Positions 1-64,000 of a DNA stretch of 64,000 nt are shown here, in pieces. The notes beneath the pieces were generated by a model, which made no database searches, was not told where the DNA came from, and worked only from the letters and a program-made list of their open reading frames with translations. The translations under genes were made by a program, and so were the position numbers. Within the stretch, counting starts at the first letter, position 1, and every line of letters starts with the position of its first letter. The stretch is from Oceanimonas sp. GK1 (GTDB lineage Bacteria; Pseudomonadota; Gammaproteobacteria; Enterobacterales; Aeromonadaceae): NCBI RefSeq assembly GCF_000243075.1, contig NC_016745.1, positions 2,745,001 to 2,809,000 on the forward strand, given 5' to 3'.

Positions 1-1
1 G

Positions 2-76
2 CGTTACATTACCGGCCAGACCTTGATCGTGGACGGCGGTCAGGTGCTGCCCGAGTCGCCGGAGGCGGTGCAGTAA
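2..76 (+). CDS. C-terminal end of an SDR-family oxidoreductase (partial)
   Basis: Only the last 24 codons are in the window. They read YITGQTLIVDGGQ and end PESPEAVQ before a TAA stop. The YITGQ..VDGG pattern is the usual C-terminal strand of classical short-chain dehydrogenases of the FabG type. Substrate and cofactor cannot be judged because the Rossmann and catalytic parts lie outside the window. The gene converges on the YkvI-type gene. Confidence 0.7.
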   Translation, partial: RYITGQTLIVDGGQVLPESPEAVQ

Positions 77-78
77 AA

Positions 79-99
79 AGCCCGGCCAATGCCGGGCTT
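79..99. terminator. Hairpin between convergent genes, probable terminator
   Basis: AAGCCCGG and CCGGGCTT form a perfect 8-bp stem with a short loop. Read on the minus strand the stem is followed by TTTT, so it suits termination of the minus-strand transporter gene and may also stop the plus-strand SDR. A second imperfect palindrome spans about 122-161. Confidence 0.6.
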
Positions 100-162
100 G
101 CCAGTGCCGCAGGGCACAAATGCGAACGGGCCGCCTGCCCTTGTGGCGGGCGGCTCGTTCGT

Positions 163-1248
163 TTAGTCGTTGTCGGCCAGGGGCTGCAGTTTGCCGGCAA
201 ATTCGGCACGCTTCAGTCGCAGCGGCGCATACATCAGCGCGCCCACCAGGAACAGACCCAGATACCCGATCAGCGGGTAGAAGAAGGCCACCAGCTGGGT
301 AAAGCCGGCGAAGCTAGCCACAAAGCCCACCACCATGGTAATGATGCTGAAACGGTTGGCCGCCGGGGTGTGCATTTCCACAAAACGAGCGACAAAGGCG
401 TAGAACATGCTGGCGCCGGTGCTGAAAATCATGCCAAAGAGTACAAACGCCATGGCCTTGGCCAGCCAGGGAGAGATGCCGTCGATGATTTTCAGCAGCG
501 GCAGCGCATAGCCGGCCACCTGATCAATTTGCGAGAACATGGCCAGATGGCTGATCATGATCAGCACCCCGACCCCGGCGCCACCCAGCAGGCCGCCCCA
601 GCGGGCAATGCGGGCATTGGGCTCGGCCCCGCCCATCACCAGCGCCATGGCCGCTCCCACGGCAATGTTGAACGACACATAGTTGATGGCCGACACCAGC
701 CAGTGCGGCAGAGTGGACTCAATGCTTTCGGCAATGGGCGCCAGCTCGGCAAAGCTGCGCTCCATGGTCAGCAGGCTGTAAACGCAGATCAGCACCAGCG
801 CCAGCACCAGAAAAGGCGTAATGCTGCCAATCAGTGCAACCACCCGCTGCACGTTCAGCATCAGGGTGGCGCCCATCAGCAGGGTCATCAGCACACTGCC
901 CACAAAGGGCGCCAGGCCAAACTGCTGATGCAGGGTAGAGCCGGCACCGGCGATCATCACCACGCCCACCCCAAACAGGGTAAAGATGATAACGCCATCC
1001 ACCACCACGCCAAGGTAGCGGCCGCTTATCTGGTACACCACGGTTTTATGGGAGCGGGTTTGCGTACGGCTGCCCAGCCAGGTCAGCATCATGCCAAGGT
1101 AGGCAAACAGGGCCGTGGCCACCACGGCCGCTGCCGTGCCCAGGTAACCAAAGCTGGTGAAGTACTGCAGTACTTCCTGACCGGAGGCAAAGCCCGCCCC
1201 CACAATGATGCCAATGAATGCACTGGCAATTTTAATGATGTTCCACAT
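163..1248 (-). CDS. YkvI-type integral membrane transporter (361 aa)
   Basis: Polytopic inner-membrane protein with about ten hydrophobic segments. It starts MWNIIKIASAF and has an early glycine-rich helix (GIIVGAGFASGQE), a pattern of the YkvI family (COG3949), which is related to the APC/LeuT-fold secondary transporters. The substrate is unknown in the family. The gene stands alone between a terminator-like hairpin on its downstream side and the SDR gene upstream, 153 bases away. Confidence in the family is good, in any substrate none. Confidence 0.75.
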   Translation of the reverse strand: MWNIIKIASAFIGIIVGAGFASGQEVLQYFTSFGYLGTAAAVVATALFAYLGMMLTWLGSRTQTRSHKTVVYQISGRYLGVVVDGVIIFTLFGVGVVMIAGAGSTLHQQFGLAPFVGSVLMTLLMGATLMLNVQRVVALIGSITPFLVLALVLICVYSLLTMERSFAELAPIAESIESTLPHWLVSAINYVSFNIAVGAAMALVMGGAEPNARIARWGGLLGGAGVGVLIMISHLAMFSQIDQVAGYALPLLKIIDGISPWLAKAMAFVLFGMIFSTGASMFYAFVARFVEMHTPAANRFSIITMVVGFVASFAGFTQLVAFFYPLIGYLGLFLVGALMYAPLRLKRAEFAGKLQPLADND

Positions 1249-1332
1249 GATCGTCTGTTAATCCTTTTACAACCCAAAATACAACAATACTGATGGGCAA
1301 AGGTGCAAAATATGCGTTTGCCATACAATAAA

Positions 1333-1360
1333 GCCGGCGACCTTAGCAGAGGTTGCCGGC
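1333..1360 (-). terminator. Rho-independent terminator after the SDR gene
   Basis: GCCGGCGACC and GGTTGCCGGC pair across an 8-base loop. On the minus strand the stem is followed by TTTATTG. It lies 41 bases beyond the stop of the minus-strand SDR gene. Confidence 0.65.
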
Positions 1361-1401
1361 CAGTGCCATAACACCTTGGTCGTAAGGATCAATAATGTGG
1401 T

Positions 1402-2178
1402 TCAGTCCAGTGTTTGCACACCGCCACCGTTGACAAACAGGGTCTGACCACTGACCCAGCAACTCACCGGCGCCGCAAAGTAGAGCACGGCGCCGGCAAT
1501 GTCTTCCGCCTCCCCCAGGCGCCTGAGCGGAGTGTGGGCCAGCATGCGGGCCTCGATCTCGGGGGTCAGCACCGAGGCCAGGGCGTCGGTACGCACGGCC
1601 CCCGGGCCCACGGCGTTGACGCGAATGCCGGCGGGGCCGTAATCAAAGGCCAGGTTGGCGGTCATGTGATTGATGGCGGCCTTGGAAGACGCATAGGCAC
1701 TGATGGCCGGGCTTTTGTTGATGGAGCTCATCGACGACATATTGATGATGGAGCCGTAGCCGGCCTTTTCCATATGGGGAGCGCACAACTGGGCCAGCCG
1801 CCAGTTGCTGAACACGTTCAGCTCAAAGGTACGGGCGAATTCGGCCACCGTGAGCGTAGCGGGGCTCTCCCGGCCGGCCCCCCCGCCGCCCACGTTGTTG
1901 ACCAGAATGTGGATATGGCCAAATTCCGCCAGGGTCTGGTTCACCAGCCCGGTCAGATCTTCGTCTCTGGTCACATCACAGGCCACCGCCAGGGCCTTGC
2001 CGCCTGCCTCGCGGATTTCCTCGGCGGTGGCCTCGGCGGCGTCCAGCTTCAGATCCGCCACCACCACACGGGCGCCATGGGCGGCCAGCATGGTGCTGCA
2101 GCCCTTGCCAATGCCCTTGGCACCGCCGGTAATAATGGCCACCTTGCCGGTGAGATCAAAAAGTTCAGCAGGTTTCAT
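1402..2178 (-). CDS. hdhA: SDR oxidoreductase, 7-alpha-hydroxysteroid dehydrogenase-like
   Basis: 258-aa classical short-chain dehydrogenase. Visible are the NAD(P)-binding TGGAKGIGKG near residues 17-26, the NNVGGGG segment, the catalytic Ser in INMSS and the YASSK Tyr-Lys pair. The C-terminal stretch (TPEIEARMLAHTPLRRLG) closely resembles what I recall of E. coli HdhA, the NAD-dependent 7-alpha-hydroxysteroid dehydrogenase. Whether the substrate is a steroid here is inference; the family also includes other alcohol dehydrogenases. Good ribosome site (AGGAG). It follows the secreted serine hydrolase by 11 bases, so the two are probably co-transcribed. Confidence 0.7.
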   Translation of the reverse strand: MKPAELFDLTGKVAIITGGAKGIGKGCSTMLAAHGARVVVADLKLDAAEATAEEIREAGGKALAVACDVTRDEDLTGLVNQTLAEFGHIHILVNNVGGGGAGRESPATLTVAEFARTFELNVFSNWRLAQLCAPHMEKAGYGSIINMSSMSSINKSPAISAYASSKAAINHMTANLAFDYGPAGIRVNAVGPGAVRTDALASVLTPEIEARMLAHTPLRRLGEAEDIAGAVLYFAAPVSCWVSGQTLFVNGGGVQTLD

Positions 2179-2189
2179 AAAGGCTCCTG

Positions 2190-3518
2190 TTACGGTTTTT
2201 CAAGGGACATCAGGTGATCCGCCACCGCCTGATACGCCGGCAGCGAGTCGGGATCGTTGGCACCGTTGGCCGCCACCGGGTGGGAAGCAAAGCGCACCAG
2301 CACCATGTCGGCGGCCGGATCTATGTAAATGGTCTGACCGTGCACCCCCCGGGCGGCAAAGGCGCCGTTGCGGTTATGGGTTACCCACCACATATTGCGG
2401 TAAGACCAGCCCTTGAGCGTGTCGAAACCGGAGCGGGCAAAGGCCTCCTTGCTGCCGCCGCGGCGTATATCGTCAATGGCCGCGGCGGGAATAATCTGCT
2501 CCCCCTGCCAGCGGCCGCCATTGCGCACCAGCTCGCCAAAGCGGGCCATGTCCCGCAGGCCGGCGCTCAGGCCGCCGCCGGCAAAGGGCGTGCCCAGGCT
2601 GTCTACCTGGTAATAGGCACTCTGCTCCATGCCAATGCGCCGCCAGATGCGCTCGGACAATAGCGCCGCCACCGACTTGCCGCTGGCCCGGGCAATCACC
2701 CAGCCCAGGGCGTCGCTGTTCACGGTTTTGTAGCCAAAGGCCTGGCCATGCTCCCCCTGCTTTTGCACGCCGGTCAGGTATTCGAAATAACCCACCGGGC
2801 CGGTGTAGCCCTCCGGCTTGGGCCAGGGACTGCCGGCGGCGGAGAATTGCCATACCTCGGCATTGGGATCGGCATAATCTTCGCTGTAGTGCAGCCCCGT
2901 GGTCATGTCCATCAGCTGGCGAACGGTGGCATCGCCAAAGGCGGAGCCGGCCAGTTCCGGCACATACTCGGCCACTCTTTTGCTGTCATCCAGCCGGCCT
3001 TCGGCCACCAGCACGGCGGCGAGCAGGCCGGTAAACGACTTGGTCACCGACATGGCCGCGTGCTGGCCGTCTTCCCTCAGGGCCCCGGCATAACGCTCGT
3101 ACACCACCTCGCCCCGGTGCAGAATTATCAGGCCGTCGGTGTAGTTGCGCTCAAAGGTCTCGGCAAAGGTGATGGGCTCCTCGCTGCCCCAGGGTAGAAA
3201 GCGCAGCCGATCGATAAGCGGATCAAGACGGTAGGTCAGCGGGGCCGGGGCTCCCAGGCCGCGAGACACTGCCACCGTGGGCATAAACTCGCGCATGTGG
3301 GCCACGCTGTAGCGCAGGGCAGGAAACGCAAAAAAGGAGCCGTCGGCGGCGCTGATGCGTTTTTCCGCCGGGGGTGGAAAACCCTGCATCCAGCCAAGGG
3401 CATTGGGATCGCTGTCTTGGGCGGAAAGCGGCGCCGCTGCAGGCTGAACCGCCGGCAGCGACAACAGGGTGAAAAGCAGACCGGTGGCGGTCCGCCGGGG
3501 AAAGGTAACACCGATCAT
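2190..3518 (-). CDS. Secreted serine hydrolase, beta-lactamase class C fold
   Basis: 442 aa with an N-terminal signal-like segment (hydrophobic residues about 11-33, ending in an Ala-rich stretch). The SxxK nucleophile motif is S157-V-T-K160, within AMSVTKSFTG. A Tyr lies in YKTVNSDALGW, in the place of the second catalytic motif, and HGQTIYIDP is near the C-terminus. This arrangement is typical of the EstB and 6-aminohexanoate-dimer hydrolase branch (COG1680) rather than of true AmpC. Likely a periplasmic esterase, amidase or peptidase; substrate unknown. GGGAGA ribosome site before the ATG. First gene of a probable two-gene operon with the SDR. Confidence 0.8.
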   Translation of the reverse strand: MIGVTFPRRTATGLLFTLLSLPAVQPAAAPLSAQDSDPNALGWMQGFPPPAEKRISAADGSFFAFPALRYSVAHMREFMPTVAVSRGLGAPAPLTYRLDPLIDRLRFLPWGSEEPITFAETFERNYTDGLIILHRGEVVYERYAGALREDGQHAAMSVTKSFTGLLAAVLVAEGRLDDSKRVAEYVPELAGSAFGDATVRQLMDMTTGLHYSEDYADPNAEVWQFSAAGSPWPKPEGYTGPVGYFEYLTGVQKQGEHGQAFGYKTVNSDALGWVIARASGKSVAALLSERIWRRIGMEQSAYYQVDSLGTPFAGGGLSAGLRDMARFGELVRNGGRWQGEQIIPAAAIDDIRRGGSKEAFARSGFDTLKGWSYRNMWWVTHNRNGAFAARGVHGQTIYIDPAADMVLVRFASHPVAANGANDPDSLPAYQAVADHLMSLEKP

Positions 3519-3651
3519 GATGTCTCCCGCGCAGGGTGGCTGTTCGGGAGAGTATAGACGTGGGCGCCCTTACTGCGGACGGAAACGACGGGGCAAAGCG
3601 CCCATTTTGGGTGAGTCCGTCATGGGTGGGTCATTCCGCCCTGCGCCGGAA

Positions 3652-3680
3652 GAAAGATGCCGGGTCAAGGCCCGGCATGA
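3652..3680. repeat. REP-like hairpin (ATGCCGGG...CCCGGCAT)
   Basis: A perfect 8-bp palindromic stem, ATGCCGGG and CCCGGCAT around TCAAGG, lies in the 166-base gap between the serine hydrolase and the antiporter. Its flanks (ending ATGACG) are of the type seen in gammaproteobacterial REP sequences. It could end antiporter transcription, but no T-run follows on the minus strand. Confidence 0.6.
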
Positions 3681-3684
3681 CGAT

Positions 3685-4662
3685 TTATGCTGCGGCAATC
3701 ACACCGCCGGCCAGCCAGCCGGTATAGGCCAGGTAAACCGCCAGCAGAAACGCGCCTTCAAACCGGTTGATGCGCCCCTGGCGGCCCCTGAAGCCAAAGC
3801 CCAGCACAAACAGTGACAGGGTCAGCACTATCATCACCATAAAGTCGCGGCTGATCACTTCCGGCGCCACTTCCAGCGGGTGGATAATACCGGCCAGCCC
3901 CACCACCGCCAGGGTGTTGAACAGGTTGGAGCCAATCACATTGCCCAGGGCCAGATCGTGTTCGTTTTTGCGAATGGCGGCAATGGAGGACGCCAGCTCC
4001 GGCAGCGAGGTGCCAACGGCCACGATGGTCAGGCCAATGATTAAATCGCTGACGCCAAAGGCCTGGGCCACGTTCACCGCCCCCCACACCAGAAAGCGTG
4101 AGCTGATGATCAGCAACACCAGGCCGGCCACCAGCCAGAACAGGGCCTGCTTCAGGGTCATTCGGTTTTCGTCCAGCTCTTTCACCTCATCGGCGGCCAT
4201 GCTGTCGCTGCCGTCTTTCAGGCCCTGGCCAATGCTCCAGGCCATGAGCAGCACAAACACCACCAGCAACATCACGGCGTCGGGCCGCGCCAGCCAGCCG
4301 TTCCACAGCAGGCTGAGCGACAGCAGGGTGATCAGCAGCAGTATCGGCAGCTCCTTGCGCAGCACCTGGGAATGCACGGCAATGGGGCTTATCAACGCCG
4401 TTACCCCGAGGATCAGGCCAATATTGGCAATGTTGGAGCCATAGGCATTTCCCAGGGCCAGGCCGGGGTTGCCTTCCAGCGCCGAAATAATGGACACCAC
4501 GATTTCCGGCGCCGAGGTACCGAAACCGACGATCACCATGCCGATCAGCAGCGGCGGCATGCCGGCGTAACGGGCGGTGGCCGAGGCACCGTCCACAAAA
4601 CGGTCGGCGCTCCACACCAGCACCCCAAGGCCCAGTAAAATGGCGGCAACGGACATCAGCAT
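3685..4662 (-). CDS. Ca2+/Na+ antiporter, YrbG type (CaCA family)
   Basis: 325-aa membrane protein with two inverted halves. The alpha-1 repeat reads GFGTSAPEIVVS and alpha-2 reads VGTSLPELASS, the duplicated signature of cation/Ca2+ exchangers, each followed by GNxxGSNxxN (GNAYGSNIANIG, GNVIGSNLFNTL). A loop rich in acidic residues (about 165-180) separates the halves. Predicted to exchange calcium or potassium against sodium in the inner membrane. In E. coli yrbG belongs to a lipid-transport and LPS operon; here it stands alone, so that link is lost. Confidence 0.85.
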   Translation of the reverse strand: MLMSVAAILLGLGVLVWSADRFVDGASATARYAGMPPLLIGMVIVGFGTSAPEIVVSIISALEGNPGLALGNAYGSNIANIGLILGVTALISPIAVHSQVLRKELPILLLITLLSLSLLWNGWLARPDAVMLLVVFVLLMAWSIGQGLKDGSDSMAADEVKELDENRMTLKQALFWLVAGLVLLIISSRFLVWGAVNVAQAFGVSDLIIGLTIVAVGTSLPELASSIAAIRKNEHDLALGNVIGSNLFNTLAVVGLAGIIHPLEVAPEVISRDFMVMIVLTLSLFVLGFGFRGRQGRINRFEGAFLLAVYLAYTGWLAGGVIAAA

Positions 4663-5010
4663 GAGGCATTCCCCCCGTGAGCAGGGGCAGACAGCAGAAA
4701 AGGCAAAGCAGACAGGTTCATAAGCGGCTCTTGGGGCGGGACATGATAACCGAGACGCCCCATCTCCCGCCCGGTGGATGGTTGCGTCTCGAGTCTCATC
4801 AATCCGTCAGGACACGACTGCCATAAGCCTTTGGCTCAGAGATTGTTGACAGCCGTTTCGGCGGTGGCCGAACGATTACTCCCTCAAGAGGCGCCTATTG
4901 TGACAGCTTGCGGCGGGCAAGAAAAGGGGCCGTGAGGAGTGAAGCGTAAGGGTGAGGAGGAAATACCCGTGAACTGCCCCTCACACCTCACCCGTCACGC
5001 CTCACAACAT
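4663..5010. other. Gene-free stretch with GTGAGG-type heptad-like repeats
   Basis: No ORF with coding character. The 4931-5006 part is made of degenerate repeats, GTGAGGAGTGAAG-type on the plus strand followed by their complement (CACCTCACCCGTCACGCC), forming a loose inverted repeat just after the stop of mmsA. It belongs with the G-rich heptad tracts at 8942, 13161 and 19917. Confidence 0.55.
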
Positions 5011-6501
5011 TCACAAACTCGGAAAGGCGAAATCCGAGGCCTGGTGGCTGGCGCGCTCGGGCCATTTCTGGGTAATGGTCTTGCGGCGGGTATAAAAGCG
5101 CACCGCATCGGGGCCATAGGCGGCAAGATCGCCAAACAGCGAGCGTTTCCAGCCGCCAAAGCTGTGATAAGCCACCGGAACCGGCAGCGGCACGTTAATG
5201 CCCACCATGCCCACCTCGATTTGATCGCCAAACAGCCGGGCCGCTTCACCGTCCCGGGTAAACAGGCAGGTGCCGTTGCCGTATTCGTGGGCATTGATCA
5301 GCGCAATGGCCGCTTCCAGGCTGTTCACCCGCACCACACAGAGCACCGGGCCGAAAATTTCCTCCCGGTAAATGCGCATCTCGGGCGTGACCCGGTCAAA
5401 CAGGCAACCGCCAATGAAGTAGCCGTTTTCATGGCCCGGTACCGTCACGCCCCGGCCGTCCACCGCCAGGGTGGCGCCGGCGGCAATGCCGTCTTCAATG
5501 TAGCCGGTGATTTTCTCAAGGTGTTCACGACTGATCACCGGGCCCATGTCGTGGCCGCCCTGGGTGCCGGGGCCGATGTTCAGGGCCCGAATGCTGTCGC
5601 TCAGTTTGGCCACCAAGGCGTCGGCCACCGCGTCTCCCACGCACACCGCCACCGAAATGGCCATGCAGCGCTCGCCGCAGGAACCGTAGGCCGCCCCCAT
5701 CAGGGCACCGACGGCATTGTCGAGATCCGCATCGGGCAGCAGCACGGCGTGGTTCTTGGCCCCTCCCAGGGCCTGCACCCGCTTGCCGTTGGCCGTGCCC
5801 GTGGCGTAAATGTACTCGGCCACCGGGGTCGAGCCCACAAAACTGATGGCTTTCACGTCCTTGTGCTCGAGCAGGGCATTGACCGCCTCACGGCCGCCCT
5901 GCACCACATTCAGCACGCCCTTGGGCAGACCGGCCTCTTCCAGCAACCGGGCGATAAGCAGCGACGATCCCGGATCCTTTTCCGACGGCTTGAGCACAAA
6001 GCAGTTGCCGCAGGCGATGGCCATGGGAAACATCCACAGCGGCACCATGGCAGGAAAGTTGAACGGAGTAATGCCGGCCACCACCCCCAGCGGCTGAAAA
6101 TCGGACCAGGCATCAATATCGGGGCCCACGTTGCGGGTGTATTCGCCCTTCAGCAGGCCGGGCACACCACAGGCATATTCCACGTTTTCTATGCCCCGCT
6201 GCAGCTCGCCCCGGGCATCTTCCAGGGTTTTGCCATGCTCTTCGGCAATCAACCGGCAAATGTCGTCGGCCCGGTCTTCCAGCAGCTGGCGATACCGAAA
6301 CATCACCCGGGCCCGTTTGGCCGGCGGGGTGTCTCGCCAGGCGGGAAAAGCGGCTTCGGCGGCCGCCACCGCCTGCTGCACGGTCGCGGCATCGGCCATG
6401 GCCACCTGGGCACACACGTCGCCGGTGGCGGGGTTGAAGACCTCCAGCAAGGTGTTGCCGTGGTGAAGTTCGCCGTTGATCAGGTGAGAAATGGTGTTCA
6501 T
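5011..6501 (-). CDS. mmsA: CoA-acylating methylmalonate-semialdehyde dehydrogenase
   Basis: 496 aa from the ATG at 6501, preceded by AAGGA; an in-frame extension to 6567 would add an atypical leader. ALDH superfamily: N148 (ITPFNFP) and catalytic C279 (GSCGERCM) are present. The usual ELGGKN general-base Glu is replaced by Ala (ALGGAKNH), typical of the CoA-dependent MmsA branch. It converts methylmalonate or malonate semialdehyde to propionyl-CoA or acetyl-CoA, in valine, inositol or beta-alanine breakdown. With the omega-aminotransferase 69 bases upstream, beta-alanine via malonate semialdehyde to acetyl-CoA is the simplest pathway. Confidence 0.88.
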   Translation of the reverse strand: MNTISHLINGELHHGNTLLEVFNPATGDVCAQVAMADAATVQQAVAAAEAAFPAWRDTPPAKRARVMFRYRQLLEDRADDICRLIAEEHGKTLEDARGELQRGIENVEYACGVPGLLKGEYTRNVGPDIDAWSDFQPLGVVAGITPFNFPAMVPLWMFPMAIACGNCFVLKPSEKDPGSSLLIARLLEEAGLPKGVLNVVQGGREAVNALLEHKDVKAISFVGSTPVAEYIYATGTANGKRVQALGGAKNHAVLLPDADLDNAVGALMGAAYGSCGERCMAISVAVCVGDAVADALVAKLSDSIRALNIGPGTQGGHDMGPVISREHLEKITGYIEDGIAAGATLAVDGRGVTVPGHENGYFIGGCLFDRVTPEMRIYREEIFGPVLCVVRVNSLEAAIALINAHEYGNGTCLFTRDGEAARLFGDQIEVGMVGINVPLPVPVAYHSFGGWKRSLFGDLAAYGPDAVRFYTRRKTITQKWPERASHQASDFAFPSL

Positions 6502-6570
6502 GCTTGGTCCTTGTAGAGGTAATGCTTGCTCGTTCGATATGGTTGCCACACAGGCCGGGACGGGCATCGT

Positions 6571-7917
6571 TCAGCCCTGCCCCAGCACCTTGGCCACAGC
6601 GTTAAACAGCTGCTCCAGTTCGTCGGGCGTGGAGATAAAGGGCGGGCCAAACTGCAGGGTATCGCCGCCAAAGCGCACGTAATATCCCGCCTGCCACAGG
6701 GCAATAGCCAGCTCCATGGGGCGGCGGGCCGGCTCGCCCGGATAGGGCGCCAGCTGCACGGCCCCGGCCAGGCCACAGTTGCGAATGTCCACCACCTGGG
6801 GCAGGCCTTTCAGCCGGTGAATGTGTTCTTCAAACACCGGCATCAGCGTCCGCACCCGGGCCGGCATGTCCTCCTCAGTCAGCGCATCCAGCGACGCCAT
6901 GGCGGCGGCGCAGGCCACCGGGTGGCCCGAATAGGTATAACCGTGGGGGAACTCCACCAGGTAGTCCGGCCCCGGCTGCGCCATAAAGGCCTGGTAAATA
7001 TGCTCTTTGGCGATCACCGCCCCCATGGGCACCACACCATTGGTCAGCTGTTTGGCCACATTCAGCATGTCGGGCACCACGCCAAAGGCCTCGGCACCGA
7101 ACAGCTCGCCCATGCGGCCGAGGCCGGTGATCACCTCATCGAAAATCAGCAGAATATCGTGCTGGTCGCAGATCTCCCGCAACCGCTGCAGGTAGCCCAC
7201 CGGCGGCACTATCACTCCCGCCGAGCCGGACATGGGCTCCACGATTACCGCCGCAATATTGGAGGCATCGTGCAGCTCAATCAGTTGCAGCAGATGATCG
7301 GCAAGCTCCGCGCCGTGGGCCGGCTGGCCCCGGCTGAAGGCGTTTTCCGAAAGCAGGGTATGCGGCAGGTGATCCGCCTCCACCAGCTGACCGTAATGCT
7401 TGCGATTGGGGCCAATGCCGCCCAGGCTGGTGCCGCCCATGTTCACGCCGTGATAGCCCCGGGCTCGGCCAATCAGCCGGGTCTTTTCCGGTTTGCCCCT
7501 GGCCCGCCAGTAGGCCCGGGCCATTTTCAGGGCGGTGTCGGCGCATTCGGAGCCGGAGTTGGTAAAGAACACCCGGTTCAGATCCGCCGGCGCCAGCGCC
7601 GCCAGCCGCTCGGCCAGCTCAAAGGCCAGCGGATGGCCGGTCTGAAAGCCGGGGGCATAATCCAGGATATGAAGCTGGCGGTGAATGGCCTCGATGATTT
7701 TGGGATGCCGGTGGCCCAGGCCGGTGCACCACAGCCCCGACAGGCTGTCGAACAGCCGGCGGCCATTCACATCGGTAAAATACGCGCCGTCCGCTTCCGC
7801 CACCAGCCGGGGAGCCGCCTTGAAGGCCCGGTTGCCGGTAAAGGGCATCCAGAAGGCGTCCAGGTTAAGCTGACGACCGAGCTCCTGCTTGCTGTTTGCA
7901 CTGATCATGGTGTTCAT
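6571..7917 (-). CDS. Omega-amino acid:pyruvate aminotransferase (class III, PLP)
   Basis: 448 aa from ATG 7917 (AGGGAG upstream); an upstream ATG at 7938 lacks a good ribosome site. Class III aminotransferase signatures: FFTNSGSECADTALKMAR (cofactor phosphate), RGYHGVNMGGTSLGG, IFDEVITGLGR, and the PLP lysine in NVAKQLTNGVVPMGAV. Closest by eye to beta-alanine--pyruvate transaminases. It would make malonate semialdehyde from beta-alanine and feed the neighbouring MmsA. A LysR regulator is divergently transcribed across a 134-base gap that carries an operator-like inverted repeat. Confidence 0.85.
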   Translation of the reverse strand: MNTMISANSKQELGRQLNLDAFWMPFTGNRAFKAAPRLVAEADGAYFTDVNGRRLFDSLSGLWCTGLGHRHPKIIEAIHRQLHILDYAPGFQTGHPLAFELAERLAALAPADLNRVFFTNSGSECADTALKMARAYWRARGKPEKTRLIGRARGYHGVNMGGTSLGGIGPNRKHYGQLVEADHLPHTLLSENAFSRGQPAHGAELADHLLQLIELHDASNIAAVIVEPMSGSAGVIVPPVGYLQRLREICDQHDILLIFDEVITGLGRMGELFGAEAFGVVPDMLNVAKQLTNGVVPMGAVIAKEHIYQAFMAQPGPDYLVEFPHGYTYSGHPVACAAAMASLDALTEEDMPARVRTLMPVFEEHIHRLKGLPQVVDIRNCGLAGAVQLAPYPGEPARRPMELAIALWQAGYYVRFGGDTLQFGPPFISTPDELEQLFNAVAKVLGQG

Positions 7918-8000
7918 CACGACTCCCTGCCGCCTCACGAATATGGCCGAATGGTTCCATGGTGATCACCGTTGCCTTTTTGTTAAATATAAACCTTGTG

Positions 8001-8027
8001 AAGTTCAGTTAAGGGTATGCTGAACTT
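8001..8027. promoter_or_regulatory. LysR-type operator (inverted repeat with 11-base spacer)
   Basis: AAGTTCAG at 8001-8008 and CTGAACTT at 8020-8027 are perfect inverted repeats separated by 11 bases, the T-N11-A geometry of LysR regulators. It sits between the divergent aminotransferase and LysR genes and ends 24 bases before the LysR ATG at 8052, so it could serve both activation and autoregulation. Confidence 0.75.
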
Positions 8028-8051
8028 TCCTTGTTCTGTTTGAGTTGCAGC

Positions 8052-8945
8052 ATGACATCATCCAAATCTTCGCCCCTGGGCCAGGTCAGCGATTTTGAGC
8101 TCAAGTTACTGCGCGTGTTCCGCACCGTGGCGGCCTGCGGCGGCTTTTCCGCCGCCGAGGTGGCGCTGGGCATCAGCCGGGCCGCCATCAGCATGCAGAT
8201 GGCGGATCTGGAAAAACGGCTGGGCGTCAAACTGTGCCAGCGCGGCCGGGCCGGCTTTGCCCTCACCGCCGAGGGCCGGCGCGTGCTGGAGGCCACTGAC
8301 CGGCTGTTTGGCGCCGTGGATCACTTTCGTGCCGAGATAAGCGATCTGCACCAGCGCCTGCAGGGCACGCTGGTCATCGGCATTACCGACAACCTGGTCA
8401 GCCACCCGGGCATGAAAATCACCCATGGCCTGGCGGCGCTCAAGGCCCGGGGACCGGAGGTGCACATCGATTTGCGCATGCAGCCTTCCGACGACATTGA
8501 AATCGGCGTGCTCGACGGCCGGCTTAACGTGGGGGTGATCCCCCAGGTACGGGATCTGCCGGGGCTGACCTATACGCCGCTGTATGAAGAAAGCGCCAGC
8601 CTCTATTGCGCCGATAACCATCCGCTGTTTGCCGACCCCGCCCCCGACGTTACCGGGCACGAAGTGGTGCAGCCCCGCTTTGCCCAGCCCGCCGAGGCCG
8701 CCGCCCTTTATGCCCGCCACTTTAGCGGCGCTCAGGCCAATGATCGGGAAGGCATCCTGTTTCTGGTACTGACCGGCTGTTACCTCGGCTACCTGCCGGA
8801 TCACTATGCCGCGCCCTGGATTCGGGCCGGCCGGCTGCGCGCCCTCACAGCGGGCTTTACCACCCGTTTTTGCGCCATTACCGCCCGCAGCCGCCGGCCC
8901 GGCCTGGTGCTGGAAACCTTTCTGGAAACGCTGGAGACATGTTAG
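8052..8945 (+). CDS. LysR-family transcriptional regulator
   Basis: 297 aa from ATG 8052. A start at 8031 would place the N-terminus almost on the operator and has no ribosome site. The N-terminal helix-turn-helix is visible (FELKLLRVF...GGFSAAEVALGISRAAISMQMADLE, about residues 15-60), followed by a periplasmic-binding-protein-like effector domain. It probably controls the divergent aminotransferase-mmsA operon; the effector may be beta-alanine or a pathway semialdehyde (inference). The TAG stop lies inside the first unit of the TTAGGGG array. Confidence 0.85.
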   Translation: MTSSKSSPLGQVSDFELKLLRVFRTVAACGGFSAAEVALGISRAAISMQMADLEKRLGVKLCQRGRAGFALTAEGRRVLEATDRLFGAVDHFRAEISDLHQRLQGTLVIGITDNLVSHPGMKITHGLAALKARGPEVHIDLRMQPSDDIEIGVLDGRLNVGVIPQVRDLPGLTYTPLYEESASLYCADNHPLFADPAPDVTGHEVVQPRFAQPAEAAALYARHFSGAQANDREGILFLVLTGCYLGYLPDHYAAPWIRAGRLRALTAGFTTRFCAITARSRRPGLVLETFLETLETC

Positions 8946-9004
8946 GGGTTAGGGGTTAGGGGTTAGGGGTTAGGGGTTAGGGGTTAGGGGTTAGGGGTTA
9001 GGGG
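8942..9004 (+). repeat. TTAGGGG heptad array, nine perfect units
   Basis: Nine uninterrupted copies of the 7-mer TTAGGGG. The first unit supplies the stop codon of the LysR gene. The plus strand has many runs of four G with 3-base loops, so G-quadruplex formation is predicted. A further partial unit (TTAGGG) follows the IS at 10266, so the IS landed inside the array. Confidence 0.95.
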
Positions 9005-9038
9005 TTATGGAGTGGCCCCGATAAAGTAGACACTTAAG

Positions 9039-9848
9039 TTAAGCGGCAGCTGCGTAGGCATTGGGAGTTATTCCTCCCAGCGCCATGTGGCGCCGCACTT
9101 TCGGGTAATACTCGTCCGTATAATACCGGACTTCATCTGCCATTTCGTCTCTTCCGAGCATTCCTAATGGATGTGTCCATTCCTTCTTGAGCAGCGCGAA
9201 GAAGCTTTCCGAACAGGCGTTATCCCAGCAGTTACCTCGCCGAGACATGCTGATGGTGATTCCCCGTGTAGTGAGCCATCTCATCACCTCTTCGCTGCGA
9301 TACTGACTCCCCTGGTCAGAGTGGAACAACAACTGTGTCCCATCTGGCCGCTGATGTTGCCATGCCTGCTCAAGGGCCTCCAGCACCAGCTGGGCGCTAT
9401 TGATGGCACCCATGGCTCGGCTCACCACGCGACGTGTACCCAGGTCCAGGACTACTGCGATGTAGAGCCAGCCTTCGTGGCACCGGATTTGAGTAATATC
9501 TGATACCCAGACTCGATTTGCCGCACCAACCGAGAAGCGGCGATTCAGCAAGTTCGGTAGCACAGGCAAGAATGATGTCGGCTTTTGATACCCTGCTTTA
9601 AGAGCCGTGCATGAATGGTAACCAGCGTCTCTCAGCAAGCGCTGAACCTGGTTCTTGCCGCAGCAGAACCCGGCATCCCGTGCTTCCAGCCACAGCTTGC
9701 GATAACCCGGCACATTCTTCTGTTGCCTGGCTCGCTCGAGCAGGAAGGTTTTCAGAGTTTGTCGCTTGATGACACGTTCTCCCGGAGCATGCTGACGTGC
9801 TCGCCAACGATAATATCCCGCTCGTGACACATTGAGTACTTCACACAT
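9039..9848 (-). CDS. IS3-family transposase OrfB (DDE integrase core)
   Basis: 269 aa from the internal ATG, but the frame is open up to the OrfA slippery site, adding VRFAFIEAHRSQRWRVSI just before this Met. Most product should therefore be an OrfAB fusion. The HTH_21-like part (NVSRAGYYRWRAR) is followed by the rve core with the DDE residues in WVSDITQI, FHSDQGSQY and the Glu of ACSESFFALLKKEW. Full-length and without stops. Confidence 0.93.
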   Translation of the reverse strand: MCEVLNVSRAGYYRWRARQHAPGERVIKRQTLKTFLLERARQQKNVPGYRKLWLEARDAGFCCGKNQVQRLLRDAGYHSCTALKAGYQKPTSFLPVLPNLLNRRFSVGAANRVWVSDITQIRCHEGWLYIAVVLDLGTRRVVSRAMGAINSAQLVLEALEQAWQHQRPDGTQLLFHSDQGSQYRSEEVMRWLTTRGITISMSRRGNCWDNACSESFFALLKKEWTHPLGMLGRDEMADEVRYYTDEYYPKVRRHMALGGITPNAYAAAA

Positions 9849-9898
9849 TATCGAGACCCGCCAGCGTTGACTTCGGTGAGCCTCGATAAAGGCAAACC

Positions 9899-10216
9899 TT
9901 ACTTGCTGTGCTTGGCGAAGTACTCTTGCGCCTTTTTTAGGATTTCGTTCTCCAGCTCTTTTCGTTCAAGCAGCTTCTTCAGTCGAGCATTTTCACGCTC
10001 CAGATCCTGCAAACTTTTTTCTGGTCCGATGTTTTCAACTGCTTTGTCAGATGATTTCTTGGTCATGATCCACTCTCTGCGCCAGCGACTCAATTGGTTA
10101 GGATGGATCCCGAGTCTGCCAGCAAGCTGAGCTTGTGTCTCTGTGGTGGATAGCGAGGCCTCGACGGCCTCACGTTTGAATGCATCGCTAAAGTGACGGT
10201 GGGGTTTGTACTTCAT
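9899..10216 (-). CDS. IS3-family transposase OrfA (helix-turn-helix protein)
   Basis: 105 aa. The N-terminal helix-turn-helix (FKREAVEASLSTTETQAQLAGRLGIHPNQLSRWRREW in outline) binds the IS ends. It is followed by a leucine-zipper coiled coil (about residues 70-97, SLQDLERENARLKKLLERKE) for multimerisation. Near the 3' end the 0-frame reads A AAA AAG at 9938-9932, a canonical -1 slippery heptamer that leads into OrfB. Confidence 0.92.
   Translation of the reverse strand: MKYKPHRHFSDAFKREAVEASLSTTETQAQLAGRLGIHPNQLSRWRREWIMTKKSSDKAVENIGPEKSLQDLERENARLKKLLERKELENEILKKAQEYFAKHSK
9932..9938 (-). promoter_or_regulatory. Programmed -1 frameshift site A AAA AAG
   Basis: The heptamer lies in the correct phase in orfA. 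A -1 shift here enters the frame of orfB with no intervening stop (next codons GGC GCA AGA GTA), giving one OrfAB protein. This is the usual expression mode of IS3-family transposases. Confidence 0.85.
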
Positions 10217-10357
10217 AACACCTTCTCATTAAATGAAGGTGTCTACTTTTTTCGGGCCAGTCCAGTTAGGGAAATGGACCGGTTTGGAGCAAAAACCGTG
10301 CTCCGGATCACTAAAACGTGGGTCACCTTCTTCACTGGATAATAACCCCCTCTTTTC

Positions 10358-10371
10358 TTGATCCAGGTCAG
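10358..10371 (+). promoter_or_regulatory. FNR/NNR-like half-conserved site upstream of nirK
   Basis: TTGAT-CCAG-GTCAG: the first half matches the FNR/Dnr consensus TTGAT-N4-ATCAA exactly and the second half at three of five positions. It lies about 82 bases before the nirK ATG, in range for an anaerobic or NO-responsive activator. Confidence 0.4.
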
Positions 10372-10395
10372 TCCTGTTTGGCAACACTCGGACCA

Positions 10396-10418
10396 AACTT
10401 GCATATGAGATACACATA
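10396..10418 (+). promoter_or_regulatory. NsrR-like operator before nirK
   Basis: AACTTGCATATGAGATAC followed by ACATA resembles the NsrR palindrome AAGATGYATTT-N-AAATRCATCTT, with matches at the core TGCAT and ATACA halves. The site ends 34 bases before the nirK ATG, where a repressor would block transcription. NsrR control of nirK is known in Neisseria and Nitrosomonas; here it is inferred. Confidence 0.45.
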
Positions 10419-10452
10419 AATCAACTTCAGCACTCAGTGCAGGGAGTACCCC

Positions 10453-11874
10453 ATGAAGCCATGCAAGCTTGTCGCCGCCATCAGTTTCGCCCTGGCGTTT
10501 TCCGCCCAGGCCAGTTCGCTGCCCGTTGAGGAGGCCGTGCTCACCTCGCCGCCCCTGGTGCCGCCCCCCATCACTCGGGATCATGCCGCCAAGGTGGTGG
10601 TGAAGATGGAAACGGTGGAAAAGGTGATGGAAATCGCCGACGGGGTGGAATACATGTTCTGGACCTTTGGCGGCTCGGTGCCGGGCCAGTTCCTGCGGGT
10701 GCGGGAAGGAGACGAAATCGAATTCCACCTCTCCAACCACCCCGACTCCAAGATGCCCCACAACATCGACTTGCATGCGGTCACCGGACCCGGCGGCGGC
10801 GCCGCGGCCTCCTTCACCGCCCCCGGGCACACCTCGGTGTTCAACTTCAAGGCGCTCAATCCCGGGCTTTATGTGTATCACTGCGCCACCGCCCCGGTGG
10901 GCATGCACATTGCCAACGGCATGTACGGCCTGATCCTGGTGGAGCCGAAGGAAGGGCTGCCGCCGGTGGATCGGGAATACTATGTGATGCAGGGCGACTT
11001 CTATACCAAGGGCGCCTACGGCGAGCAGGGCCTGCAATCCTTCGACATGGACAAGGCCATCCGCGAGCAGGCCGACTACGTGGTGTTCAACGGCGCCGTG
11101 GGCGCGCTCAACGGCGACAAGGCGCTGACCGCCAACGTGGGCGAGACGGTGCGCCTCTATGTGGGCAACGGCGGCCCCAACCTGGTGTCGTCGTTCCATG
11201 TCATCGGTGAAATCTTCGACAAGGTTAATGTGGAGGGTGGCACCGCCATCAACGAAAACGTGCAAACCACCCTGGTGCCCGCCGGCGGTGCGGCCATGGC
11301 CGAATTCAGGCTGGATGTGCCCGGCAACTTCATCATGGTGGATCATTCCATCTTCCGCGCCTTTAACAAGGGGGCGCTGGGCATGATGCAGGTGAGCGGC
11401 CCGGAAGACCACATCGTCTACTCGGGCAAGGTGGCCGACAACGTCTACCTGCCCGAAGGCTCGGCGGTACAGGTGATGCCCAACGGCCATCCCAAGGTCA
11501 CCGCCAAGAACAAGGAAGAGCGGATGATGTACGGCAAGCGGGTGTATGAGGCCAACTGTCAGGCCTGTCACCAGAACGAAGGCCAGGGCATTCCCGGCGC
11601 CTTCCCGCCGGTGGCCGGCTCCGACTTCCTCAACGAGAACCCGACCCGCGCCGTCGACGTGGTGCTGCACGGCCTCAAGGGACCGATCAAGGTCAACGGC
11701 CAGGCCTTCGACAGCATCATGCCGGCCATGCGGCTGTCGGACGAAGACGTGGCCAACGTGCTCACCTATGTGCTCAACAGCTGGGATAACGACGGCGGCG
11801 ACATCACTCCCGAGCAGGTGGCCGAGCGTCGGGAGGAAGGCAAGCCCATCGTGATGGAAGGGAGCGCCCACTGA
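10453..11874 (+). CDS. nirK: Copper nitrite reductase NirK with fused C-terminal cytochrome c
   Basis: 473 aa with a Sec signal peptide (about 1-21). Reduces nitrite to NO in the periplasm. Type-1 Cu ligands H103, C144, H152, M157; type-2 Cu ligands H108, H143, H298; catalytic D106 and H249, all in the expected order ([30 protein letters not shown]). After a linker, residues about 355-445 form a class I cytochrome c (C369-x-x-C372-H373, axial Met in SIMPAM). Such haem-Cu fusions are known from Ralstonia pickettii and Pseudoalteromonas and let the enzyme take electrons through its own tethered haem. Stop and nirV start overlap (TGATG). Confidence 0.96.
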
Positions 11875-12647
11875 TGAACACGGCGCTGCTGCTGGGCCTG
11901 GCAGCGCTGCAGATGGCCGAGCTGCCCGGCGGGGAAGTCCGGCCGCTGTACCTGAGCCAGGACAGCCCGCTCACCCGGGTGGCGCCGTTCCGGCTGGATG
12001 TCACCCCGGTCACCAACCGGCAGTTCGCGGCCTTTGTGGCGGCGCACTCCCGCTGGCAACCGGGCCGGCCCCCGGCCCTGCTGGCCGAACCGGCTTATCT
12101 GCAACACTGGCCCGGGTTGAGCCCGGCTGTTCCGCAACTCGATCAGCCGGTCACCCATGTGTCCTGGTTTGCCGCCGACGCCTACTGCCGGGCCCAGGGC
12201 AAGCGGCTGCCCACGGTGGCGGAATGGGAATTCGCCGCCCAGGCCTCGGAAAGCGCCGCCTTTGGTGCCACCGAGCCCGACTACAGCCGGCGCATTCTCG
12301 ACTGGTACGCCCGGCCCGCCAGCGCTCGTTTGCATGACGTGGGCCAAACGCCGGCCAACTACTGGCAGGTGCAGGATCTGCACGGCCTGGTGTGGGAATG
12401 GACCCAGGACTTCAACTCCACCCTGGTCACCGGCGAATCCCGGGGCGACAGCAGCCTGGATCAGGGCCTGTTCTGCGGCTCGGCCGCCGCCGGCAGCGCC
12501 GATCCGTCCGACTACGCCGCCTTTATGCGCTACGGCTTTCGTTCCAGCCTGAAGGCCAGTTATGCCCTGGGCAACCTGGGATTTCGCTGTGCCAAGGAGA
12601 CCACCGATGAGAATACTCACCTTGTTGCTGATGTTGCTGAGCCTTGA
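11874..12647 (+). CDS. nirV: NirV, formylglycine-generating-enzyme-fold protein
   Basis: 257 aa with the SUMF1/FGE-sulfatase fold: VTPVTNRQFAAFV near the N-terminus, VTHVSWFAADAYCRAQGKRLPTVAEWEFAA in the middle and NLGFRCA at the C-terminus. Position directly behind nirK (1-base overlap of stop and start) is the NirV arrangement of denitrifiers. NirV's role is not settled; it is dispensable for NirK activity in some species. The N-terminal segment is weakly hydrophobic and may be a signal peptide. The last 41 bases overlap the Sco gene. Confidence 0.85.
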   Translation: MNTALLLGLAALQMAELPGGEVRPLYLSQDSPLTRVAPFRLDVTPVTNRQFAAFVAAHSRWQPGRPPALLAEPAYLQHWPGLSPAVPQLDQPVTHVSWFAADAYCRAQGKRLPTVAEWEFAAQASESAAFGATEPDYSRRILDWYARPASARLHDVGQTPANYWQVQDLHGLVWEWTQDFNSTLVTGESRGDSSLDQGLFCGSAAAGSADPSDYAAFMRYGFRSSLKASYALGNLGFRCAKETTDENTHLVADVAEP

Positions 12648-13143
12648 AACACTGGCCGCCCTGCCCGAGGACTCGCTGTACCAGCTGGGTAGCGAGTGGC
12701 AGGATCACCATGAACACCGGCTGAACATCAACGAACTGGCCGGCAAGAAGCGGCTGGTTGCATTTATTTACACCGACTGCGTGACCGCCTGTCCGGTGAT
12801 AGTGTCGGAGCTCAAGCGTATTCAGCAGGCACTGAGCCCGGCCCGGCGAGAGCGGCTCGGCTTTGTGCTGGTGTCGCTCACCCCGGGCGTGGACACGCCG
12901 AAAGTCATGGCGCACTTCGCCGGCAAGCACGGGCTGGATGAGCACTGGACCCTGCTCAGTGGCCAGGACGATCAGGTAAGAACCCTGGCCATGGTGCTCA
13001 ATATCAAATACATGGGGCTGGCCGACGGCGAGATTGCTCACTCCAACGCCATCACCGCCCTGGACGAGCAGGGCCGCCTGCTGTTTCAGCAAAGCGGCCT
13101 GCCCGGTGGGCCCGAAGCGGTGCTTGAGCGAATGGGACTGTGA
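12607..13143 (+). CDS. SCO1/SenC-family copper chaperone
   Basis: 178 aa from ATG 12607, chosen because AAGGAGA precedes it and the residues that follow form a signal peptide (MRILTLLLMLLSLETLA). Thioredoxin fold with the copper-binding C58-V-T-A-C62-P motif and the conserved H145 (AHSNAIT). Sco proteins deliver Cu or reduce metal-site thiols, usually for cytochrome oxidase. Co-transcription with nirK and nirV suggests maturation of the NirK copper sites in the periplasm (inference). Confidence 0.85.
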   Translation: MRILTLLLMLLSLETLAALPEDSLYQLGSEWQDHHEHRLNINELAGKKRLVAFIYTDCVTACPVIVSELKRIQQALSPARRERLGFVLVSLTPGVDTPKVMAHFAGKHGLDEHWTLLSGQDDQVRTLAMVLNIKYMGLADGEIAHSNAITALDEQGRLLFQQSGLPGGPEAVLERMGL

Positions 13144-13160
13144 AAACGCGAGACAAAAAA

Positions 13161-13214
13161 CGTGAGGGGTGAAGGGTGAGGGGTGAGGTGAGGGGTTAGG
13201 GGAAAGGGAGGGGG
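13161..13214 (+). repeat. G-rich degenerate heptad tract (TGAGGGG/TGAAGGG/TTAGGGG)
   Basis: Directly after the Sco stop come units of mainly seven bases: TGAGGGG, TGAAGGG, TGAGGGG, TGAGG, TGAGGGG, TTAGGGG, then AAAGGGAGGGGG. Same class as the perfect array at 8942. G-quadruplex potential on the plus strand. Confidence 0.8.
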
Positions 13215-13242
13215 TCATAACTGACTCGCCCTCCCCTTTTTT
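13203..13242 (+). terminator. Terminator of the nirK operon
   Basis: AAAGGGAGGG at 13203-13212 pairs with CCCTCCCCTTT (one bulge) at 13229-13239, followed by TTT. It sits between the convergent Sco and yceH genes and is partly built from the heptad tract. Confidence 0.6.
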
Positions 13243-13254
13243 GCCTTGTCCGGA

Positions 13255-13875
13255 TTACCGGTTTTCCAGCTCCATGATCCGCGCCTTTAACCGGGCGACT
13301 TCCGCTTCCAGCTCCATGATCCGCGCCTGGGCATCCTCATTGGCGGTGGCCGGCGCCACCGGCTCACTGACCGGTACGTCGCCGAACAGGTGAGCATAGC
13401 GTGACTCCCGCTTGCCGGGCTGGCGTTCCAGCTTCACCACGAAGGGGCCTTTTTCCATCAGGCTGTTCAGGCAGGCATCCACCTCGCCGACATCCCCGAA
13501 GGAATGCAGCCGGGCACAGCGGCTGCGCAGCTCCCCCGGGGTCTGCGGGCCACGCAGCAACAGCTCGCAGACGATGGCCAGCTCGCCGGGGCCGAACTGC
13601 AGCTCGCCGAACTCGGTATTGCAGAAGCGGTGCTGATATTTGGCGGCCCGGGCATTGAAGCCGGCCACATTGTTCACCAGCCGCCGGGCCCCCAGGGTAT
13701 TGAGCACCGACTGTATCTCGCTCTCCCCCAGGCTCAGCACCGGATCCCGGTTGCTCTTCTGGTTGCAGGCGTTCACCAGGGCATTGAGGGTCAGCGGATA
13801 CACATCGGGGGTGGATACCTGCTTTTCAATCAGACAGCCAATCACACGTTGCTCGAGGGCAGACAGTTTTTCCAT
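13255..13875 (-). CDS. yceH: YceH family (DUF480) winged-helix protein
   Basis: 206 aa. Starts MEKLSALEQRVIGCLIEKQ with the typical DUF480 core: TPDVYPLTLNALVNACNQKSNR and the second winged-helix (GPQTPGELRSRCARLHSF). Two winged-helix domains are followed by a C-terminal coiled coil. Function unknown in the family, probably DNA- or protein-binding. The coiled coil contains a duplicated block, ARIMELE twice 14 residues apart, encoded by a 23-base direct repeat (13264-13286 and 13306-13328). Confidence 0.88.
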   Translation of the reverse strand: MEKLSALEQRVIGCLIEKQVSTPDVYPLTLNALVNACNQKSNRDPVLSLGESEIQSVLNTLGARRLVNNVAGFNARAAKYQHRFCNTEFGELQFGPGELAIVCELLLRGPQTPGELRSRCARLHSFGDVGEVDACLNSLMEKGPFVVKLERQPGKRESRYAHLFGDVPVSEPVAPATANEDAQARIMELEAEVARLKARIMELENR

Positions 13876-13943
13876 AGCCAGACTCCTTGTGTTCTGTCTA
13901 AAGACTACCGGAGCACCCTCAAAACACCAGCATTTTCCGCCGC

Positions 13944-14279
13944 TTATGCCGCCACCGGATTATGCTCCAGCGGCGGCAGGCCATGAGCGGCCCGGGCCCG
14001 GTTGCAGGCACCACCGGGATCATAGGCCTCGAAGTCCCGGCACGGGCTGGGCCGGTGCTCGTAAATGGCACAGGACACACAGCCCCCCACCTCTCCTTCC
14101 AGCGCCACACAGCGTGGGCCGGGCTGGTTGGTACCGCGCATGGCCAGCCGGCTGTGACTGACCGGCTCGGTCAGGGCTTCGGGCACGGCAAAGTCGCTGT
14201 GTACCTCGCCCCAGTAAAAAGACACACGAAAAAACGCGCAGCAGGCGCCGCAGCTCAAACAGGGATTGCCACCACTCAT
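13944..14279 (-). CDS. YkgJ-family cysteine-cluster protein
   Basis: 111 aa from ATG 14279, preceded by GGAGG. A longer reading to 14354 adds a hydrophobic leader from non-coding-looking DNA. N-terminal PCLSCGACCAFF and later GGCVSCAIYEHRPSPCRDF form the CxxCxxCC...CxxC...C pattern of the YkgJ/UPF0153 family, which is thought to bind Zn or an Fe-S cluster. Function unknown. Monocistronic by spacing. Confidence 0.8.
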   Translation of the reverse strand: MSGGNPCLSCGACCAFFRVSFYWGEVHSDFAVPEALTEPVSHSRLAMRGTNQPGPRCVALEGEVGGCVSCAIYEHRPSPCRDFEAYDPGGACNRARAAHGLPPLEHNPVAA

Positions 14280-14645
14280 TAACGCCTTACCTCCAGGCAA
14301 AACCAAAACAGTGACGAAAAGAAAAACGGCTGAAATCGAAAACGGCGAGAACACGGGAAAGGAAATTGGCGCTCGGGACGGCGGCCCGGCGCGACGTGCC
14401 GGTGGTGACTCCTCTGAGAAGAAAACGGGAGCCTATAAATAAATCGAAAAACGGCGCCGGGCAAGAAGGCAGACAGCGGGACGCGCAAAAAAAAACCGTG
14501 GCCGCCCTTGCGCCAGGGCATAATGTTAAAAAATTGTGCGCTTACGCAAACAATCAAACACAGCAGTTGTGTTTGCTGATGCGTCGCCGTTCAATACGCC
14601 TTTGGTCGCATTCCCCCAACCCACACAAGAACAGGGATCCGTTGT
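14280..14645. other. Gene-free stretch upstream of the chemoreceptor
   Basis: No coding ORF. It holds the ribosome site of the YkgJ gene, A-rich segments, an AT-rich promoter-like region (14520-14550) and a perfect inverted repeat CAAACACA-GCAGT-TGTGTTTG at 14555-14575, about 70 bases before the chemoreceptor ATG, which could be an operator or a leader hairpin. Confidence 0.5.
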
Positions 14646-16529
14646 ATGAAACTCACTCACAAAGTGGGGCTGACCGCTGCCGCCGTGTTGCTGGTTACCG
14701 TCAGTCTGCTGTCCTGGCTGCAGCTCTCCCAGGTGCGGGAAAACCTGCGCCAGCAAACCGCTGCCTCCGTTCACCAGACCAGCTCCACCCTGGCCCGTCA
14801 GATAGAAAACTGGCTGAACGGCAAACTGGACCTCATCGACATGGCCGCCCAGCAAATCAGCAGCGATTTCAGCCGCGAACAGGTGCAGCAAACCTTTGAC
14901 CTGCCCCTGCTGAAAGAGGAATTTCTGCTGATCTTTGGCGGACTGGAAAGTGAGCAGGGCCGGGCCATCACCAACACCCCCAGCTGGAACCCGCCTGGCT
15001 GGGATGCCCGGCAACGCCCCTGGTATGCGGTGGCCCGGCAGGCCGGCACGGCCTCGCTGACCGAGCCCTACGCCGATGCCAGCACCGGCGACATCCTGAT
15101 TTCCGCCGTGGCCAACATCACCGACAATGGCCGCTTTCTGGGCGCCTTTGGCGGAGATCTCAGCCTGGAAGCCGTTTCCGAGGCCATCAATGTCATCGAC
15201 TTCAACGGGGCCGGGCATGCCTTTCTGGTGAGCCGGAACGGCAACATCATTTCCCACCCCGACAGCGCCTTCAACGGCCGTCCGCTGAACGAGCTGTTTG
15301 ACGACGCCAGCCCCGAACTCAGCCCCGAACTGGACACCTACTCGCTGCAGGGACAGCCCCACTGGGTGGCCTTCACTCCGCTCGAGGGCCTGCAGGGTGC
15401 CGACTGGTACATTGGGGTGGCGCTGGACGAAGGCATGGTCATGGCCCGGGCCGACCAGTTGCAGTGGCAGTCCATTATCATTGCCGCCTTCGGGGTGGCC
15501 ATCAGCCTGGCCATTCTGGTGTTGCTGATGACCAGCCAGCTGAAGCCTCTGAGCGGATTGCACCGCTCCCTGGCCGACATCAACAGTGGCGAGGGCGATT
15601 TGACCCGGCGCCTGCCCATTGTGAGAAAAGATGAGTTTGGCCTGGTGGCCGGCGAGTTCAACGGCTTTCTCGCCCACCTGCAACAGCTGATTGGCAACGT
15701 CATGGGCAGTGCCGAGGCGCTGAAAACACGCATCGGCGAAACCTCGGTGCAATCGGAGCAGGCCGAACAACAGTTGCAGCTGCAACTGCAGGAGCTGGAT
15801 CAGCTGGCCACCGCCATGCACGAAATGGCCGCCACCGCCAACGACGTGGCCCGCCACGCCCAGCATGCCGCCGAAGCGGCCAACGCCGCCAACCGGGAAA
15901 CCGAACAGGGCGCCGAGGTGGTTTCCCGCTCCACCCAGGCCATTGAACGCCTGGCCGCCGACATGGACGACACCATGGCCTCCGTTAACGAACTGGCCCA
16001 GCTCAGCCGCAATATTGAATCAATACTGTCGGTGATCACCGGCATTGCCGAGCAAACCAACCTGCTGGCCCTGAACGCCGCCATTGAAGCGGCCCGGGCC
16101 GGCGAGTCGGGCCGCGGCTTTGCGGTGGTGGCCGACGAGGTGCGCTCATTGGCGTCCCGCACTCAGCACTCCACCCAGGAAATCGGCGACATGATAGAAA
16201 AGCTGCAACAAGGGGTGCAGCAGGCCGAACACAAGATGCAGCAAAGCCAGGCCCTAGCCACCCGCACCACTCAGGATGCGGCCGAGGCCAATGAGGTGCT
16301 GGCGCGTATTCGCGATGCCATTGCCCGGATTAACGACATGAACCTGCAGATTGCCACCGCCGCCGAGGAGCAAAGCGCCACCAGCGAGGAAATCAACCAG
16401 AACACCACCAACATTCGGGATATCAGCCAGGATGTTGCCAATGGTGCCCTGGAGCAGCTGAAAAAATGCCATGCCATGTTGGAGCAGATGCAACACCAGG
16501 ACCGGCTGCTGGGAGAATTCAAGGTTTGA
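14646..16529 (+). CDS. Methyl-accepting chemotaxis protein with dCACHE-type sensor
   Basis: 627 aa. Transmembrane helix 1 at about 8-25, a periplasmic sensor of about 250 residues (dCACHE/PDC style, with [19 protein letters not shown] and [10 protein letters not shown]-like segments: [15 protein letters not shown]), transmembrane helix 2 at about 277-297, HAMP, then the signalling domain with the invariant hairpin tip ([19 protein letters not shown]). PDC sensors of this kind (WxPxxRPWY) often bind amino acids or other small ligands; the exact ligand is unknown. No C-terminal CheR-binding pentapeptide (ends GEFKV). Confidence 0.9.
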
Positions 16530-16562
16530 TGCCGGGCTGATTAATGGCCCTGAAACCGGCAT
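16529..16562 (+). terminator. Hairpin after the chemoreceptor gene
   Basis: ATGCCGG and CCGGCAT pair across a 20-base loop right at the stop codon of the chemoreceptor gene. There is no T-run, so it may be a REP-like hairpin rather than a terminator. Confidence 0.35.
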
Positions 16563-16594
16563 ACTGACCCCTGCTGCACAAGAAGGAGAGACAC

Positions 16595-17146
16595 ATGCTG
16601 ATGCAACCCGAAAAAGCCGCTTTGCTGGTGATCGACATTCAGGAAAAACTGGTGCCCGCCATTGATCAGGGCGAGCGCCTGGTGGCCCGGGCCGGCTGGC
16701 TGATCAGCGCCTGCCAGCGGCTGGGTACCCCTACCCTGTTTACCGAGCAATATCCTCGCGGCCTGGGCCACACCCTGCCCCGGCTGACCGAGCTGGTGGA
16801 GCGCCCCGAAGTAGCCAAAAAGGTCCATTTTTCCGCCGTGGCCGGCGGCTGCCTGCCCAAGCACTGGCAGGACCGCAGCCAGATCATCGTCTGCGGCATG
16901 GAAACCCACGTGTGTGTGCTGCAGACCGTGCTGGAGCTGCTGCAGGCGGGCAAGGAGGTGTTTGTGGTGGCCGATGCGGTGGGCAGCCGCACCGAAGAAA
17001 ACCGCCAGCTGGGACTGGAGCGCATGCGCCAGGCAGGCGCGCAGATTGTGAGCCGAGAGATGGTGGTGTTTGAGCTAATGCAACAGGCCGGCACCGACAC
17101 CTTCAAGGCCATCAGCAAGCAGTTTCTGGTAGGGGAGCAGCCGTAA
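16595..17146 (+). CDS. Isochorismatase-like cysteine hydrolase (YcaC type)
   Basis: 183 aa, AAGGAGA ribosome site. Catalytic triad of the superfamily: D14 (LLVIDIQEKL), K76 (AKKVHFSA) and C107 (GMETHVCVLQT). Short form without extra domains, closest in style to YcaC and other hydrolases of unknown substrate. Cytosolic. Stands alone; a palindromic repeat follows its stop within two bases. Confidence 0.82.
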   Translation: MLMQPEKAALLVIDIQEKLVPAIDQGERLVARAGWLISACQRLGTPTLFTEQYPRGLGHTLPRLTELVERPEVAKKVHFSAVAGGCLPKHWQDRSQIIVCGMETHVCVLQTVLELLQAGKEVFVVADAVGSRTEENRQLGLERMRQAGAQIVSREMVVFELMQQAGTDTFKAISKQFLVGEQP

Positions 17147-17147
17147 C

Positions 17148-17244
17148 GGAGCGCGGGCTGCCAGCCCGCAATTTAGCGCGAAGCGGCAACCCAAAACATC
17201 AAGCGCCCTGCCGGGCGCTATGCAGGCTAGCAGCCTGCGCTCCA
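17148..17244. repeat. TGGAGCGC palindromic repeat element, copy 1
   Basis: About 97 bases, starting GGAGCGCGGGCTGCC and ending GCAGCCTGCGCTCCA. Contains three internal stems: GCGGGCTG/CAGCCCGC, AGCGCCC/GGGCGCT and GCAGGCT/AGCCTGC. It fills the gap between convergent genes and probably acts as a terminator for both. Confidence 0.85.
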
Positions 17245-17247
17245 TCC

Positions 17248-18672
17248 CTATGACTTCTTGTCCCAGATCCCTTCTTCCAGCTGATTACTCAGCTCGGGAT
17301 ACTTGCTGGCATCAAAGGTGGGTAGCCGGCCCAGCTTGCGCTGATCGTTATAATCCTTTGCCAGTTTAACCACCACGCCCGACAGCAACAAAATGGCCAC
17401 CAGGTTGATGAGCGCCATCATGCCCATGGAGGTATCGGCCATGGCCCAGATGGTGGGCAGCTCGCCAACGGAGCCAAACATCACCATGCCCAGCACAAAC
17501 AGCCGGAACACAAGCAGACCGGCCGGGTGGTTGTGCTCAAGAAACACCAGGTTGTTTTCCGCATAGGCGTAGTTGGCCACGATGCTGGTAAAGGCAAAAA
17601 ACAAAATGGCGATGGCGATAAAGTAATTGCCCCAGTCCCCCACCTCGTTCGAGAGCGCTTTCTGGGTCAGCTCAATGCCGGTAATGCCGGAGCCGGGCTC
17701 AAACTGGCCGGAAAGCAGAATAATGGAGGCGGTACAGGTGCAGATGACGATGGTGTCGGCAAACACCCCCAGCATCTGTACATAGCCCTGGGACGCCGGG
17801 TGGGGCGGATAGGGCGTGGCCGAGGCCGCGGCGTTGGGTGCCGAGCCCATGCCTGCCTCGTTCGAAAACAGGCCCCGTTTCACCCCGTTGATCAACGCCT
17901 GGGAAATGGCATAGCCCATGGCGCCGCCACCGGCCTGCTCCAGGCCAAAGGCGGATTTAACAATCAGCGCCAGCACGCCGGGCAGCTCGGTGAGGTTCAT
18001 GGCCACCACCACTAGGGCAATCAGCAGATAGGCCAGCGCCATCAGCGGTACCACCAGCTCGGCAAAGCGGGCAATGGTGCGCAGACCGCCAAAAATAATC
18101 AGCCCCGCCAGCACCACCAGCACAATGCCGGTGGCCCACTCGGGCACGCTGAAGGCCACCTGCATGGCGGCACTGATGGAGTTGGCCTGCACCGCATTGA
18201 ACACCAGGCCAAAGGCAATGATCAGGAACACCGCAAACAGCACGCCCATCCAGCGCATGCCCAGGCCCCGTTCCATGTAGTAGGCCGGGCCGCCCCGGTA
18301 GTTGCCGTCGTCGTCTTTCACCTTGTAAAGCTGGGCCAGGGCGCTCTCGGCAAAGGCGGTGGCCATGCCGATCAGGGCGATCAGCCACATCCAGAAAATG
18401 GCCCCGGGCCCCCCCAGGTACAGCGCCACCGCCACCCCGGCCAGGTTGCCGGTGCCCACCCGGGCCGCCAGGCTGGTACAGAGCGCCTGAAACGACGAAA
18501 TGCCCGCCGCGTCGGACTGGCGGCTGTGTTTCAGCACCGAGAACATGTGGCCAAAATGGCGGAACTGGATCAGCCCCAGTCGCAGGGTAAAGAAAATGCC
18601 AACCCCCAGCAGCAGGTAGATCAGCACGGATCCCCACAGCAGGTTGTTGAGAAAGGAGATAAAGGAGTCCAT
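17248..18672 (-). CDS. Sodium:alanine (AGCS family) symporter
   Basis: 474 aa from ATG 18672 (AGAGG just upstream); a GTG at 18678 is possible. About ten transmembrane segments with the AGCS hallmarks FQALCTSLAARVGTGNLAGVA and the central KRGLFSNEAGMGSAPNAAA. Imports alanine or glycine with Na+. Divergent from tal; the shared gap carries a perfect CRP site, so carbon-source control is likely. Confidence 0.9.
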   Translation of the reverse strand: MDSFISFLNNLLWGSVLIYLLLGVGIFFTLRLGLIQFRHFGHMFSVLKHSRQSDAAGISSFQALCTSLAARVGTGNLAGVAVALYLGGPGAIFWMWLIALIGMATAFAESALAQLYKVKDDDGNYRGGPAYYMERGLGMRWMGVLFAVFLIIAFGLVFNAVQANSISAAMQVAFSVPEWATGIVLVVLAGLIIFGGLRTIARFAELVVPLMALAYLLIALVVVAMNLTELPGVLALIVKSAFGLEQAGGGAMGYAISQALINGVKRGLFSNEAGMGSAPNAAASATPYPPHPASQGYVQMLGVFADTIVICTCTASIILLSGQFEPGSGITGIELTQKALSNEVGDWGNYFIAIAILFFAFTSIVANYAYAENNLVFLEHNHPAGLLVFRLFVLGMVMFGSVGELPTIWAMADTSMGMMALINLVAILLLSGVVVKLAKDYNDQRKLGRLPTFDASKYPELSNQLEEGIWDKKS

Positions 18673-18764
18673 GGGCACCTCTGGATCAAATCAAATTTCA
18701 TGGCCGTCATCAGGATGGAGCCACGCGAAGCGGCGCAATGTACCACAACCGCTCGCACACGCCA

Positions 18765-18780
18765 TGTGAGCTGGATCACA
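18765..18780. promoter_or_regulatory. CRP (cAMP receptor protein) binding site
   Basis: TGTGA-GCTGGA-TCACA, an exact match to TGTGA-N6-TCACA. It lies 93 bases before the symporter ATG and 114 bases before the tal ATG. Confidence 0.8.
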
Positions 18781-18893
18781 GCGAGCGACCTGATCCCGGC
18801 GCGACGGAACAGCGCCGGCCGGCCAAGGCAAATGACTTTCCTACCCGTTAAAACTAGAATATAGCGCTAAACATCACCCTGAAGGACTCATTC

Positions 18894-19847
18894 ATGGCCA
18901 ACAAACTCGCTCAACTGCGCACGCTCACCACCGTTGTGGCCGACACCGGCGACATCGAAGCCATTCGCAAATACCAGCCCGAAGACGCCACCACCAATCC
19001 GTCTCTTATTCTGAAAGCGGCACAGATCCCGGAATACCGCCCGCTGATCGAAGACGCCGTGGCCTGGGCCAAGGCCCAGAGCCAGCACGCCGAGCAGCAA
19101 CTGTTCGATGCTTCCGACAAGCTGGCGGTGAACATTGGCTGTGAAATTCTGAAGCTCATTCCCGGGCGCATCTCCACCGAGGTAGACGCCCGGCTGTCGT
19201 TCGACACCGAGGCCAGCATCGCCAAGGCCCGCAAGCTGATCGCCCTGTATGCCGACGCCGGCGTCGGCAAGGAGCGCATTCTGATCAAGCTGGCCGCCAC
19301 CTGGGAAGGGATCCGCGCCGCCGAAGTGCTGGAGCAGGAAGGCATTAACTGCAACCTGACCCTGCTGTTCAGCTTTGCCCAGGCCCGCGCCTGTGCCGAA
19401 GCCGGCGCCTACCTCATTTCGCCCTTCGTGGGCCGTATTCTCGACTGGTACAAAGCCAACACCGAGCAGAAGGACTACGCCCCGGCGGAAGATCCGGGCG
19501 TGCTGTCGGTCACCCGTATCTACGACTACTACAAGGCCCACGGCTATCACACCGTGGTGATGGGCGCGAGTTTCCGCAATACCGGCGAGATCCTGGAGCT
19601 GGCCGGCTGCGACCGTCTGACCATAGGCCCGAACCTGCTGGAAGAGCTGAGCCAGAGCGAAGGCGAAGTGGTGCAAAAGCTGCAGGACAAGGGCGCTACC
19701 CAGGCCCGCCCCGCCCCCATGACCGAAGCCGAGTTCCGCTGGGAGCAGAATCAGGACGCCATGGCCACCGAAAAACTGGCCGAAGGCATTCGCAACTTCG
19801 CCATTGACCAGGGCAAGCTGGAAGACATGCTCAAGGCGATGATTTAA
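18894..19847 (+). CDS. tal: Transaldolase
   Basis: 317 aa, the usual length for TalA/Tal[11 protein letters not shown] at 31-40 and the Schiff-base lysine K132 in [11 protein letters not shown] are present. Transfers a dihydroxyacetone unit between sedoheptulose-7-P and glyceraldehyde-3-P in the pentose phosphate pathway. Good AAGGA ribosome site. Monocistronic, followed by a hairpin. Confidence 0.97.
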
Positions 19848-19860
19848 ATAACAGGGATTG

Positions 19861-19890
19861 GGGACTCGGGATCAGAGAATCGCGAGTCCC
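19861..19890 (+). terminator. Hairpin after tal
   Basis: GGGACTCG and CGAGTCCC form a perfect 8-bp stem across a 14-base loop starting 13 bases after the tal stop; only TT follows. Confidence 0.5.
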
Positions 19891-19916
19891 TTCCACGCTC
19901 TCCCCATTCCCCTATT

Positions 19917-19954
19917 CCCCCATTCCTCACTCCCCCATTCCTCACTCCCCCATT
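19917..19954. repeat. 15-base tandem repeat CCCCCATTCCTCACT
   Basis: Two perfect 15-base units plus a partial third (CCCCCATT), preceded by related CCCCATTCCCCTATT text from about 19900. The G-rich complement resembles the heptad tracts elsewhere in the window. Intergenic. Confidence 0.85.
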
Positions 19955-20057
19955 TTGCGTTTCAACTTAATAAATCTGCAATAACAACGTTCTAATTTAT
20001 AACCTGTTGTGATATATGAACTACGACTGCAACTGATAGCCAACAGGAGGGAGCCCC

Positions 20058-20246
20058 ATGGAGAGGTTTAGCTTCGATCAGGAATTTGTAGTTGAAAAGC
20101 GAGCACGCGCTCCGCGCGAGCCAGCCCAAAAGCGTAAATGGCGGGAAATAGAAGCCCTTAAAGACAAAAAACGTTTACGGGAAGAACTTCAGCAACTCGA
20201 TTGTACCTTCGAACTCGATGAACGTATCGAAGAGCTGGAGCTGTAA
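20058..20246 (+). CDS. DUF3545 family small protein
   Basis: 62 aa, highly charged and helical (KRKWREIEALKDKKRLREELQQLDCTFELDERIEELEL), with a very strong AGGAGGG ribosome site. It matches the DUF3545 family of short proteins found in Vibrio, Aeromonas and relatives, whose function is unknown. Monocistronic and closed by a strong terminator. Confidence 0.8.
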   Translation: MERFSFDQEFVVEKRARAPREPAQKRKWREIEALKDKKRLREELQQLDCTFELDERIEELEL

Positions 20247-20265
20247 GAGCACGTAATATAATTCA

Positions 20266-20289
20266 GGCGCCCTGGTGGCGCCTTTTTTT
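20266..20289. terminator. Bidirectional rho-independent terminator
   Basis: GGCGCC-CTGGT-GGCGCC followed by TTTTTTT on the plus strand, at the end of the DUF3545 gene and touching the end of the convergent ung gene. Confidence 0.85.
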
Positions 20290-20962
20290 ATGGCGCCAGC
20301 GGCAGTTGCCAGTCAATGGGGGTTTTGCCCTGGGCTTCCAGCAACTGGTTGGTCTTGGAAAAATGGCGGCAGCCGAAAAAGCCCCGGTGGGCCGACAGCG
20401 GGCTGGGATGAGGCGCACTCAGCACATGATGACGCCGGCGGTCGACATGGCTGCCCTTTTTCTGGGCATGGCTGCCCCAGAGCAAAAACACCACCCCCTC
20501 GCAGTATTCGTTTACCGTCTGGATCACCTTATCGGTAAAGGTCTCCCAACCCAGTCCAGCATGGGAATGGGCCTTGCCCTTCTCCACCGTTAACACGGTA
20601 TTGAGCATCAGCACCCCCTGCCGGGCCCAAGATTCCAGAAAGCCATGCTGAGGTGCTTTAAAACCGGGAATGTCGCTTTCCAGCTCTTTATACATATTGC
20701 GCAGCGACGGCGGCACTTTTATTCCCGGGCGTACGGAAAAACACAGGCCGTGGGCCTGGCCGGGACCGTGATACGGATCCTGCCCCAGCATTACCACCTT
20801 GACTGCGGCCAGCTCGGTCAGCTTGAGAGCATTGAACACGTCGGCTTCAGGCGGATAAATCTCCTTGCCCGCCTGCCGGGCCTGAGTGACCGCCGCCATG
20901 GTCTGCTGAAAATAGGGTTGCTGTTTTTCCGGGCCGATGGCCTCGCTCCAGGTGGTGTTCAT
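20288..20962 (-). CDS. ung: Uracil-DNA glycosylase
   Basis: 224 aa from ATG 20962; the longer reading from 21004 adds residues with no counterpart in Ung and overlaps tesB. The water-activating motif [18 protein letters not shown] and the C-terminal [14 protein letters not shown] loop are intact. Removes uracil from DNA in base-excision repair. Follows tesB by 38 bases, probably one transcript. Confidence 0.95.
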
Positions 20963-21000
20963 CAGGTTTTTCCAGTTAAAAAGTTTACTTGTTCCACGTC

Positions 21001-21867
21001 TCACGTCTCACTGCGCGGGCGAATCAGCCCTTCCTGCATGGTCGTCGCCACCAGCCGGCCGTCGCGGCTGTATAGCCTGCCCTGCACCAGGCCGCGGCCG
21101 GCAATGGCCCGCGGGCTGTCCATCACATACAGCACCCAGTCATCAAAACGAAAATCCTCGTGAAACCACATGGAATGATCGATGGTGGCCACCTGCAGCT
21201 CCCGCTCCCAGAACGAATGGCCATGGGGCATCAGCGCCGTGGGCAAAAAGTTGAAATCGGAGGCGTAGGCCAGCAGGTATTTGTGAATACGCGGATCATC
21301 GGGCAATTCACCATTGGCCTTCAGCCAGATGCAGCGCCGCGGCTCGGCCTTTTCCGGTTTCATGGGATCCACGTAGTTGACCTGGCGCATCTCGATGGGA
21401 TTTTCCGCCAGCAGCTTTTTGCGCAGCCTGGTTGGCACCTGCCCAGCCAGCGCCGCCAGCCGTTCGCTTTCCGGCACCAGCCCTTCTGGGCCCGCCACCT
21501 CCGGCATCAGCGCCTGGTGCTCAAAGCCTGCCACCGGCAGCTGGAACGACGCCGTCATGTAAAAAATGGGCTTGCCGTATTGCAGCGCCTGCACCCGGCG
21601 GGTGGAGGTGGTCTGGCCATCACGAATGTTTTCCACGTCATAGATGATGGGCTTGCTGACATCACCGGGGCGTAGAAAATAGGAATGGAAGGAGTGAACC
21701 GGCCGCTCCGGGGTCAGGGTGTACTTGGCCGCCGCCAGCGCCTGCCCCATGACCTGGCCGCCAAACACGGCGCCAAAGCCCAGATCCAGGCTTTGCCCCC
21801 GGTAAAGGCCGTCGTCCAGCGGCTCCAGCGCCAGCAGGGTCAACAAATCGTCCAAAGCTCGACTCAT
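21001..21867 (-). CDS. tesB: Acyl-CoA thioesterase II
   Basis: 288 aa, double hot-dog fold. Typical segments: [29 protein letters not shown], and in the C-terminal half [15 protein letters not shown] and [15 protein letters not shown], with the catalytic Asp/Gln/Thr set in the expected region. Hydrolyses medium- to long-chain acyl-CoA in the cytosol. Upstream of ung. Confidence 0.93.
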
Positions 21868-21908
21868 GCAGGTATCCCGGTTGAAATGACTGGGGCTACG
21901 TTAACATG

Positions 21909-21931
21909 AAAAAAGGGGCTTGCACCCCTTT
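21909..21931 (-). terminator. Rho-independent terminator of serA
   Basis: On the minus strand AAAGGGG-TGCAAG-CCCCTTT is followed by TTT, 19 bases beyond the serA stop. Confidence 0.85.
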
Positions 21932-21949
21932 GTCATGCTGAGTCTTCGA

Positions 21950-23179
21950 TTAATGCAGAATACGGGCGCGGATGGTGCCGCTGATGGCCTTGAGCTTTTC
22001 CAGGGCCTGTTCACTCTGGGCGGTTTCCACGTCGATGACCACGTAACCGATCTTGGGCGAGGTTTGCAGGTACTGGGCCGCAATGTTGATGTCGTCACCG
22101 GCAAAGGCCTGGGCGATCTGGCTGAGAATGCCCGGCTTGTTGTGGTGAATATGCAGCAAACGGCTGGTGCCGGCATGGCTTGGCAGAGACACTTCGGGGA
22201 AGTTGACCGCCGACAGGGTAGAGCCGTTGTCGGAATACTTGATGAGCTTGCCCGCCACCTCGTAACCGATGTTTTCCTGTGCTTCCTGAGTGGAGCCACC
22301 AATGTGCGGTGTGAGAATGACGTTGTCGAACTCACGCAGCGGCGACACGAACTCTTCGTCGTTGGACTTGGGCTCCACCGGGAACACGTCGATGGCGGCA
22401 CCGGCCACATGCTTGCTGGCCAAAGCCGCTGCCAGTGCGTCGATGTCGACCACGGTGCCGCGGGAGGCGTTGATCAGAATGGCACCCGGTTTCATCATCG
22501 CCAGCTCGTTGGCACCCAGCATATTCTGGGTCTGGGCGGTTTCCGGCACGTGCAGCGAGACCACGTCGGCCAGGTTGAGCAGCTCTTTCAGGCTGCCCAC
22601 CTGAATGGCGTTGCCCAGCGACAGCTTGTTTTCGATGTCGTAGTAGTACACCTGCATGCCGATACCTTCGGCAATGATGCCCAGCTGGGTGCCGATATGA
22701 CCATAGCCGATAATGCCCAGCTTCTTGCCACGGGCCTCAAAGGAATGGGTCGCGGTTTTCTGCCACTCGCCCCGGTGGGCCTTGGCGTTACGCTCGGGAA
22801 TGCCGCGCAGCAGCAGCAGCAGCTCGCCCAGCACCAGCTCGGCCACGCTGCGGGTGTTGGAAAAGGGCGCGTTGAATACCGGAATGCCGCGAATTTCGGC
22901 GGCAGACAGATCCACCTGGTTGGTGCCGATGCAGAAACAGCCGATGGCCACTAGCTTGTCGGCGGCGTCCAGTACCGATTCGGTGAGCTGAGTACGGGAG
23001 CGAATGCCCACGAAGTGCACGTCCTTGATACGCTCTTTCAGCTCATCTTCGCCCAGCGACGTTTTGAGATAATCGATATTGCTGTAACCAGCGGCTTTGA
23101 AAGACTCAACCGTGCCTGGGTGTACGCCTTCCAACAATAAAATTTTGATTTTTTCTTTTTCGAGGGAATAGTTGGCCAT
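21950..23179 (-). CDS. serA: D-3-phosphoglycerate dehydrogenase
   Basis: 409 aa, the length of the E. coli-type enzyme. Substrate-binding domain, NAD-binding GYGHIGTQLGIIAEGIG, catalytic Arg/Glu/His set (NASRGTVVD, TPHIGGSTQEAQ), and a C-terminal ACT domain (HIHHNKPGILSQIAQAFAG) for feedback inhibition by serine. First step of serine synthesis. Monocistronic here, with its own terminator. Confidence 0.97.
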   Translation of the reverse strand: MANYSLEKEKIKILLLEGVHPGTVESFKAAGYSNIDYLKTSLGEDELKERIKDVHFVGIRSRTQLTESVLDAADKLVAIGCFCIGTNQVDLSAAEIRGIPVFNAPFSNTRSVAELVLGELLLLLRGIPERNAKAHRGEWQKTATHSFEARGKKLGIIGYGHIGTQLGIIAEGIGMQVYYYDIENKLSLGNAIQVGSLKELLNLADVVSLHVPETAQTQNMLGANELAMMKPGAILINASRGTVVDIDALAAALASKHVAGAAIDVFPVEPKSNDEEFVSPLREFDNVILTPHIGGSTQEAQENIGYEVAGKLIKYSDNGSTLSAVNFPEVSLPSHAGTSRLLHIHHNKPGILSQIAQAFAGDDINIAAQYLQTSPKIGYVVIDVETAQSEQALEKLKAISGTIRARILH

Positions 23180-23337
23180 TACCGGGTCCTTTATGACAAC
23201 TGCTAGGGTTTTCCATAAAGTACCAAAAACATCGACTTTAGGGAATTTTTGCCATCAAAGTCACGTTTTTTTAAGTTATAAATTTTTTTTAATCCGTGGG
23301 GCGGAAAAAACGGGAAAGACGGGACTCGGGAAAGGCC

Positions 23338-23424
23338 TGTCATACCGGCCTGGAGCCGGCATCCGGCACGAATGCTCGACCTTGCCTGTGCAAGATACCG
23401 GGCCGAAGCCCGGCAGGACGAGAA
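23338..23424. repeat. REP-like hairpin cluster
   Basis: Two palindromes with CCGGC cores: TACCGGCCTGGAGCCGG near 23343 and TACCGGGCCGAAGCCCGGCA near 23396. They lie directly after the SIMPL-domain gene (minus strand), 160 bases before serA's start. Related in style to the hairpin at 3652. Confidence 0.6.
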
Positions 23425-23427
23425 AGC

Positions 23428-24135
23428 CTACTTCAGGGTATAAACCACCTGCACCCGGTCGGTGAATTCAATCTCGTTTTGCTGGTAGCTTTCCTGAGCG
23501 GCATCGGCCGCGGCCATCATTCTGGCGGCGCCAAGCGGGCGGGGCTGTACCGGCGGCTGACCGGCATATTCGATGGCATAGAGCTCACCCAGTGACTGCT
23601 CAAAGCCGGTGGCCAGCTCTCCAGCCAGCTCCCTGGCATGGGCCATGGCGGCCTGGCGAGCCTTTTGCTGATAACTGTCGGACTCACGTACACCGTAACT
23701 GATGCGCTGCACATTCTGTATGCCCTGCTCCAGCGCCGCGTCAATCACCTGGCTCAGGTTGTCGAGCTGATACAGCCGAATGGTCACGGTGCGCTCGGCC
23801 ACGTAGCCGTTCAGCTCGCGCTGGCCGTTTTTGGGATAATGGTAGTCCGGCCGGGTGACCAGATTGCCGCTGTCGATATCCGCCTTTTTAATGCCCAGGG
23901 CACTCAGGCTGCTGAACAGGGCAGCCACATGGGTATCCACCTCATCCTTGGCCTCGCCGCTGTCCTTTTTTAATGCCGTTACCGCAAGCTCCAGGGTCGC
24001 CATGTCGGGCGCCACGCTGATGCTCGCTTCCCCCTGCGTCACCAGATGCGGCGCATCGGGCACCGCAATGGCGAACACCACCGGACTGAATAACAGGGGC
24101 AGGCAGAGCAGGGCTGACAGGGAATTTTTACGCAT
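23428..24135 (-). CDS. SIMPL-domain (DUF541, YggE-like) periplasmic protein
   Basis: 235 aa with a Sec signal peptide (about 1-23, ending VFAIA). The body has the SIMPL pattern: GEASISVAPDMATLELAVTA at the start and repeated strand-helix units, ending FTDRVQVVYTLK. Homologues such as YggE lower oxidative stress or form channels, but the mechanism is unknown. In E. coli yggE also lies near serA. Confidence 0.85.
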   Translation of the reverse strand: MRKNSLSALLCLPLLFSPVVFAIAVPDAPHLVTQGEASISVAPDMATLELAVTALKKDSGEAKDEVDTHVAALFSSLSALGIKKADIDSGNLVTRPDYHYPKNGQRELNGYVAERTVTIRLYQLDNLSQVIDAALEQGIQNVQRISYGVRESDSYQQKARQAAMAHARELAGELATGFEQSLGELYAIEYAGQPPVQPRPLGAARMMAAADAAQESYQQNEIEFTDRVQVVYTLK

Positions 24136-24180
24136 GAGGATCCTCTTTTTTAACGTATTCAGGCTTCTCGGATAAAAGAA

Positions 24181-24242
24181 AGCGCCCTGCGGGCGCTGAT
24201 GCAGGCTGGCAGCCCCTGTTCAGGGACAAGACCTGCGCTCCA
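24181..24242. repeat. TGGAGCGC palindromic repeat element, partial copy 2
   Basis: Right half of the element: AGCGCCC/GGGCGCT stem, GCAGGCTGGCAGCC and the end GCGCTCCA. A segment CCCTGTTCAGGGACAAGA replaces part of the last stem; the same segment recurs in copy 4. Confidence 0.8.
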
Positions 24243-24261
24243 ATGGGCTGTTCCCATTCCT

Positions 24262-24753
24262 TTATTCAGGAGGACTATACACCGAGAGCCAATTGATAAC
24301 ATCGTCGATCAGATCACTGTCGAGGCCGGCTGTGTCGGGAAGCGTCGCATCCCACAACATGTCGGGCAGTTCACTGCTCAGCAGAATATCGTCCAGACTC
24401 AGGGGCGGCGGGTCATCACCGGCGGCACCGGGCATGGCTTCCGGCATCAGCGGCGAGGCGGGCAGCAGCATGGCCTGCACCGCAAGCGGAGAAAGGGCGC
24501 TCAGGGCCGCCCCCCTGTCATCCACCAGGATCACTTCCCCCGGCTCGCTTTCGCCGGCCAGGCTCCAGTCCTGCCGTTCAAAGTCGATGGAAAAGGTGGC
24601 GGTGGTTTCGCCTTCCCGATCGTAAAGCTCAATCTGCTCCAGCGATGAGCCGGCCAGTGACCACGGCAGGCTGATGCCGTCATCCACCAGAATATCCTGC
24701 CCGTTCCAGTGGTAGCCGACCCCCTGCAACATTACCGTGATCACCTTGGCCAT
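24262..24753 (-). CDS. Acidic 163-aa protein of unknown function, downstream of the adhesin
   Basis: Not recognised. Very acidic, rich in Leu, Asp and Pro; N-terminal half looks beta-rich (VITVMLQGVGYHWNGQDILV), with a Pro-Gly linker near 105-115 and a helical acidic C-terminus. No signal peptide or transmembrane helix. Strong GGAGGTGAG ribosome site, and the start lies 28 bases after the adhesin stop on the same strand, so it is probably co-transcribed with the adhesin. It could be a partner, chaperone or co-secreted protein; nothing in the sequence decides. Confidence 0.7.
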   Translation of the reverse strand: MAKVITVMLQGVGYHWNGQDILVDDGISLPWSLAGSSLEQIELYDREGETTATFSIDFERQDWSLAGESEPGEVILVDDRGAALSALSPLAVQAMLLPASPLMPEAMPGAAGDDPPPLSLDDILLSSELPDMLWDATLPDTAGLDSDLIDDVINWLSVYSPPE

Positions 24754-24781
24754 GGCTCACCTCCCCTTCGGCTATGCCCGG

Positions 24782-27688
24782 TTACTTGTCCACCTGCAGG
24801 GTCTGATCGTCCACCATGGCCTGGATCAGGGCCTCACTGCCGGCCACGCCGTAGAGATCCATCAGGTTGGTGTCTTCGAAACGGATCTGCTGGCTGTCGC
24901 CGCCATCCCCGGCCGGGGTCACGTTCAGCACGGTGTCGTTGCCATCCTGACTGAACGCCAGGTAATCGGACAGATTGCCGGCGTCTTCCCCTGACAGCAG
25001 TTCTTTCAGATCCACCACATCCACGCCTTTCTCAAAGTCGGTAATGACGTTGATGGAGCCGTCATCGGCCTCGGTAAAACGGAAGATATCGATGCCATCA
25101 CCACCGGTCAGGATATTGTTGCCCAGACCACCGAGCAAAATGTCGTCACCGTCGCCGCCATCAAGCACATCGGTATCGGCGCCGCCAACCAAAGTGTCGT
25201 CTCCTGCCATACCCTGAATATGCAGTTTGTCCCCCAGCTCTTCACTGGAAAGAAGTTCATTACTGGCATCCCCTGTCAGGTGATGAGTTTCATCATCGAT
25301 CTCAACACTCAGCCGCCCGCTGTAATGCTCTCCATGTTCATCGGTCAGATGCCAGTCGAAGTCGAGATCCTTGCCGGGAGTAAAATAGTCCGGCTGGAGC
25401 AGTTCCAGCGCATAACTACCGTCCACTTTCAGCATCATGGTAAACAGTTCAGAACCATCGTCCAGTGTGGCCGTGAGACGCTCTCCCAGATAGTCACTGC
25501 CGTTGTACACCTCTTCCGAATGCACTGTTACATCATCGGGATGATCATCAAGGTCCAACTGGATATTCGAGTGGTGGCCGTCCATATCCATCAGCAGATC
25601 GGCGGCCGCCAGGGCATGTGCCCAGATGCCAGCAAAGGAGGCAGCTACCTTGGGCAGGCTCACCGCGCCAATCCAGTGGGAGCAGCCATGATGATGGTGT
25701 CCCCCGTTATTATCACCACCATGATGATCATCATCATCCTTGGGCGGCTGGGAACCATCGCTGTCTTTAACGGTAATGTTCAGCTCGGCATGCGCCTGAT
25801 CGCCGTCTTTGTCTTCAATGGTGTACGTGAAGCTTTCTGTAAGGTCACCATCCACATCGCCGGGGCCTTTGTATGTAAAGTCACCGTTTGAATACATGGT
25901 CAGGGTGCCACCTTCTTTTGTATTAATTATTGCCGGCTTATCATTTGTAACGGGATAATCAGTTCCATCATACTTCACAGAAACCACACTGCCTTCACCG
26001 TCTGCACCATAGGTGTCATCTTTGCTGCTATGGTCATTTTCCAGCACGTTACCTTCAAGAGATACGGGAGCTGTATCCTGTAAGGCAGCGTCCAGCTGGC
26101 TTTCATCGGTAATAATTTTGGTCGTGTCACCGCTATTGCCAATTTTGTCAAGCTCTTCCTTGGCCTGGGGACTGTTTTTACCCACTCCGACAGCAATAAC
26201 ATCAATATTTTTGCTATCAACAAAGCTCTGCCAGTCTTCCGGGACACCATCACCACGGTTAGGCTCACCATCAGATACAAAGTAAAGCTTTTGTTTATAA
26301 TCAGACAGTGTGGTCAATTGGCCAGGCTGGCCATTTTCTCCCTCAAGTAACTCCCGAATATCCTCCAGTGGGTCTTCATAGTTGGTCCACCCATCAGCAT
26401 TCAGCGAGTTTATATAAGCTATCGCCTCATCAACGGACAAATTATCCTGTATTATTCCCGCCTGTGTATTGAAAGAAAGAACATTTATATTTAACTTTTC
26501 AGATGCTGCATCATAACTTTTAATCAGGTTAATCAAAGCTGCCTTGGCCAAATCCAGCCTGTCACCTTTCATGCTACCGGATGTATCAATAATCAATGTC
26601 AGGTTATAACAATGACCACCATTTTCGGATATCGAGTAAGTGTCATCGTAGGCCATGGGGCCATCGTCATGTACGTTAACAGTAAGACCTGCTGTAACCT
26701 GCTCGCCGTCATCGTCGGTCACCCGCACCTCAAAATGGTCGGCCAGGGTATCCGCGGCACCGATTTTCCCTTCATTCGGGTGATCATGGGCCCCGTCAAG
26801 ATCATAACGCCAGCGGTATACCCCATCGTCCAGGGTCACCGTCAGAGTGCCATATTTCCCTGCAATCTTAACGTCACCGCCACCGGTAACGTCCACCCAT
26901 TCACCATTGGGTAGGCGGACTTCCACCTTGTCCAGCTCATCGTTGCCGGTATTAATATCGAAATAACCGGTGCAGCTTTCATTGTCGCTTTCTGGGTTGG
27001 TGCCATCCGTCAGTGCGCTTTCTTCCACAAACGCATAGTCTGAACCACCTCCACCGCCGCCAGGGGGAGTGAGAGGTGGATCGATAACCACCACGATTTC
27101 AGGAATGGAATCGCCGCCACCGTTATCGCCACCGCCATTGTCACCACCACCGCCGTTATCCCCGCCCCCGTTATCACCACCGTCACCGGGCAATGCGTCG
27201 GTCACCTCGTCAATCAGGTCTTCCCGCTCCGGCTCGGCCTCCAACACTGAGGCAACGCCCTGACTGGCAAAGCTGGTGTCAAACCCCGCTTCCGCCAGCA
27301 AGACGTCACCGTTACGATCCACCACCACAAAACCGGCGTTGCCGCTGCTGCCGTCGCCGTCGGCAGGCGACGGTGTGGCGGGGTTACCTGCAGCGGGGGC
27401 GGCAAACAGCTTGGTGGGATCGAGCCCCGCCAGAATGGCCGCCTGAATGGCTTCCGCTTCGGCGGCCGCCGTTTCATCTGCAATCGGCTGCTCGGCCACC
27501 GCATTGGTCCCATTATCCGGGACATCGCCATACACAATGCCGGAGTTTTCGTCGGTCAACAGCAAGGTGCCCGGCGGCAATACCTGACCGGCACTGACCG
27601 GCGTAACCGTTCCATCTTGTGCAATGATAAAGGCCTGGCCTTTCAGGCTGACAATCTGAACCGTGTTGTCTATTCGTGTAGTGTCCAT
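24782..27688 (-). CDS. Compact LapA-type adhesin (retention module, VWA, RTX)
   Basis: 968 aa from ATG 27688; the upstream 23 codons to 27757 look non-coding. N-terminal retention module at 1-60, then DPTKLFAAPAAG with the LapG site P98-A-A-G101. Gly/Asn/Asp-rich linker at 168-195. Ig/cadherin-like region at 215-350. VWA domain at 361-540 with MIDAS D368-T-S370-G-S372. A second repeat-like domain reaches to about 645, then a His/Asp-rich stretch at 648-672. RTX nonapeptides at 825-865 (GGDGDDILLGG) and a T1SS C-terminal signal. Surface-held biofilm adhesin released by LapG. Far shorter than LapA proteins of several thousand residues. Confidence 0.9.
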   Translation of the reverse strand: MDTTRIDNTVQIVSLKGQAFIIAQDGTVTPVSAGQVLPPGTLLLTDENSGIVYGDVPDNGTNAVAEQPIADETAAAEAEAIQAAILAGLDPTKLFAAPAAGNPATPSPADGDGSSGNAGFVVVDRNGDVLLAEAGFDTSFASQGVASVLEAEPEREDLIDEVTDALPGDGGDNGGGDNGGGGDNGGGDNGGGDSIPEIVVVIDPPLTPPGGGGGGSDYAFVEESALTDGTNPESDNESCTGYFDINTGNDELDKVEVRLPNGEWVDVTGGGDVKIAGKYGTLTVTLDDGVYRWRYDLDGAHDHPNEGKIGAADTLADHFEVRVTDDDGEQVTAGLTVNVHDDGPMAYDDTYSISENGGHCYNLTLIIDTSGSMKGDRLDLAKAALINLIKSYDAASEKLNINVLSFNTQAGIIQDNLSVDEAIAYINSLNADGWTNYEDPLEDIRELLEGENGQPGQLTTLSDYKQKLYFVSDGEPNRGDGVPEDWQSFVDSKNIDVIAVGVGKNSPQAKEELDKIGNSGDTTKIITDESQLDAALQDTAPVSLEGNVLENDHSSKDDTYGADGEGSVVSVKYDGTDYPVTNDKPAIINTKEGGTLTMYSNGDFTYKGPGDVDGDLTESFTYTIEDKDGDQAHAELNITVKDSDGSQPPKDDDDHHGGDNNGGHHHHGCSHWIGAVSLPKVAASFAGIWAHALAAADLLMDMDGHHSNIQLDLDDHPDDVTVHSEEVYNGSDYLGERLTATLDDGSELFTMMLKVDGSYALELLQPDYFTPGKDLDFDWHLTDEHGEHYSGRLSVEIDDETHHLTGDASNELLSSEELGDKLHIQGMAGDDTLVGGADTDVLDGGDGDDILLGGLGNNILTGGDGIDIFRFTEADDGSINVITDFEKGVDVVDLKELLSGEDAGNLSDYLAFSQDGNDTVLNVTPAGDGGDSQQIRFEDTNLMDLYGVAGSEALIQAMVDDQTLQVDK

Positions 27689-27852
27689 GTCCGCATCCCT
27701 GTTCCTGCCTGTGTTTACCTTAAGGCTAGGGGGGAATGCCCAATGGATCCTGCGCAAAAATTAGCCGCCAGCGGCGCGTGAAATGAGATTATCTTTCGAA
27801 AAAGTGGGTGATTTAAAGCGCCCAGCGCTTGTAGCCGGGCGCGCCATTAACA
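27689..27852 (-). promoter_or_regulatory. Adhesin leader region with hairpin
   Basis: 164-base gap after lapD on the minus strand. GCGCCC and GGGCGC (27818-27842) form a stem just beyond the lapD stop, followed by TTTAAAT on the minus strand, so lapD transcription may partly end here. The adhesin may have its own promoter in the AT-rich part (27780-27815). Confidence 0.45.
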
Positions 27853-29760
27853 TCAGCAGAGGCGGCCGGGGGGGCTGACGTAGCCCTGGTAGGCGTCTAT
27901 GTGCAGGGTTCGCAGGCGCTCCACCTGTTCACCGGTTTCCACCCGGGAGGCAATGGTCAGTGCGCCCATGCTGTGGGCGGCCCGGCACACGGCGGCCAGA
28001 AAGGCATCGTTGTAGTCGGGCTGCTGTACCTGGCTGGTGTAGCCATGATCCAGCTTGACATAACTGGGTCTGAGCTTGCCCAGGTGCACCAGCAGGTCGA
28101 AATGCCGCCCGAAGTGATCCACTCCCCAGTCCACCTTCAACCCCGCCAGGGGAGCAATCAGCCGCTCCCAGCCAAAGGCAAAGGCACTTTCGGGCAACTC
28201 CAGCAACAGTCGCTCCCGCACCGGCTCGTAGCGCTCCAGGATCTGGGACAGCTTGCGCCAGAAGCCGTCCTGATGGCAGCTCTGGCGCGTCAGGTTCACC
28301 GCCAGCTTCAGTTCAGTCCGTTTTTCCAACATGCGCAGGGCCCGGGCGATCACATGCAGATCCAGCCGCTCTCCCAGCCCGAACTGTTCGGCTGCCGGCA
28401 GAAAGTTGTCGGCGCCGTAGGCGATGCCATCCCGGCGAATGCTGACAAACACCTCTTCATGATAACGTTCGCCATGAAAGCCCATCACCGCCTGCACGCT
28501 CAGTTCAAAACCGTCCTGCTCCAGTGCCTCTTCCAGTAACTGCTTCCATTGCAGCCGGCCCAGCCGCTCGCGTTGCTGATGGGCCTCGACCACCACCCCA
28601 GTTTCATCCATGTGCGCCCGGTTAAGGGCATGATCGGCCCGGGTCAGCAGGCGGCCAATCTCGTCGCCGGGCTGCACCAGGGCAATGCCCACCACCGACA
28701 GCTCCCGCTCGTCTTCCGGATCCTTCACCAGCTCGGCAATGTGCCGGTTAATGGTCTCGCCCAGCTGTTTCAAGGAAGCCGGATCCGACTCGCTCACCAA
28801 CATGGCATATTCGGTGGCCGAAATACGGGCCAGCACATGCTCACCGTGATCCCGGCACAGCTGACGCAGATTTTTACCAATCACCCGGGTCATCTGATCC
28901 CGGGCATCAAACCCTTCTTCCCGGTACAGCCAGTCCAGCACCCGGGCCAACACCAGCACCAGGGCCCCGCCCCGGCCGTCGCCCAGCCAACCCTGGCTCT
29001 GGGCCATCAGCCAGGCCCGGTTGCCAAGCCCTGAGGTGTCATCCATAAAGGCCCGGTGGCGCAATCGTTCGGCCTCGGCGGCCTGCTCTTCAAACTGGGC
29101 TTCCAGCTTGCCCGACATGCCGTTGATGGCCGACACCACCTGCCGAAGCTCACGGGTGGCCGGCAGCGGTATGGTCTTGCCAAAATGATGCTGTTCAATT
29201 TCCCGCGCCTGCTCCTCTATGCTGTGCAGGGGCTTGAGCAAATGACGCAACGCCAGCACCAGCAGGGCCCACACCAGCACAAAACTCACGGCAAACCAGG
29301 TGGCCAGCCGGCTCATGCCCTGCCACAGCTGGTAATAGGCATGGCCGGTGTGGCCTTCCACATAAAGCTGGCCCAGCTGCAGCCAGCCCGAGGTCAGCAC
29401 CGCCTGGTGGTTGCCGCCCTCAAACAAGTCAAGATCCACAAACCAGGTGGGCACCCGCTGGGGCGCGGCGGTGTTTTCCCGGGTTATGGTTTTATTGCTG
29501 GCCAGCAGGTTCAGCTCCACCTTGCGGTAGTAGCCGCCATCGAACATGGCGTTGATCACCGACTCGGCGCCCACGGCGTCGTCGTTTTCCAAATAAGGGG
29601 TAAGCGCCAGCCCGAGTGAGGTAACGGTATTGATCACCATGAATTCCTGCTGCTGGGCCAGGTAGCTGCGGGTGGAGCTGAACTGTACCGAATATGCCGA
29701 TACAAACAGCAGGGCAAACAACAGCAGCATGGTAAGCAGAAGTTGCCGGTACAAAGTCAT
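27853..29760 (-). CDS. lapD: LapD-type inactive GGDEF-EAL c-di-GMP receptor
   Basis: 635 aa. Transmembrane helix at 7-25, periplasmic LapD/MoxY-type output domain at 28-150 with W126 (TSGWLQLG), equivalent in position to the Trp that contacts LapG in Pseudomonas. Second membrane helix at 153-172, HAMP-like S-helix, then GGDEF and EAL domains. Both active sites are degenerate: SATEYAM replaces GGDEF, and the EAL triplet is QAV. As in LapD, it should bind c-di-GMP without turnover and, when loaded, sequester LapG. Start overlaps the lapG stop by 4 bases. Confidence 0.92.
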   Translation of the reverse strand: MTLYRQLLLTMLLLFALLFVSAYSVQFSSTRSYLAQQQEFMVINTVTSLGLALTPYLENDDAVGAESVINAMFDGGYYRKVELNLLASNKTITRENTAAPQRVPTWFVDLDLFEGGNHQAVLTSGWLQLGQLYVEGHTGHAYYQLWQGMSRLATWFAVSFVLVWALLVLALRHLLKPLHSIEEQAREIEQHHFGKTIPLPATRELRQVVSAINGMSGKLEAQFEEQAAEAERLRHRAFMDDTSGLGNRAWLMAQSQGWLGDGRGGALVLVLARVLDWLYREEGFDARDQMTRVIGKNLRQLCRDHGEHVLARISATEYAMLVSESDPASLKQLGETINRHIAELVKDPEDERELSVVGIALVQPGDEIGRLLTRADHALNRAHMDETGVVVEAHQQRERLGRLQWKQLLEEALEQDGFELSVQAVMGFHGERYHEEVFVSIRRDGIAYGADNFLPAAEQFGLGERLDLHVIARALRMLEKRTELKLAVNLTRQSCHQDGFWRKLSQILERYEPVRERLLLELPESAFAFGWERLIAPLAGLKVDWGVDHFGRHFDLLVHLGKLRPSYVKLDHGYTSQVQQPDYNDAFLAAVCRAAHSMGALTIASRVETGEQVERLRTLHIDAYQGYVSPPGRLC

Positions 29761-30449
29761 AGTCCATCATCCAGGTTGATTGCCGGCCGCTGCAGCCGTG
29801 TCTGTTCCTGCCGGCTGCGCAACTCGTTCCATAACGACAGACGCGAAGACGCTCCGGCCAGCTCGCCCCTGCCTCTTTCCTTCATCAGCCACAAATGCTG
29901 ACCGTTAAAGCTGTAAATGGGTGCCAGATCTCCCCGCCGAGTGGCCGGCATGATGGCCGGCTTGAGGTTGTCGAGGATCAGCGGCACCGACGCGGGCGTG
30001 GGGTAGTAGGCCACCACCATATGAAACTGGTTCAGCTCCAGCGCCTTGACATACACCAGCCTGAGCTTGTCGTCGGCCAGCCCCAGCTCCCGCAGGGAAA
30101 AATACTTGGCCAGGCTGAAGTCTTCGCAGTCGCCGCCACCGGCACCCAAAAACTCCAGCGGTGTGGCCCAGTAGTCCTCCTTCGCCCACAGCTTGATGTC
30201 GTCAATAAACACCAGCCGGTTAAAAAAACGGTTTACCCGCTCAATGGCTTCCTGCTCGCTCCATTTCGCCGCCTGGCCTTCCCGTACCAGCCGGCGCCAC
30301 TCCAGCAGGCGATGGGCCGCCGGGCGGCCATATACCGTTTGCACGGCCACGCGCATGTTGCTGTCTTCCTCTTCCAGTGACCAGGCTGGCACACCGAGCA
30401 ACACGCCCAGCAGCGCCAGCCCGCAAAGCCGGTGAGAAAACGGCCTCAT
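29757..30449 (-). CDS. lapG: LapG-type periplasmic cysteine protease
   Basis: 230 aa with signal peptide (about 1-24). Transglutaminase-like (BTLCP) fold with catalytic C108 (GGGDCEDFSLAKYFSL), H143 (FHMVVAYY) and D160 (ILDNLKP). Acidic residues of the calcium site flank the Cys. It cuts adhesins between the alanines of (P/T)AAG, a site present in the neighbouring adhesin. Overlaps the OmpA-like gene and lapD by 4 bases each, so translation is coupled. Confidence 0.93.
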   Translation of the reverse strand: MRPFSHRLCGLALLGVLLGVPAWSLEEEDSNMRVAVQTVYGRPAAHRLLEWRRLVREGQAAKWSEQEAIERVNRFFNRLVFIDDIKLWAKEDYWATPLEFLGAGGGDCEDFSLAKYFSLRELGLADDKLRLVYVKALELNQFHMVVAYYPTPASVPLILDNLKPAIMPATRRGDLAPIYSFNGQHLWLMKERGRGELAGASSRLSLWNELRSRQEQTRLQRPAINLDDGL

Positions 30450-31045
30450 TGTTCAGAAGAAGGCTCCATGCTGTACACGTTCCAGCGCATTCTTACGCCT
30501 TCGGTCATGTTGGTAAGTGCACCCACCACCCGGCGGTTGGCGGCGGCCGACTGCTCGTCGTCGCCCATCAGTATGGGTTTGCTCTCGCCGTAACCGATGA
30601 TCTCCAGCCGCTCAGCGGGTACCCCTTCCCGCACCAGAGCCTGACGCACCGCCTGGGCCCGGCGCTTCGACAACGCCAGGTTATATTCCGGCGTGCCCAC
30701 CTGGCTGGCATGGCCTTCCAGCAACAGCTTCAGCTCGGTGTTCTCGGCCATAAAGGCGGCCATGCGGTTAATCTCCTCCTGATATTTCGGCATGATGTTC
30801 GACTTGTCGTGAGCAAACAGCACAATAATGTCCTGTTGCAATACCCGGCTCTCGCTGCCGCCACAACCGTCATTATCCACAGACGAGTTCAGCGCCGAGT
30901 CCAGACAGTTGTCCCGGGCGGTGATCACGCCGTCTCGGTCCAGGTCGGTCAGATCATATTCGGGCATGGTGTCCCGCTCCGGCTCGGCGGTAAGGGTACA
31001 GCCTGCCAGCGGCAGTACCAGGGCCAGCAAAATCCATGTTTTCAT
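30446..31045 (-). CDS. OmpA-like lipoprotein of the lap operon
   Basis: 199 aa. Lipobox PLAGC (Cys at 16), then a calcium-binding type-3-repeat-like stretch (DLTDLDRDGVITARDNC, residues about 31-50), then an OmpA C-terminal peptidoglycan-binding domain (LEGHASQVGTPEYNLALSKRRA). Probably an outer-membrane lipoprotein that anchors to peptidoglycan. Its place between the outer-membrane channel and lapG suggests it stabilises the secretion channel or the surface adhesin; this is inference. Confidence 0.85.
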   Translation of the reverse strand: MKTWILLALVLPLAGCTLTAEPERDTMPEYDLTDLDRDGVITARDNCLDSALNSSVDNDGCGGSESRVLQQDIIVLFAHDKSNIMPKYQEEINRMAAFMAENTELKLLLEGHASQVGTPEYNLALSKRRAQAVRQALVREGVPAERLEIIGYGESKPILMGDDEQSAAANRRVVGALTNMTEGVRMRWNVYSMEPSSEQ

Positions 31046-31061
31046 CGCAATTCTCCTTTAG

Positions 31062-32375
31062 TTATTCTGCTTGCTGCCACTGATCGGGCTGAGTGAAGCG
31101 CAGCGCTTCCAGCAGCCGGCCCGACGCGTTCATAATGCGATATTCCGCCAGCAGCTGATCGTACTCGGCGTTGATGTAGGAACGCCGTGCCTCGAACAGT
31201 TCGTTCTCGGTGTTGAGCACGTCCAGCAGGGTACGGTTGCCAAGCGAGAACTGCTTCTTGTAGGCATCCACGGTGTCAAAGCTCGACTCCACATGCCGGC
31301 GCAAGAAGTCTTTCTGCCGACCCAGCGACTCATAGGCCGCCCAGGCCAGACGCATGCCCTCTTCCACCTGACGGTGGGCATTCATGTGAATGTCCTTGGC
31401 CTGCATTTCCAGTGCCGAGGTGGAGCGGCTGCGCGCCAGATCGGCGCCGCCATTGAACAGGTTGTAGCGCATGCGCACCATGGCGGTGAAGTCGTTGTTG
31501 TGGCCACGCACGCCGTCGATGTCGTCGTTCCAGTTGCTGTCGAGCTCAAGGTTCACCGTGGGGTAAAAGCCCGACTTGGCATCCCGGTGCTGCTGGTGCG
31601 CCGCTTCCACATCAAAGGAGGCCGACATCAGGGTAGGATGGTTTTCCTGGGCCATGACCAGGGCATCTTCCAGGGTGGGCGGTACATAGTTGGCATCGGG
31701 CTGGGGCTGGCGCAGGTCGCCGGGCATGTCGTTCACCAAAGACATAAACTGGCTCTGGGCATCCCGCAGGTTGTTTTCCGCCGCCGTCATGTTGGAATAG
31801 GCCCGCGCCACCCGGCCGTTGATCTGGTTGAGATCGGCGGTGGAGCCCACCCCCGAGTTGGTGCGGCGCTGAATGTCGGACAGGATCTGCTCGTGGGTTT
31901 CCAGGTTACGGCGCGACAGCTCCACGATTTCATCCTGGCGCAGCACGTCGAGGTAAACCTCGGCCACCCGCAGGGCGATGTTTTCCGCATCCGACAGCAG
32001 CATGTAGCGCTGGGCATCCGCTTCCGCCCGGGTCCGGTGCACGTTGCTCGGGGTTTTAAAGCCGTCGAACAGCATTTGCCGAAGCGACAGCCCGGCTTCC
32101 TTGCGGGTCAGTGTCTTGTCGGCCCTGAGGTCGCCGTCGCGCACGCCGGGGCTGTCGGTGTATTCATAGCCGATGCCGGCATTGGCATCGAGCTTGGGCA
32201 AATAGCCGGCAAAGGCCTCGTCCTGATCGTATTGCCGGGATTGATAAAGATGAAAGGCTTCCTTGACCTTGGGATGGGTCATCAAGGTCTGGGTGACCGC
32301 CTCTTCCAGTGTTTGGCCGTGAGCCGGCAACACCATGGCGGCGCCCACCAGCACTGCAATCGCCGATTTTCTCAT
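31062..32375 (-). CDS. lapE: TolC-family outer-membrane channel (LapE)
   Basis: 437 aa with signal peptide (about 1-20, ending AHG). TolC-type repeat of two halves rich in long helices; HPKVKEAFHLYQSRQYDQDEAFAGYLPKL at the N-terminus is typical of the type I secretion branch. Forms the outer-membrane exit for the adhesin. Lies between the adaptor gene (24 bases upstream) and the OmpA-like gene (16 bases downstream). Confidence 0.9.
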   Translation of the reverse strand: MRKSAIAVLVGAAMVLPAHGQTLEEAVTQTLMTHPKVKEAFHLYQSRQYDQDEAFAGYLPKLDANAGIGYEYTDSPGVRDGDLRADKTLTRKEAGLSLRQMLFDGFKTPSNVHRTRAEADAQRYMLLSDAENIALRVAEVYLDVLRQDEIVELSRRNLETHEQILSDIQRRTNSGVGSTADLNQINGRVARAYSNMTAAENNLRDAQSQFMSLVNDMPGDLRQPQPDANYVPPTLEDALVMAQENHPTLMSASFDVEAAHQQHRDAKSGFYPTVNLELDSNWNDDIDGVRGHNNDFTAMVRMRYNLFNGGADLARSRSTSALEMQAKDIHMNAHRQVEEGMRLAWAAYESLGRQKDFLRRHVESSFDTVDAYKKQFSLGNRTLLDVLNTENELFEARRSYINAEYDQLLAEYRIMNASGRLLEALRFTQPDQWQQAE

Positions 32376-32399
32376 TGTTTTTCTCCCTTTTCTTTCGAC

Positions 32400-33782
32400 T
32401 CAACGCTCACGCAAAGCGCCCTGCTTTGCTCTTAAAATGGGTTTGAGCAGGTAGTCCAGCACCGTTTTTTTGCCGGTAATGATGTCTACCCCCGCCTGCA
32501 TGCCCGGAATAATCCGCAGCGGTGCCTGCTCGTTGCCCAAAAAACTCTCCCTGGTTCGAATGGTGGCAAGGAAGAAGGTGTTGCCTTCGTCATCCTGAAT
32601 GGAGTCGGCGCTGATCTTCTCCACCTCTCCCATCAGGCCCCCGTACACAGTGAAGTCGTAGGCAGTGAACTTGACCATGGCCTCCAGCCCCGGCCGCAAA
32701 AAGCCAATGTCCCGGGGCTCGATGCGCGCCTCCACCAGCAGGGTGTCTTCCAGCGGTACAATTTCCACCAGGCTCACCCCCGGCTGCACCACGCCGCCTA
32801 CTGTGTTCACGCTCAGGGTTTTGACCGTGCCCTTTACCGGCGACAGCACCGAAGTGCGCGTTACCCTGTCCTGCAGGCCCACTTCGCCGGCTTTCAGCTG
32901 GGCCAGCCGGCCGCGGCGCTCGTTCAGCTCCTGCTGGGCCTCGGAGCGAAAACTGAGTGCCACTTCCTTGCGCTTGGAAATGGTTTCCTTGAGGGTGGCT
33001 TCCAGCTTGGGCAGCAGCAGCCGGGCCGATTCCAGCTCGCCCTGCAGCTCGTTGAGCTGACGCTCCAGACGCAAAATTTCTACTTGGGGCACGATGCCTT
33101 CCCGGGCCAGGGGGCGGCTCATGTTCACTTCCCGGGCGGCCAGCCCCACACCCCGCCCCAGGGTGCGCACCTTGGCGTTGGTCTCCACAATTTCCTGCTC
33201 GCGCTGCTGGATCTGGTTGCCAAAAATGGACAGCTGGTTTTTCACATAATCGAGCCGTTCGTTATACAGCGAGCGCTGAATGGCGGGCTGCTGCGGGTAC
33301 TGCTCCACAAACGCCTCGGGAAACGCCAGCTCCGCCGGCGCCACCTGTACCTGCTCGCGCCAGCCGAGATCCGGCGCATCACTAACACGTATCGATGCCA
33401 CCTGGGCTTCCAGCCGCAGCACATCCCCCTGCAAGGCGGCAATTTCCTGCTCACGCTCGCGTAGATCGGAGCGAAACCGAGTGTCGTCGATCAGCAGCAG
33501 CGGCTGGCCTTTTTCCACCTGCTGGCCCTCGCGCACATAGAGCTCGCGCACTATGCCCCCTTCCAGGTTCGACACCACCTGCAACTGGCTGGAGGGGATC
33601 ACGGTGCCGGTGCCGGAAGTCACTTCCTCCAGCTCGGCAAACCAGGCCCAGACAATGGCCGCCAGCACAAAGGCCAGCATGCACCACAGCAGCGCCCGGG
33701 CGCCCTTGGGGGTGTTGAGCAACACGGCGGCGGCGGTGTCGCTGGTGTAGTCGAGCTGCTCAGGGCGGGGCGATTTAGCCAT
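32400..33782 (-). CDS. lapC: HlyD-family type I secretion adaptor (LapC)
   Basis: 460 aa. Single membrane helix at about 30-50, then biotinyl-lipoyl segment (NLEGGIVRELYVREGQQVEKGQPLL), a long coiled coil with several heptads, and the C-terminal beta-barrel ending GMQAGVDIITGKKTVLDYLLKPI. Links the ABC transporter to the TolC channel across the periplasm. Its start overlaps the ABC gene by 8 bases. Confidence 0.93.
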   Translation of the reverse strand: MAKSPRPEQLDYTSDTAAAVLLNTPKGARALLWCMLAFVLAAIVWAWFAELEEVTSGTGTVIPSSQLQVVSNLEGGIVRELYVREGQQVEKGQPLLLIDDTRFRSDLREREQEIAALQGDVLRLEAQVASIRVSDAPDLGWREQVQVAPAELAFPEAFVEQYPQQPAIQRSLYNERLDYVKNQLSIFGNQIQQREQEIVETNAKVRTLGRGVGLAAREVNMSRPLAREGIVPQVEILRLERQLNELQGELESARLLLPKLEATLKETISKRKEVALSFRSEAQQELNERRGRLAQLKAGEVGLQDRVTRTSVLSPVKGTVKTLSVNTVGGVVQPGVSLVEIVPLEDTLLVEARIEPRDIGFLRPGLEAMVKFTAYDFTVYGGLMGEVEKISADSIQDDEGNTFFLATIRTRESFLGNEQAPLRIIPGMQAGVDIITGKKTVLDYLLKPILRAKQGALRER

Positions 33783-35916
33783 GGCTCACCTCCCGCACGG
33801 TCGCCTTACCTGCCTGCAGTTGCGCCAGCACCTGCTCCTTGGGGCCGTCGGCCATCACCCGGCCCTGCTCCAGCACAATAACCCGGTCTACCACATCCAG
33901 CATGGAGGTTCGGTGCGTGACCAGCAGCAGGGTTTGTTGCCGGTCCAGCCGCTTGAGCTGCTGGCGAATATGCAGCTCGGAGCGGTTGTCCATGTTGGAG
34001 GTGGGCTCGTCCATCACCAGCATCACGGGGTCATTCAGCAGGGCGCGGGCAATGGCCACCGCCTGGCGCTGCCCGCCCGACAGCAGCCGGCCGCCCTCAC
34101 CCACCTGGCGCTCCAGGCCGTCGGCGTCCTGATGGGAAAACAGGGTTACGCCGGCCCGCTCGGCGGCGGCCAGCACGGCGGCCTCGTCGGCAAGCGGGCT
34201 GGCGAGCACAATATTGTCGCGAATGGAGCCATAAAACAGGGTGACGTCTTGGGGCACACAGCCCAGATTGCTTCTGAGCACCGCCGGCTGCAGCTGATTG
34301 ATGTCGATGCCGTCAATGCGAATGGCGCCCTGGGTGGGTTTGTACAGACCCGCCACCAGCCGCTCCAGGGTGGTTTTGCCCGAGCCGATGCGGCCGATAA
34401 TGGCCACTTTTTCACCGGGCCTGATATGCAGGCTGACATTGCTCAGCACGTCCTGCCCGGCGCCGGGATAACGAAAGCTCACCCGGTCGAATACGATGTC
34501 GCCCTCAAACTCGGGATGATGAATAAAGCGCCGGCCGTCTTCCTGCTCGTCGGGGGCGGCCATGACTTTCTCCAGAATGTCCATGGCCGAACGGGCGTGG
34601 TTGTAGCGGGTGGACAGCACCGACAGCTGCACCATGGGCGCAATGGCCCGGCTGCCCAACATTACCGCGGCAATCAGCCCCCCCATGGAGAGCTCGCCGG
34701 CGGCAATGAGGTACACCCCCAGTACAATCAGGCTGATGGTGGTGACCTGCTGGGTTACATTGGCCAGGGTGGATACCCCGTTGGTAAGTCGGCGGGTTTT
34801 CATGCCCCAGCCGGCCATGTGGCTGACCGCCTGCTCCCAGCGGTGCTGAAAGGCCCCCTGGGCACCAAACAGCTTGATGGTTTCCAGCCCCGCTATGCCT
34901 TCCACCAGGTTGGCGTTTTTCTGGGAGGCCAGCCGCGAGCCCTCTTCAATGCTGTGACGCAGCGGGCGCTGCACCAGCAGGCTGACCGCCACCAGCAACA
35001 GCATGGCAATGAGCGGTACCCACACCATGTGGCCGGCGAATATCCAGATAATGAACAAAAACAGCAGGGCAAAGGGAATGTCGACCAGTGCCGCCACCGT
35101 GGCCGAGGTGAGAAATTCGCGAATGGACTCGAACTCCTGCAAATGCCGGGCAAAGGCGCCGGTGGACGGCGGCCGCGCCTCCATGCGCATGCCCATCACC
35201 TTGGCGAAAATGCGGGCAGAGAGCAGCACATCAGCTTTTTTGCCGGCCACGTCGATAAAGTGGCTGCGCAGCAGGCGCATCACAAAATCGAACACCAGCA
35301 CCACGGCGGCGCCGGTGGCCAGCACCCACAAGGAGTCGAACGCCAGGTTGGGCACGATTTTGTCGTACACGTTCATGGTGAACAGCGGCGTGACCAGGGC
35401 GAACAGGTTGATAAGCAGGGAGCCGATCAATACATCCCGGTAAATGGACGACGAGCGCCGCAGGGTGCTCCAGAACCAGTGGCCGTGATCGCTGTCCAGC
35501 ACCTGGGGTGAGCGTTCATCAAAACGAAAGCGGGGTTTGAGCAAAATGGCCCGGCCGCTGTAGCTTTTAACAAGCTGGTCGGCAGGCAGCCATTCTTCAC
35601 CCTCGCCGGTGTCGGGCAGCATTACCCGACAGCCGCGCTCTTCCTGCTGCTCCAGCAGCACACAGGCGCCACCGTTTTTCAGCAGCAGAATGCAGGGCAG
35701 CAACAGCTCGGAGATATCGGCCAGCGGAGAAACATCCTGACGGCAGGAAAAGCCGGCGCGCTCGGCAGCACGGGGGAACAAGACGGGAGTAAGCCGGCCC
35801 TCGGCCAGAGGCAGGCCGTTAACCAGGGCCTCGCCCTGGTGCGGCTGGCCATAGAACCGGGTGAGAAACACCAGGCTTTGAAGAAGAGGATCCTTGAGCG
35901 TGTTTGCATCCTGCAT
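33775..35916 (-). CDS. lapB: Type I secretion ABC transporter/ATPase (LapB)
   Basis: 713 aa from ATG 35916 (a GTG at 35925 is possible). N-terminal C39-peptidase-like domain without the catalytic Cys (residues about 1-130), six-helix membrane domain, then ATPase with Walker A GRIGSGKTT, signature LSGGQRQ and Walker B VMLVMDEPTS. The inactive C39-like domain is usual for transporters of RTX adhesins. First gene of the lap operon. Exports the adhesin encoded 6 kb downstream. Confidence 0.93.
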   Translation of the reverse strand: MQDANTLKDPLLQSLVFLTRFYGQPHQGEALVNGLPLAEGRLTPVLFPRAAERAGFSCRQDVSPLADISELLLPCILLLKNGGACVLLEQQEERGCRVMLPDTGEGEEWLPADQLVKSYSGRAILLKPRFRFDERSPQVLDSDHGHWFWSTLRRSSSIYRDVLIGSLLINLFALVTPLFTMNVYDKIVPNLAFDSLWVLATGAAVVLVFDFVMRLLRSHFIDVAGKKADVLLSARIFAKVMGMRMEARPPSTGAFARHLQEFESIREFLTSATVAALVDIPFALLFLFIIWIFAGHMVWVPLIAMLLLVAVSLLVQRPLRHSIEEGSRLASQKNANLVEGIAGLETIKLFGAQGAFQHRWEQAVSHMAGWGMKTRRLTNGVSTLANVTQQVTTISLIVLGVYLIAAGELSMGGLIAAVMLGSRAIAPMVQLSVLSTRYNHARSAMDILEKVMAAPDEQEDGRRFIHHPEFEGDIVFDRVSFRYPGAGQDVLSNVSLHIRPGEKVAIIGRIGSGKTTLERLVAGLYKPTQGAIRIDGIDINQLQPAVLRSNLGCVPQDVTLFYGSIRDNIVLASPLADEAAVLAAAERAGVTLFSHQDADGLERQVGEGGRLLSGGQRQAVAIARALLNDPVMLVMDEPTSNMDNRSELHIRQQLKRLDRQQTLLLVTHRTSMLDVVDRVIVLEQGRVMADGPKEQVLAQLQAGKATVREVSHG

Positions 35917-36215
35917 AACCTTCACAGCTCCGTGTGGAAGCGCCTGAATCTTATTCTAGTGAAGTTATGGAAATGCGGTGGAAAATCGAACGGTTGGGAG
36001 GGCCTGGGGGGATTGTGGTGGGGACTAAGAGCAGTGCAAGTTTTGGAGCACGGGTTGTGCATTCATTGGAGCGCGGGCTGCCAGCCCGCAATTTGGCGCG
36101 AAGCGGCAACCGAAAGCGAGCGCCCTGCGGGCGCTAATGCAGGCGAGCCGCCTGCGCTCCACAAGACCTGCGTTCCACGTGCGCCGAGTATGCCCTGGAA
36201 CGCGGTCTCAGTAAG
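35917..36215. other. Gap between lapB and the ligase gene
   Basis: 299 bases. Holds the likely lap operon promoter region at its left end and copy 3 of the TGGAGCGC repeat at 36067-36161. No ORF with coding character. Confidence 0.6.
36067..36161. repeat. TGGAGCGC palindromic repeat element, copy 3
   Basis: Complete 95-base copy, almost identical to copy 1 (TGGAGCGCGGGCTGCC at the left, CCGCCTGCGCTCCA at the right), including the GCGCGAAGCGGCAACC segment. Confidence 0.9.
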
Positions 36216-37457
36216 TTAAGTGCGTAAACCGGCGGTTTCAGGTCGTTTCAGCATGGTGTAAATGGCGACCACTGTCAGTGCGTAACACCCGGAGATGACA
36301 TTGCCCTGCAGCGGTGCCTCGCTGATGCCATACACCATAAAACCGGCAACAAAGGTCACTCCGGCGGCTGCCAGTGCTTTTTCCTTGCCACAGGTGCTCA
36401 TGGCCTTGCGCAGAAAAATAACCCCCGGCACCAGAAACAGCATGAACAAACCAATAATGCCCAGCAGGCCACGACCGGCCAGCACTTCAAAATACTCACT
36501 GTGGGCGTGTCCGCGAGATACGGTAAGTACCTGAGGAATAACCACACCATCATCCACCAGCTGCGCATTCAGTGCTTCTCGCTGGTTGTAGTTCAGACCG
36601 TACAGCGGACTCTGTTTGACTGCCTCAATAGCCGCAGTCCAGAGCTCAAGCCGCAGACCACTAGAACTGTATGCCTTGCTGGCATCACCGCTTTCGTAGT
36701 TGACCAGCTCGTTGATCAGCACGTCAAAGCGCTGCTGTACCTGTGGCACCACCATATAGCTGGCGGCAGGCATGGAAATGGTTGCCGCTGTCACCAGAAT
36801 AAGCAGCTTTGCCCCCAGCTCTTTTCTGTACAGAACAATCAGCAGTACAGCCAGCACCGGCACGGCGATATAAGCGCCACGGGTGCCGGTTAGTACCATG
36901 GAAAACATGGCAAGAACAAAGCCGGTAAACGCGGTGAGCTTCCATCTGGAACGCTCAAAAAAGATCATGCCCGTAAACGACAGAAACGCCAGAGAGCAGG
37001 CAAGGTAACCAAAATTAATACTGTAAAGAAAGCCATCAACCCTGGGCATGCCCGCATAAAAGTACTGATACACCGCCAAGCCAAAACCACTGATGCAACC
37101 CACGACTGCACCGGCAAACAGCCAGCTTGCTTTGGAAGGTGTTTTAAGCAGCAGCCATAATACCGGTACCACCAGCAAAAATCGCAAGGAAAGATCAAGG
37201 TAGCGGCCACGGAATCCATCGCTTACAAAGGGCGGCAGCACGGTTAGAAACATAAATACAAACGAAAAAATAAGCAGCTTGTCGGTACTATTCAGGCTGG
37301 GTTTGTCTTTAACCCGAAACAAAAAAACCAGCGCCACCAGCAGTAACACGGCAAATGCCGCCACCGAGCCCCCCGGGGTTGACAGCAGTAGCGCCAATGA
37401 CAAAAACACCATCAAGGACATAAAGTTATTGTTATCAATCAGTTTTTTTATATTCAT
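36216..37457 (-). CDS. O-antigen ligase family membrane protein
   Basis: 413 aa with about eleven transmembrane segments. It has the Wzy_C/WaaL pattern: GTRGAYIAVPVLAV in the middle, a large periplasmic loop, and RGHAHSEYFEVLAGRGLLG at the start of the last block with the conserved His. Likely joins O-antigen to lipid A-core in the periplasm, matching the O-antigen operon that starts 25 kb away; a polymerase role cannot be excluded but the operon has its own wzy. Monocistronic. Confidence 0.8.
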   Translation of the reverse strand: MNIKKLIDNNNFMSLMVFLSLALLLSTPGGSVAAFAVLLLVALVFLFRVKDKPSLNSTDKLLIFSFVFMFLTVLPPFVSDGFRGRYLDLSLRFLLVVPVLWLLLKTPSKASWLFAGAVVGCISGFGLAVYQYFYAGMPRVDGFLYSINFGYLACSLAFLSFTGMIFFERSRWKLTAFTGFVLAMFSMVLTGTRGAYIAVPVLAVLLIVLYRKELGAKLLILVTAATISMPAASYMVVPQVQQRFDVLINELVNYESGDASKAYSSSGLRLELWTAAIEAVKQSPLYGLNYNQREALNAQLVDDGVVIPQVLTVSRGHAHSEYFEVLAGRGLLGIIGLFMLFLVPGVIFLRKAMSTCGKEKALAAAGVTFVAGFMVYGISEAPLQGNVISGCYALTVVAIYTMLKRPETAGLRT

Positions 37458-37579
37458 CCGTTCAGCTTCAGCCTTTTATTATTCAAAACACCGCATGCTC
37501 GCTCTTTATGGCTATGGCCAAGCAACCAGACACACTTAGAACCTCGGCATTCTAACGCAAACCGAAAAAGCTGGCAGCA

Positions 37580-37664
37580 TTGGAGCAAGGTTAAGCAATG
37601 AGTTGCCGCTTCGCGGCAAATTGCAGGCAGACTGCCCCTATTCAGGGACAAGACCCGCGCTCCA
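37580..37664. repeat. TGGAGCGC palindromic repeat element, degenerate copy 4
   Basis: Starts TTGGAGCAAGG, contains GTTGCCGCTTCGCGGCAA and GCAGGCAGACTGCC, and ends CGCGCTCCA. Shares the TTCAGGGACAAGACC segment with copy 2. Confidence 0.75.
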
Positions 37665-37665
37665 C

Positions 37666-39306
37666 TTAACTCCAGTGTTTAATCTGTGCAAGCAGACCGT
37701 TGGTGGCACTGTCGTGGCCATCGGTCACGCCGTTTTCCAGGTCGTCAATTAACCGGGCAGCCAGTTTCTTGCCCAGCTCCACGCCCCACTGATCAAAACT
37801 GTTAATGCTCCAGAGCACGCCCTGCACGAAGGTTTTGTGTTCATACATGGCAATGAGTGCGCCCAGATTATAGGGAGTCAGCTCGTCGAACAACATCACC
37901 GTGCTGGGGCGGTTGCCGGGCATTACCTTGTACGGAGCCAGGCGAGCAATGACCTCGGGGCTGAGCCCTTCGGCAGCCAGCTCGGCTTCTACCTGCTCGC
38001 GAGACTTGCCAAAGGCCATGGCCTGGGCCTGGGCCAGCATGTTGGCCAGAAGCTTGCGCTGGTGCTCGGGGTACGGATAGGCAGAACGTACAAAGCCAAT
38101 AAATTCCGCCGGCACCACCACACTGCCCTGGTGCAGCAACTGAAAAAACGCATGCTGGCCATTGGTGCCTACTTCGCCCCACACTACCGGACCGGTGGCA
38201 TGATTAACCGGCGAGCCGGCGTTGGTTACGCCCTTGCCGTTCGACTCCATGTTCAGCTGCTGCAAAAAGGCAGGAAAACGCTTGAGCTGCTGGCTGTAAG
38301 GGAATACCCCCTCACTCTGCAGCCCCAGCACATTGATGTTCCAAATGCTGAGCAGCGCCAGCTGCACCGGAATGTTGTGCTCAAAGGGGGTGTGGCGCAG
38401 GTGTTCGTCCATGGCGCGAGCGCCCGCCAGCAACTGCTGAAAACGCTCAAACCCCAGCGCCAGGGCAATGGGCAGACCAATGGCAGACCACAGCGAAAAG
38501 CGGCCACCCACCCAGCTCCAGAAGCGGAACATGTTGGCTTCATCAATGCCAAAGGCCGTGACCGCCTCAATGTTGGTGGACACCGCCACAAAATGCCGGG
38601 CAATGTGTTGCTCACCGCCACAAGCCGCCAGCAGCCAGGCCCGGGCGGAGCGAGCGTTGGTCATGGTTTCGTCGGTAGTAAAGGTTTTGGACGAGATCAC
38701 AAACAGAGTCGTGGCCGGGTTCAACTCCGCCAGCACAGCACCCAGCTGTGCGCCGTCCATGTTCGACACAAAATGCGCGCGCAGGCCCTGATCCTGATAA
38801 GGCGCCAGCACCTCCACCACCATGGCCGGGCCGAGGTCGGAGCCACCAATGCCAATGTTGACCACATCCGTAATGGGCAAACCGGTGTAGCCGCGCCAGT
38901 CGCCGCCCTGCACCTGCCGGCAAAAGGCCTGAATGCGCGTAAGCTCGGCATGCACCTTGGGCACCACGTTTTCGCCCTTGTGCTCCAGCACCGCACCGGG
39001 CGGCATGCGCAGCGCCGTGTGCAGCGCCGCCCGGCCTTCGGTGTGGTTGAAAAGGTTATCGGCAAACAGCCCTTCAATAGAGGCCTTAAGGTCCATGTCG
39101 GCGGCCAGCCGGCACAGCAACGCCCGCACCTCGGCCGACCAGTGCTGGCGCGATAAGTCCACCCGCAACTGCTCACCAAAGCCAAGGCTGAACTGCTCAA
39201 AACGATTGGGATCTGCGGCAAACCGCTCTGCCAGAGTAATGGCCTGCTCTTTTTCTTTTAACTGCTGCAAGGCCATAAAAGCCGGCTGCCGGACTAAAGA
39301 CGTCAT
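37666..39306 (-). CDS. pgi: Glucose-6-phosphate isomerase
   Basis: 546 aa, standard bacterial length. Signatures: GIGGSDLGPAMV, FVISSKTFTTDETMTNA, the GVTNAGSPVNHATGPVVWGEVGTNGQHAFFQLLHQG block, and the C-terminal INSFDQWGVELGK with the catalytic Lys. Interconverts glucose-6-P and fructose-6-P, giving precursors for glucose-1-P (dTDP-sugars) and UDP-GlcNAc used by the O-antigen operon. Monocistronic. Confidence 0.97.
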   Translation of the reverse strand: MTSLVRQPAFMALQQLKEKEQAITLAERFAADPNRFEQFSLGFGEQLRVDLSRQHWSAEVRALLCRLAADMDLKASIEGLFADNLFNHTEGRAALHTALRMPPGAVLEHKGENVVPKVHAELTRIQAFCRQVQGGDWRGYTGLPITDVVNIGIGGSDLGPAMVVEVLAPYQDQGLRAHFVSNMDGAQLGAVLAELNPATTLFVISSKTFTTDETMTNARSARAWLLAACGGEQHIARHFVAVSTNIEAVTAFGIDEANMFRFWSWVGGRFSLWSAIGLPIALALGFERFQQLLAGARAMDEHLRHTPFEHNIPVQLALLSIWNINVLGLQSEGVFPYSQQLKRFPAFLQQLNMESNGKGVTNAGSPVNHATGPVVWGEVGTNGQHAFFQLLHQGSVVVPAEFIGFVRSAYPYPEHQRKLLANMLAQAQAMAFGKSREQVEAELAAEGLSPEVIARLAPYKVMPGNRPSTVMLFDELTPYNLGALIAMYEHKTFVQGVLWSINSFDQWGVELGKKLAARLIDDLENGVTDGHDSATNGLLAQIKHWS

Positions 39307-39367
39307 TCTATCCCTTTGTATTTATTTCTATTCAGTGGCATATCGATTTTTTGGGGCGCAGATCTTG

Positions 39368-39475
39368 TGGAGCGCAGGCGGCTCGCCTGCATTAGCGACC
39401 GCAAGGGCGCTCAAAAACCTTGCCGCTGCGCGCCAATAGCGACCAAGCTGGCCGCGACGCGCCACTCGCGCTCCA
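39368..39475. repeat. TGGAGCGC palindromic repeat element, copy 5
   Basis: Starts TGGAGCGCAGGCGGCTCG and ends ACTCGCGCTCCA, 108 bases. The inner stems are partly diverged (GCGACCGCAAGGGCGC). Confidence 0.8.
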
Positions 39476-39501
39476 AAACCGCTGCCCCACTAAAGCAGTG
39501 C

Positions 39502-39888
39502 CTACGCGTCAAAACGCTGGCCAAGCAGTTGATGCAGTGCCTGCATGGCACTCAAATGTGCTGGCAGCCGTTGGTAAATATCCAGCGCCACCTCTTCCTT
39601 GTAGGTATGCGATGTAAGATTCCGGTCTTTGAGCATAGAGAGCCATTCAGTTTCATTCTGCAGCCAATGGGCTGCATAGGCCTGCTGCAAACACTCTCTG
39701 GGCGTATTGGCCGCAATACCTTCCATGGCCAGTGCCTTTTTCAACGTTTTCCAGGTCAGTTCAATACAAAACTCAAACCGCTGGATACTGGCGTCCACCA
39801 CCAGTGGCTGACTGGCCGGAAAATCCAGTGATTCCTGCAAACGGGCCAGGGCGTTACCCAACAGCTCCAGGTTCAGATCAACGCTCAT
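39502..39888 (-). CDS. HI0074-type nucleotidyltransferase partner (HepT-like)
   Basis: 128 aa, all-helical. IQRFEFCIELTWKTLKKAL and RNLTSHTYKEE are typical of the substrate-binding partner of minimal nucleotidyltransferases (HI0074 family). The R-x4-H-x-Y motif (RNLTSHTY) is the one used by HepT RNase toxins, so this may be the toxin-like half of an MNT/HepT pair. Overlaps the nucleotidyltransferase gene by 11 bases. Confidence 0.85.
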   Translation of the reverse strand: MSVDLNLELLGNALARLQESLDFPASQPLVVDASIQRFEFCIELTWKTLKKALAMEGIAANTPRECLQQAYAAHWLQNETEWLSMLKDRNLTSHTYKEEVALDIYQRLPAHLSAMQALHQLLGQRFDA

Positions 39889-40180
39889 ACAGTACCTTTT
39901 TATCTCGTTCTATCGCCGCCCGTAACGGACTGTTTGCGGGCTCGGCATCCAGCCGGACACAATCTATCGTCAGCAGCGTATCGGCCCGCTCAACAATGGC
40001 CAACACTTGCAGCCAGTCCTGTGCACTCGCCTTCGGGCAAAAAACGGCCAGGTCGATATCGGATCGCTCTCTGTGGTCGCCGCGCGCTCTTGAGCCAAAC
40101 AGGTATACGGCTTCAACAAAGGGCAAAGATACCAGCTCACCCAAAAAATGATAATGCTTAAGCGGTATGCTCTCTGTCAT
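39878..40180 (-). CDS. Minimal nucleotidyltransferase (MNT/MntA-like)
   Basis: 100 aa with the GSRARGDHRERSDIDLAV motif (GSx10DxD), the nucleotide- and metal-binding core of MNT proteins. In type VII toxin-antitoxin systems MntA AMPylates the HepT partner and neutralises it. AGGAAG ribosome site. Whether this pair acts as toxin-antitoxin is inference from family. Confidence 0.85.
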   Translation of the reverse strand: MTESIPLKHYHFLGELVSLPFVEAVYLFGSRARGDHRERSDIDLAVFCPKASAQDWLQVLAIVERADTLLTIDCVRLDAEPANSPLRAAIERDKKVLYER

Positions 40181-40196
40181 TACAGATTACTTCCTC

Positions 40197-40270
40197 CGTC
40201 ATTCCCGCGAAGGCGGGAATCCATGATTGCCGCTGCGCGCCAAATTGCGGGCAAGCTGCCCGCGCTCCAA
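40197..40270. repeat. REP hairpin joined to half of a TGGAGCGC element
   Basis: ATTCCCGCGAAGGCGGGAAT is a perfect REP-type palindrome. It is followed by a right half of the TGGAGCGC element (GCCGCTGCGCGCCAAATTG, GCGGGCAAGCTGCCCGC, GCGCTCCA). Confidence 0.8.
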
Positions 40271-40287
40271 TGGATGCACGGTCTAGG

Positions 40288-40342
40288 TGGAGCGCAGGCT
40301 GCCAGCCTGCTTTAGTGCCCGCAAGGGCACTCAAAAACCTTA
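40288..40342. repeat. TGGAGCGC palindromic repeat element, left half (copy 6)
   Basis: TGGAGCGCAGGCTGCCAGCCTGC followed by AGTGCCCGCAAGGGCACT. The right half is missing, and the other half lies 18 bases to the left in reverse order, as if the element had been split. Confidence 0.75.
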
Positions 40343-40345
40343 CAG

Positions 40346-41713
40346 CTATGCTCCCATCACCACTTCCGTTTCCGGCAGCAACTCCTTCAACCGCGCCTGC
40401 AACACCGCCTTGGGATTCGCCTCGCCGTGTATCAGGCGTATTTGCTCAGGCGGCGGATTAATGCCGGTGGCGAAGTTTATCAAATCTTCCTGGCCGGCGT
40501 GGGCCGAATAGCCGCTCACCTGATGTACTCGCGCACGAATGGTGAAACGTTCGCCATCCAGCTCTACCCAGCCTTCTTTCGGCCCGTATTCAAGAATGTC
40601 CCGCCCCGGCGTGCCCTCGGCCTGGTAACCCACAAACAGCACATCGTTACGCGGATCATTCAGCAGCGCCTTCAGGTAATTCACCACCCGGCCGCCGGCG
40701 CACATGCCGGAGCCCGCCAGTACCACGCAGGGCTTGTGGGAGCGGGCCAGGTAGCCCACGGCATTAAGATGATCGTGATGGGAATTCACCACGGTTAACT
40801 GCTCAAACGACAGCGGGTGCCGCCCCTCGCTAACCCGCTCCCGGGCCTCGTCATTCCAGAACGGCTTAAGCTCGCGGTAAAGCTGGGTGAAGTTGGCCGC
40901 CAGGGGCGAGTCTACCACCACCTCCAGCTCGTTCCAGGGCAGGCCCGGCGCCGCCTGCTGGCCGCCAAACTCGGCAATCAGGCTTTCCAGCTCATAAAGC
41001 AGATCTTGGGTGCGCCCCAGGCTAAAAGCGGGTATAAGCAAGGTGCCGCCGTCTTCCAGCGCGTGCTCCACCGCCGCCTTCAGCCGCAGGCGGCGATCAA
41101 TCCGGCTTTCATGGTTTTTATCGCCGTAGGTGCTTTCCAGCACCAGCACATGGCAGCGCTCAGGCGGTGCCGGCGGCACCAGCAGCGGCGAATGGGGGGC
41201 GCCCAAGTCGCCGCTGAACACCACCCGCTGCCCAGCCACCTCGCACTCCACATAGGCCGAGCCCAGAATATGCCCGGCCCGCTGCAGCCGAATGGCAATG
41301 TTACTGCCTTCCACTTGCTGCCACTGGTCGTAGGGCAAAGGCCGCAACCTTGAGGACAGCAGCTTGAGTACCCGGTTAATGAGCTGCTCATTGCGGGTGA
41401 AGCCGATTTTAAGCGCGTCTTCCAGCATGGCCGGCAGCAGCAGCGCCGAAGGTTGCGAGCAATATATGGGCCCATCAAACCCCGCCCCCAGCAGGTAAGG
41501 CAGCCGGCCTACATGGTCGATATGCACATGGGTAACCACGAGCGCCTTGATGTGGGCAATATCAAAATCGATGGCCAGATCGCGCTTGCCCTCCAGCCCC
41601 TGAAACAGGCCGCAGTCAATTAAAATGCCGGCATCGCCCGCGCGCAATTCATGACAGGAGCCGGTAACGCTGTTTACCGCCCCGTGATGCAAAATCTCCA
41701 GTCCCTTGCTCAT
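40346..41713 (-). CDS. MBL-fold/beta-CASP RNA-processing-type nuclease
   Basis: 455 aa. Metallo-beta-lactamase motif HVHIDHVGRLPYLL, beta-CASP insertion, and the C-terminal RNA-specificity block VSGYSAHAGQEDLINF. This is the CPSF73/YSH1-like family (COG1236) found widely in proteobacteria; it is a likely metal-dependent RNase, but its cellular target is unknown. Strong AAGGAGA ribosome site. Monocistronic; flanked on both sides by TGGAGCGC repeats. Confidence 0.85.
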   Translation of the reverse strand: MSKGLEILHHGAVNSVTGSCHELRAGDAGILIDCGLFQGLEGKRDLAIDFDIAHIKALVVTHVHIDHVGRLPYLLGAGFDGPIYCSQPSALLLPAMLEDALKIGFTRNEQLINRVLKLLSSRLRPLPYDQWQQVEGSNIAIRLQRAGHILGSAYVECEVAGQRVVFSGDLGAPHSPLLVPPAPPERCHVLVLESTYGDKNHESRIDRRLRLKAAVEHALEDGGTLLIPAFSLGRTQDLLYELESLIAEFGGQQAAPGLPWNELEVVVDSPLAANFTQLYRELKPFWNDEARERVSEGRHPLSFEQLTVVNSHHDHLNAVGYLARSHKPCVVLAGSGMCAGGRVVNYLKALLNDPRNDVLFVGYQAEGTPGRDILEYGPKEGWVELDGERFTIRARVHQVSGYSAHAGQEDLINFATGINPPPEQIRLIHGEANPKAVLQARLKELLPETEVVMGA

Positions 41714-41737
41714 GTGCTCTCCTTGTTGTTTGATTTG

Positions 41738-41833
41738 TGGAGCGCAGGCTGCCAGCCTGCATTAGCGCCCACATGGGCGCTCAACGAAGGTTGCCGCTGC
41801 GCGGCAAAATGCGGGAAAGCTGCCCGCGCTCCA
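41738..41833. repeat. TGGAGCGC palindromic repeat element, copy 7
   Basis: Complete 96-base copy: TGGAGCGCAGGCTGCC left end, AGCGCCCACATGGGCGCT, TTGCCGCTGCGCGGCAA, and the right end CTGCCCGCGCTCCA. Inner stems are in the opposite order to copies 1 and 3. Confidence 0.9.
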
Positions 41834-41845
41834 ATGCCCTGCCCC

Positions 41846-41929
41846 TGTAGGCCCGGTTTTAACCGCGGCTGCAAGCGGGCAAACCATGCTGCATGTGGCA
41901 CCACTGCCCCGTTAAAACGGGGCCTACAA
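41846..41929. repeat. TGTAGGCCC inverted-repeat element
   Basis: TGTAGGCCCGGTTTTAACCG at the left and CCCCGTTAAAACGGGGCC ending TACA at the right pair as about 20-base imperfect inverted repeats around 40 bases. TGTAGGCCCC recurs at 61925 after rcsF, so this looks like a second small repeat family. Confidence 0.65.
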
Positions 41930-41954
41930 AAGCGTACGGAAGACCATAGCCCGT

Positions 41955-41996
41955 GAAAAACAAAAATGCCCGCTGTTCGATCAAACAACGGGCATT
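41955..41996 (-). terminator. Strong terminator of the O-antigen operon
   Basis: AATGCCCG and CGGGCATT, extended by TGTT and AACA, form a long stem at 41965-41996. On the minus strand it is followed by TTTTTGTTTTT. It lies 120 bases beyond the wbpM stop. Confidence 0.85.
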
Positions 41997-42020
41997 GGTG
42001 TCTACACAATATGCACGATT

Positions 42021-42064
42021 CAAGCGCCTGTCGGCGCTAATGCGGGCCAGCGGCCCGCGCTCCA
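42021..42064. repeat. TGGAGCGC palindromic repeat element, right half (copy 8)
   Basis: AAGCGCCTGTCGGCGCTAATG followed by GCGGGCCAGCGGCCCGC and GCTCCA: the two right-hand stems and the right end only. Confidence 0.75.
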
Positions 42065-42116
42065 CAATCCCAAAGCCGCTCGCAACAGCTGGGCGCCGGG
42101 CGCTTAACGCTAGGCG

Positions 42117-44060
42117 CTACAAAGCCAGCGCCACTACCTTGGTTTCATTCCCGGTTTCAGCAGCTTGGCTTTGCTGCCATACCAGGTCGCAAATGCCATC
42201 CTGGGGGTTGAATGCTGTGGGCGCCTGCAGCAGCAGCTCGCGAATGCGGGGCTGGTTATATTGCTCGCAGGCGGTGTTCAGCTCCTGCAACAGGGCAGCC
42301 ATGTCCTGCCAGGGCAGATGCACTTCATGAGCGGTGCGAATGCGCGGGTGGGCGGTAGGTAGCTCATTGCCGCCGATCAGCAGCTCTTCATACAGCTTCT
42401 CGCCGGGGCGCAGGCCGGTAACCTGGATTTCTATATCGCCGTCCGGGTGTTTGGCGTCTTTTACCTCATACCCCATTAACCGCACCATTTTGCGGGCAAG
42501 GTCGATAATTTTTACCGGCTCGCCCATGTCCAGCACAAACACATCGCCGCCCTTACCCATGGCGCCGGCCTGGATCACCAGCTGGGCCGCCTCGGGAATG
42601 GTCATAAAATAGCGGGTAATGTCTTCGTGAGTAAGGGTAATGGGGCCGCCGGCGCGGATCTGCCGCTTGAACAGTGGCACCACAGAGCCAGAAGAGCCCA
42701 GCACATTGCCAAAGCGCACCATGCAAAAGCGGGTGTTGCTCTGGCGCAGAGCCAGCCCCTGCAACACCAGCTCGGCCAGGCGCTTGCTGGTGCCCATGAC
42801 ATTGGTAGGGCGCACGGCCTTGTCGGTGGAGATAAGCACAAAGGTTTCCACCCCGCAGTTAATGGCCGCTTCCGCCGCCCGCCAGGTGCCGAACACATTG
42901 TTGCGCACCCCTTCCACCACGTTGTATTCCACCAGCGGCACATGCTTGCAGGCGGCAGCGTGATACACGGTGTGCACCCCAAACGTCTGCATTACCGCTT
43001 CCAGCCGGTTTTGACGCTGCACCGAGGCCATAATGGGCACAATGCGCACCTCATAGCCGGCCTCACGACACATGCCGTTCAGCTCCTGATCAATTTGATA
43101 AAGCGCATATTCCGACATTTCGAACAGCACCAGAGTGGTTGGGCCCTGCTGCACTATTTGCCGGCACAGCTCGGAACCAATGGAGCCGCCGGCACCGGTC
43201 ACCATCACCACCTTGCCGCGAATATTGGCGCCAATCAGCTCGGGAAAAGGTTCTACCGGGTCCCGCCCCAACAGGTCTTCCACATTCACTTCGTGCAGCT
43301 CGCTCAGCTTGGCCTTGCCACTGACCAGATCGGCCATGCCGGGAATGGTGAGCATGTCTACGGGCAGCTCTTCCAGGCTGTCTACAATTTCTCGGCGGCG
43401 CTGGCGGCTGATGCTGGGCATGGCCAGCAACAGCTTGTGGGCACCAAAGCGCTCCACCAGCCAGGGCAGCTCGGCCGGAGAGTAAACCGTTAACCCCTGC
43501 AGCAGCGCTTTTTGCAGGCCGGGGTTGTCGTCCACAAAGGCCACGGCGCGATATTCGCTGCCATGGGTAAGCGAAGTATTCAGCTGCCGGCCGGACGCGC
43601 CGGCACCGTAAATAATGACGGGAGTTTTCTGTTTTTTGGTGCTCTGGTTATACAGCGCCCGGGCCATGGTGCGGGCACCGCCACACAGCAGCAACGCCAG
43701 AGAGGCATAAATAATGGGCACAGAGCGGGGCAAAAAGGCGTTGAAGTAATAGGCTGCCAGCACCATGGTAACGGCCGACACCGCCACCCCGCCCATCATC
43801 ACCACAGTAGCGTGATGCCCCAGATAACGGAGCACCGCCCGGTAAAGACCAAAGCGCACAAAACACAGCAGCGTAACCGGCACCATGGTTGCCAGCACCA
43901 GCCAGTGCCGGAACGAGCCCAGCAGGCTGGAGCTGTCCAGCCGCAACAGGTAAGCCGCCCAAAACGCCAGCGAAATAAACAGCGTATCCAGCAACAAGCT
44001 GATAATACGCTTTACCGAGCGAGGCTGTTGAAACAACCAGTGAATGGCCTGATGGATCAT
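42117..44060 (-). CDS. wbpM: Membrane-anchored UDP-GlcNAc 4,6-dehydratase, WbpM/FlaA1 type
   Basis: 647 aa. Four N-terminal membrane helices (about 15-125), a nucleotide-binding linker, and a C-terminal extended SDR domain (MVTGAGGSIGSELCRQIV; STDKAVRPTNVMGTSKR). The Met-Gly-Thr-Ser-Lys sequence has Met in place of the usual catalytic Tyr, typical of WbpM. Makes UDP-4-keto-6-deoxy-GlcNAc for the initiating QuiNAc or FucNAc. Last gene of the O-antigen operon, as in Pseudomonas aeruginosa clusters. Confidence 0.93.
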   Translation of the reverse strand: MIHQAIHWLFQQPRSVKRIISLLLDTLFISLAFWAAYLLRLDSSSLLGSFRHWLVLATMVPVTLLCFVRFGLYRAVLRYLGHHATVVMMGGVAVSAVTMVLAAYYFNAFLPRSVPIIYASLALLLCGGARTMARALYNQSTKKQKTPVIIYGAGASGRQLNTSLTHGSEYRAVAFVDDNPGLQKALLQGLTVYSPAELPWLVERFGAHKLLLAMPSISRQRRREIVDSLEELPVDMLTIPGMADLVSGKAKLSELHEVNVEDLLGRDPVEPFPELIGANIRGKVVMVTGAGGSIGSELCRQIVQQGPTTLVLFEMSEYALYQIDQELNGMCREAGYEVRIVPIMASVQRQNRLEAVMQTFGVHTVYHAAACKHVPLVEYNVVEGVRNNVFGTWRAAEAAINCGVETFVLISTDKAVRPTNVMGTSKRLAELVLQGLALRQSNTRFCMVRFGNVLGSSGSVVPLFKRQIRAGGPITLTHEDITRYFMTIPEAAQLVIQAGAMGKGGDVFVLDMGEPVKIIDLARKMVRLMGYEVKDAKHPDGDIEIQVTGLRPGEKLYEELLIGGNELPTAHPRIRTAHEVHLPWQDMAALLQELNTACEQYNQPRIRELLLQAPTAFNPQDGICDLVWQQSQAAETGNETKVVALAL

Positions 44061-44087
44061 GCAATATCCCGTTGGTGTATTGTTATT

Positions 44088-44639
44088 TCAGCTTTTTACC
44101 CGATCGCCACTGCCCTTGCCGGACACGGTAAGCAGTATGTAACGAAAATAATCCTTAACCGACAGCGACTGGATCATTTTTTTATCTGTCTCGGCCAGCA
44201 GTTCGGGGGTGGACATGTCAATTTCATTCACCTGCGCCAGGCCGGTAATGCCGGGGCGCACATCATACACACCGTGAGCAGCTCGGGCTCTCGTCAGCTC
44301 TTCCTGATTAAACAGGCCGGGCCGTGGCCCCACCAGGCTCATTTCGCCTTTCAGCACATTCCACAGCTGAGGCAATTCATCCAGTTTGGTACGACGCAAA
44401 AAATGGCCAAAAGGCGTAATGGAAGATGCACTTGCCAGGTGAGAAGCCACGGAAGCGGTGTCCACCTTCATGGTGCGAAACTTGACCAGGGTAAACGGCT
44501 GTTGGTGCCGCCCCACCCTAACCTGGCGAAAAATAGGTGAGCCGGTATCAAACAGGCCGATAAGGGTAAGCAACACAAACACCGGAAAGCCACACACCAG
44601 CCCCAGCAACGAAAATACAATATCAAACAGCCGAATCAT
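44088..44639 (-). CDS. Initiating sugar-phosphate transferase (PglC/WcaJ type)
   Basis: 183 aa from ATG 44639 (AGAGG upstream); a TTG at 44642 is also in frame. A short hydrophobic re-entrant N-terminus, then KFRTM, LRRTKLDELPQLWNVLKGEMSLVGPRP and PGITGLAQVN, the signature of monotopic polyprenyl-phosphate sugar transferases. It should put the first sugar-1-phosphate (probably QuiNAc or D-FucNAc) on undecaprenyl phosphate. P. aeruginosa uses the unrelated WbpL at this position. Confidence 0.9.
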   Translation of the reverse strand: MIRLFDIVFSLLGLVCGFPVFVLLTLIGLFDTGSPIFRQVRVGRHQQPFTLVKFRTMKVDTASVASHLASASSITPFGHFLRRTKLDELPQLWNVLKGEMSLVGPRPGLFNQEELTRARAAHGVYDVRPGITGLAQVNEIDMSTPELLAETDKKMIQSLSVKDYFRYILLTVSGKGSGDRVKS

Positions 44640-45567
44640 CAAAACACCTCTTTAATCCTTGCTCCACCGACAGCGGCGGCGTCCAGCCCAACAAGTTACG
44701 CGCCTTGGAAATATCCACCTGCAGCGAGCCCAGCAGGCGCTGTGCCACCGCCTTTTTACCCAACGCAGTGGCACCCAACTGCAGTAACCCCGCCGGCACC
44801 GGCAGCAACCGGCACGGCTTGCCGGCTGCATTGGCCACGCCGCGCAGCAGCTCGGTGGTGGATACATCTTCACCGTCTCCAGCCAGAAACACCTGGTTGG
44901 CCGCGCCGGGATGATCAATGCAGGTGATAATGAGGTCAACCAGATTATCCAGCGCCACCAGCGAGCGCCGGTTGTGGATGGCACCCAACGGCAAAGGCAA
45001 GCCCTTTTCAACCAGCTTGATCATGCTGGCAAAATTGCCCTTAACACCCGGCCCGTAAACCAGTGGCGGGCGAATAATCACCACCTCCATGCCGGTTTCG
45101 GCAGCCAGTTGCCGCAAGCCCTGCTCAGCCTCCCACTTGGACATACCGTAGGCATCTTCCGGTGCAGCAGCATCGTCCGCTGTAAAGGGCTTGCCCAAGA
45201 GCGTTTGCTCACCATTCACCTTGATGGAGCTGATAAAAATAAAGCGCTTCAGCCCTGCCACTGCCGCCTGCCGGGCAAGGTTGAGCGTACCCTCAACGTT
45301 TACCTTGCGGTATTCCGCCAGCGGATCCGCCACTTCATCTTTCATGATGTGGGCACGAGCAGCGGCGTGAATAACAACCTGTTGTCCGGCAAGTGCAGCG
45401 GACCAATTAGTGCCGGCATCAAGCCCCTGCACTTCAACAATGCGAGCTGCCAGAACTTCAGCATGGCGACGCACGGCGGCAGTCAGATTAATATTCGGCC
45501 GCAACTGCAATACGCCCGCAAGCCGAGAGCCCAGAAAGCCGGTGGCGCCCGTTAGTAAAATATTCAT
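44623..45567 (-). CDS. NAD-dependent epimerase/reductase, WbjF/WbpV type
   Basis: 314 aa extended SDR: N-terminal TGATGFLGSRLAGVL, catalytic Ser in FISSIKVNGE and YGMSKWEAEQ (Tyr-x3-Lys). Matches the epimerase that precedes the initiating transferase in P. aeruginosa O-antigen clusters. Likely reduces the 4-keto sugar from WbpM to UDP-QuiNAc or UDP-D-FucNAc. Ends 17 bases inside the transferase gene. Confidence 0.85.
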   Translation of the reverse strand: MNILLTGATGFLGSRLAGVLQLRPNINLTAAVRRHAEVLAARIVEVQGLDAGTNWSAALAGQQVVIHAAARAHIMKDEVADPLAEYRKVNVEGTLNLARQAAVAGLKRFIFISSIKVNGEQTLLGKPFTADDAAAPEDAYGMSKWEAEQGLRQLAAETGMEVVIIRPPLVYGPGVKGNFASMIKLVEKGLPLPLGAIHNRRSLVALDNLVDLIITCIDHPGAANQVFLAGDGEDVSTTELLRGVANAAGKPCRLLPVPAGLLQLGATALGKKAVAQRLLGSLQVDISKARNLLGWTPPLSVEQGLKRCFDDSAV

Positions 45568-45568
45568 G

Positions 45569-46732
45569 TTACTCCAGCACTATCTTGTCCAGCGCAGTTA
45601 CAAAAACATCAAACCTTAGCTTGGCCTTCAGTATTTCCCTTGCGCTTTGATCACCGGCCTCATTTACAGCACCATTTTCAATATTCGAGAACATGCCAGC
45701 CAATGCTTCAACCTCCGGTTTTACAACCAGACCCACGCGATTTTCCTTCACCCATTGGGCCACCCCCGTATGTTCACCACAAACGGCCAGGATATTGGCA
45801 CCTGAAAAAACATAGGATGATGACTTACTGGGAAAAGCAAACCGCGTTACATCATCCTCAATTGGCAGCAAAGCCCAGGTGTAATCGGCATTAATCTGAG
45901 CAGCTTCTGTGGGAGTAACCAGGCCGTGATAATGAAAATGCTCGAATTTTTCGGAGAATGCTCTTAAGTGGTCGGCATATATACCACCACCGGCAAAACT
46001 GAAGGCAAGCTTACCTCCGCGAGTGATGTACGCTTCTATTGCATCCAGCACCAAAGGTATCCGCTGCAACCTTCCGGCATTACCACAAAATGAAAAACCC
46101 GAAATTTTAGGTTTGGTTGTATCAATACCGTCGAATGATACAGCCGGGTTGTCCAGCACATGAACAGGTGCGGAAGTGCCTGAACGGGCACGAATTTCAG
46201 CCGCCATTTGCTCGGTAATGGTGATCAGACACTTCGCCTTGCGCATGGTCAGAGCGTCCATCTTCAGCAGAATTTTATATACCCACTTGTTAACCGGTAT
46301 AACAACGTTCGCTGCTTCCGGGTGGATATCCTGCAGATGGTAGATATATTCAGCACCAAACAACCGGCTGTATAGCATGACAATAAAGGGCACGACAACC
46401 GGCGGATCGGTAGAAACATAAACCTTGCTGGGCCTTACCCACAGCAGCACTGCCAGAACCCAGAACATGAAAAACACGGCATCACAGGCTCTGAGCAATA
46501 CACCACTGGCTGAGGTGGTTAAGGCTTTGGCAGGGTAGAAATTTACACCCTCACCACGCTCTTCTTTCGCCAGCTTGGCCTTGATACCAGCATGATCCTG
46601 CATAATCACCGACACAGAATACCCCTTGGTTGATGCACCTTCCGCAAATCGCAAAAGGGCCTCGCCAATTACAGGGTATACCGGCCAAAAGCTGCGATTA
46701 ATCACAGCCACTTTAACAGGCTTTCGGTTCAT
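45569..46732 (-). CDS. Glycosyltransferase family 4, WbjE/WbuB type
   Basis: 387 aa from ATG 46732, which overlaps the fnlC stop (TGATG) and has GGAAG at the right distance; an ATG at 46747 is possible. GT-B fold; N-terminal VAVINRSFWPVYPVIGEALL and YHLQDIHPEAANVV are typical of WbuB, which transfers L-FucNAc. Directly follows the UDP-L-FucNAc synthesis genes, which fits that sugar donor. Confidence 0.85.
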   Translation of the reverse strand: MNRKPVKVAVINRSFWPVYPVIGEALLRFAEGASTKGYSVSVIMQDHAGIKAKLAKEERGEGVNFYPAKALTTSASGVLLRACDAVFFMFWVLAVLLWVRPSKVYVSTDPPVVVPFIVMLYSRLFGAEYIYHLQDIHPEAANVVIPVNKWVYKILLKMDALTMRKAKCLITITEQMAAEIRARSGTSAPVHVLDNPAVSFDGIDTTKPKISGFSFCGNAGRLQRIPLVLDAIEAYITRGGKLAFSFAGGGIYADHLRAFSEKFEHFHYHGLVTPTEAAQINADYTWALLPIEDDVTRFAFPSKSSSYVFSGANILAVCGEHTGVAQWVKENRVGLVVKPEVEALAGMFSNIENGAVNEAGDQSAREILKAKLRFDVFVTALDKIVLE

Positions 46733-47862
46733 CAATACTGCTTCCACACGGTGCGCATTACATAATCCCGGTAGCTGTGAATAATCCGCACTACTTTATC
46801 AGCCACGTTGGGCATGCTGTAGTCGGCCACCAGGCGCAAGCTGCGCTCTTCCCCTCTGGCCTGGCTTTCCAGGATCTGCAGGCCCTGCAGCACCCGCTCC
46901 AGCTCAAGGCCCACCATCATGGCGGCGGCTTCTTCCATGCCTTCCGGGCGTTCGTGGGCTTCGCGAATATTCAGCGCCGGAAAGTTAAGGATGGAGGATT
47001 CCTCGTTGATGGTGCCGCTATCGGACAGTACCGCTTTGGCGGTGAGTTGCAGCTTGTTGTAATCCTTAAAGCCCAGCGGTTTGAGCAAACGCACATTGGC
47101 ATGAAAGGTAACACCCATGGCATCCACCCGTTTTTGGGTGCGCGGATGGGTAGACACAATCACCGGGTAGCCAAACTGCTCGGCCACTGTGTTAAGGATG
47201 TTCACCAGCTTGAGAAAGTTTTTGTCAGAGTCGACGTTTTCTTCCCGGTGGGCACTCACTACAAAGAACTTGCCGGCTTCCAGGCCCAGCCGTTCCAGCA
47301 CGTTAGAGGCCTCTATGCCCCCACGGTAATGGTTAAGCACCTCGAACATGGGGCTGCCGGTTTTAATAACCCGGTCCGGCTCCAGCCCTTCGCGCAGCAG
47401 ATAGTCGCGGGCGATGGTGCTGTAGGTGAGGTTGATATCGGCGGTGTGATCCACAATGCGGCGATTGATTTCTTCCGGCACCCGCATGTCGAAACAGCGG
47501 TTGCCCGCTTCCATATGGAAAGTAGGGATCTTGCGGCGCTTGGCCGGGATCACTGCCATGCAACTGTTGGTATCGCCCAGCACCAGCAGTGCCTGGGGCT
47601 GCACTTCGGCCAACACCTTGTCTACCGCGATGATCACATTGCCAATGGTCTCAGCACCACTGGCACCGGCCGCGTTAAGAAAATAATCCGGCTTGCGAAT
47701 GCCCAGATCCTGAAAAAAGATCTCGTTCAGCTCGTAATCGTAGTTCTGGCCGGTGTGCACCAGAATGTGCTCACAATGCGCATCTAGCGCCGACAGCACA
47801 CGGGAAAGGCGAATGATCTCGGGCCGGGTGCCCACAACGGTCATTACTTTTAACTTGTTCAT
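46732..47862 (-). CDS. fnlC: UDP-N-acetylglucosamine 2-epimerase-like, FnlC/WbjD/CapG
   Basis: 376 aa from ATG 47862 (AGGAA upstream); a longer frame to 47973 overlaps fnlB and adds unrelated residues. WecB-like GT-B fold: KVMTVVGTRPEIIRLS, LVHTGQNYDYELN, TFHMEAGNRCFD and SDSGTINEESSIL. Last step of UDP-L-FucNAc synthesis (C-2 epimerisation). Third gene of the fnlA-fnlB-fnlC set. Confidence 0.93.
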   Translation of the reverse strand: MNKLKVMTVVGTRPEIIRLSRVLSALDAHCEHILVHTGQNYDYELNEIFFQDLGIRKPDYFLNAAGASGAETIGNVIIAVDKVLAEVQPQALLVLGDTNSCMAVIPAKRRKIPTFHMEAGNRCFDMRVPEEINRRIVDHTADINLTYSTIARDYLLREGLEPDRVIKTGSPMFEVLNHYRGGIEASNVLERLGLEAGKFFVVSAHREENVDSDKNFLKLVNILNTVAEQFGYPVIVSTHPRTQKRVDAMGVTFHANVRLLKPLGFKDYNKLQLTAKAVLSDSGTINEESSILNFPALNIREAHERPEGMEEAAAMMVGLELERVLQGLQILESQARGEERSLRLVADYSMPNVADKVVRIIHSYRDYVMRTVWKQY

Positions 47863-47884
47863 TATTATTCCTGCTTTTGCTTGC

Positions 47885-49003
47885 TCAGGCCTGGGTGCCC
47901 ACCGGGCGGGCGTAGGTATCTGGATGTTCACGGTCAAAAATTTCGTTTGCCCACAGCATGACCACCATTTCATCGTTACCCACGTTGGTAACGTCGTGGG
48001 TCCAGCCCGGCACTGTTTCCACTATTTCCGGCTGCTCGCCGCTGGTGAACAGCTCATAAAACTCGCCGCTCATAATATGGCGAAACCGAAAACAGGCCTG
48101 GCCCTTGATCACCAGAAACTTCTCTGTCTTGGAGTGGTGATAGTGGCCGCCACGGGTAATGCCGGGATGGGCAGTAAAAAACGAGAACTGGCCGGCATCG
48201 GGAGTTTTGAGCATCTCCACAAACACGCCGCGTTCGTCACCGTATTTGGGCACCGGGTAGGTAAAACGCTCCGGCGGCAAATAGCTGAGATAGGTGGAAT
48301 ATAGCGCCCGCACCAGGCCGGTGCCTACTTGTTCGGTAACCAGCGTGTCGCGACTGTCGCGAAAGCGCTGCAGCTGCCCGGCCAGCTCACCCACAGTAAT
48401 ACGGTATTCCGGTGCTACCTCAACAAAGGGGTTGCCAGCTAACTTGCCTTCCATCACCGTCACAAAGTGGCTGATCACATCATCAATGTACACCAGGCGG
48501 ATTTCGGCGGTGGGATCGTTGATCTGGATGGGCAGATCACGGCTGATGTTGTGGCAGAAGGTGGCCACCGCCGAGTTGTAGTTGGGCCTGGCCCATTTGC
48601 CAAACACATTGGGCAGGCGGAACAGGTGCACGGCACTGCCATGCTGCCCGGCTAAATCCAGCAACGCCTGCTCGGCCTGGCGTTTGCTTTCGCCGTAAGG
48701 GTTACTCTGCTCGGCCTGGATGGAAGAGGTGTAAAGCACGGGAATAGCACGGCCAGTGGCATGAATAGCCTGGCACAGGCTGCGGGTAAGGTCAGCATTA
48801 CCGCTGGCAAACTCGGCAGGATCCTGCGGCCGGTTAATGCCGGCCAGGTGGAATACAAAATCTACCCCTTCCAGTAACGCCGGCAAATCGGCCGGCCGAT
48901 GCCCACGGGTAAAGGGCACCAGGGTGATATTGGCCCGCTCGCCTAGGTGGGCTACCAGGTTCTGGCCCACAAAACCATTGGCACCGGTAATGAGCACGCG
49001 CAT
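47885..49003 (-). CDS. fnlB: Bifunctional epimerase/reductase FnlB/WbjC/CapF
   Basis: 372 aa. N-terminal extended SDR (LITGANGFVGQNLV; YGESKRQAEQ) of about 240 residues and a C-terminal cupin (GGHYHHSKTEKFLVIKGQACFRFRH) with metal-binding His. This two-domain layout is that of CapF, which epimerises at C-3 and reduces at C-4 in UDP-L-FucNAc synthesis. Confidence 0.94.
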   Translation of the reverse strand: MRVLITGANGFVGQNLVAHLGERANITLVPFTRGHRPADLPALLEGVDFVFHLAGINRPQDPAEFASGNADLTRSLCQAIHATGRAIPVLYTSSIQAEQSNPYGESKRQAEQALLDLAGQHGSAVHLFRLPNVFGKWARPNYNSAVATFCHNISRDLPIQINDPTAEIRLVYIDDVISHFVTVMEGKLAGNPFVEVAPEYRITVGELAGQLQRFRDSRDTLVTEQVGTGLVRALYSTYLSYLPPERFTYPVPKYGDERGVFVEMLKTPDAGQFSFFTAHPGITRGGHYHHSKTEKFLVIKGQACFRFRHIMSGEFYELFTSGEQPEIVETVPGWTHDVTNVGNDEMVVMLWANEIFDREHPDTYARPVGTQA

Positions 49004-49005
49004 GC

Positions 49006-50055
49006 TTATTCCTCCGGGTTGATGTATTCGCCCTGCTGCAGGGCACGAATAAAGTCGAGCTTGAGCAGCAGTTTTTGCATGCCGGCCACATCCAACCGCT
49101 CGGTGTTGTGGGAGTTGTAGTCTTCGGTGTGGGAGATTTTCTCTTCGCCCTGCTCCACAAACTTGCCGTAGTTGAGGTCGCGCAGATCGGGCGGCACCCG
49201 GTAATAACCACCCAAGTCTTCGGCACAGGCCATTTCTTCCCGGCTGAGCAACGCCTCGTACAGCTTTTCACCATGGCGGGTGCCAATGACCTGAATGGGG
49301 TAGTCCGGCTGCTCCAGCAGGCTGGTAATGGCCCGGGCCAGGGTCTCGACGGTGGCGGCAGGCGCTTTTTGCACGAACATGTCGCCATTGTTGCCGTGTT
49401 CAAAGGCGTAGAGCACCAGATCCACCGCGTCCGCCAGGGTCATCATAAAGCGGGTCATTTGCGGGTCGGTAATGCTCAGCGGCTTGCCGGCACGCATTTG
49501 ATCCACAAACAGAGGGATCACCGAGCCGCGAGAGGCCATTACGTTGCCGTAGCGGGTGCCGCAAATCACGGTTTTGCTGCTGTCCACGTTGCGGGACTTG
49601 GCCACCATTACCTTTTCCATCATCGCCTTGGAAATACCCATGGCATTGATGGGATACACCGCCTTGTCGGTGCTCAGGCATACAACCCGCTTTACTTCAT
49701 TCTGAATGGCCGCTTCCAGCACGTTCTCGGTGCCCAGCACGTTGGTTTTAACCGCCTCCATGGGGTGAAATTCACAGGAAGGCACCTGCTTGAGCGCTGC
49801 AGCATGGTAGATGTAATCCACCCCCCGGGTGGCATTAAGCACGCTCTGATAATCCCGCACATCGCCAATATAAAACTTGAGCTTGGGATTGGCGTATTTT
49901 TTACGCATATCATCCTGTTTTTTCTCGTCCCGGCTGAAAATGCGGATTTCTGCAATGTCGGTATCAAGAAAGCGATTGAGTACGGCGTTGCCGAAAGAGC
50001 CGGTACCACCGGTGATCAGCAGAATTTTATTTTTAAATATAACGTTATTCTTCAT
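49006..50055 (-). CDS. fnlA: UDP-GlcNAc 4,6-dehydratase/5-epimerase FnlA/WbjB/CapE
   Basis: 349 aa. LLITGGTGSFGNAVLNRFL, HAAALKQVPSCEFHPMEAVKTN, CLSTDKAVYPINAMGISKAM and HGEKLYE are all characteristic of CapE-type soluble dehydratases; Met replaces the catalytic Tyr. First enzyme of UDP-L-FucNAc synthesis. Two bases separate it from fnlB. Confidence 0.95.
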   Translation of the reverse strand: MKNNVIFKNKILLITGGTGSFGNAVLNRFLDTDIAEIRIFSRDEKKQDDMRKKYANPKLKFYIGDVRDYQSVLNATRGVDYIYHAAALKQVPSCEFHPMEAVKTNVLGTENVLEAAIQNEVKRVVCLSTDKAVYPINAMGISKAMMEKVMVAKSRNVDSSKTVICGTRYGNVMASRGSVIPLFVDQMRAGKPLSITDPQMTRFMMTLADAVDLVLYAFEHGNNGDMFVQKAPAATVETLARAITSLLEQPDYPIQVIGTRHGEKLYEALLSREEMACAEDLGGYYRVPPDLRDLNYGKFVEQGEEKISHTEDYNSHNTERLDVAGMQKLLLKLDFIRALQQGEYINPEE

Positions 50056-50902
50056 TTAAATTACCACTTAAAATAAACAAGTGCTCTGAATTTAACTTAC
50101 TTGAATCAATGTATTCACAACTTCTAAATCTCACTGTTTTCAAATAAAGATCAGGAGTTAACTTCAGCAGTCTTAAAACAAAAATCTTAAATTTCTTTTT
50201 AATGATGAACTTGACCTTCTCAATAATATTACACTCAATCACTTTATTACCAATAATATAAAGAGTAGATTGGAGTTGATTTAAATTTGCTTCAATAGAT
50301 TTTGCAATATTTACTTCCCGATCTTCAGAGTAAACCAATAAGTATTTATTACAGCAATAACCTTTATAATTACTTTCCAAATGAAGCATGACACCAAGAT
50401 CTTCACCAGCCCTCATGGATTTATCGTATACAACCTTATCTTTAAGACTCGCTCTAAAAGCCAAAGTTGGATGGACAAAAGAAGGGGTGAATCTCTCTTT
50501 AGTTTTAGAAAAATGCCTTGCACCTTTTAAATTCAAGTTGTTATCCGCTATTAAAGCGTATGAGCAAAAATAATCATATCCACTACTTATAGATTTATTT
50601 ATTTCAGCCAGACGTTCAGACGTATAAAAATCGTCAACATCCCAAACTACAATTATTGAACCCCGCGCTTTTTCAGTGGCAAAATTACGGGCATAACCAC
50701 GCCCACGGTTTTTATCAAGAGTAAATTTTTTTATTCTTGAGTCTTGCTGTGCCAAACTGGATATTATTACATCAGTATCATCTTCAGAGCCGTCATTTAC
50801 TATGACCCACTCCCAATCTTTATAAGTCTGACGTCTCAAGCACTCATAGCTTCTCAACAAGTATTTTGCACAGTTATAAGTTGGAGTTATTACAGAAATC
50901 AT
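50045..50902 (-). CDS. Glycosyltransferase family 2
   Basis: 285 aa from ATG 50902; a GTG at 50908 is in frame. ISVITPTYNCAKYLLRSYECLRRQ, VIVNDGSEDDT and WDVDDFY (DxD) define a GT-A fold family 2 enzyme, N-terminal half catalytic. The C-terminal half is Lys/Ile-rich. Strongly AT-rich compared with fnlA next to it. It should add one O-unit sugar at the cytoplasmic face; acceptor and donor unknown. Confidence 0.85.
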   Translation of the reverse strand: MISVITPTYNCAKYLLRSYECLRRQTYKDWEWVIVNDGSEDDTDVIISSLAQQDSRIKKFTLDKNRGRGYARNFATEKARGSIIVVWDVDDFYTSERLAEINKSISSGYDYFCSYALIADNNLNLKGARHFSKTKERFTPSFVHPTLAFRASLKDKVVYDKSMRAGEDLGVMLHLESNYKGYCCNKYLLVYSEDREVNIAKSIEANLNQLQSTLYIIGNKVIECNIIEKVKFIIKKKFKIFVLRLLKLTPDLYLKTVRFRSCEYIDSSKLNSEHLFILSGNLNEE

Positions 50903-50915
50903 ATTCACAAAAACT

Positions 50916-52190
50916 CTAATTTATTAGGCCAACAAGATTACTAGTAATTACCTTTGAGGTGAAATTAATTCTGGCATACTCCAAACCTTTTTCAATAGTA
51001 GATCTATAGTTTTCTTGCCCAGTCAACACCTCCAACAACTTATTATTAGAGACGCTAGTGTCAGCCCTTGAATCAATATAAAACCCAATACCATTTTCAT
51101 AGATTAATTTCATAGATGCTATTTCTGAAGGACCATATGCAATTAAACCAATACCTGTAGCCAAACACTCAGGGATTTTTGTCGATACAGAAAGCCTTGT
51201 CATTTTTATATATTCATCCAAGTCGCTTTCAACATGCAAAAGAAAATCCGCACTTTTATATAGATCATCAACTTCAACAGAGCTTAATCGACCTAAGAAA
51301 TCAACATTATGACTATTAAACTCTTGGACCTGCTTTTGACTAGGTATATCACCGGTACAAACTTTAAGTAAAACCTTTTTATTTAGTTCTATTTCGGATT
51401 GATTTATCAATTTAGAAAATGAGATCAGCGAGCTAAAACGTCCAAGCGTCAACCCGCCTGCATAGACTATAGATATAACATCCTTTTTGCCTATGTTAGC
51501 AGCCGGTATAGTCGTTTTAGGTATATGAATAGGATGGATTAGTACAGAAAAATCTAGTTTATATCTTTCTTTATAAACCCTTGCCATTTCCTCACCTATG
51601 ACAAACCTACCAGAAGATAAGCGCATTACTTCTAAAGCTTTTGCTTTGTATGAACTTGGTATATTAGTTATATCATTACCTAAAAAATCATCTGTATAGT
51701 AAACATAGATAGGTATATTAAATTTTTTCTTTATACTCAGAGCAATATCGTATGTAAAATTATAGCTTGAGGGAACTAAAAAAATAGCGTCTGGTGCAAA
51801 TTCTAAAATCCAGGCGTCTAAATTTGATGAATTCCATCTGTCATTCTTATATAAAAACTCACGAGTAACGTTTTTTAACTTAGTGAATTTTTTCGCAAAG
51901 CCAATTAATCCTTTATAAATCTTACCTTTCTCTTGATGATGATCCACTATAGTGGGCTTGGGACTAATAACTCCACCTAGACATCTCCTCTTAAAAATCA
52001 AGCTTTTCATCACATCAATATCGCGGATACGATAGAAATTAATAAATTTTTTAGACTCTGGTATTTCATCTTGAAAGAAAATCTGTGCTAAATCATCTGC
52101 ATCCCAACTATCAAAAATACCTGTTAAGGTTTTCCCATTATTTGCATGCAATGATAAAGAGTTCTGACTAATTATAAGAATTTTTTTCAT
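50916..52190 (-). CDS. Glycosyltransferase, GT-B fold (family 4-like)
   Basis: 424 aa. N-terminal MKKILIISQNSLSLHANNGKT, and in the C-terminal half VYAGGLTLGRFSSLI, LGRLSSVEVDDLYKSADFLLHVES and ECLATGIGLIAYGPSE, which resemble the nucleotide-sugar-binding block of GT-B enzymes. AT-rich. Specific donor unknown. The start overlaps the wzy gene by 23 bases. Confidence 0.75.
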   Translation of the reverse strand: MKKILIISQNSLSLHANNGKTLTGIFDSWDADDLAQIFFQDEIPESKKFINFYRIRDIDVMKSLIFKRRCLGGVISPKPTIVDHHQEKGKIYKGLIGFAKKFTKLKNVTREFLYKNDRWNSSNLDAWILEFAPDAIFLVPSSYNFTYDIALSIKKKFNIPIYVYYTDDFLGNDITNIPSSYKAKALEVMRLSSGRFVIGEEMARVYKERYKLDFSVLIHPIHIPKTTIPAANIGKKDVISIVYAGGLTLGRFSSLISFSKLINQSEIELNKKVLLKVCTGDIPSQKQVQEFNSHNVDFLGRLSSVEVDDLYKSADFLLHVESDLDEYIKMTRLSVSTKIPECLATGIGLIAYGPSEIASMKLIYENGIGFYIDSRADTSVSNNKLLEVLTGQENYRSTIEKGLEYARINFTSKVITSNLVGLIN

Positions 52191-53343
52191 ACTTAACCAA
52201 CGCTGTTTTCAGATAAACAGAAAATACAGACAAGAGCACAATTAAATTATAAATTTCTGAGGAGGCCCATATAGCCCCTTTAAAGTAATACGCCGCTAAA
52301 GCTATAAATAATGAAAACACTACAATTAATCCAAAGTTTATTTTAAGAAACTTCCTTAGAGGCCCCGTCAGGTAGAAAACAACAATTAAAAGCAGCATGG
52401 TATTTAAAGCACCAAATATATAAATATCTCTAACAAAGCCTATATCAGATGAAACAGGGAAGTTACCTTGCTCTCCAAAAACTGATAATCCTGTACCAAA
52501 AATAAAGCTCATAGTCTCTGTTGGAAAATGAAACATTTCCTCTAGCACTTGAAAAGTTCCAGTTCTCTCTCCATCGATTAAGCTCACTATTTCTTCAATA
52601 CCCCACATTAATCGAGTCATATACTTATCTAAATTCAGACCGGCTGACATTAAAATGAAGAGTCCAAAACCTGAAAGTAAAAACAACTTCCCCCCACTAA
52701 TTAGACTCTTTCCATGAAAGGCCATGGACAATGCAGTAAGTATAAAAAAAACGACAACTGGAACCAGCCCAATTCGCGCATTAACAATAACAGAAAAAAT
52801 AAAAAGAAATGATAAAAATAGCAACCAATAATATCTTAAGTTAAAAGCCGAAATTCGAGAAGCCATAGTGATAACAATTAAAGCGTAAACACCCATCAGC
52901 ATAGGGAATGTTGAAGTATAGCCATTAGCCAATCCATAAGAACGAAGCCCTCCATACTCATTTGAAATGCTGGATAAATCTTCTACTCTAGATGTTTCCA
53001 AAACCCACCCTCGAAAATCTGGTGACACAATTGAAATAGCAACAAAGAATAATTGCACCAGACCTATGTTAATTAAATATTCAAAAAAACCCTCAAGTGA
53101 AAAAGTGTATAGCTGGCTGTAACTAACAACAATAAACAAAACACACACAAAGGAAAATAAAACCAGCGAATAATTATACGCCATATAAGTTGCGTCGGCG
53201 CCATTAGATAGACCAAAAACCAACAAGTAAGATATTATATAAAACAAAAACAAGATATAAATAAAAATCCTTTTATCTCTCAATAGAGAAAGATAACAGC
53301 CACCGTTAAAAAAAACAGACAATACAGCAACAAAAAAAAGCAA
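52168..53343 (-). CDS. wzy: O-antigen polymerase Wzy (start disputed)
   Basis: 391 aa as read from a TTG at 53343, with about eleven hydrophobic segments, a large loop and very low GC, all usual for Wzy. The reading frame stays open upstream and continues as NPTNFLNFNLIYLLFF. An ATG at 53398 would start it if the T8 run (minus strand, plus 53388-53395) had seven bases. So the true N-terminus may be about 18 residues longer and disturbed by a homopolymer length difference. Role: polymerises O-units in the periplasm; assignment rests on topology and place. Confidence 0.7.
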   Translation of the reverse strand: MLFFVAVLSVFFNGGCYLSLLRDKRIFIYILFLFYIISYLLVFGLSNGADATYMAYNYSLVLFSFVCVLFIVVSYSQLYTFSLEGFFEYLINIGLVQLFFVAISIVSPDFRGWVLETSRVEDLSSISNEYGGLRSYGLANGYTSTFPMLMGVYALIVITMASRISAFNLRYYWLLFLSFLFIFSVIVNARIGLVPVVVFFILTALSMAFHGKSLISGGKLFLLSGFGLFILMSAGLNLDKYMTRLMWGIEEIVSLIDGERTGTFQVLEEMFHFPTETMSFIFGTGLSVFGEQGNFPVSSDIGFVRDIYIFGALNTMLLLIVVFYLTGPLRKFLKINFGLIVVFSLFIALAAYYFKGAIWASSEIYNLIVLLSVFSVYLKTALVKYEKNSYN

Positions 53344-53438
53344 ATATATTAAATTAAAATTTAAAAAATTAGTGGGGTTAAATATATAAAAAAAACATAA
53401 ACCCCTAAAAAAACTTCATCAGCACTCTTGGCATTCAA

Positions 53439-54343
53439 CTACTTCCAATAGAATAAAAATCTAAAAATTGCCTTATAGAAATAAACTGAATTACACTTAG
53501 GAAGAGAATTAAGCATTCCGGACATAGAATACAACTTATCTCTCTTATAGGCAGAAAAATATATGAAACGTCTGAAATTCCATTCAAGCAACGCCTCCTC
53601 ATAAAGAGGGTGTGCTTTGTATTTACTTATCGTCTTTAGATGAGATTCAGATACATCGCGCCGCATTACAGGTCTTTTCCTGTTCGATCCAATAGCTGCA
53701 GGTGAGCGATAGTAATAAAGCTTATCCTTTACAAACCCCGCTTTACTTTTAGATAATATCCTTAAGCTTATATCATAGTCTTCGGCTGTTAATGTTTCAT
53801 CAAAACCTTTCAATTCATCTTTAAGGAAACTAGCAGTATACATACCAGTAACAGGAAAATGCACTTTAAACGTAAAGACCTCATCAAATGTTACATTATC
53901 ATGCAAGCCCTTATTCGCTAAACTTGTTGCTACTGTTAATATGTCCCCATTGTCATCTTGCACATAAGCCTGCGTATAACAAAAGTTAACACCTTGATTT
54001 TCAATAAAGTACTGAACCTGTATACTTAGTTTTTTTTGTGCAAAATATCATCAGATGAACAAAACCCTATAATATCGCCTGCTGCTAGACCAATTCCTTC
54101 ATTCAGAGTCGCACACAATCCTTTATTAGGCCTATGTCTAAACTCAAACCGTTTAAATCGCTCTTCACAAGCAGGAATCATCTCTTGAATAACTTCAACG
54201 GAATTATCTTTTGAACCATCATCAATAATGATCAGTTCAATATTTTCATAGTCTTGATCAATTACGCTTTGAATGCTTTCTTGCACAAACTGAGCGTGAT
54301 TGTAGCAAGGTATAACCACTGACACTAATGGATTGTTATTCAT
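53439..54343 (-). pseudogene. Glycosyltransferase family 2 gene with frameshift at an A8 tract
   Basis: The 5' part (54026-54343) encodes MNNNPLVSVVIPCYNHAQFV, IIIDDGSKDNS and FCSSDDILHKKN, then stops. The 3' part (frame ending 53439) continues a family 2 enzyme (EDYDISLRILSKSKAG, RRFIYFSAYKR). One extra A in the A8 run (plus T8 at 54030-54037) joins them without a stop through KLSIQVQYFIENQGVN into a normal 301-aa enzyme. Either a sequencing error, a dead gene, or a phase-variable switch. AT-rich, in the wzx-wzy interval. Confidence 0.85.
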
Positions 54344-54366
54344 TTCTTTCTGTCTTTATAGAGTAT

Positions 54367-55632
54367 TCAGTTAACAACTTTACTGACGTTTTTTAATGAC
54401 TTTCTGATTAGCACCATCATAATCACCCAGTAAATTGCGTAGTTAGCTGCATGAGCAATAACCGGCGCTTGTAGACCGTAACTAGGTATGAAAGCATACG
54501 TAAAAACAACAAAACCGGCAGCAAAAATAATTTCTGTGGTGATGAAGAGTTTAACCATGGCCTGGCCTAGCATCAGGTATGCCAATATCCAGCTGCCTAT
54601 TTTCAAGGTATCACCCAGCATTTGCCAGGCGAACAGCTCCCGCATTGGAGTGAACTCAGCGGTAAAGAGCAGACCTATAATAAAATCCCTCAGCAGGTAG
54701 ATAACCAGTCCACAGGCAGCGGCCGTGGGTAATATTATCTTATATCCCTGAATGATCTCCGTCTTAATATCTTGAGAATCTTTAAGCTCAGACAATCTGG
54801 GCAGGTAATAGACACTCAAGGTGGTGGTTACCAGCATCAGATAAGCCGCACTCAGTCGCCACATGGCTTCCCAATAGCCCGCTGCATCCCAGCCAAGGGT
54901 TTCGCCCAGATGATTACGCACCAATATATGGCTCACGGGCACACAGGCGGCACTGGTGAGTGCCATGGCGGTGAATTTGCCCAGGTTCAGTGCGGTTTGC
55001 TTGTCGATGCGACCGACCAGGTACTGTACCTTAAACCAAGTGGTGCTGCGGCACATATAAAGGGTGACAAAAAACACCAAAGACTGGTTAATGGCGAGCG
55101 TTAGCAAGGCACCATACAAGCCAAACTGCACAATCATCAAGGCGCTGATCATGAGCGAGAATAGGCTGCCGGTAATATTCACCAGCACATATCGGCCAAT
55201 TTCTTTTTTTCCGTTCAGGATTGCCAGCAACAAGGTATTGAAAACAAAAAATACCAGTGTTAGTCCAAACCAGATAAAAATGCTGCTGTATTGGGTATCT
55301 TTTAAAAACCAGCTGGCCAGCGGCTTGCTTAACACTGCAACCAGCAGGCCCGACACGATCGAGCCTATCAGGGTGATGGTACCGGCGGTTTGCCATACGG
55401 TGCGCTGCTTTTGCTCATCCTCAAAATATTCGGCCGTGTACTTGGTCACCCCCGTATTAATGGCACCACTGCCAAAGGTGGAGATCATTTGTACCGCATT
55501 TTGGAAGTTACCAATCGCCGCATAACCGGCTGGCCCCACGTAAATAGCCAGTATCTTATTGATACCCAGCATGGTGAGCATTTTAATAACGACTGCAATG
55601 CCGTTCAGAAGGCTGGTTTTAATCAGAGTCAT
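54367..55632 (-). CDS. wzx: O-antigen flippase (Wzx, WzxE-like)
   Basis: 421 aa with about twelve membrane helices. The N-terminus MTLIKTSLLNGIAVVIKMLTMLGINKILAIYVGP in outline resembles WzxE-like MOP-superfamily flippases more than the typical AT-rich Wzx. Moves undecaprenyl-linked O-units across the inner membrane. GC is higher than in the genes downstream. It follows qdtB by 3 bases. Confidence 0.88.
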   Translation of the reverse strand: MTLIKTSLLNGIAVVIKMLTMLGINKILAIYVGPAGYAAIGNFQNAVQMISTFGSGAINTGVTKYTAEYFEDEQKQRTVWQTAGTITLIGSIVSGLLVAVLSKPLASWFLKDTQYSSIFIWFGLTLVFFVFNTLLLAILNGKKEIGRYVLVNITGSLFSLMISALMIVQFGLYGALLTLAINQSLVFFVTLYMCRSTTWFKVQYLVGRIDKQTALNLGKFTAMALTSAACVPVSHILVRNHLGETLGWDAAGYWEAMWRLSAAYLMLVTTTLSVYYLPRLSELKDSQDIKTEIIQGYKIILPTAAACGLVIYLLRDFIIGLLFTAEFTPMRELFAWQMLGDTLKIGSWILAYLMLGQAMVKLFITTEIIFAAGFVVFTYAFIPSYGLQAPVIAHAANYAIYWVIMMVLIRKSLKNVSKVVN

Positions 55633-55635
55633 GCG

Positions 55636-56757
55636 TCAGAGCATCTCAAAGCAGTTACAGGCGGCAATAACAGTATCTATCTGAACATCTGTCATTACGG
55701 GGCTGATTGGCAGGCTCAGCACTTGCTGATGCATGGCTTCTGTTAATGGGTAGGGCTGTTCATTCCACTGGGCATAGGCCTGTTGCTGGTGCGGCGGGAT
55801 CGGGTAATGGATCAGGGTCTGAATAGCGGCATCAGCCAAATATGCCTGCAAGGCTTCGCGTTCTGCCGTACGGATTACGTACAGATGGAATACATGGCTT
55901 TCCAGTGATTCCATGGTGCTGCTGGCCGGTATTGGCTGAGAAATGGCAGGATGTGAAATACCTTTGGCATAGGCCAGTGCAATCTCTTTACGCCGGTGTG
56001 TGTCGGCATTCAGATGTTTCAGTTTCACCCGCAGCATGGCGGCCTGTATTTCATCCAGCCGGCTGTTTACACCCTGGTAGAAGTTTTCATACTTCTTGTG
56101 ACTGCCGTAGTTGGCAATGGCACGCAAGGTAGTTGCGAGTTCATTATCGTTGGTGGTTACCGCACCGGCATCACCCAGGGCGCCCAGGTTTTTTCCCGGA
56201 TAGAAACTGAAGCCGCTGGCATGACCCCAGTTGCCGGCTTTTTTACCATTGATACTGGCACCGTGGGCCTGGGCCGAGTCTTCCAGCACCAGCAGGTTAT
56301 GGCGCTCTGCCAAGTCCATAATGGCGGGCATATCGGCCAGCTGGCCGTAGAGGTGCACCGGCAAAATGGCACGGGTTTTGGGGGTAATGGCCGCTTCGGC
56401 CTTGATCGGGCAGAGGTTATAGCTTGCCGCATCCGGCTCTACCAATACCGGCACCAAGCGGTTTTCGGTAATGGCCAGAATGCTGGCAATGTAGGTGTTG
56501 GCGGGAACAATGACTTCGTCCCCTTCCTTCAACCTGCCCAGCTCTTTCCAGGCACGCAGGGTAAGGATGAGCGCGTCCAGGCCATTGGCCACGCCTATGC
56601 AGTGTTTGGTGCCGCAGTAATCGGCAAACTCCTGCTCAAAGGCTTTCACTTCCTGGCCCTGAATATACCAGCCTGAGTCGATGACTTTGGTTGCTGCATC
56701 TATCAATTGTTGACGATACTGTTCGTTAACTAGTTTTAGATCGAGAAATGAAATCAT
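55636..56757 (-). CDS. qdtB: dTDP-3-keto-6-deoxyhexose aminotransferase QdtB/FdtB
   Basis: 373 aa DegT/DnrJ/EryC1-family PLP enzyme. Visible: [43 protein letters not shown] and the PLP lysine in [12 protein letters not shown]. With QdtA, RmlA and RmlB it makes dTDP-Qui3N (or dTDP-Fuc3N). QdtB is preferred over FdtB because a QdtF-like formyltransferase is present, but this cannot be settled by eye. Start overlaps the qdtF stop by one base (TAATG). Confidence 0.88.
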
Positions 56758-57923
56758 TATTTTACACCCAAGAAAAACTTTTCTTTTTCAGATAAATAAT
56801 CTGCTAACTGCTTCCCTGAAAAATCCTTGTGCTTAACACAAGCTCCACTCGCAACCAAAAAATCAAACAGCTTTTTATCACCAGCTTTAATACAAAAATC
56901 TTTTGCATACATCAGAACTGATGTTCCATTGTTATTGCAATCATTAACACTAGCTCCTTTTTCAAGGAGAAACTTAACAACATCAACATTTCCGTGATAA
57001 GCCGCAATAATAATTGGTGACCAACCGTTTTCATTTCGGTCATTAACACCACATAAGCCTTTCAAAAGCATTCCCGCTTGCTCAACTGTACAAGTGGAAA
57101 ACTCATTAATTCTATCTATACGATCAAAATACAATCTAATATCGAAATCAATCGTTGCCAGATCAAAAAAATCGGGTTCTCTATTTACCACCGTACCAGG
57201 TTTACATATACTACGGGAGTCAAGAATCTCAGCTTCAACAATTCTCTCACCCATAATCATAGGCAACTGGTACTCTCTAAAACTAAAAGAGTAGATTTGT
57301 CTAACCACACTGAAAGCCGTTTGATTTAGATCAACTTTCAAACTGCCAAAATCTATACTTTTTTTCGAATAATATGTTGAACCATTTTTAGGTTGTGTTA
57401 TGGAACTTAGCTCACCAGTGAGTATGTCATCAAACCTACTTTTAATCAGTTCAAAAGAAGATGACAAATACTTTCTATATAAGTCTCTTGCTCTATCATG
57501 CGCAGATATAGCAAACTCACGCTGATCGATAATTGCCCCTGCATCTATTCCACTATCGATCTCATGCAAGGTTACACCTGAGACAACTTCGTTATTTAAC
57601 AAAGGCCAAATAGATGTATACATCCCTTTGTATTTTGGAAGTAAAGAAAAATGAATGTTGTATGGACGAGCTTTCTTGAATTTCTCTGTCCGTACTATCT
57701 TATCAAACTCAAGACTAATAAAAATTGATGCTTGTTCATATGCTTCCTCAAGAGATATTTCTTTTACCCCTTTATCTAAAGCCGTTTTCTTTAATGATCT
57801 TTGCCAGCCATGAGTACCATTATCTGTTTGATTACATACAACCACGAAACCTTCATTGTAATTATCAAGAAGATAATTAAACACGTTAACTGCAATATTG
57901 TTCTTACCAGCCAAGACAAGCAT
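56757..57923 (-). CDS. qdtF: dTDP-3-amino-sugar N-formyltransferase with ankyrin repeats
   Basis: 388 aa. N-terminal formyltransferase domain (about 1-230) with the catalytic set N89, H91 and D127 ([23 protein letters not shown]). The C-terminal part (about 275-385) is made of ankyrin repeats ([37 protein letters not shown]). This fusion is known from QdtF of Providencia alcalifaciens, where the ankyrin part binds dTDP-sugar. Transfers a formyl group from N10-formyl-THF to dTDP-Qui3N. AT-rich. Confidence 0.9.
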
Positions 57924-58321
57924 TATTTGACCAGCCTTATAAATTCATCATAATTACGAATATAATCCACTTCATCATAATGCTCACTGGCCAGCACCAG
58001 CAGCACGCAGTCTGGGCTAAAGTCGTGCATTTCCCGCCACACCAGGTCTTCAATCAAGAGCCCACGGGTGGGAGAATCCAGCAAAACTTCTTTGCGCTCA
58101 TGGCCATTGTCCAGCACCATGCGGCAACTTCCAGTAACACACAGTGCTACCTGTTTCAGGTTTTTATGGGCATGAAACCCTCTGGACACGCCCGCTTTGG
58201 TACCAAAAATGTAATAAACCCGCTTGATATCAAAGGGTACGGTTTTTAACGCTTCCAATGCGACCAAAGAGCCTCGGCCATCCCCCAAGGGAGGAAAGTC
58301 AATAAACTGAACCAAATCCAT
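57923..58321 (-). CDS. qdtA: dTDP-4-keto-6-deoxyglucose 3,4-ketoisomerase QdtA/FdtA
   Basis: 132-aa cupin of the WxcM-like family. FGTKAGVSRGFHAHKNLKQVALCVTGS carries the His pair, and WREMHDFSPDCVLLVLASEHYDE is the usual ending. Shifts the keto group from C-4 to C-3 so that QdtB can aminate C-3. QdtA and FdtA differ in C-4 stereochemistry and cannot be told apart here. One base separates it from rmlA. Confidence 0.9.
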   Translation of the reverse strand: MDLVQFIDFPPLGDGRGSLVALEALKTVPFDIKRVYYIFGTKAGVSRGFHAHKNLKQVALCVTGSCRMVLDNGHERKEVLLDSPTRGLLIEDLVWREMHDFSPDCVLLVLASEHYDEVDYIRNYDEFIRLVK

Positions 58322-58322
58322 A

Positions 58323-59189
58323 TCAGCCCCTTAAAATATCCAGCAAATACTGCCCATAACTATTCTTGCTTAGCATCTGCCCTGCCTGCTTGAGCTGCGC
58401 TACATTCAGCCAGCCATTATTAAAGGCAATTTCTTCCAGGCAGGCAATTTTATAGCCCTGGCGCATTTCTATGGTTTCCACAAAAGAGGCGGCCTGCAGC
58501 AAGCTTTCGTGAGTGCCGGTGTCCAGCCAGGCAAAGCCACGGCCCAGCAACTCCACGTTTAATTCGCCACGCTCAAGATACACCTGGTTAATGCTGGTAA
58601 TTTCCAGCTCGCCACGCTCCGAGGGCTGAACCTCTTTGGCAATACGCACCACATTGTTATCGTAAAAATACAGACCGGTTACCGCATAGTGAGACCTGGG
58701 CTTAAGGGGTTTTTCTTCTATGGAAACAGCACGCTTGTTTTCATCAAACTCCACTACGCCAAAGCGCTCGGGATCTTTTACCTGATATCCAAATACTGTA
58801 GCGCCGGCAGGCCGAGCAGCCGCAGCGCGCAGCATGGGAGTAAAACCTTGGCCGTAGAAGATGTTGTCACCCAGCACCAGGCAGACATTGCTGTCGCCAA
58901 TAAACTCTTCACCAATAATAAAGGCCTGAGCCAGGCCATCCGGGCTGGGCTGTACGGCGTAGCTGAGTTCAATGCCAAAGCGGCTGCCGTCACCCAGCAG
59001 TCGCTTGAAGCTGTCGCTGTCTTCGGGAGTCGTGATGATCAGCACTTCACAAATGCCTGCCAGCATCAGTACCGACAGCGGATAGTAGATCATGGGTTTG
59101 TCGTAAACCGGCAACAACTGCTTGGACACGCCCATGGTAATGGGATAAAGGCGGGTGCCGCTTCCTCCGGCAAGAATAATTCCCTTCAT
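58323..59189 (-). CDS. rmlA: Glucose-1-phosphate thymidylyltransferase
   Basis: 288 aa. Starts [18 protein letters not shown] (nucleotide-binding signature), with [12 protein letters not shown] and [19 protein letters not shown]. Makes dTDP-glucose from glucose-1-P and dTTP. No rmlC or rmlD follows, so the product goes to the 3-amino-sugar branch rather than to rhamnose. Confidence 0.97.
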
Positions 59190-60349
59190 TACATCACTCC
59201 CAGGCGTTCACGTTGATAGCTGCCATCCTGCACCCGTTGGCACCATTCTTGATTATTGAGATACCACTGCACGGTTTTGCGAATGCCGGATTCAAAGGTC
59301 TCAACCGGCTTCCAGCCCAGTTCCCGTTCAATTTTGCTGGCGTCTATGGCGTAGCGGCGGTCATGACCGGGCCGATCACTCACATGAGTGATGAGCTGCT
59401 TGTAGGAAGATTCCGCATCAAGTGCGGAATGACCCGCCTTGGGAGCCAGTTCATCCAGCAGGGTGCAGATGGTTTGTACTACTTCCAGGTTGGTTTTTTC
59501 GTTATGACCACCGATGTTGTAGGTTTCCCCTACTTTGCCTTCGGTGACGACTTTGTAGAGCGCACGGGCGTGATCTTCCACATAAAGCCAGTCGCGAATT
59601 TGGTCGCCTTTACCGTAGATGGGCAGCGGCTTGCCTTCCAGGGCGTTGAGGATCACCAGCGGAATGAGCTTTTCCGGAAAGTGGTAGGGGCCGTAGTTGT
59701 TGGAGCAGTTGGTTACGATTGCAGGCAGGCCATAGGTACGCTGCCAGGCTCGCACCAGGTGATCGGAGCTGGCCTTGCTGGCGGAATAGGGGCTGCTAGG
59801 GGCGTAGGCGGTAGCTTCGGTGAAGAGCGGAAGCTCCGTATCCACAGTGTTGAGTTGTGAGTGTTGAATGTTGAGTTTTAATTCACCACTTACACCTAAA
59901 CACTCAACATTCACATCCGAAGGATGGGGAAGGTCGCCATACACTTCGTCGGTGGAAATATGATGAAAACGGAAAGACGCCTTACGCTCTGCACTCAGGC
60001 CGCTCCAGTAGCCTCTTGCCACTTCAAGCAGAGTGTAGGTGCCAACTATGTTGGTCTGAATAAACTCGGCGGGGCCGTCGATGGATCTGTCTACGTGGCT
60101 TTCTGCTGCCAGGTGCATAATGGCATCGGGCTGGTGCTCAGCAAACACACGCTCAAGTTCGGGCCGGTTGCAAATGTCCACATGTTCAAAAGCGTAACGG
60201 TTACTTCCATTTACTTCTGCCAAGCTTTCCCAGTTGCCTGCGTAAGTAAGTTTGTCAACGTTCACCACACTGTCTTGGGTGTACTGGATGATATGGCGAA
60301 TAACGGCAGAGCCGATAAAGCCGGCACCACCGGTTACCAGTATTTTCAT
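59189..60349 (-). CDS. rmlB: dTDP-glucose 4,6-dehydratase with two in-frame insertions
   Basis: 386 aa, about 25 longer than E. coli RfbB. Catalytic T133-D134-E135 and Y188-x3-K192 are intact, and the start [11 protein letters not shown] is normal. Compared with the E. coli protein as I recall it, about 22 extra residues lie at 147-170 (a loop before ELPLFTE) and about 10 at 304-315 ([11 protein letters not shown]). The DNA under the first is a heptad-like inverted repeat, under the second a REP palindrome. Makes dTDP-4-keto-6-deoxyglucose for QdtA. Confidence 0.95.
59406..59434. repeat. REP-like palindrome inside rmlB
   Basis: ATTCCGCA-TCAAG-TGCGGAAT at 59410-59430 is a perfect palindrome of the REP type, in coding phase, giving [10 protein letters not shown] in the protein. 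Confidence 0.75.
59840..59915. repeat. Heptad-like inverted repeat inside rmlB
   Basis: Units such as GTGTTGA, GTTGTGA, GTGTTGA and ATGTTGA, then their complements (CTCAACA, TTCACAT), form an inverted repeat around TTTTAATTCACC. The pattern is like the intergenic heptad tracts, here translated in frame. Confidence 0.65.
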
Positions 60350-60399
60350 GATTATATTCTTGATTGTTGTTTAAATTGAGTTAGCTTAAAAACTACTGA

Positions 60400-61191
60400 T
60401 TATTCTTCCTGTAAGCTTGCGCACAGCTGTACAATAAACTCCCGCACAAACACGGCCATTACCGCCAGCATGGCGCCCAGCACCAGGCCCAGCGCCAGCA
60501 CCAGTGCTTTGCTGGTGCCTTTGGGTTGCAGGCTCTGGTTGGCAATGGCGGAGATGCTGCCCGGTTGAAAGCTGTTAACCTGCCCCTGCAGGTCGTTAAT
60601 TGTGCTGGTGTAGCTGGCAATCAGCTCGCCGGTTTTGGCCAGTTCGGCATTATTGACCAGGTCAATCTGCGCTTTGGCAGCATCTATTTGTTGCTGCAGC
60701 AACTCTGTGCGGCGGTGAATATTGGCGTTTTGCTCTGCCTTCAGCCGTTCGGCTATGGCTCCATGCAGCTCTTGCACCAGGGGCTCTGCGTCTTCTGTGG
60801 TTTGGCTGGTAATGGTGATCAGGCTGGAGTCGCGCGGATTGCTGATGTTGAGTTTGAAGGGCACGGCTTCAAGCTGGTGGCGCGGTAAAAACTCACGCAC
60901 CACGGCAGGAATGTAAAGGCTGTTTACCTTGGTCTGCAGGCCGGCGGCGCTTTCCAGCGTTTGGCCTGCGCTGCTTTCTGCCATGGTGTAAATGGTGGTG
61001 TATTCGTATTTTTGCGGCAGCATAAAGGCCACTACGGCGGCGGCAGCCAGGGTGAGCATAAACACCAGCGCCAAGAGCCGGCGGCGTTTGATCAAGGTTT
61101 TGGCGATGTCGACGAGGGAGATTTCGTCGTTCTGGTAAGGATATGGGGGCAGTTGCGGAGAAGAAGGTGCATTTTGTGGTAACTGGCTCAT
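60400..61191 (-). CDS. wzz: O-antigen chain-length determinant Wzz
   Basis: 263 aa. An N-terminal cytoplasmic tail (Pro-rich), transmembrane helix at about 38-57, a periplasmic helical region with the long coiled helix (about 150-195), and transmembrane helix 2 at about 228-250, preceded by a Pro-Lys-Gly stretch (QPKGTSKALVLAL). Typical Wzz/PCP topology. Sets the number of O-units made by Wzy. First gene of the operon, 46 bases after the ops element. Confidence 0.9.
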   Translation of the reverse strand: MSQLPQNAPSSPQLPPYPYQNDEISLVDIAKTLIKRRRLLALVFMLTLAAAAVVAFMLPQKYEYTTIYTMAESSAGQTLESAAGLQTKVNSLYIPAVVREFLPRHQLEAVPFKLNISNPRDSSLITITSQTTEDAEPLVQELHGAIAERLKAEQNANIHRRTELLQQQIDAAKAQIDLVNNAELAKTGELIASYTSTINDLQGQVNSFQPGSISAIANQSLQPKGTSKALVLALGLVLGAMLAVMAVFVREFIVQLCASLQEE

Positions 61192-61237
61192 TTTGCTCTG
61201 CTTTTTTGAGTTGGATTGGTTATAACTTTATAAAAAG

Positions 61238-61250
61238 GCACGCTACCGCC
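61238..61250 (-). promoter_or_regulatory. ops element (RfaH recruitment, JUMPstart core)
   Basis: GGCGGTAGCGTGC on the minus strand is identical to the E. coli ops core. It lies in the leader 46 bases before the wzz ATG. RfaH binds paused RNA polymerase at ops and prevents termination in long operons such as O-antigen clusters. Confidence 0.93.
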
Positions 61251-61396
61251 CAAAGGGTTGGTGCTGGCCTTTCCCCCACGGCCGGGCAGTGCGTAAATTT
61301 GCGTTTTGCAACAGCCGAAGGCCTGCAAAGTCGCAACATTCTAAGGGATTTGGTCAGGAGGTGAAACCTGCGGGTGGCAAGACGCCTCTGCGCTGC

Positions 61397-61471
61397 TGGA
61401 GCACACTGCATTTCGCGTGTTTGGAAAGCGCCCTCACGGGCGCTATTGCAGGCTAGCAACCTACGCTCCAC
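61397..61471. repeat. TGGAGCGC palindromic repeat element, degenerate copy 9
   Basis: Starts CTGGAGCACAC and ends GCAGGCTAGCAACCTACGCTCCA, with AGCGCCCTCACGGGCGCT between. Lies in the operon leader region. Confidence 0.75.
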
Positions 61472-61551
61472 TTCGCCCCCACAATTTCATTCGATCTTCC
61501 GCCCGGCCCGGTGCAGAATAAGGTAACTCACTCTGATATTAAGGATTTGTC

Positions 61552-61920
61552 ATGCGTGTTCTCGGTATGGCCCTGGTGGGCCTTGCTCTCTCCGGCTGCG
61601 CCAATATGGGGCTAGACAGCAATGTGTCGCCTGCCGGCATCAAGGACTATTACAAGGGCAACAATGTCAAACTCTATGGCCGCGATGAGCTGAAAGGGCT
61701 GAACTATGTCACCCTGGGGACGGTAGAAGGCGAGGCCTGCCAGGTGGAAGCCAGCGAGCCGCCGCCCAAGGATGCGGATGCCCGCGCCGACATTCGACGC
61801 CGCGCCGCCGACATGGGCGCCAACGGCATTTTGCTGGACCGCTGCATGCGTTTTACCGACATGCCCGGCTGCATAGAGCAGGTGCTGTGCAGCGGGCAGG
61901 CGTTGGTGGTAAACGAGTAA
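61552..61920 (+). CDS. rcsF: RcsF outer-membrane stress lipoprotein
   Basis: 122 aa. Lipobox LSGC with lipidated C16. Four further cysteines C63, C98, C107, C113 have exactly the spacing (35, 9, 6) of the disulfide-forming cysteines of E. coli RcsF. Senses envelope and LPS damage and signals to the Rcs phosphorelay. Gene order rcsF-trmO-proS as in E. coli. Confidence 0.92.
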   Translation: MRVLGMALVGLALSGCANMGLDSNVSPAGIKDYYKGNNVKLYGRDELKGLNYVTLGTVEGEACQVEASEPPPKDADARADIRRRAADMGANGILLDRCMRFTDMPGCIEQVLCSGQALVVNE

Positions 61921-61924
61921 TTTT

Positions 61925-61950
61925 GTAGGCCCCAATTTATTGGGGCAAAG
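61925..61950. terminator. Hairpin after rcsF (TGTAGGCCCC motif)
   Basis: GCCCCAA-TTTA-TTGGGGC is a perfect 7-bp stem 9 bases after the rcsF stop; no T-run on the plus strand. The TGTAGGCCCC start is shared with the element at 41846. Confidence 0.55.
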
Positions 61951-61958
61951 AGTATTGT

Positions 61959-62079
61959 TGGAGCGCGGGTATTATCCCCGGATGGGGATAGCTTGCTCGC
62001 ATTTCACGTCATTCCCGTGAAGGCGGGAATCCATTGTTGCCGCTTCGCGCCAAATTGCAGGCTAGCAGCCTGCGCTCCA
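61959..62079. repeat. TGGAGCGC palindromic repeat element, copy 10, with REP inside
   Basis: Left end TTGGAGCGCGGG and right end GCAGCCTGCGCTCCA; the middle contains a REP palindrome (ATTCCCGTGAAGGCGGGAAT at 62010), which also occurs beside copy 6. Confidence 0.85.
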
Positions 62080-62101
62080 ACGTTGTTAACCGGATATTCT
62101 C

Positions 62102-62806
62102 ATGACCAGTATCACGCTTGATCCCATCGGCATTATTCGCTCGCCCTATAAAGAGAAGTTTGCGGTGCCGCGCCAGCCGGGGCTGGTGAGCCGGGCCCGG
62201 GCAACCCTTGAGATGCTGCCGCCTTACAACGACCCCAGTGCCTTTCGGGGCCTTGGTGAATTCAGCCACTTATGGCTGGTGTTTGTGTTTCACCAGACCA
62301 TGGAACAGGGCTGGAAGCCGACCGTGCGCCCGCCCCGGTTGGGCGGCAACGAGCGGGTGGGTGTGTTTTCCACCCGCTCCACCTTTCGGCCCAACCCGCT
62401 GGGGCTCTCGGTGGTGGAGCTGCGCGACATGTGTAAAAGCGGCAACCGGGTATGGCTGGAGCTGGGCGGCGTGGATCTGGTCGACGGCACCCCCATCGTG
62501 GACATCAAACCCTATCTGCCTTGGGCCGACTCCGTGCCGCACGCCCATGGCGGCTTTGCCCCGGCGCCACCAGATCTGGGCATGGAAGTGATTTTCTCCC
62601 CCGAGGCAGAGCAAGCCTGTGCCCGCTCGGAAATCCCCGAGCTGAAGGAGTTCATTACCGAGGTACTGGTGCAGGATCCGCGCCCGGCTTATAAAAAAAC
62701 CGAGCAGAGCTGGCAGCAATATGGCGTGCGACTGTACGACTACAACGTGCGCTATGAGGTGTTTGGGCAACTGACCCGGGTATTGGCGCTGGAGCGTGGC
62801 GAGTAG
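62102..62806 (+). CDS. trmO: tRNA (adenine-N6)-methyltransferase TrmO (YaeB/TsaA)
   Basis: 234 aa. The YaeB-like barrel is evident: DPIGIIRSPYKEKFAVPRQP, GLGEFSHLWLVFVFH and GVFSTRSTFRPNPLGLSVVEL. Methylates t6A37 of tRNA-Thr using SAM. Full length, including the C-terminal domain (YNVRYEV). Confidence 0.93.
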   Translation: MTSITLDPIGIIRSPYKEKFAVPRQPGLVSRARATLEMLPPYNDPSAFRGLGEFSHLWLVFVFHQTMEQGWKPTVRPPRLGGNERVGVFSTRSTFRPNPLGLSVVELRDMCKSGNRVWLELGGVDLVDGTPIVDIKPYLPWADSVPHAHGGFAPAPPDLGMEVIFSPEAEQACARSEIPELKEFITEVLVQDPRPAYKKTEQSWQQYGVRLYDYNVRYEVFGQLTRVLALERGE

Positions 62807-62836
62807 CGCCAAGAAGCCACAACACCAGCGCTCCAC

Positions 62837-63259
62837 CTATTGTGCTAGTGCATCAATTCCCTTTCTGGCAAAGGCGAGCAGATCCTGATGGTAGCCGGAG
62901 AGAATCACGTCCTGCACTATTGCCGGATCCACTTCGAGGTAGTCATGTACCAGGGCATTTCTGAGGCCAATCACCTTGCGCCAGGGCGTTTCCCGGCTGA
63001 TTACACCTTTTTCAGACAGCCGGTTGAATGCCGTTAATGCCTCGTTGCTGGCCATTCCGGTTTCCTGCCTCGCCCAGTGCTTGGCAAGGCCGATGCACGA
63101 TTCAATTAATACCTGCAATGTTCGTTCTGCTGCCCGTTGTTCAAACCGGCTCCAGGGCCCTTGCTGCAAACGACATTTAAGCTCTTGCAGATCCAGCTCA
63201 CATTGATCAATGTGCTCTTTTTGAGCGCAGAGGTAGGCATTGGGTCCTTGATTACTCAT
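62837..63259 (-). CDS. HepT-like protein (DUF86), second MNT/HepT pair
   Basis: 140 aa, helical. The RNALVHDYLEVD segment gives the R-x4-H-x-Y motif of HepT RNase toxins. Overlaps its nucleotidyltransferase partner by 8 bases. Possible type VII toxin. Confidence 0.85.
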   Translation of the reverse strand: MSNQGPNAYLCAQKEHIDQCELDLQELKCRLQQGPWSRFEQRAAERTLQVLIESCIGLAKHWARQETGMASNEALTAFNRLSEKGVISRETPWRKVIGLRNALVHDYLEVDPAIVQDVILSGYHQDLLAFARKGIDALAQ

Positions 63260-63650
63260 TCATTCCTCCGGCCTTGTTCGCGTGAACATAATCCAGCTCC
63301 CACATGGAGTAAATACGCTGCTCAGCCTTCATTCGATGAGAGGGAGACTTGTTCAGCAATAATTTTCCCTCACTGAGTACATTCCAGCCAAGAGGCACCG
63401 GAGCAATGGCAAGGTCAATCACACTGATGGTGCCTTCTGGCATATTCAACCGGCATTGCCAGTCTATGGCCAGCTCTTCCGGCCGCAAACGCCGCTCCAG
63501 CGCGTTATCCAGCCAGTGGGTGAACACCACGGCCAGATCGTAGTCGCTGGTGTCATGGTTATCGCCACGAGCGCGGGAGCCATAAAGCCACAGTGCTGCT
63601 ATATCAGGGTGCTGCCGCGCCAGCTCAATGATGTTTTCAAGTTGCGTCAT
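63252..63650 (-). CDS. MntA-like nucleotidyltransferase, second pair
   Basis: 132 aa with [21 protein letters not shown] (GSx10DxD) near residues 23-42. Longer than the first pair's MNT protein, with a C-terminal extension ([14 protein letters not shown]). Probable antitoxin that AMPylates HepT, by family knowledge. Confidence 0.85.
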
Positions 63651-63801
63651 ACCACTCCATTTTCGCTTTGCGACCCGTTTTATGCAGTATACAGAGTTGG
63701 TGATGCATTATCCCCTCACCCACAACAAGACTCTTCTGCCAACCTCCCCCCCCTGCTACAATTCGGGCTTTCACGGATTTCAAGCTACAAGGTTCCCGTT
63801 C

Positions 63802-64000
63802 ATGCGTACCAGCCAATACCTGCTTTCCACCCTTAAAGAAACCCCGAGCGATGCCGAAGTCATCAGCCACCAGCTGATGCTGCGCGCGGGCATGATCCGC
63901 AAGCTGGCTTCGGGCCTGTACACCTGGCTGCCCAGCGGCCTGCGGGTATTGAACAAGGTGGCCGCCATTGTGCGGGAAGAAATGAACCGGGCCGGCGCCA
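63802..64000 (+). CDS. proS: Prolyl-tRNA synthetase, N-terminal part
   Basis: The first 66 codons, cut by the window end. [40 protein letters not shown] matches the start of bacterial-type ProS; class II motif 1 begins at [14 protein letters not shown]. Follows trmO as in E. coli, but a second MNT/HepT pair has been inserted between them. A TACAAT -10-like hexamer is at about 63757. Confidence 0.95.

Follow-up and report, generated by a model that had tools for sequence, protein, structure and literature searches.

The ~95-base palindromes of Oceanimonas sp. GK1 form a RAYT-type REP/BIME family with an unusual TGGAGC end

The window analysed here, a stretch of 64,000 nucleotides from the genome of Oceanimonas sp. 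GK1, contains about ten places at which palindromic elements of roughly 95 bases with similar ends recur between genes. The locus raises two questions: what kind of element these palindromes are, and which enzyme spread them. The original prediction, which was made from the letters of the window, left the choice between a MITE and a compound REP (BIME); the compound REP is borne out and the classical MITE is not. Here, we report that the palindromes are a RAYT-type REP/BIME family of paired REP hairpins with an unusual TGGAGC end (RAYT, REP-associated tyrosine transposase), and we consider which transposase is likely to have moved them.

All of the places named in the prediction hold the element or half of it, and the half-copies that it described are the half elements of Table 1. 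The string TGGAGCGC occurs 23 times in the window, against a mean of 3.9 and a maximum of 9 in dinucleotide shuffles, although part of these occurrences are chance matches within genes. The pair at 17147–17244 lies between convergent genes, directly abutting one stop codon and ending 4 nt from the other, and the pair at 61959–62079 lies 5' of a trmO-like gene (62102–62806). REPs of the CGTC-tagged type (CGTCATTCCCGYGAAGGCGGGAATCC; PMC3733652), which differ in tag and stem, occur twice in the same window, each fused to a TGGAGC half element; the two 74-nt CGTC/TGGAGC chimeras share 89% identity, and the fusion may hence have been copied as a unit.

Table 1. Family members and CGTC-tagged REP in the window, and REPs beside distant RAYT relatives in other genomes
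Feature	Position or locus	Strand	Description
Full pair	17147..17244	.	G-type REP (+) then reverse-complement A-type REP; begins CGGAGC
Half element	24181..24242	-	A-type head, extended first stem (GTCCCTGAACAGGGGC insert)
Full pair	36067..36161	.	G(+)/A(-), 95 bp; cleanest copy of the window
Half element	37602..37664	-	Extended first stem, TTGCCGC second hairpin
Decayed pair	39368..39475	.	A-type REP (+), TTGCCGC hairpin remnant, terminal GCGCTCCA; weak fold
CGTC-tagged REP	40197..40222	+	CGTCATTCCCGCGAAGGCGGGAATCC; separate REP family, fused to half element 40226-40269
Half element	40226..40269	-	G-type
Half element	40288..40331	+	A-type; head-to-head with 40226-40269, 18 nt between heads
Full pair	41738..41833	.	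A(+)/G(-), 96 bp
Half element	42021..42064	-	First hairpin G-type, second hairpin AGCGCC (module exchanged)
Half element	61428..61470	-	A-type, head slightly decayed (TGGAGCGTAGGTTGC)
Interrupted pair	61959..62079	.	Extended G-type stem (+), A-type head (-); interrupted by CGTC-tagged REP at 62007-62032
REP beside RAYT relative	L190		TGGGAGC-GCCGGCG-TCC-CGCCGGC
REPs beside RAYT relative	L189		TGGACC-GCGGAGT-TGC-ACTCCGC with TGGGAGC-GGCGAGT-TGC-GCTCGCC
Alternating REPs beside RAYT relative	L188		TGGGAGC-GCCAAGC-ACCC-GCTTGGC / TGGGAAC-GCCGAGC-CCCA-GCTCGGC

Each unit is built from a TGGAGC head, a 7-bp stem closed by a GCY triloop (GCRGGCN-GCY-N'GCCYGC), 2–3 further bases and a second hairpin. 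Two subtypes are distinguished by the outer variable pair of the stem: this is G-C in the G subtype (GGGC..GCCC), whose second hairpin is mostly TTGCCGCnnnnGCGGCAA (TTGCCGC), and A-T in the A subtype (AGGC..GCCT), whose second hairpin is mostly AGCGCCnnnnGGCGCT (AGCGCC). The inner stems had been named correctly from the window, as GCGGGCTG/CAGCCCGC and GCAGGCT/AGCCTGC correspond to the two first-hairpin subtypes, and GCCGCTTCGCGGC and AGCGCCC/GGGCGCT to the two second-hairpin types. In some units the second hairpins are swapped between subtypes, for example at 42021–42064 of the window, and nine units of the genome carry an additional inner hairpin within the first stem. Bases preceding the head carry at most 0.21 bit of information in the own-genome units (position −1, A14 G16 T19 C10; position −2, G13 T19 A20 C7); since no base is conserved there, the head is not GT[AG]G.

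The stems covary. Position 9/21 is either A-T or G-C with zero mismatches, and the inner pair at position 13/17, at neither side of which the search pattern imposed a base, is T-A, A-T, G-C or C-G and forms a Watson–Crick pair in 63 of 64 own-genome units. Paired cells amount to 94.9%, compared with 84.1% in shuffles, and compensatory cells number 28, compared with 9.6, with none of 500 shuffles as high for either value; when the pairing is shifted by 1–3 columns, the paired cells drop to 29–44%. Single-strand folding of the pairs at 17148–17244, 36067–36161, 41738–41833 and 61959–62079 beats that of shuffles (z = −3.2 to −4.3), and that of the decayed pair at 39368–39475 is no better than shuffles (z = −1.0). 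No Rfam family matched the window at gathering score, and a plasmid search with the 95-bp element gave zero matches. None of the papers covered by a literature search links Oceanimonas to REP; by itself, a string as short as TGGAGCGC is uninformative as a query.

Over the whole genome (3.53 Mb), the 20-nt pattern TGGAGCGCRGGCNGCNNGCC gave 63 matches with at most one mismatch and 84 with at most two (reversed control, 2), and the 23-nt hairpin with at most one mismatch gave 61 copies (reversed-pattern control, 0). The genome-wide search proposed with the prediction therefore yields 61–63 copies. Most of these dispersed copies are intergenic, and several are no more than 60 nt away from the 3' end of a gene. 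All 11 inward-facing pairs, of 91–98 bp, and all seven head-to-head pairs combine a G-type with an A-type unit; a further 33 units are solo, and tandem arrays are found just 3' of proS (2,810,548–2,811,398) and at 2,812,699–2,812,928. In other genomes, the same hairpin search with at most one mismatch found 219 copies in G018, 130 in G016, 58 in G001, 52 in G002 and 37 in G009, with 1–15 in other congeners; at least one match was present in 11 of the 22 other genomes of the genus, two of these having a single match. Among other genera of the family 0 of 26 genomes held copies, and among other families of the order one of 31 did (G071, 12 copies). The copies are thus not confined to the window, and the TGGAGC heads are conserved across the genome and the genus as the prediction of common ends implied, except that the copy at 17147 begins with CGGAGC instead. 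An exact empty site was not found among the available congeners, as the divergence of their intergenic DNA prevents alignment around the inserts.

The genome-wide transposase search, which covered Y1 transposases, found a single one in this genome (2,520,082–2,520,411; 155 aa; motifs DHLH and YIIANP). A different RAYT of 202 aa is encoded by Oceanimonas marisflavi (O. marisflavi) between proS and a GGDEF/EAL gene, and Zobellella denitrificans (Z. denitrificans) has a RAYT of 192 aa with 67% identity to it. Both proteins match NF047646, 'REP-associated tyrosine transposase', above cut-off, as well as Y1_Tnp, and the O. marisflavi protein also matches PDB entry 4ER8, TnpA_REP. TGGAGC or CGGAGC REPs lie on either side of both genes, and the C-terminus of the O. 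marisflavi RAYT is encoded by a REP. A counterpart of these two RAYTs is missing in the Oceanimonas sp. GK1 genome, where the best match is the resident RAYT of the other group at 32% identity; the stretches of this genome that were searched for a RAYT remnant yielded none, the matches being short REP-encoded C-termini and that same other-group RAYT. The REP-associated transposase that the prediction recommended looking for is therefore present in two congeners with flanking copies, but its cognate form is missing here.

We consider it likely that the TGGAGC BIMEs were spread by a RAYT of the NHVH/WQ/YIH[RQ]NP type that is gone from this genome, and that the copies are probable relics near proS–patatin–tilS. 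Mobilization of the elements in trans by the resident RAYT (155 aa, DHLH/YIIANP) is improbable. Although it is the sole Y1 transposase of the genome, and TGGAGC has GGAGC in common with the GTAGGAGC heads of Pseudomonas and Xanthomonas REPs (PMC2817692), this RAYT is flanked by another REP family, which is GTAG-headed and has 21 genome matches, two of them beside the gene. Moreover, congeners with this type of RAYT can have zero TGGAGC copies (G004, G008 and G014), and G009 carries its 37 copies with no Y1 transposase match.

A classical MITE, in the sense of a non-autonomous element derived from a DDE insertion sequence and bounded by TGGAGCGC terminal inverted repeats, would show the complementary ends and the uniform length of the pairs, but it is hardly credible given that target duplications, a check proposed with the prediction, do not exceed chance (2 of 11 pairs with at least 3 nt, 0.9 expected, p = 0.22), that single halves, head-to-head pairs and tandem arrays are so frequent, and that the two ends are different covarying hairpins. 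A complete DDE element with such ends was not seen either, in an analysis whose genome-wide transposase search covered Y1 enzymes. Very unlikely too is the view that selection maintains the hairpins as sites of cellular use (transcription ends, mRNA 3' stability or gyrase/IHF binding), with mobility long past and secondary. Their mostly intergenic positions, several close to gene 3' ends, speak in favour of it, as does the compensatory change that maintains paired stems; however, the distribution is patchy across the genus, from 0 to 219 copies per genome, and inspection of the sequence 3' of the hairpins found no T-run typical of intrinsic terminators. Nor are convergent gaps clearly favoured: the suggested preference for convergent gene ends did not emerge from 15 loci, which comprise three convergent, eight codirectional and four divergent gaps in a 204-kb region with rough gene calls (background convergent gaps, 17 of 117). 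A cellular role could coexist with spread by a RAYT.

If a RAYT did spread the elements, a REP-associated tyrosine (HUH/Y1) transposase would act on single-stranded DNA to spread heterotypic inverted REP pairs. It would recognise the TGGAGC head with the neighbouring 7-bp hairpin and, by analogy with work on other RAYTs, from which this cutting mechanism is taken, would cut beside the hairpin and join the element elsewhere without a target duplication. The responsible enzyme is most likely the RAYT that O. marisflavi and Z. denitrificans have kept inside TGGAGC BIME arrays, judging from sequence, and it was probably this RAYT that moved the copies. As the present genome is without a cognate RAYT, its copies are probably relics, which would now change by mutation and local recombination only. 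The population thus appears to be orphaned, with copies that persist and a transposase that is gone; presumably the gene was lost here, a view preferred to one in which a transient or relocated copy acted. Three copy-rich genomes are also without this RAYT (G016, 130 copies; G001, 58; G009, 37), so its presence does not simply track copy number. They suggest either frequent RAYT loss within the genus or a gene that is gained and lost again through transfer, although draft assemblies could hide a RAYT gene in some copy-rich congeners.

A profile of both RAYTs found relatives at E ≤ 1e-20 in three of 369 genomes drawn from the class. Beside all three genes lie REPs of the same build, which are TGG(G)A-headed and are without the usual GT[AG]G (Table 1). 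One common pattern has 150 copies in G399 and 89 in G442, against 19 and 10 for the controls; the counts cover these two genomes, as the G346 sequence does not conform to the pattern. When all RAYTs of this analysis are placed in one tree, the two RAYTs and their three relatives group together (94/92), with the long-branched G003 also falling among these five and an inner order that is not firm. The motifs of the Z. denitrificans protein (NHVH, IWQ and YIHQNP) fit the set of subclass 2.6 (group 5), NH[LIV]H, WQ and YIH[QN]NP, from which those of O. marisflavi (YIHRNP), G442 (YIHANP), G346 (YIWQNP) and G399 (LWM and YIHRNP) depart by one or two residues.

By most defining features, the elements are RAYT-mobilised REPs in BIME pairs. 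They are many dispersed GC-rich palindromes that form inverted pairs and arrays of subtypes, and O. marisflavi and Z. denitrificans, though not the genome studied here, have a rayt gene flanked by the same REP. A GT[AG]G head at the foot of the hairpin is absent, its place being taken by TGGAGC; GT[AG]G is reportedly missing from subclasses 2.6 and 3 as well (PMC6006769), so the missing head limits the subclass and not REP membership. The comparison system is that of E. coli, in which yafM is TnpA_REP, a group 2 RAYT, with REP/BIME units Y, Z1 and Z2. Both systems have short hairpins of two subtypes, heterotypic inverted pairs, arrays and a RAYT flanked by inverted REPs, and the merging of the 3' end of the O. 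marisflavi rayt gene into a REP resembles an arrangement reported for the group 2 system (PMC2817692). Nevertheless, there are clear differences from the E. coli REP/BIME: the head is TGGAGC in place of GT[AG]G, the 7-bp stem is perfect and unbulged and ends in a 3-nt loop, each REP is followed by a second hairpin, and this genome lacks the RAYT. The TnpA_REP of subclass 2.6 (Bertels group 5; PMC6006769) shares REPs without GT[AG]G and a low gene copy number, and its motifs NHVH, WQ and YIH[QN]NP are resembled by those of the cognate RAYTs, the likeness being one of motifs and not of position in a tree with reference sequences; that subclass is mainly known from Bacteroidetes with weak atypical structures (PMC6006769), whereas the present family belongs to Gammaproteobacteria and has strong hairpins in tens to hundreds of copies. 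GTAG-1 REPs of Pseudomonas and Xanthomonas (subclass 2.5, group 3 RAYT) likewise have GGAGC between head and stem, a short stem and a short loop, but the GT of GT[AG]G is not conserved here and the RAYT comes from another clade. Owing to the absence of GT[AG]G, which subclasses 2.6 and 3 also lack, and to the 2.6-like motifs of the RAYTs, we class the family as a variant of REP/RAYT, at a level above the subclass.

The copies are clustered around proS. The 63 sites merge into 36 loci; 14 of these are no farther than 100 kb from 2.811 Mb, the position of proS, compared with 2.0 expected. Because the region was picked after the data had been seen, a scan statistic was used, in which not one of 5,000 random placements reached this number of loci in any 170 kb (p about 0.0002). 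Within 50 kb of proS, loci are also enriched in G009 (5), G001 (5), G002 (6) and G016 (5), with 0.7–1.1 expected and p values of 0.0001–0.004 in tests that share ancestry and are not independent; in G005, one of ten copies is near proS. The order trmO, proS, patatin, tilS, accA is common to most congeners where it is readable, and arrays or pairs lie between these genes in the Oceanimonas sp. GK1 genome, G016, G018 and G009. The O. marisflavi proS is inverted relative to congeners with a readable proS–trmO orientation, the RAYT lies 5' of it, and patatin, the neighbour of proS in most congeners, is on another contig; thus, the claim for the RAYT is limited to the 'same region'. Given this gene order, the array 3' of proS in the present genome is not taken to be exactly orthologous to the site of the RAYT in O. 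marisflavi. The inverted O. marisflavi proS (6185–9108 of L164, G002:C55:18000-34000) has TGGAGC REPs at both gene ends, and its inversion was possibly REP-mediated. In Marinomonas, REPs are concentrated near their RAYT (PMC8266576). We infer that the RAYT once sat in the proS region here, and put it no more firmly because the two species have their RAYTs at different loci and because of the rearrangement of the O. marisflavi site; this region would then be the ancestral home.

By current understanding, RAYTs recognise their REPs largely through a GT[AG]G guide beside the hairpin, and for GTAG variants the cut dinucleotide is reported to shift with the head (PMC8266576). The clade of five RAYTs described here, two of them from named species and three from other families of the class, goes with a different head and the same REP geometry of 7 bp and 3–4 nt, and such sets of RAYT and REP are a natural test of guide–transposase co-evolution. 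Within the genus, moreover, some genomes have both the RAYT and copies, some have copies only and some have neither, which allows direct tests of the fate of a REP population after transposase loss and of the spread of copies near their source. Tentatively, and with somewhat less than even confidence, TGG(G)A may be added to GTAG and CGTC as a third type of REP head, recognised by a rare RAYT clade of its own through a different guide; in this genus the REP population would have outlived its transposase, and the density of relics would mark the former RAYT site.

Several minor features were observed. In G016 and G002, NHVH/YIELNP-type Y1 proteins of 230–238 aa (L095 and L096) are encoded 3' of the same conserved membrane-protein gene; GGGGTCGGAGTCAATT-type repeats adjoin them, and the proteins may be of the 'TIRYT' type. 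Hairpins of the TTGTAGGCCC type at 41843–41931 and 61923–61947 of the window are probably GTAG-tagged REPs of another family, with a frequency not above chance by the short pattern used. Short imperfect tandem repeats are present at 13162–13213 (GTGAGGG) and 19902–19954 (CCCCATTCCTCACTC, 3.5 copies), and an error-free array of 9.6 copies of the heptamer GTTAGGG lies at an ORF end at 8941–9007.
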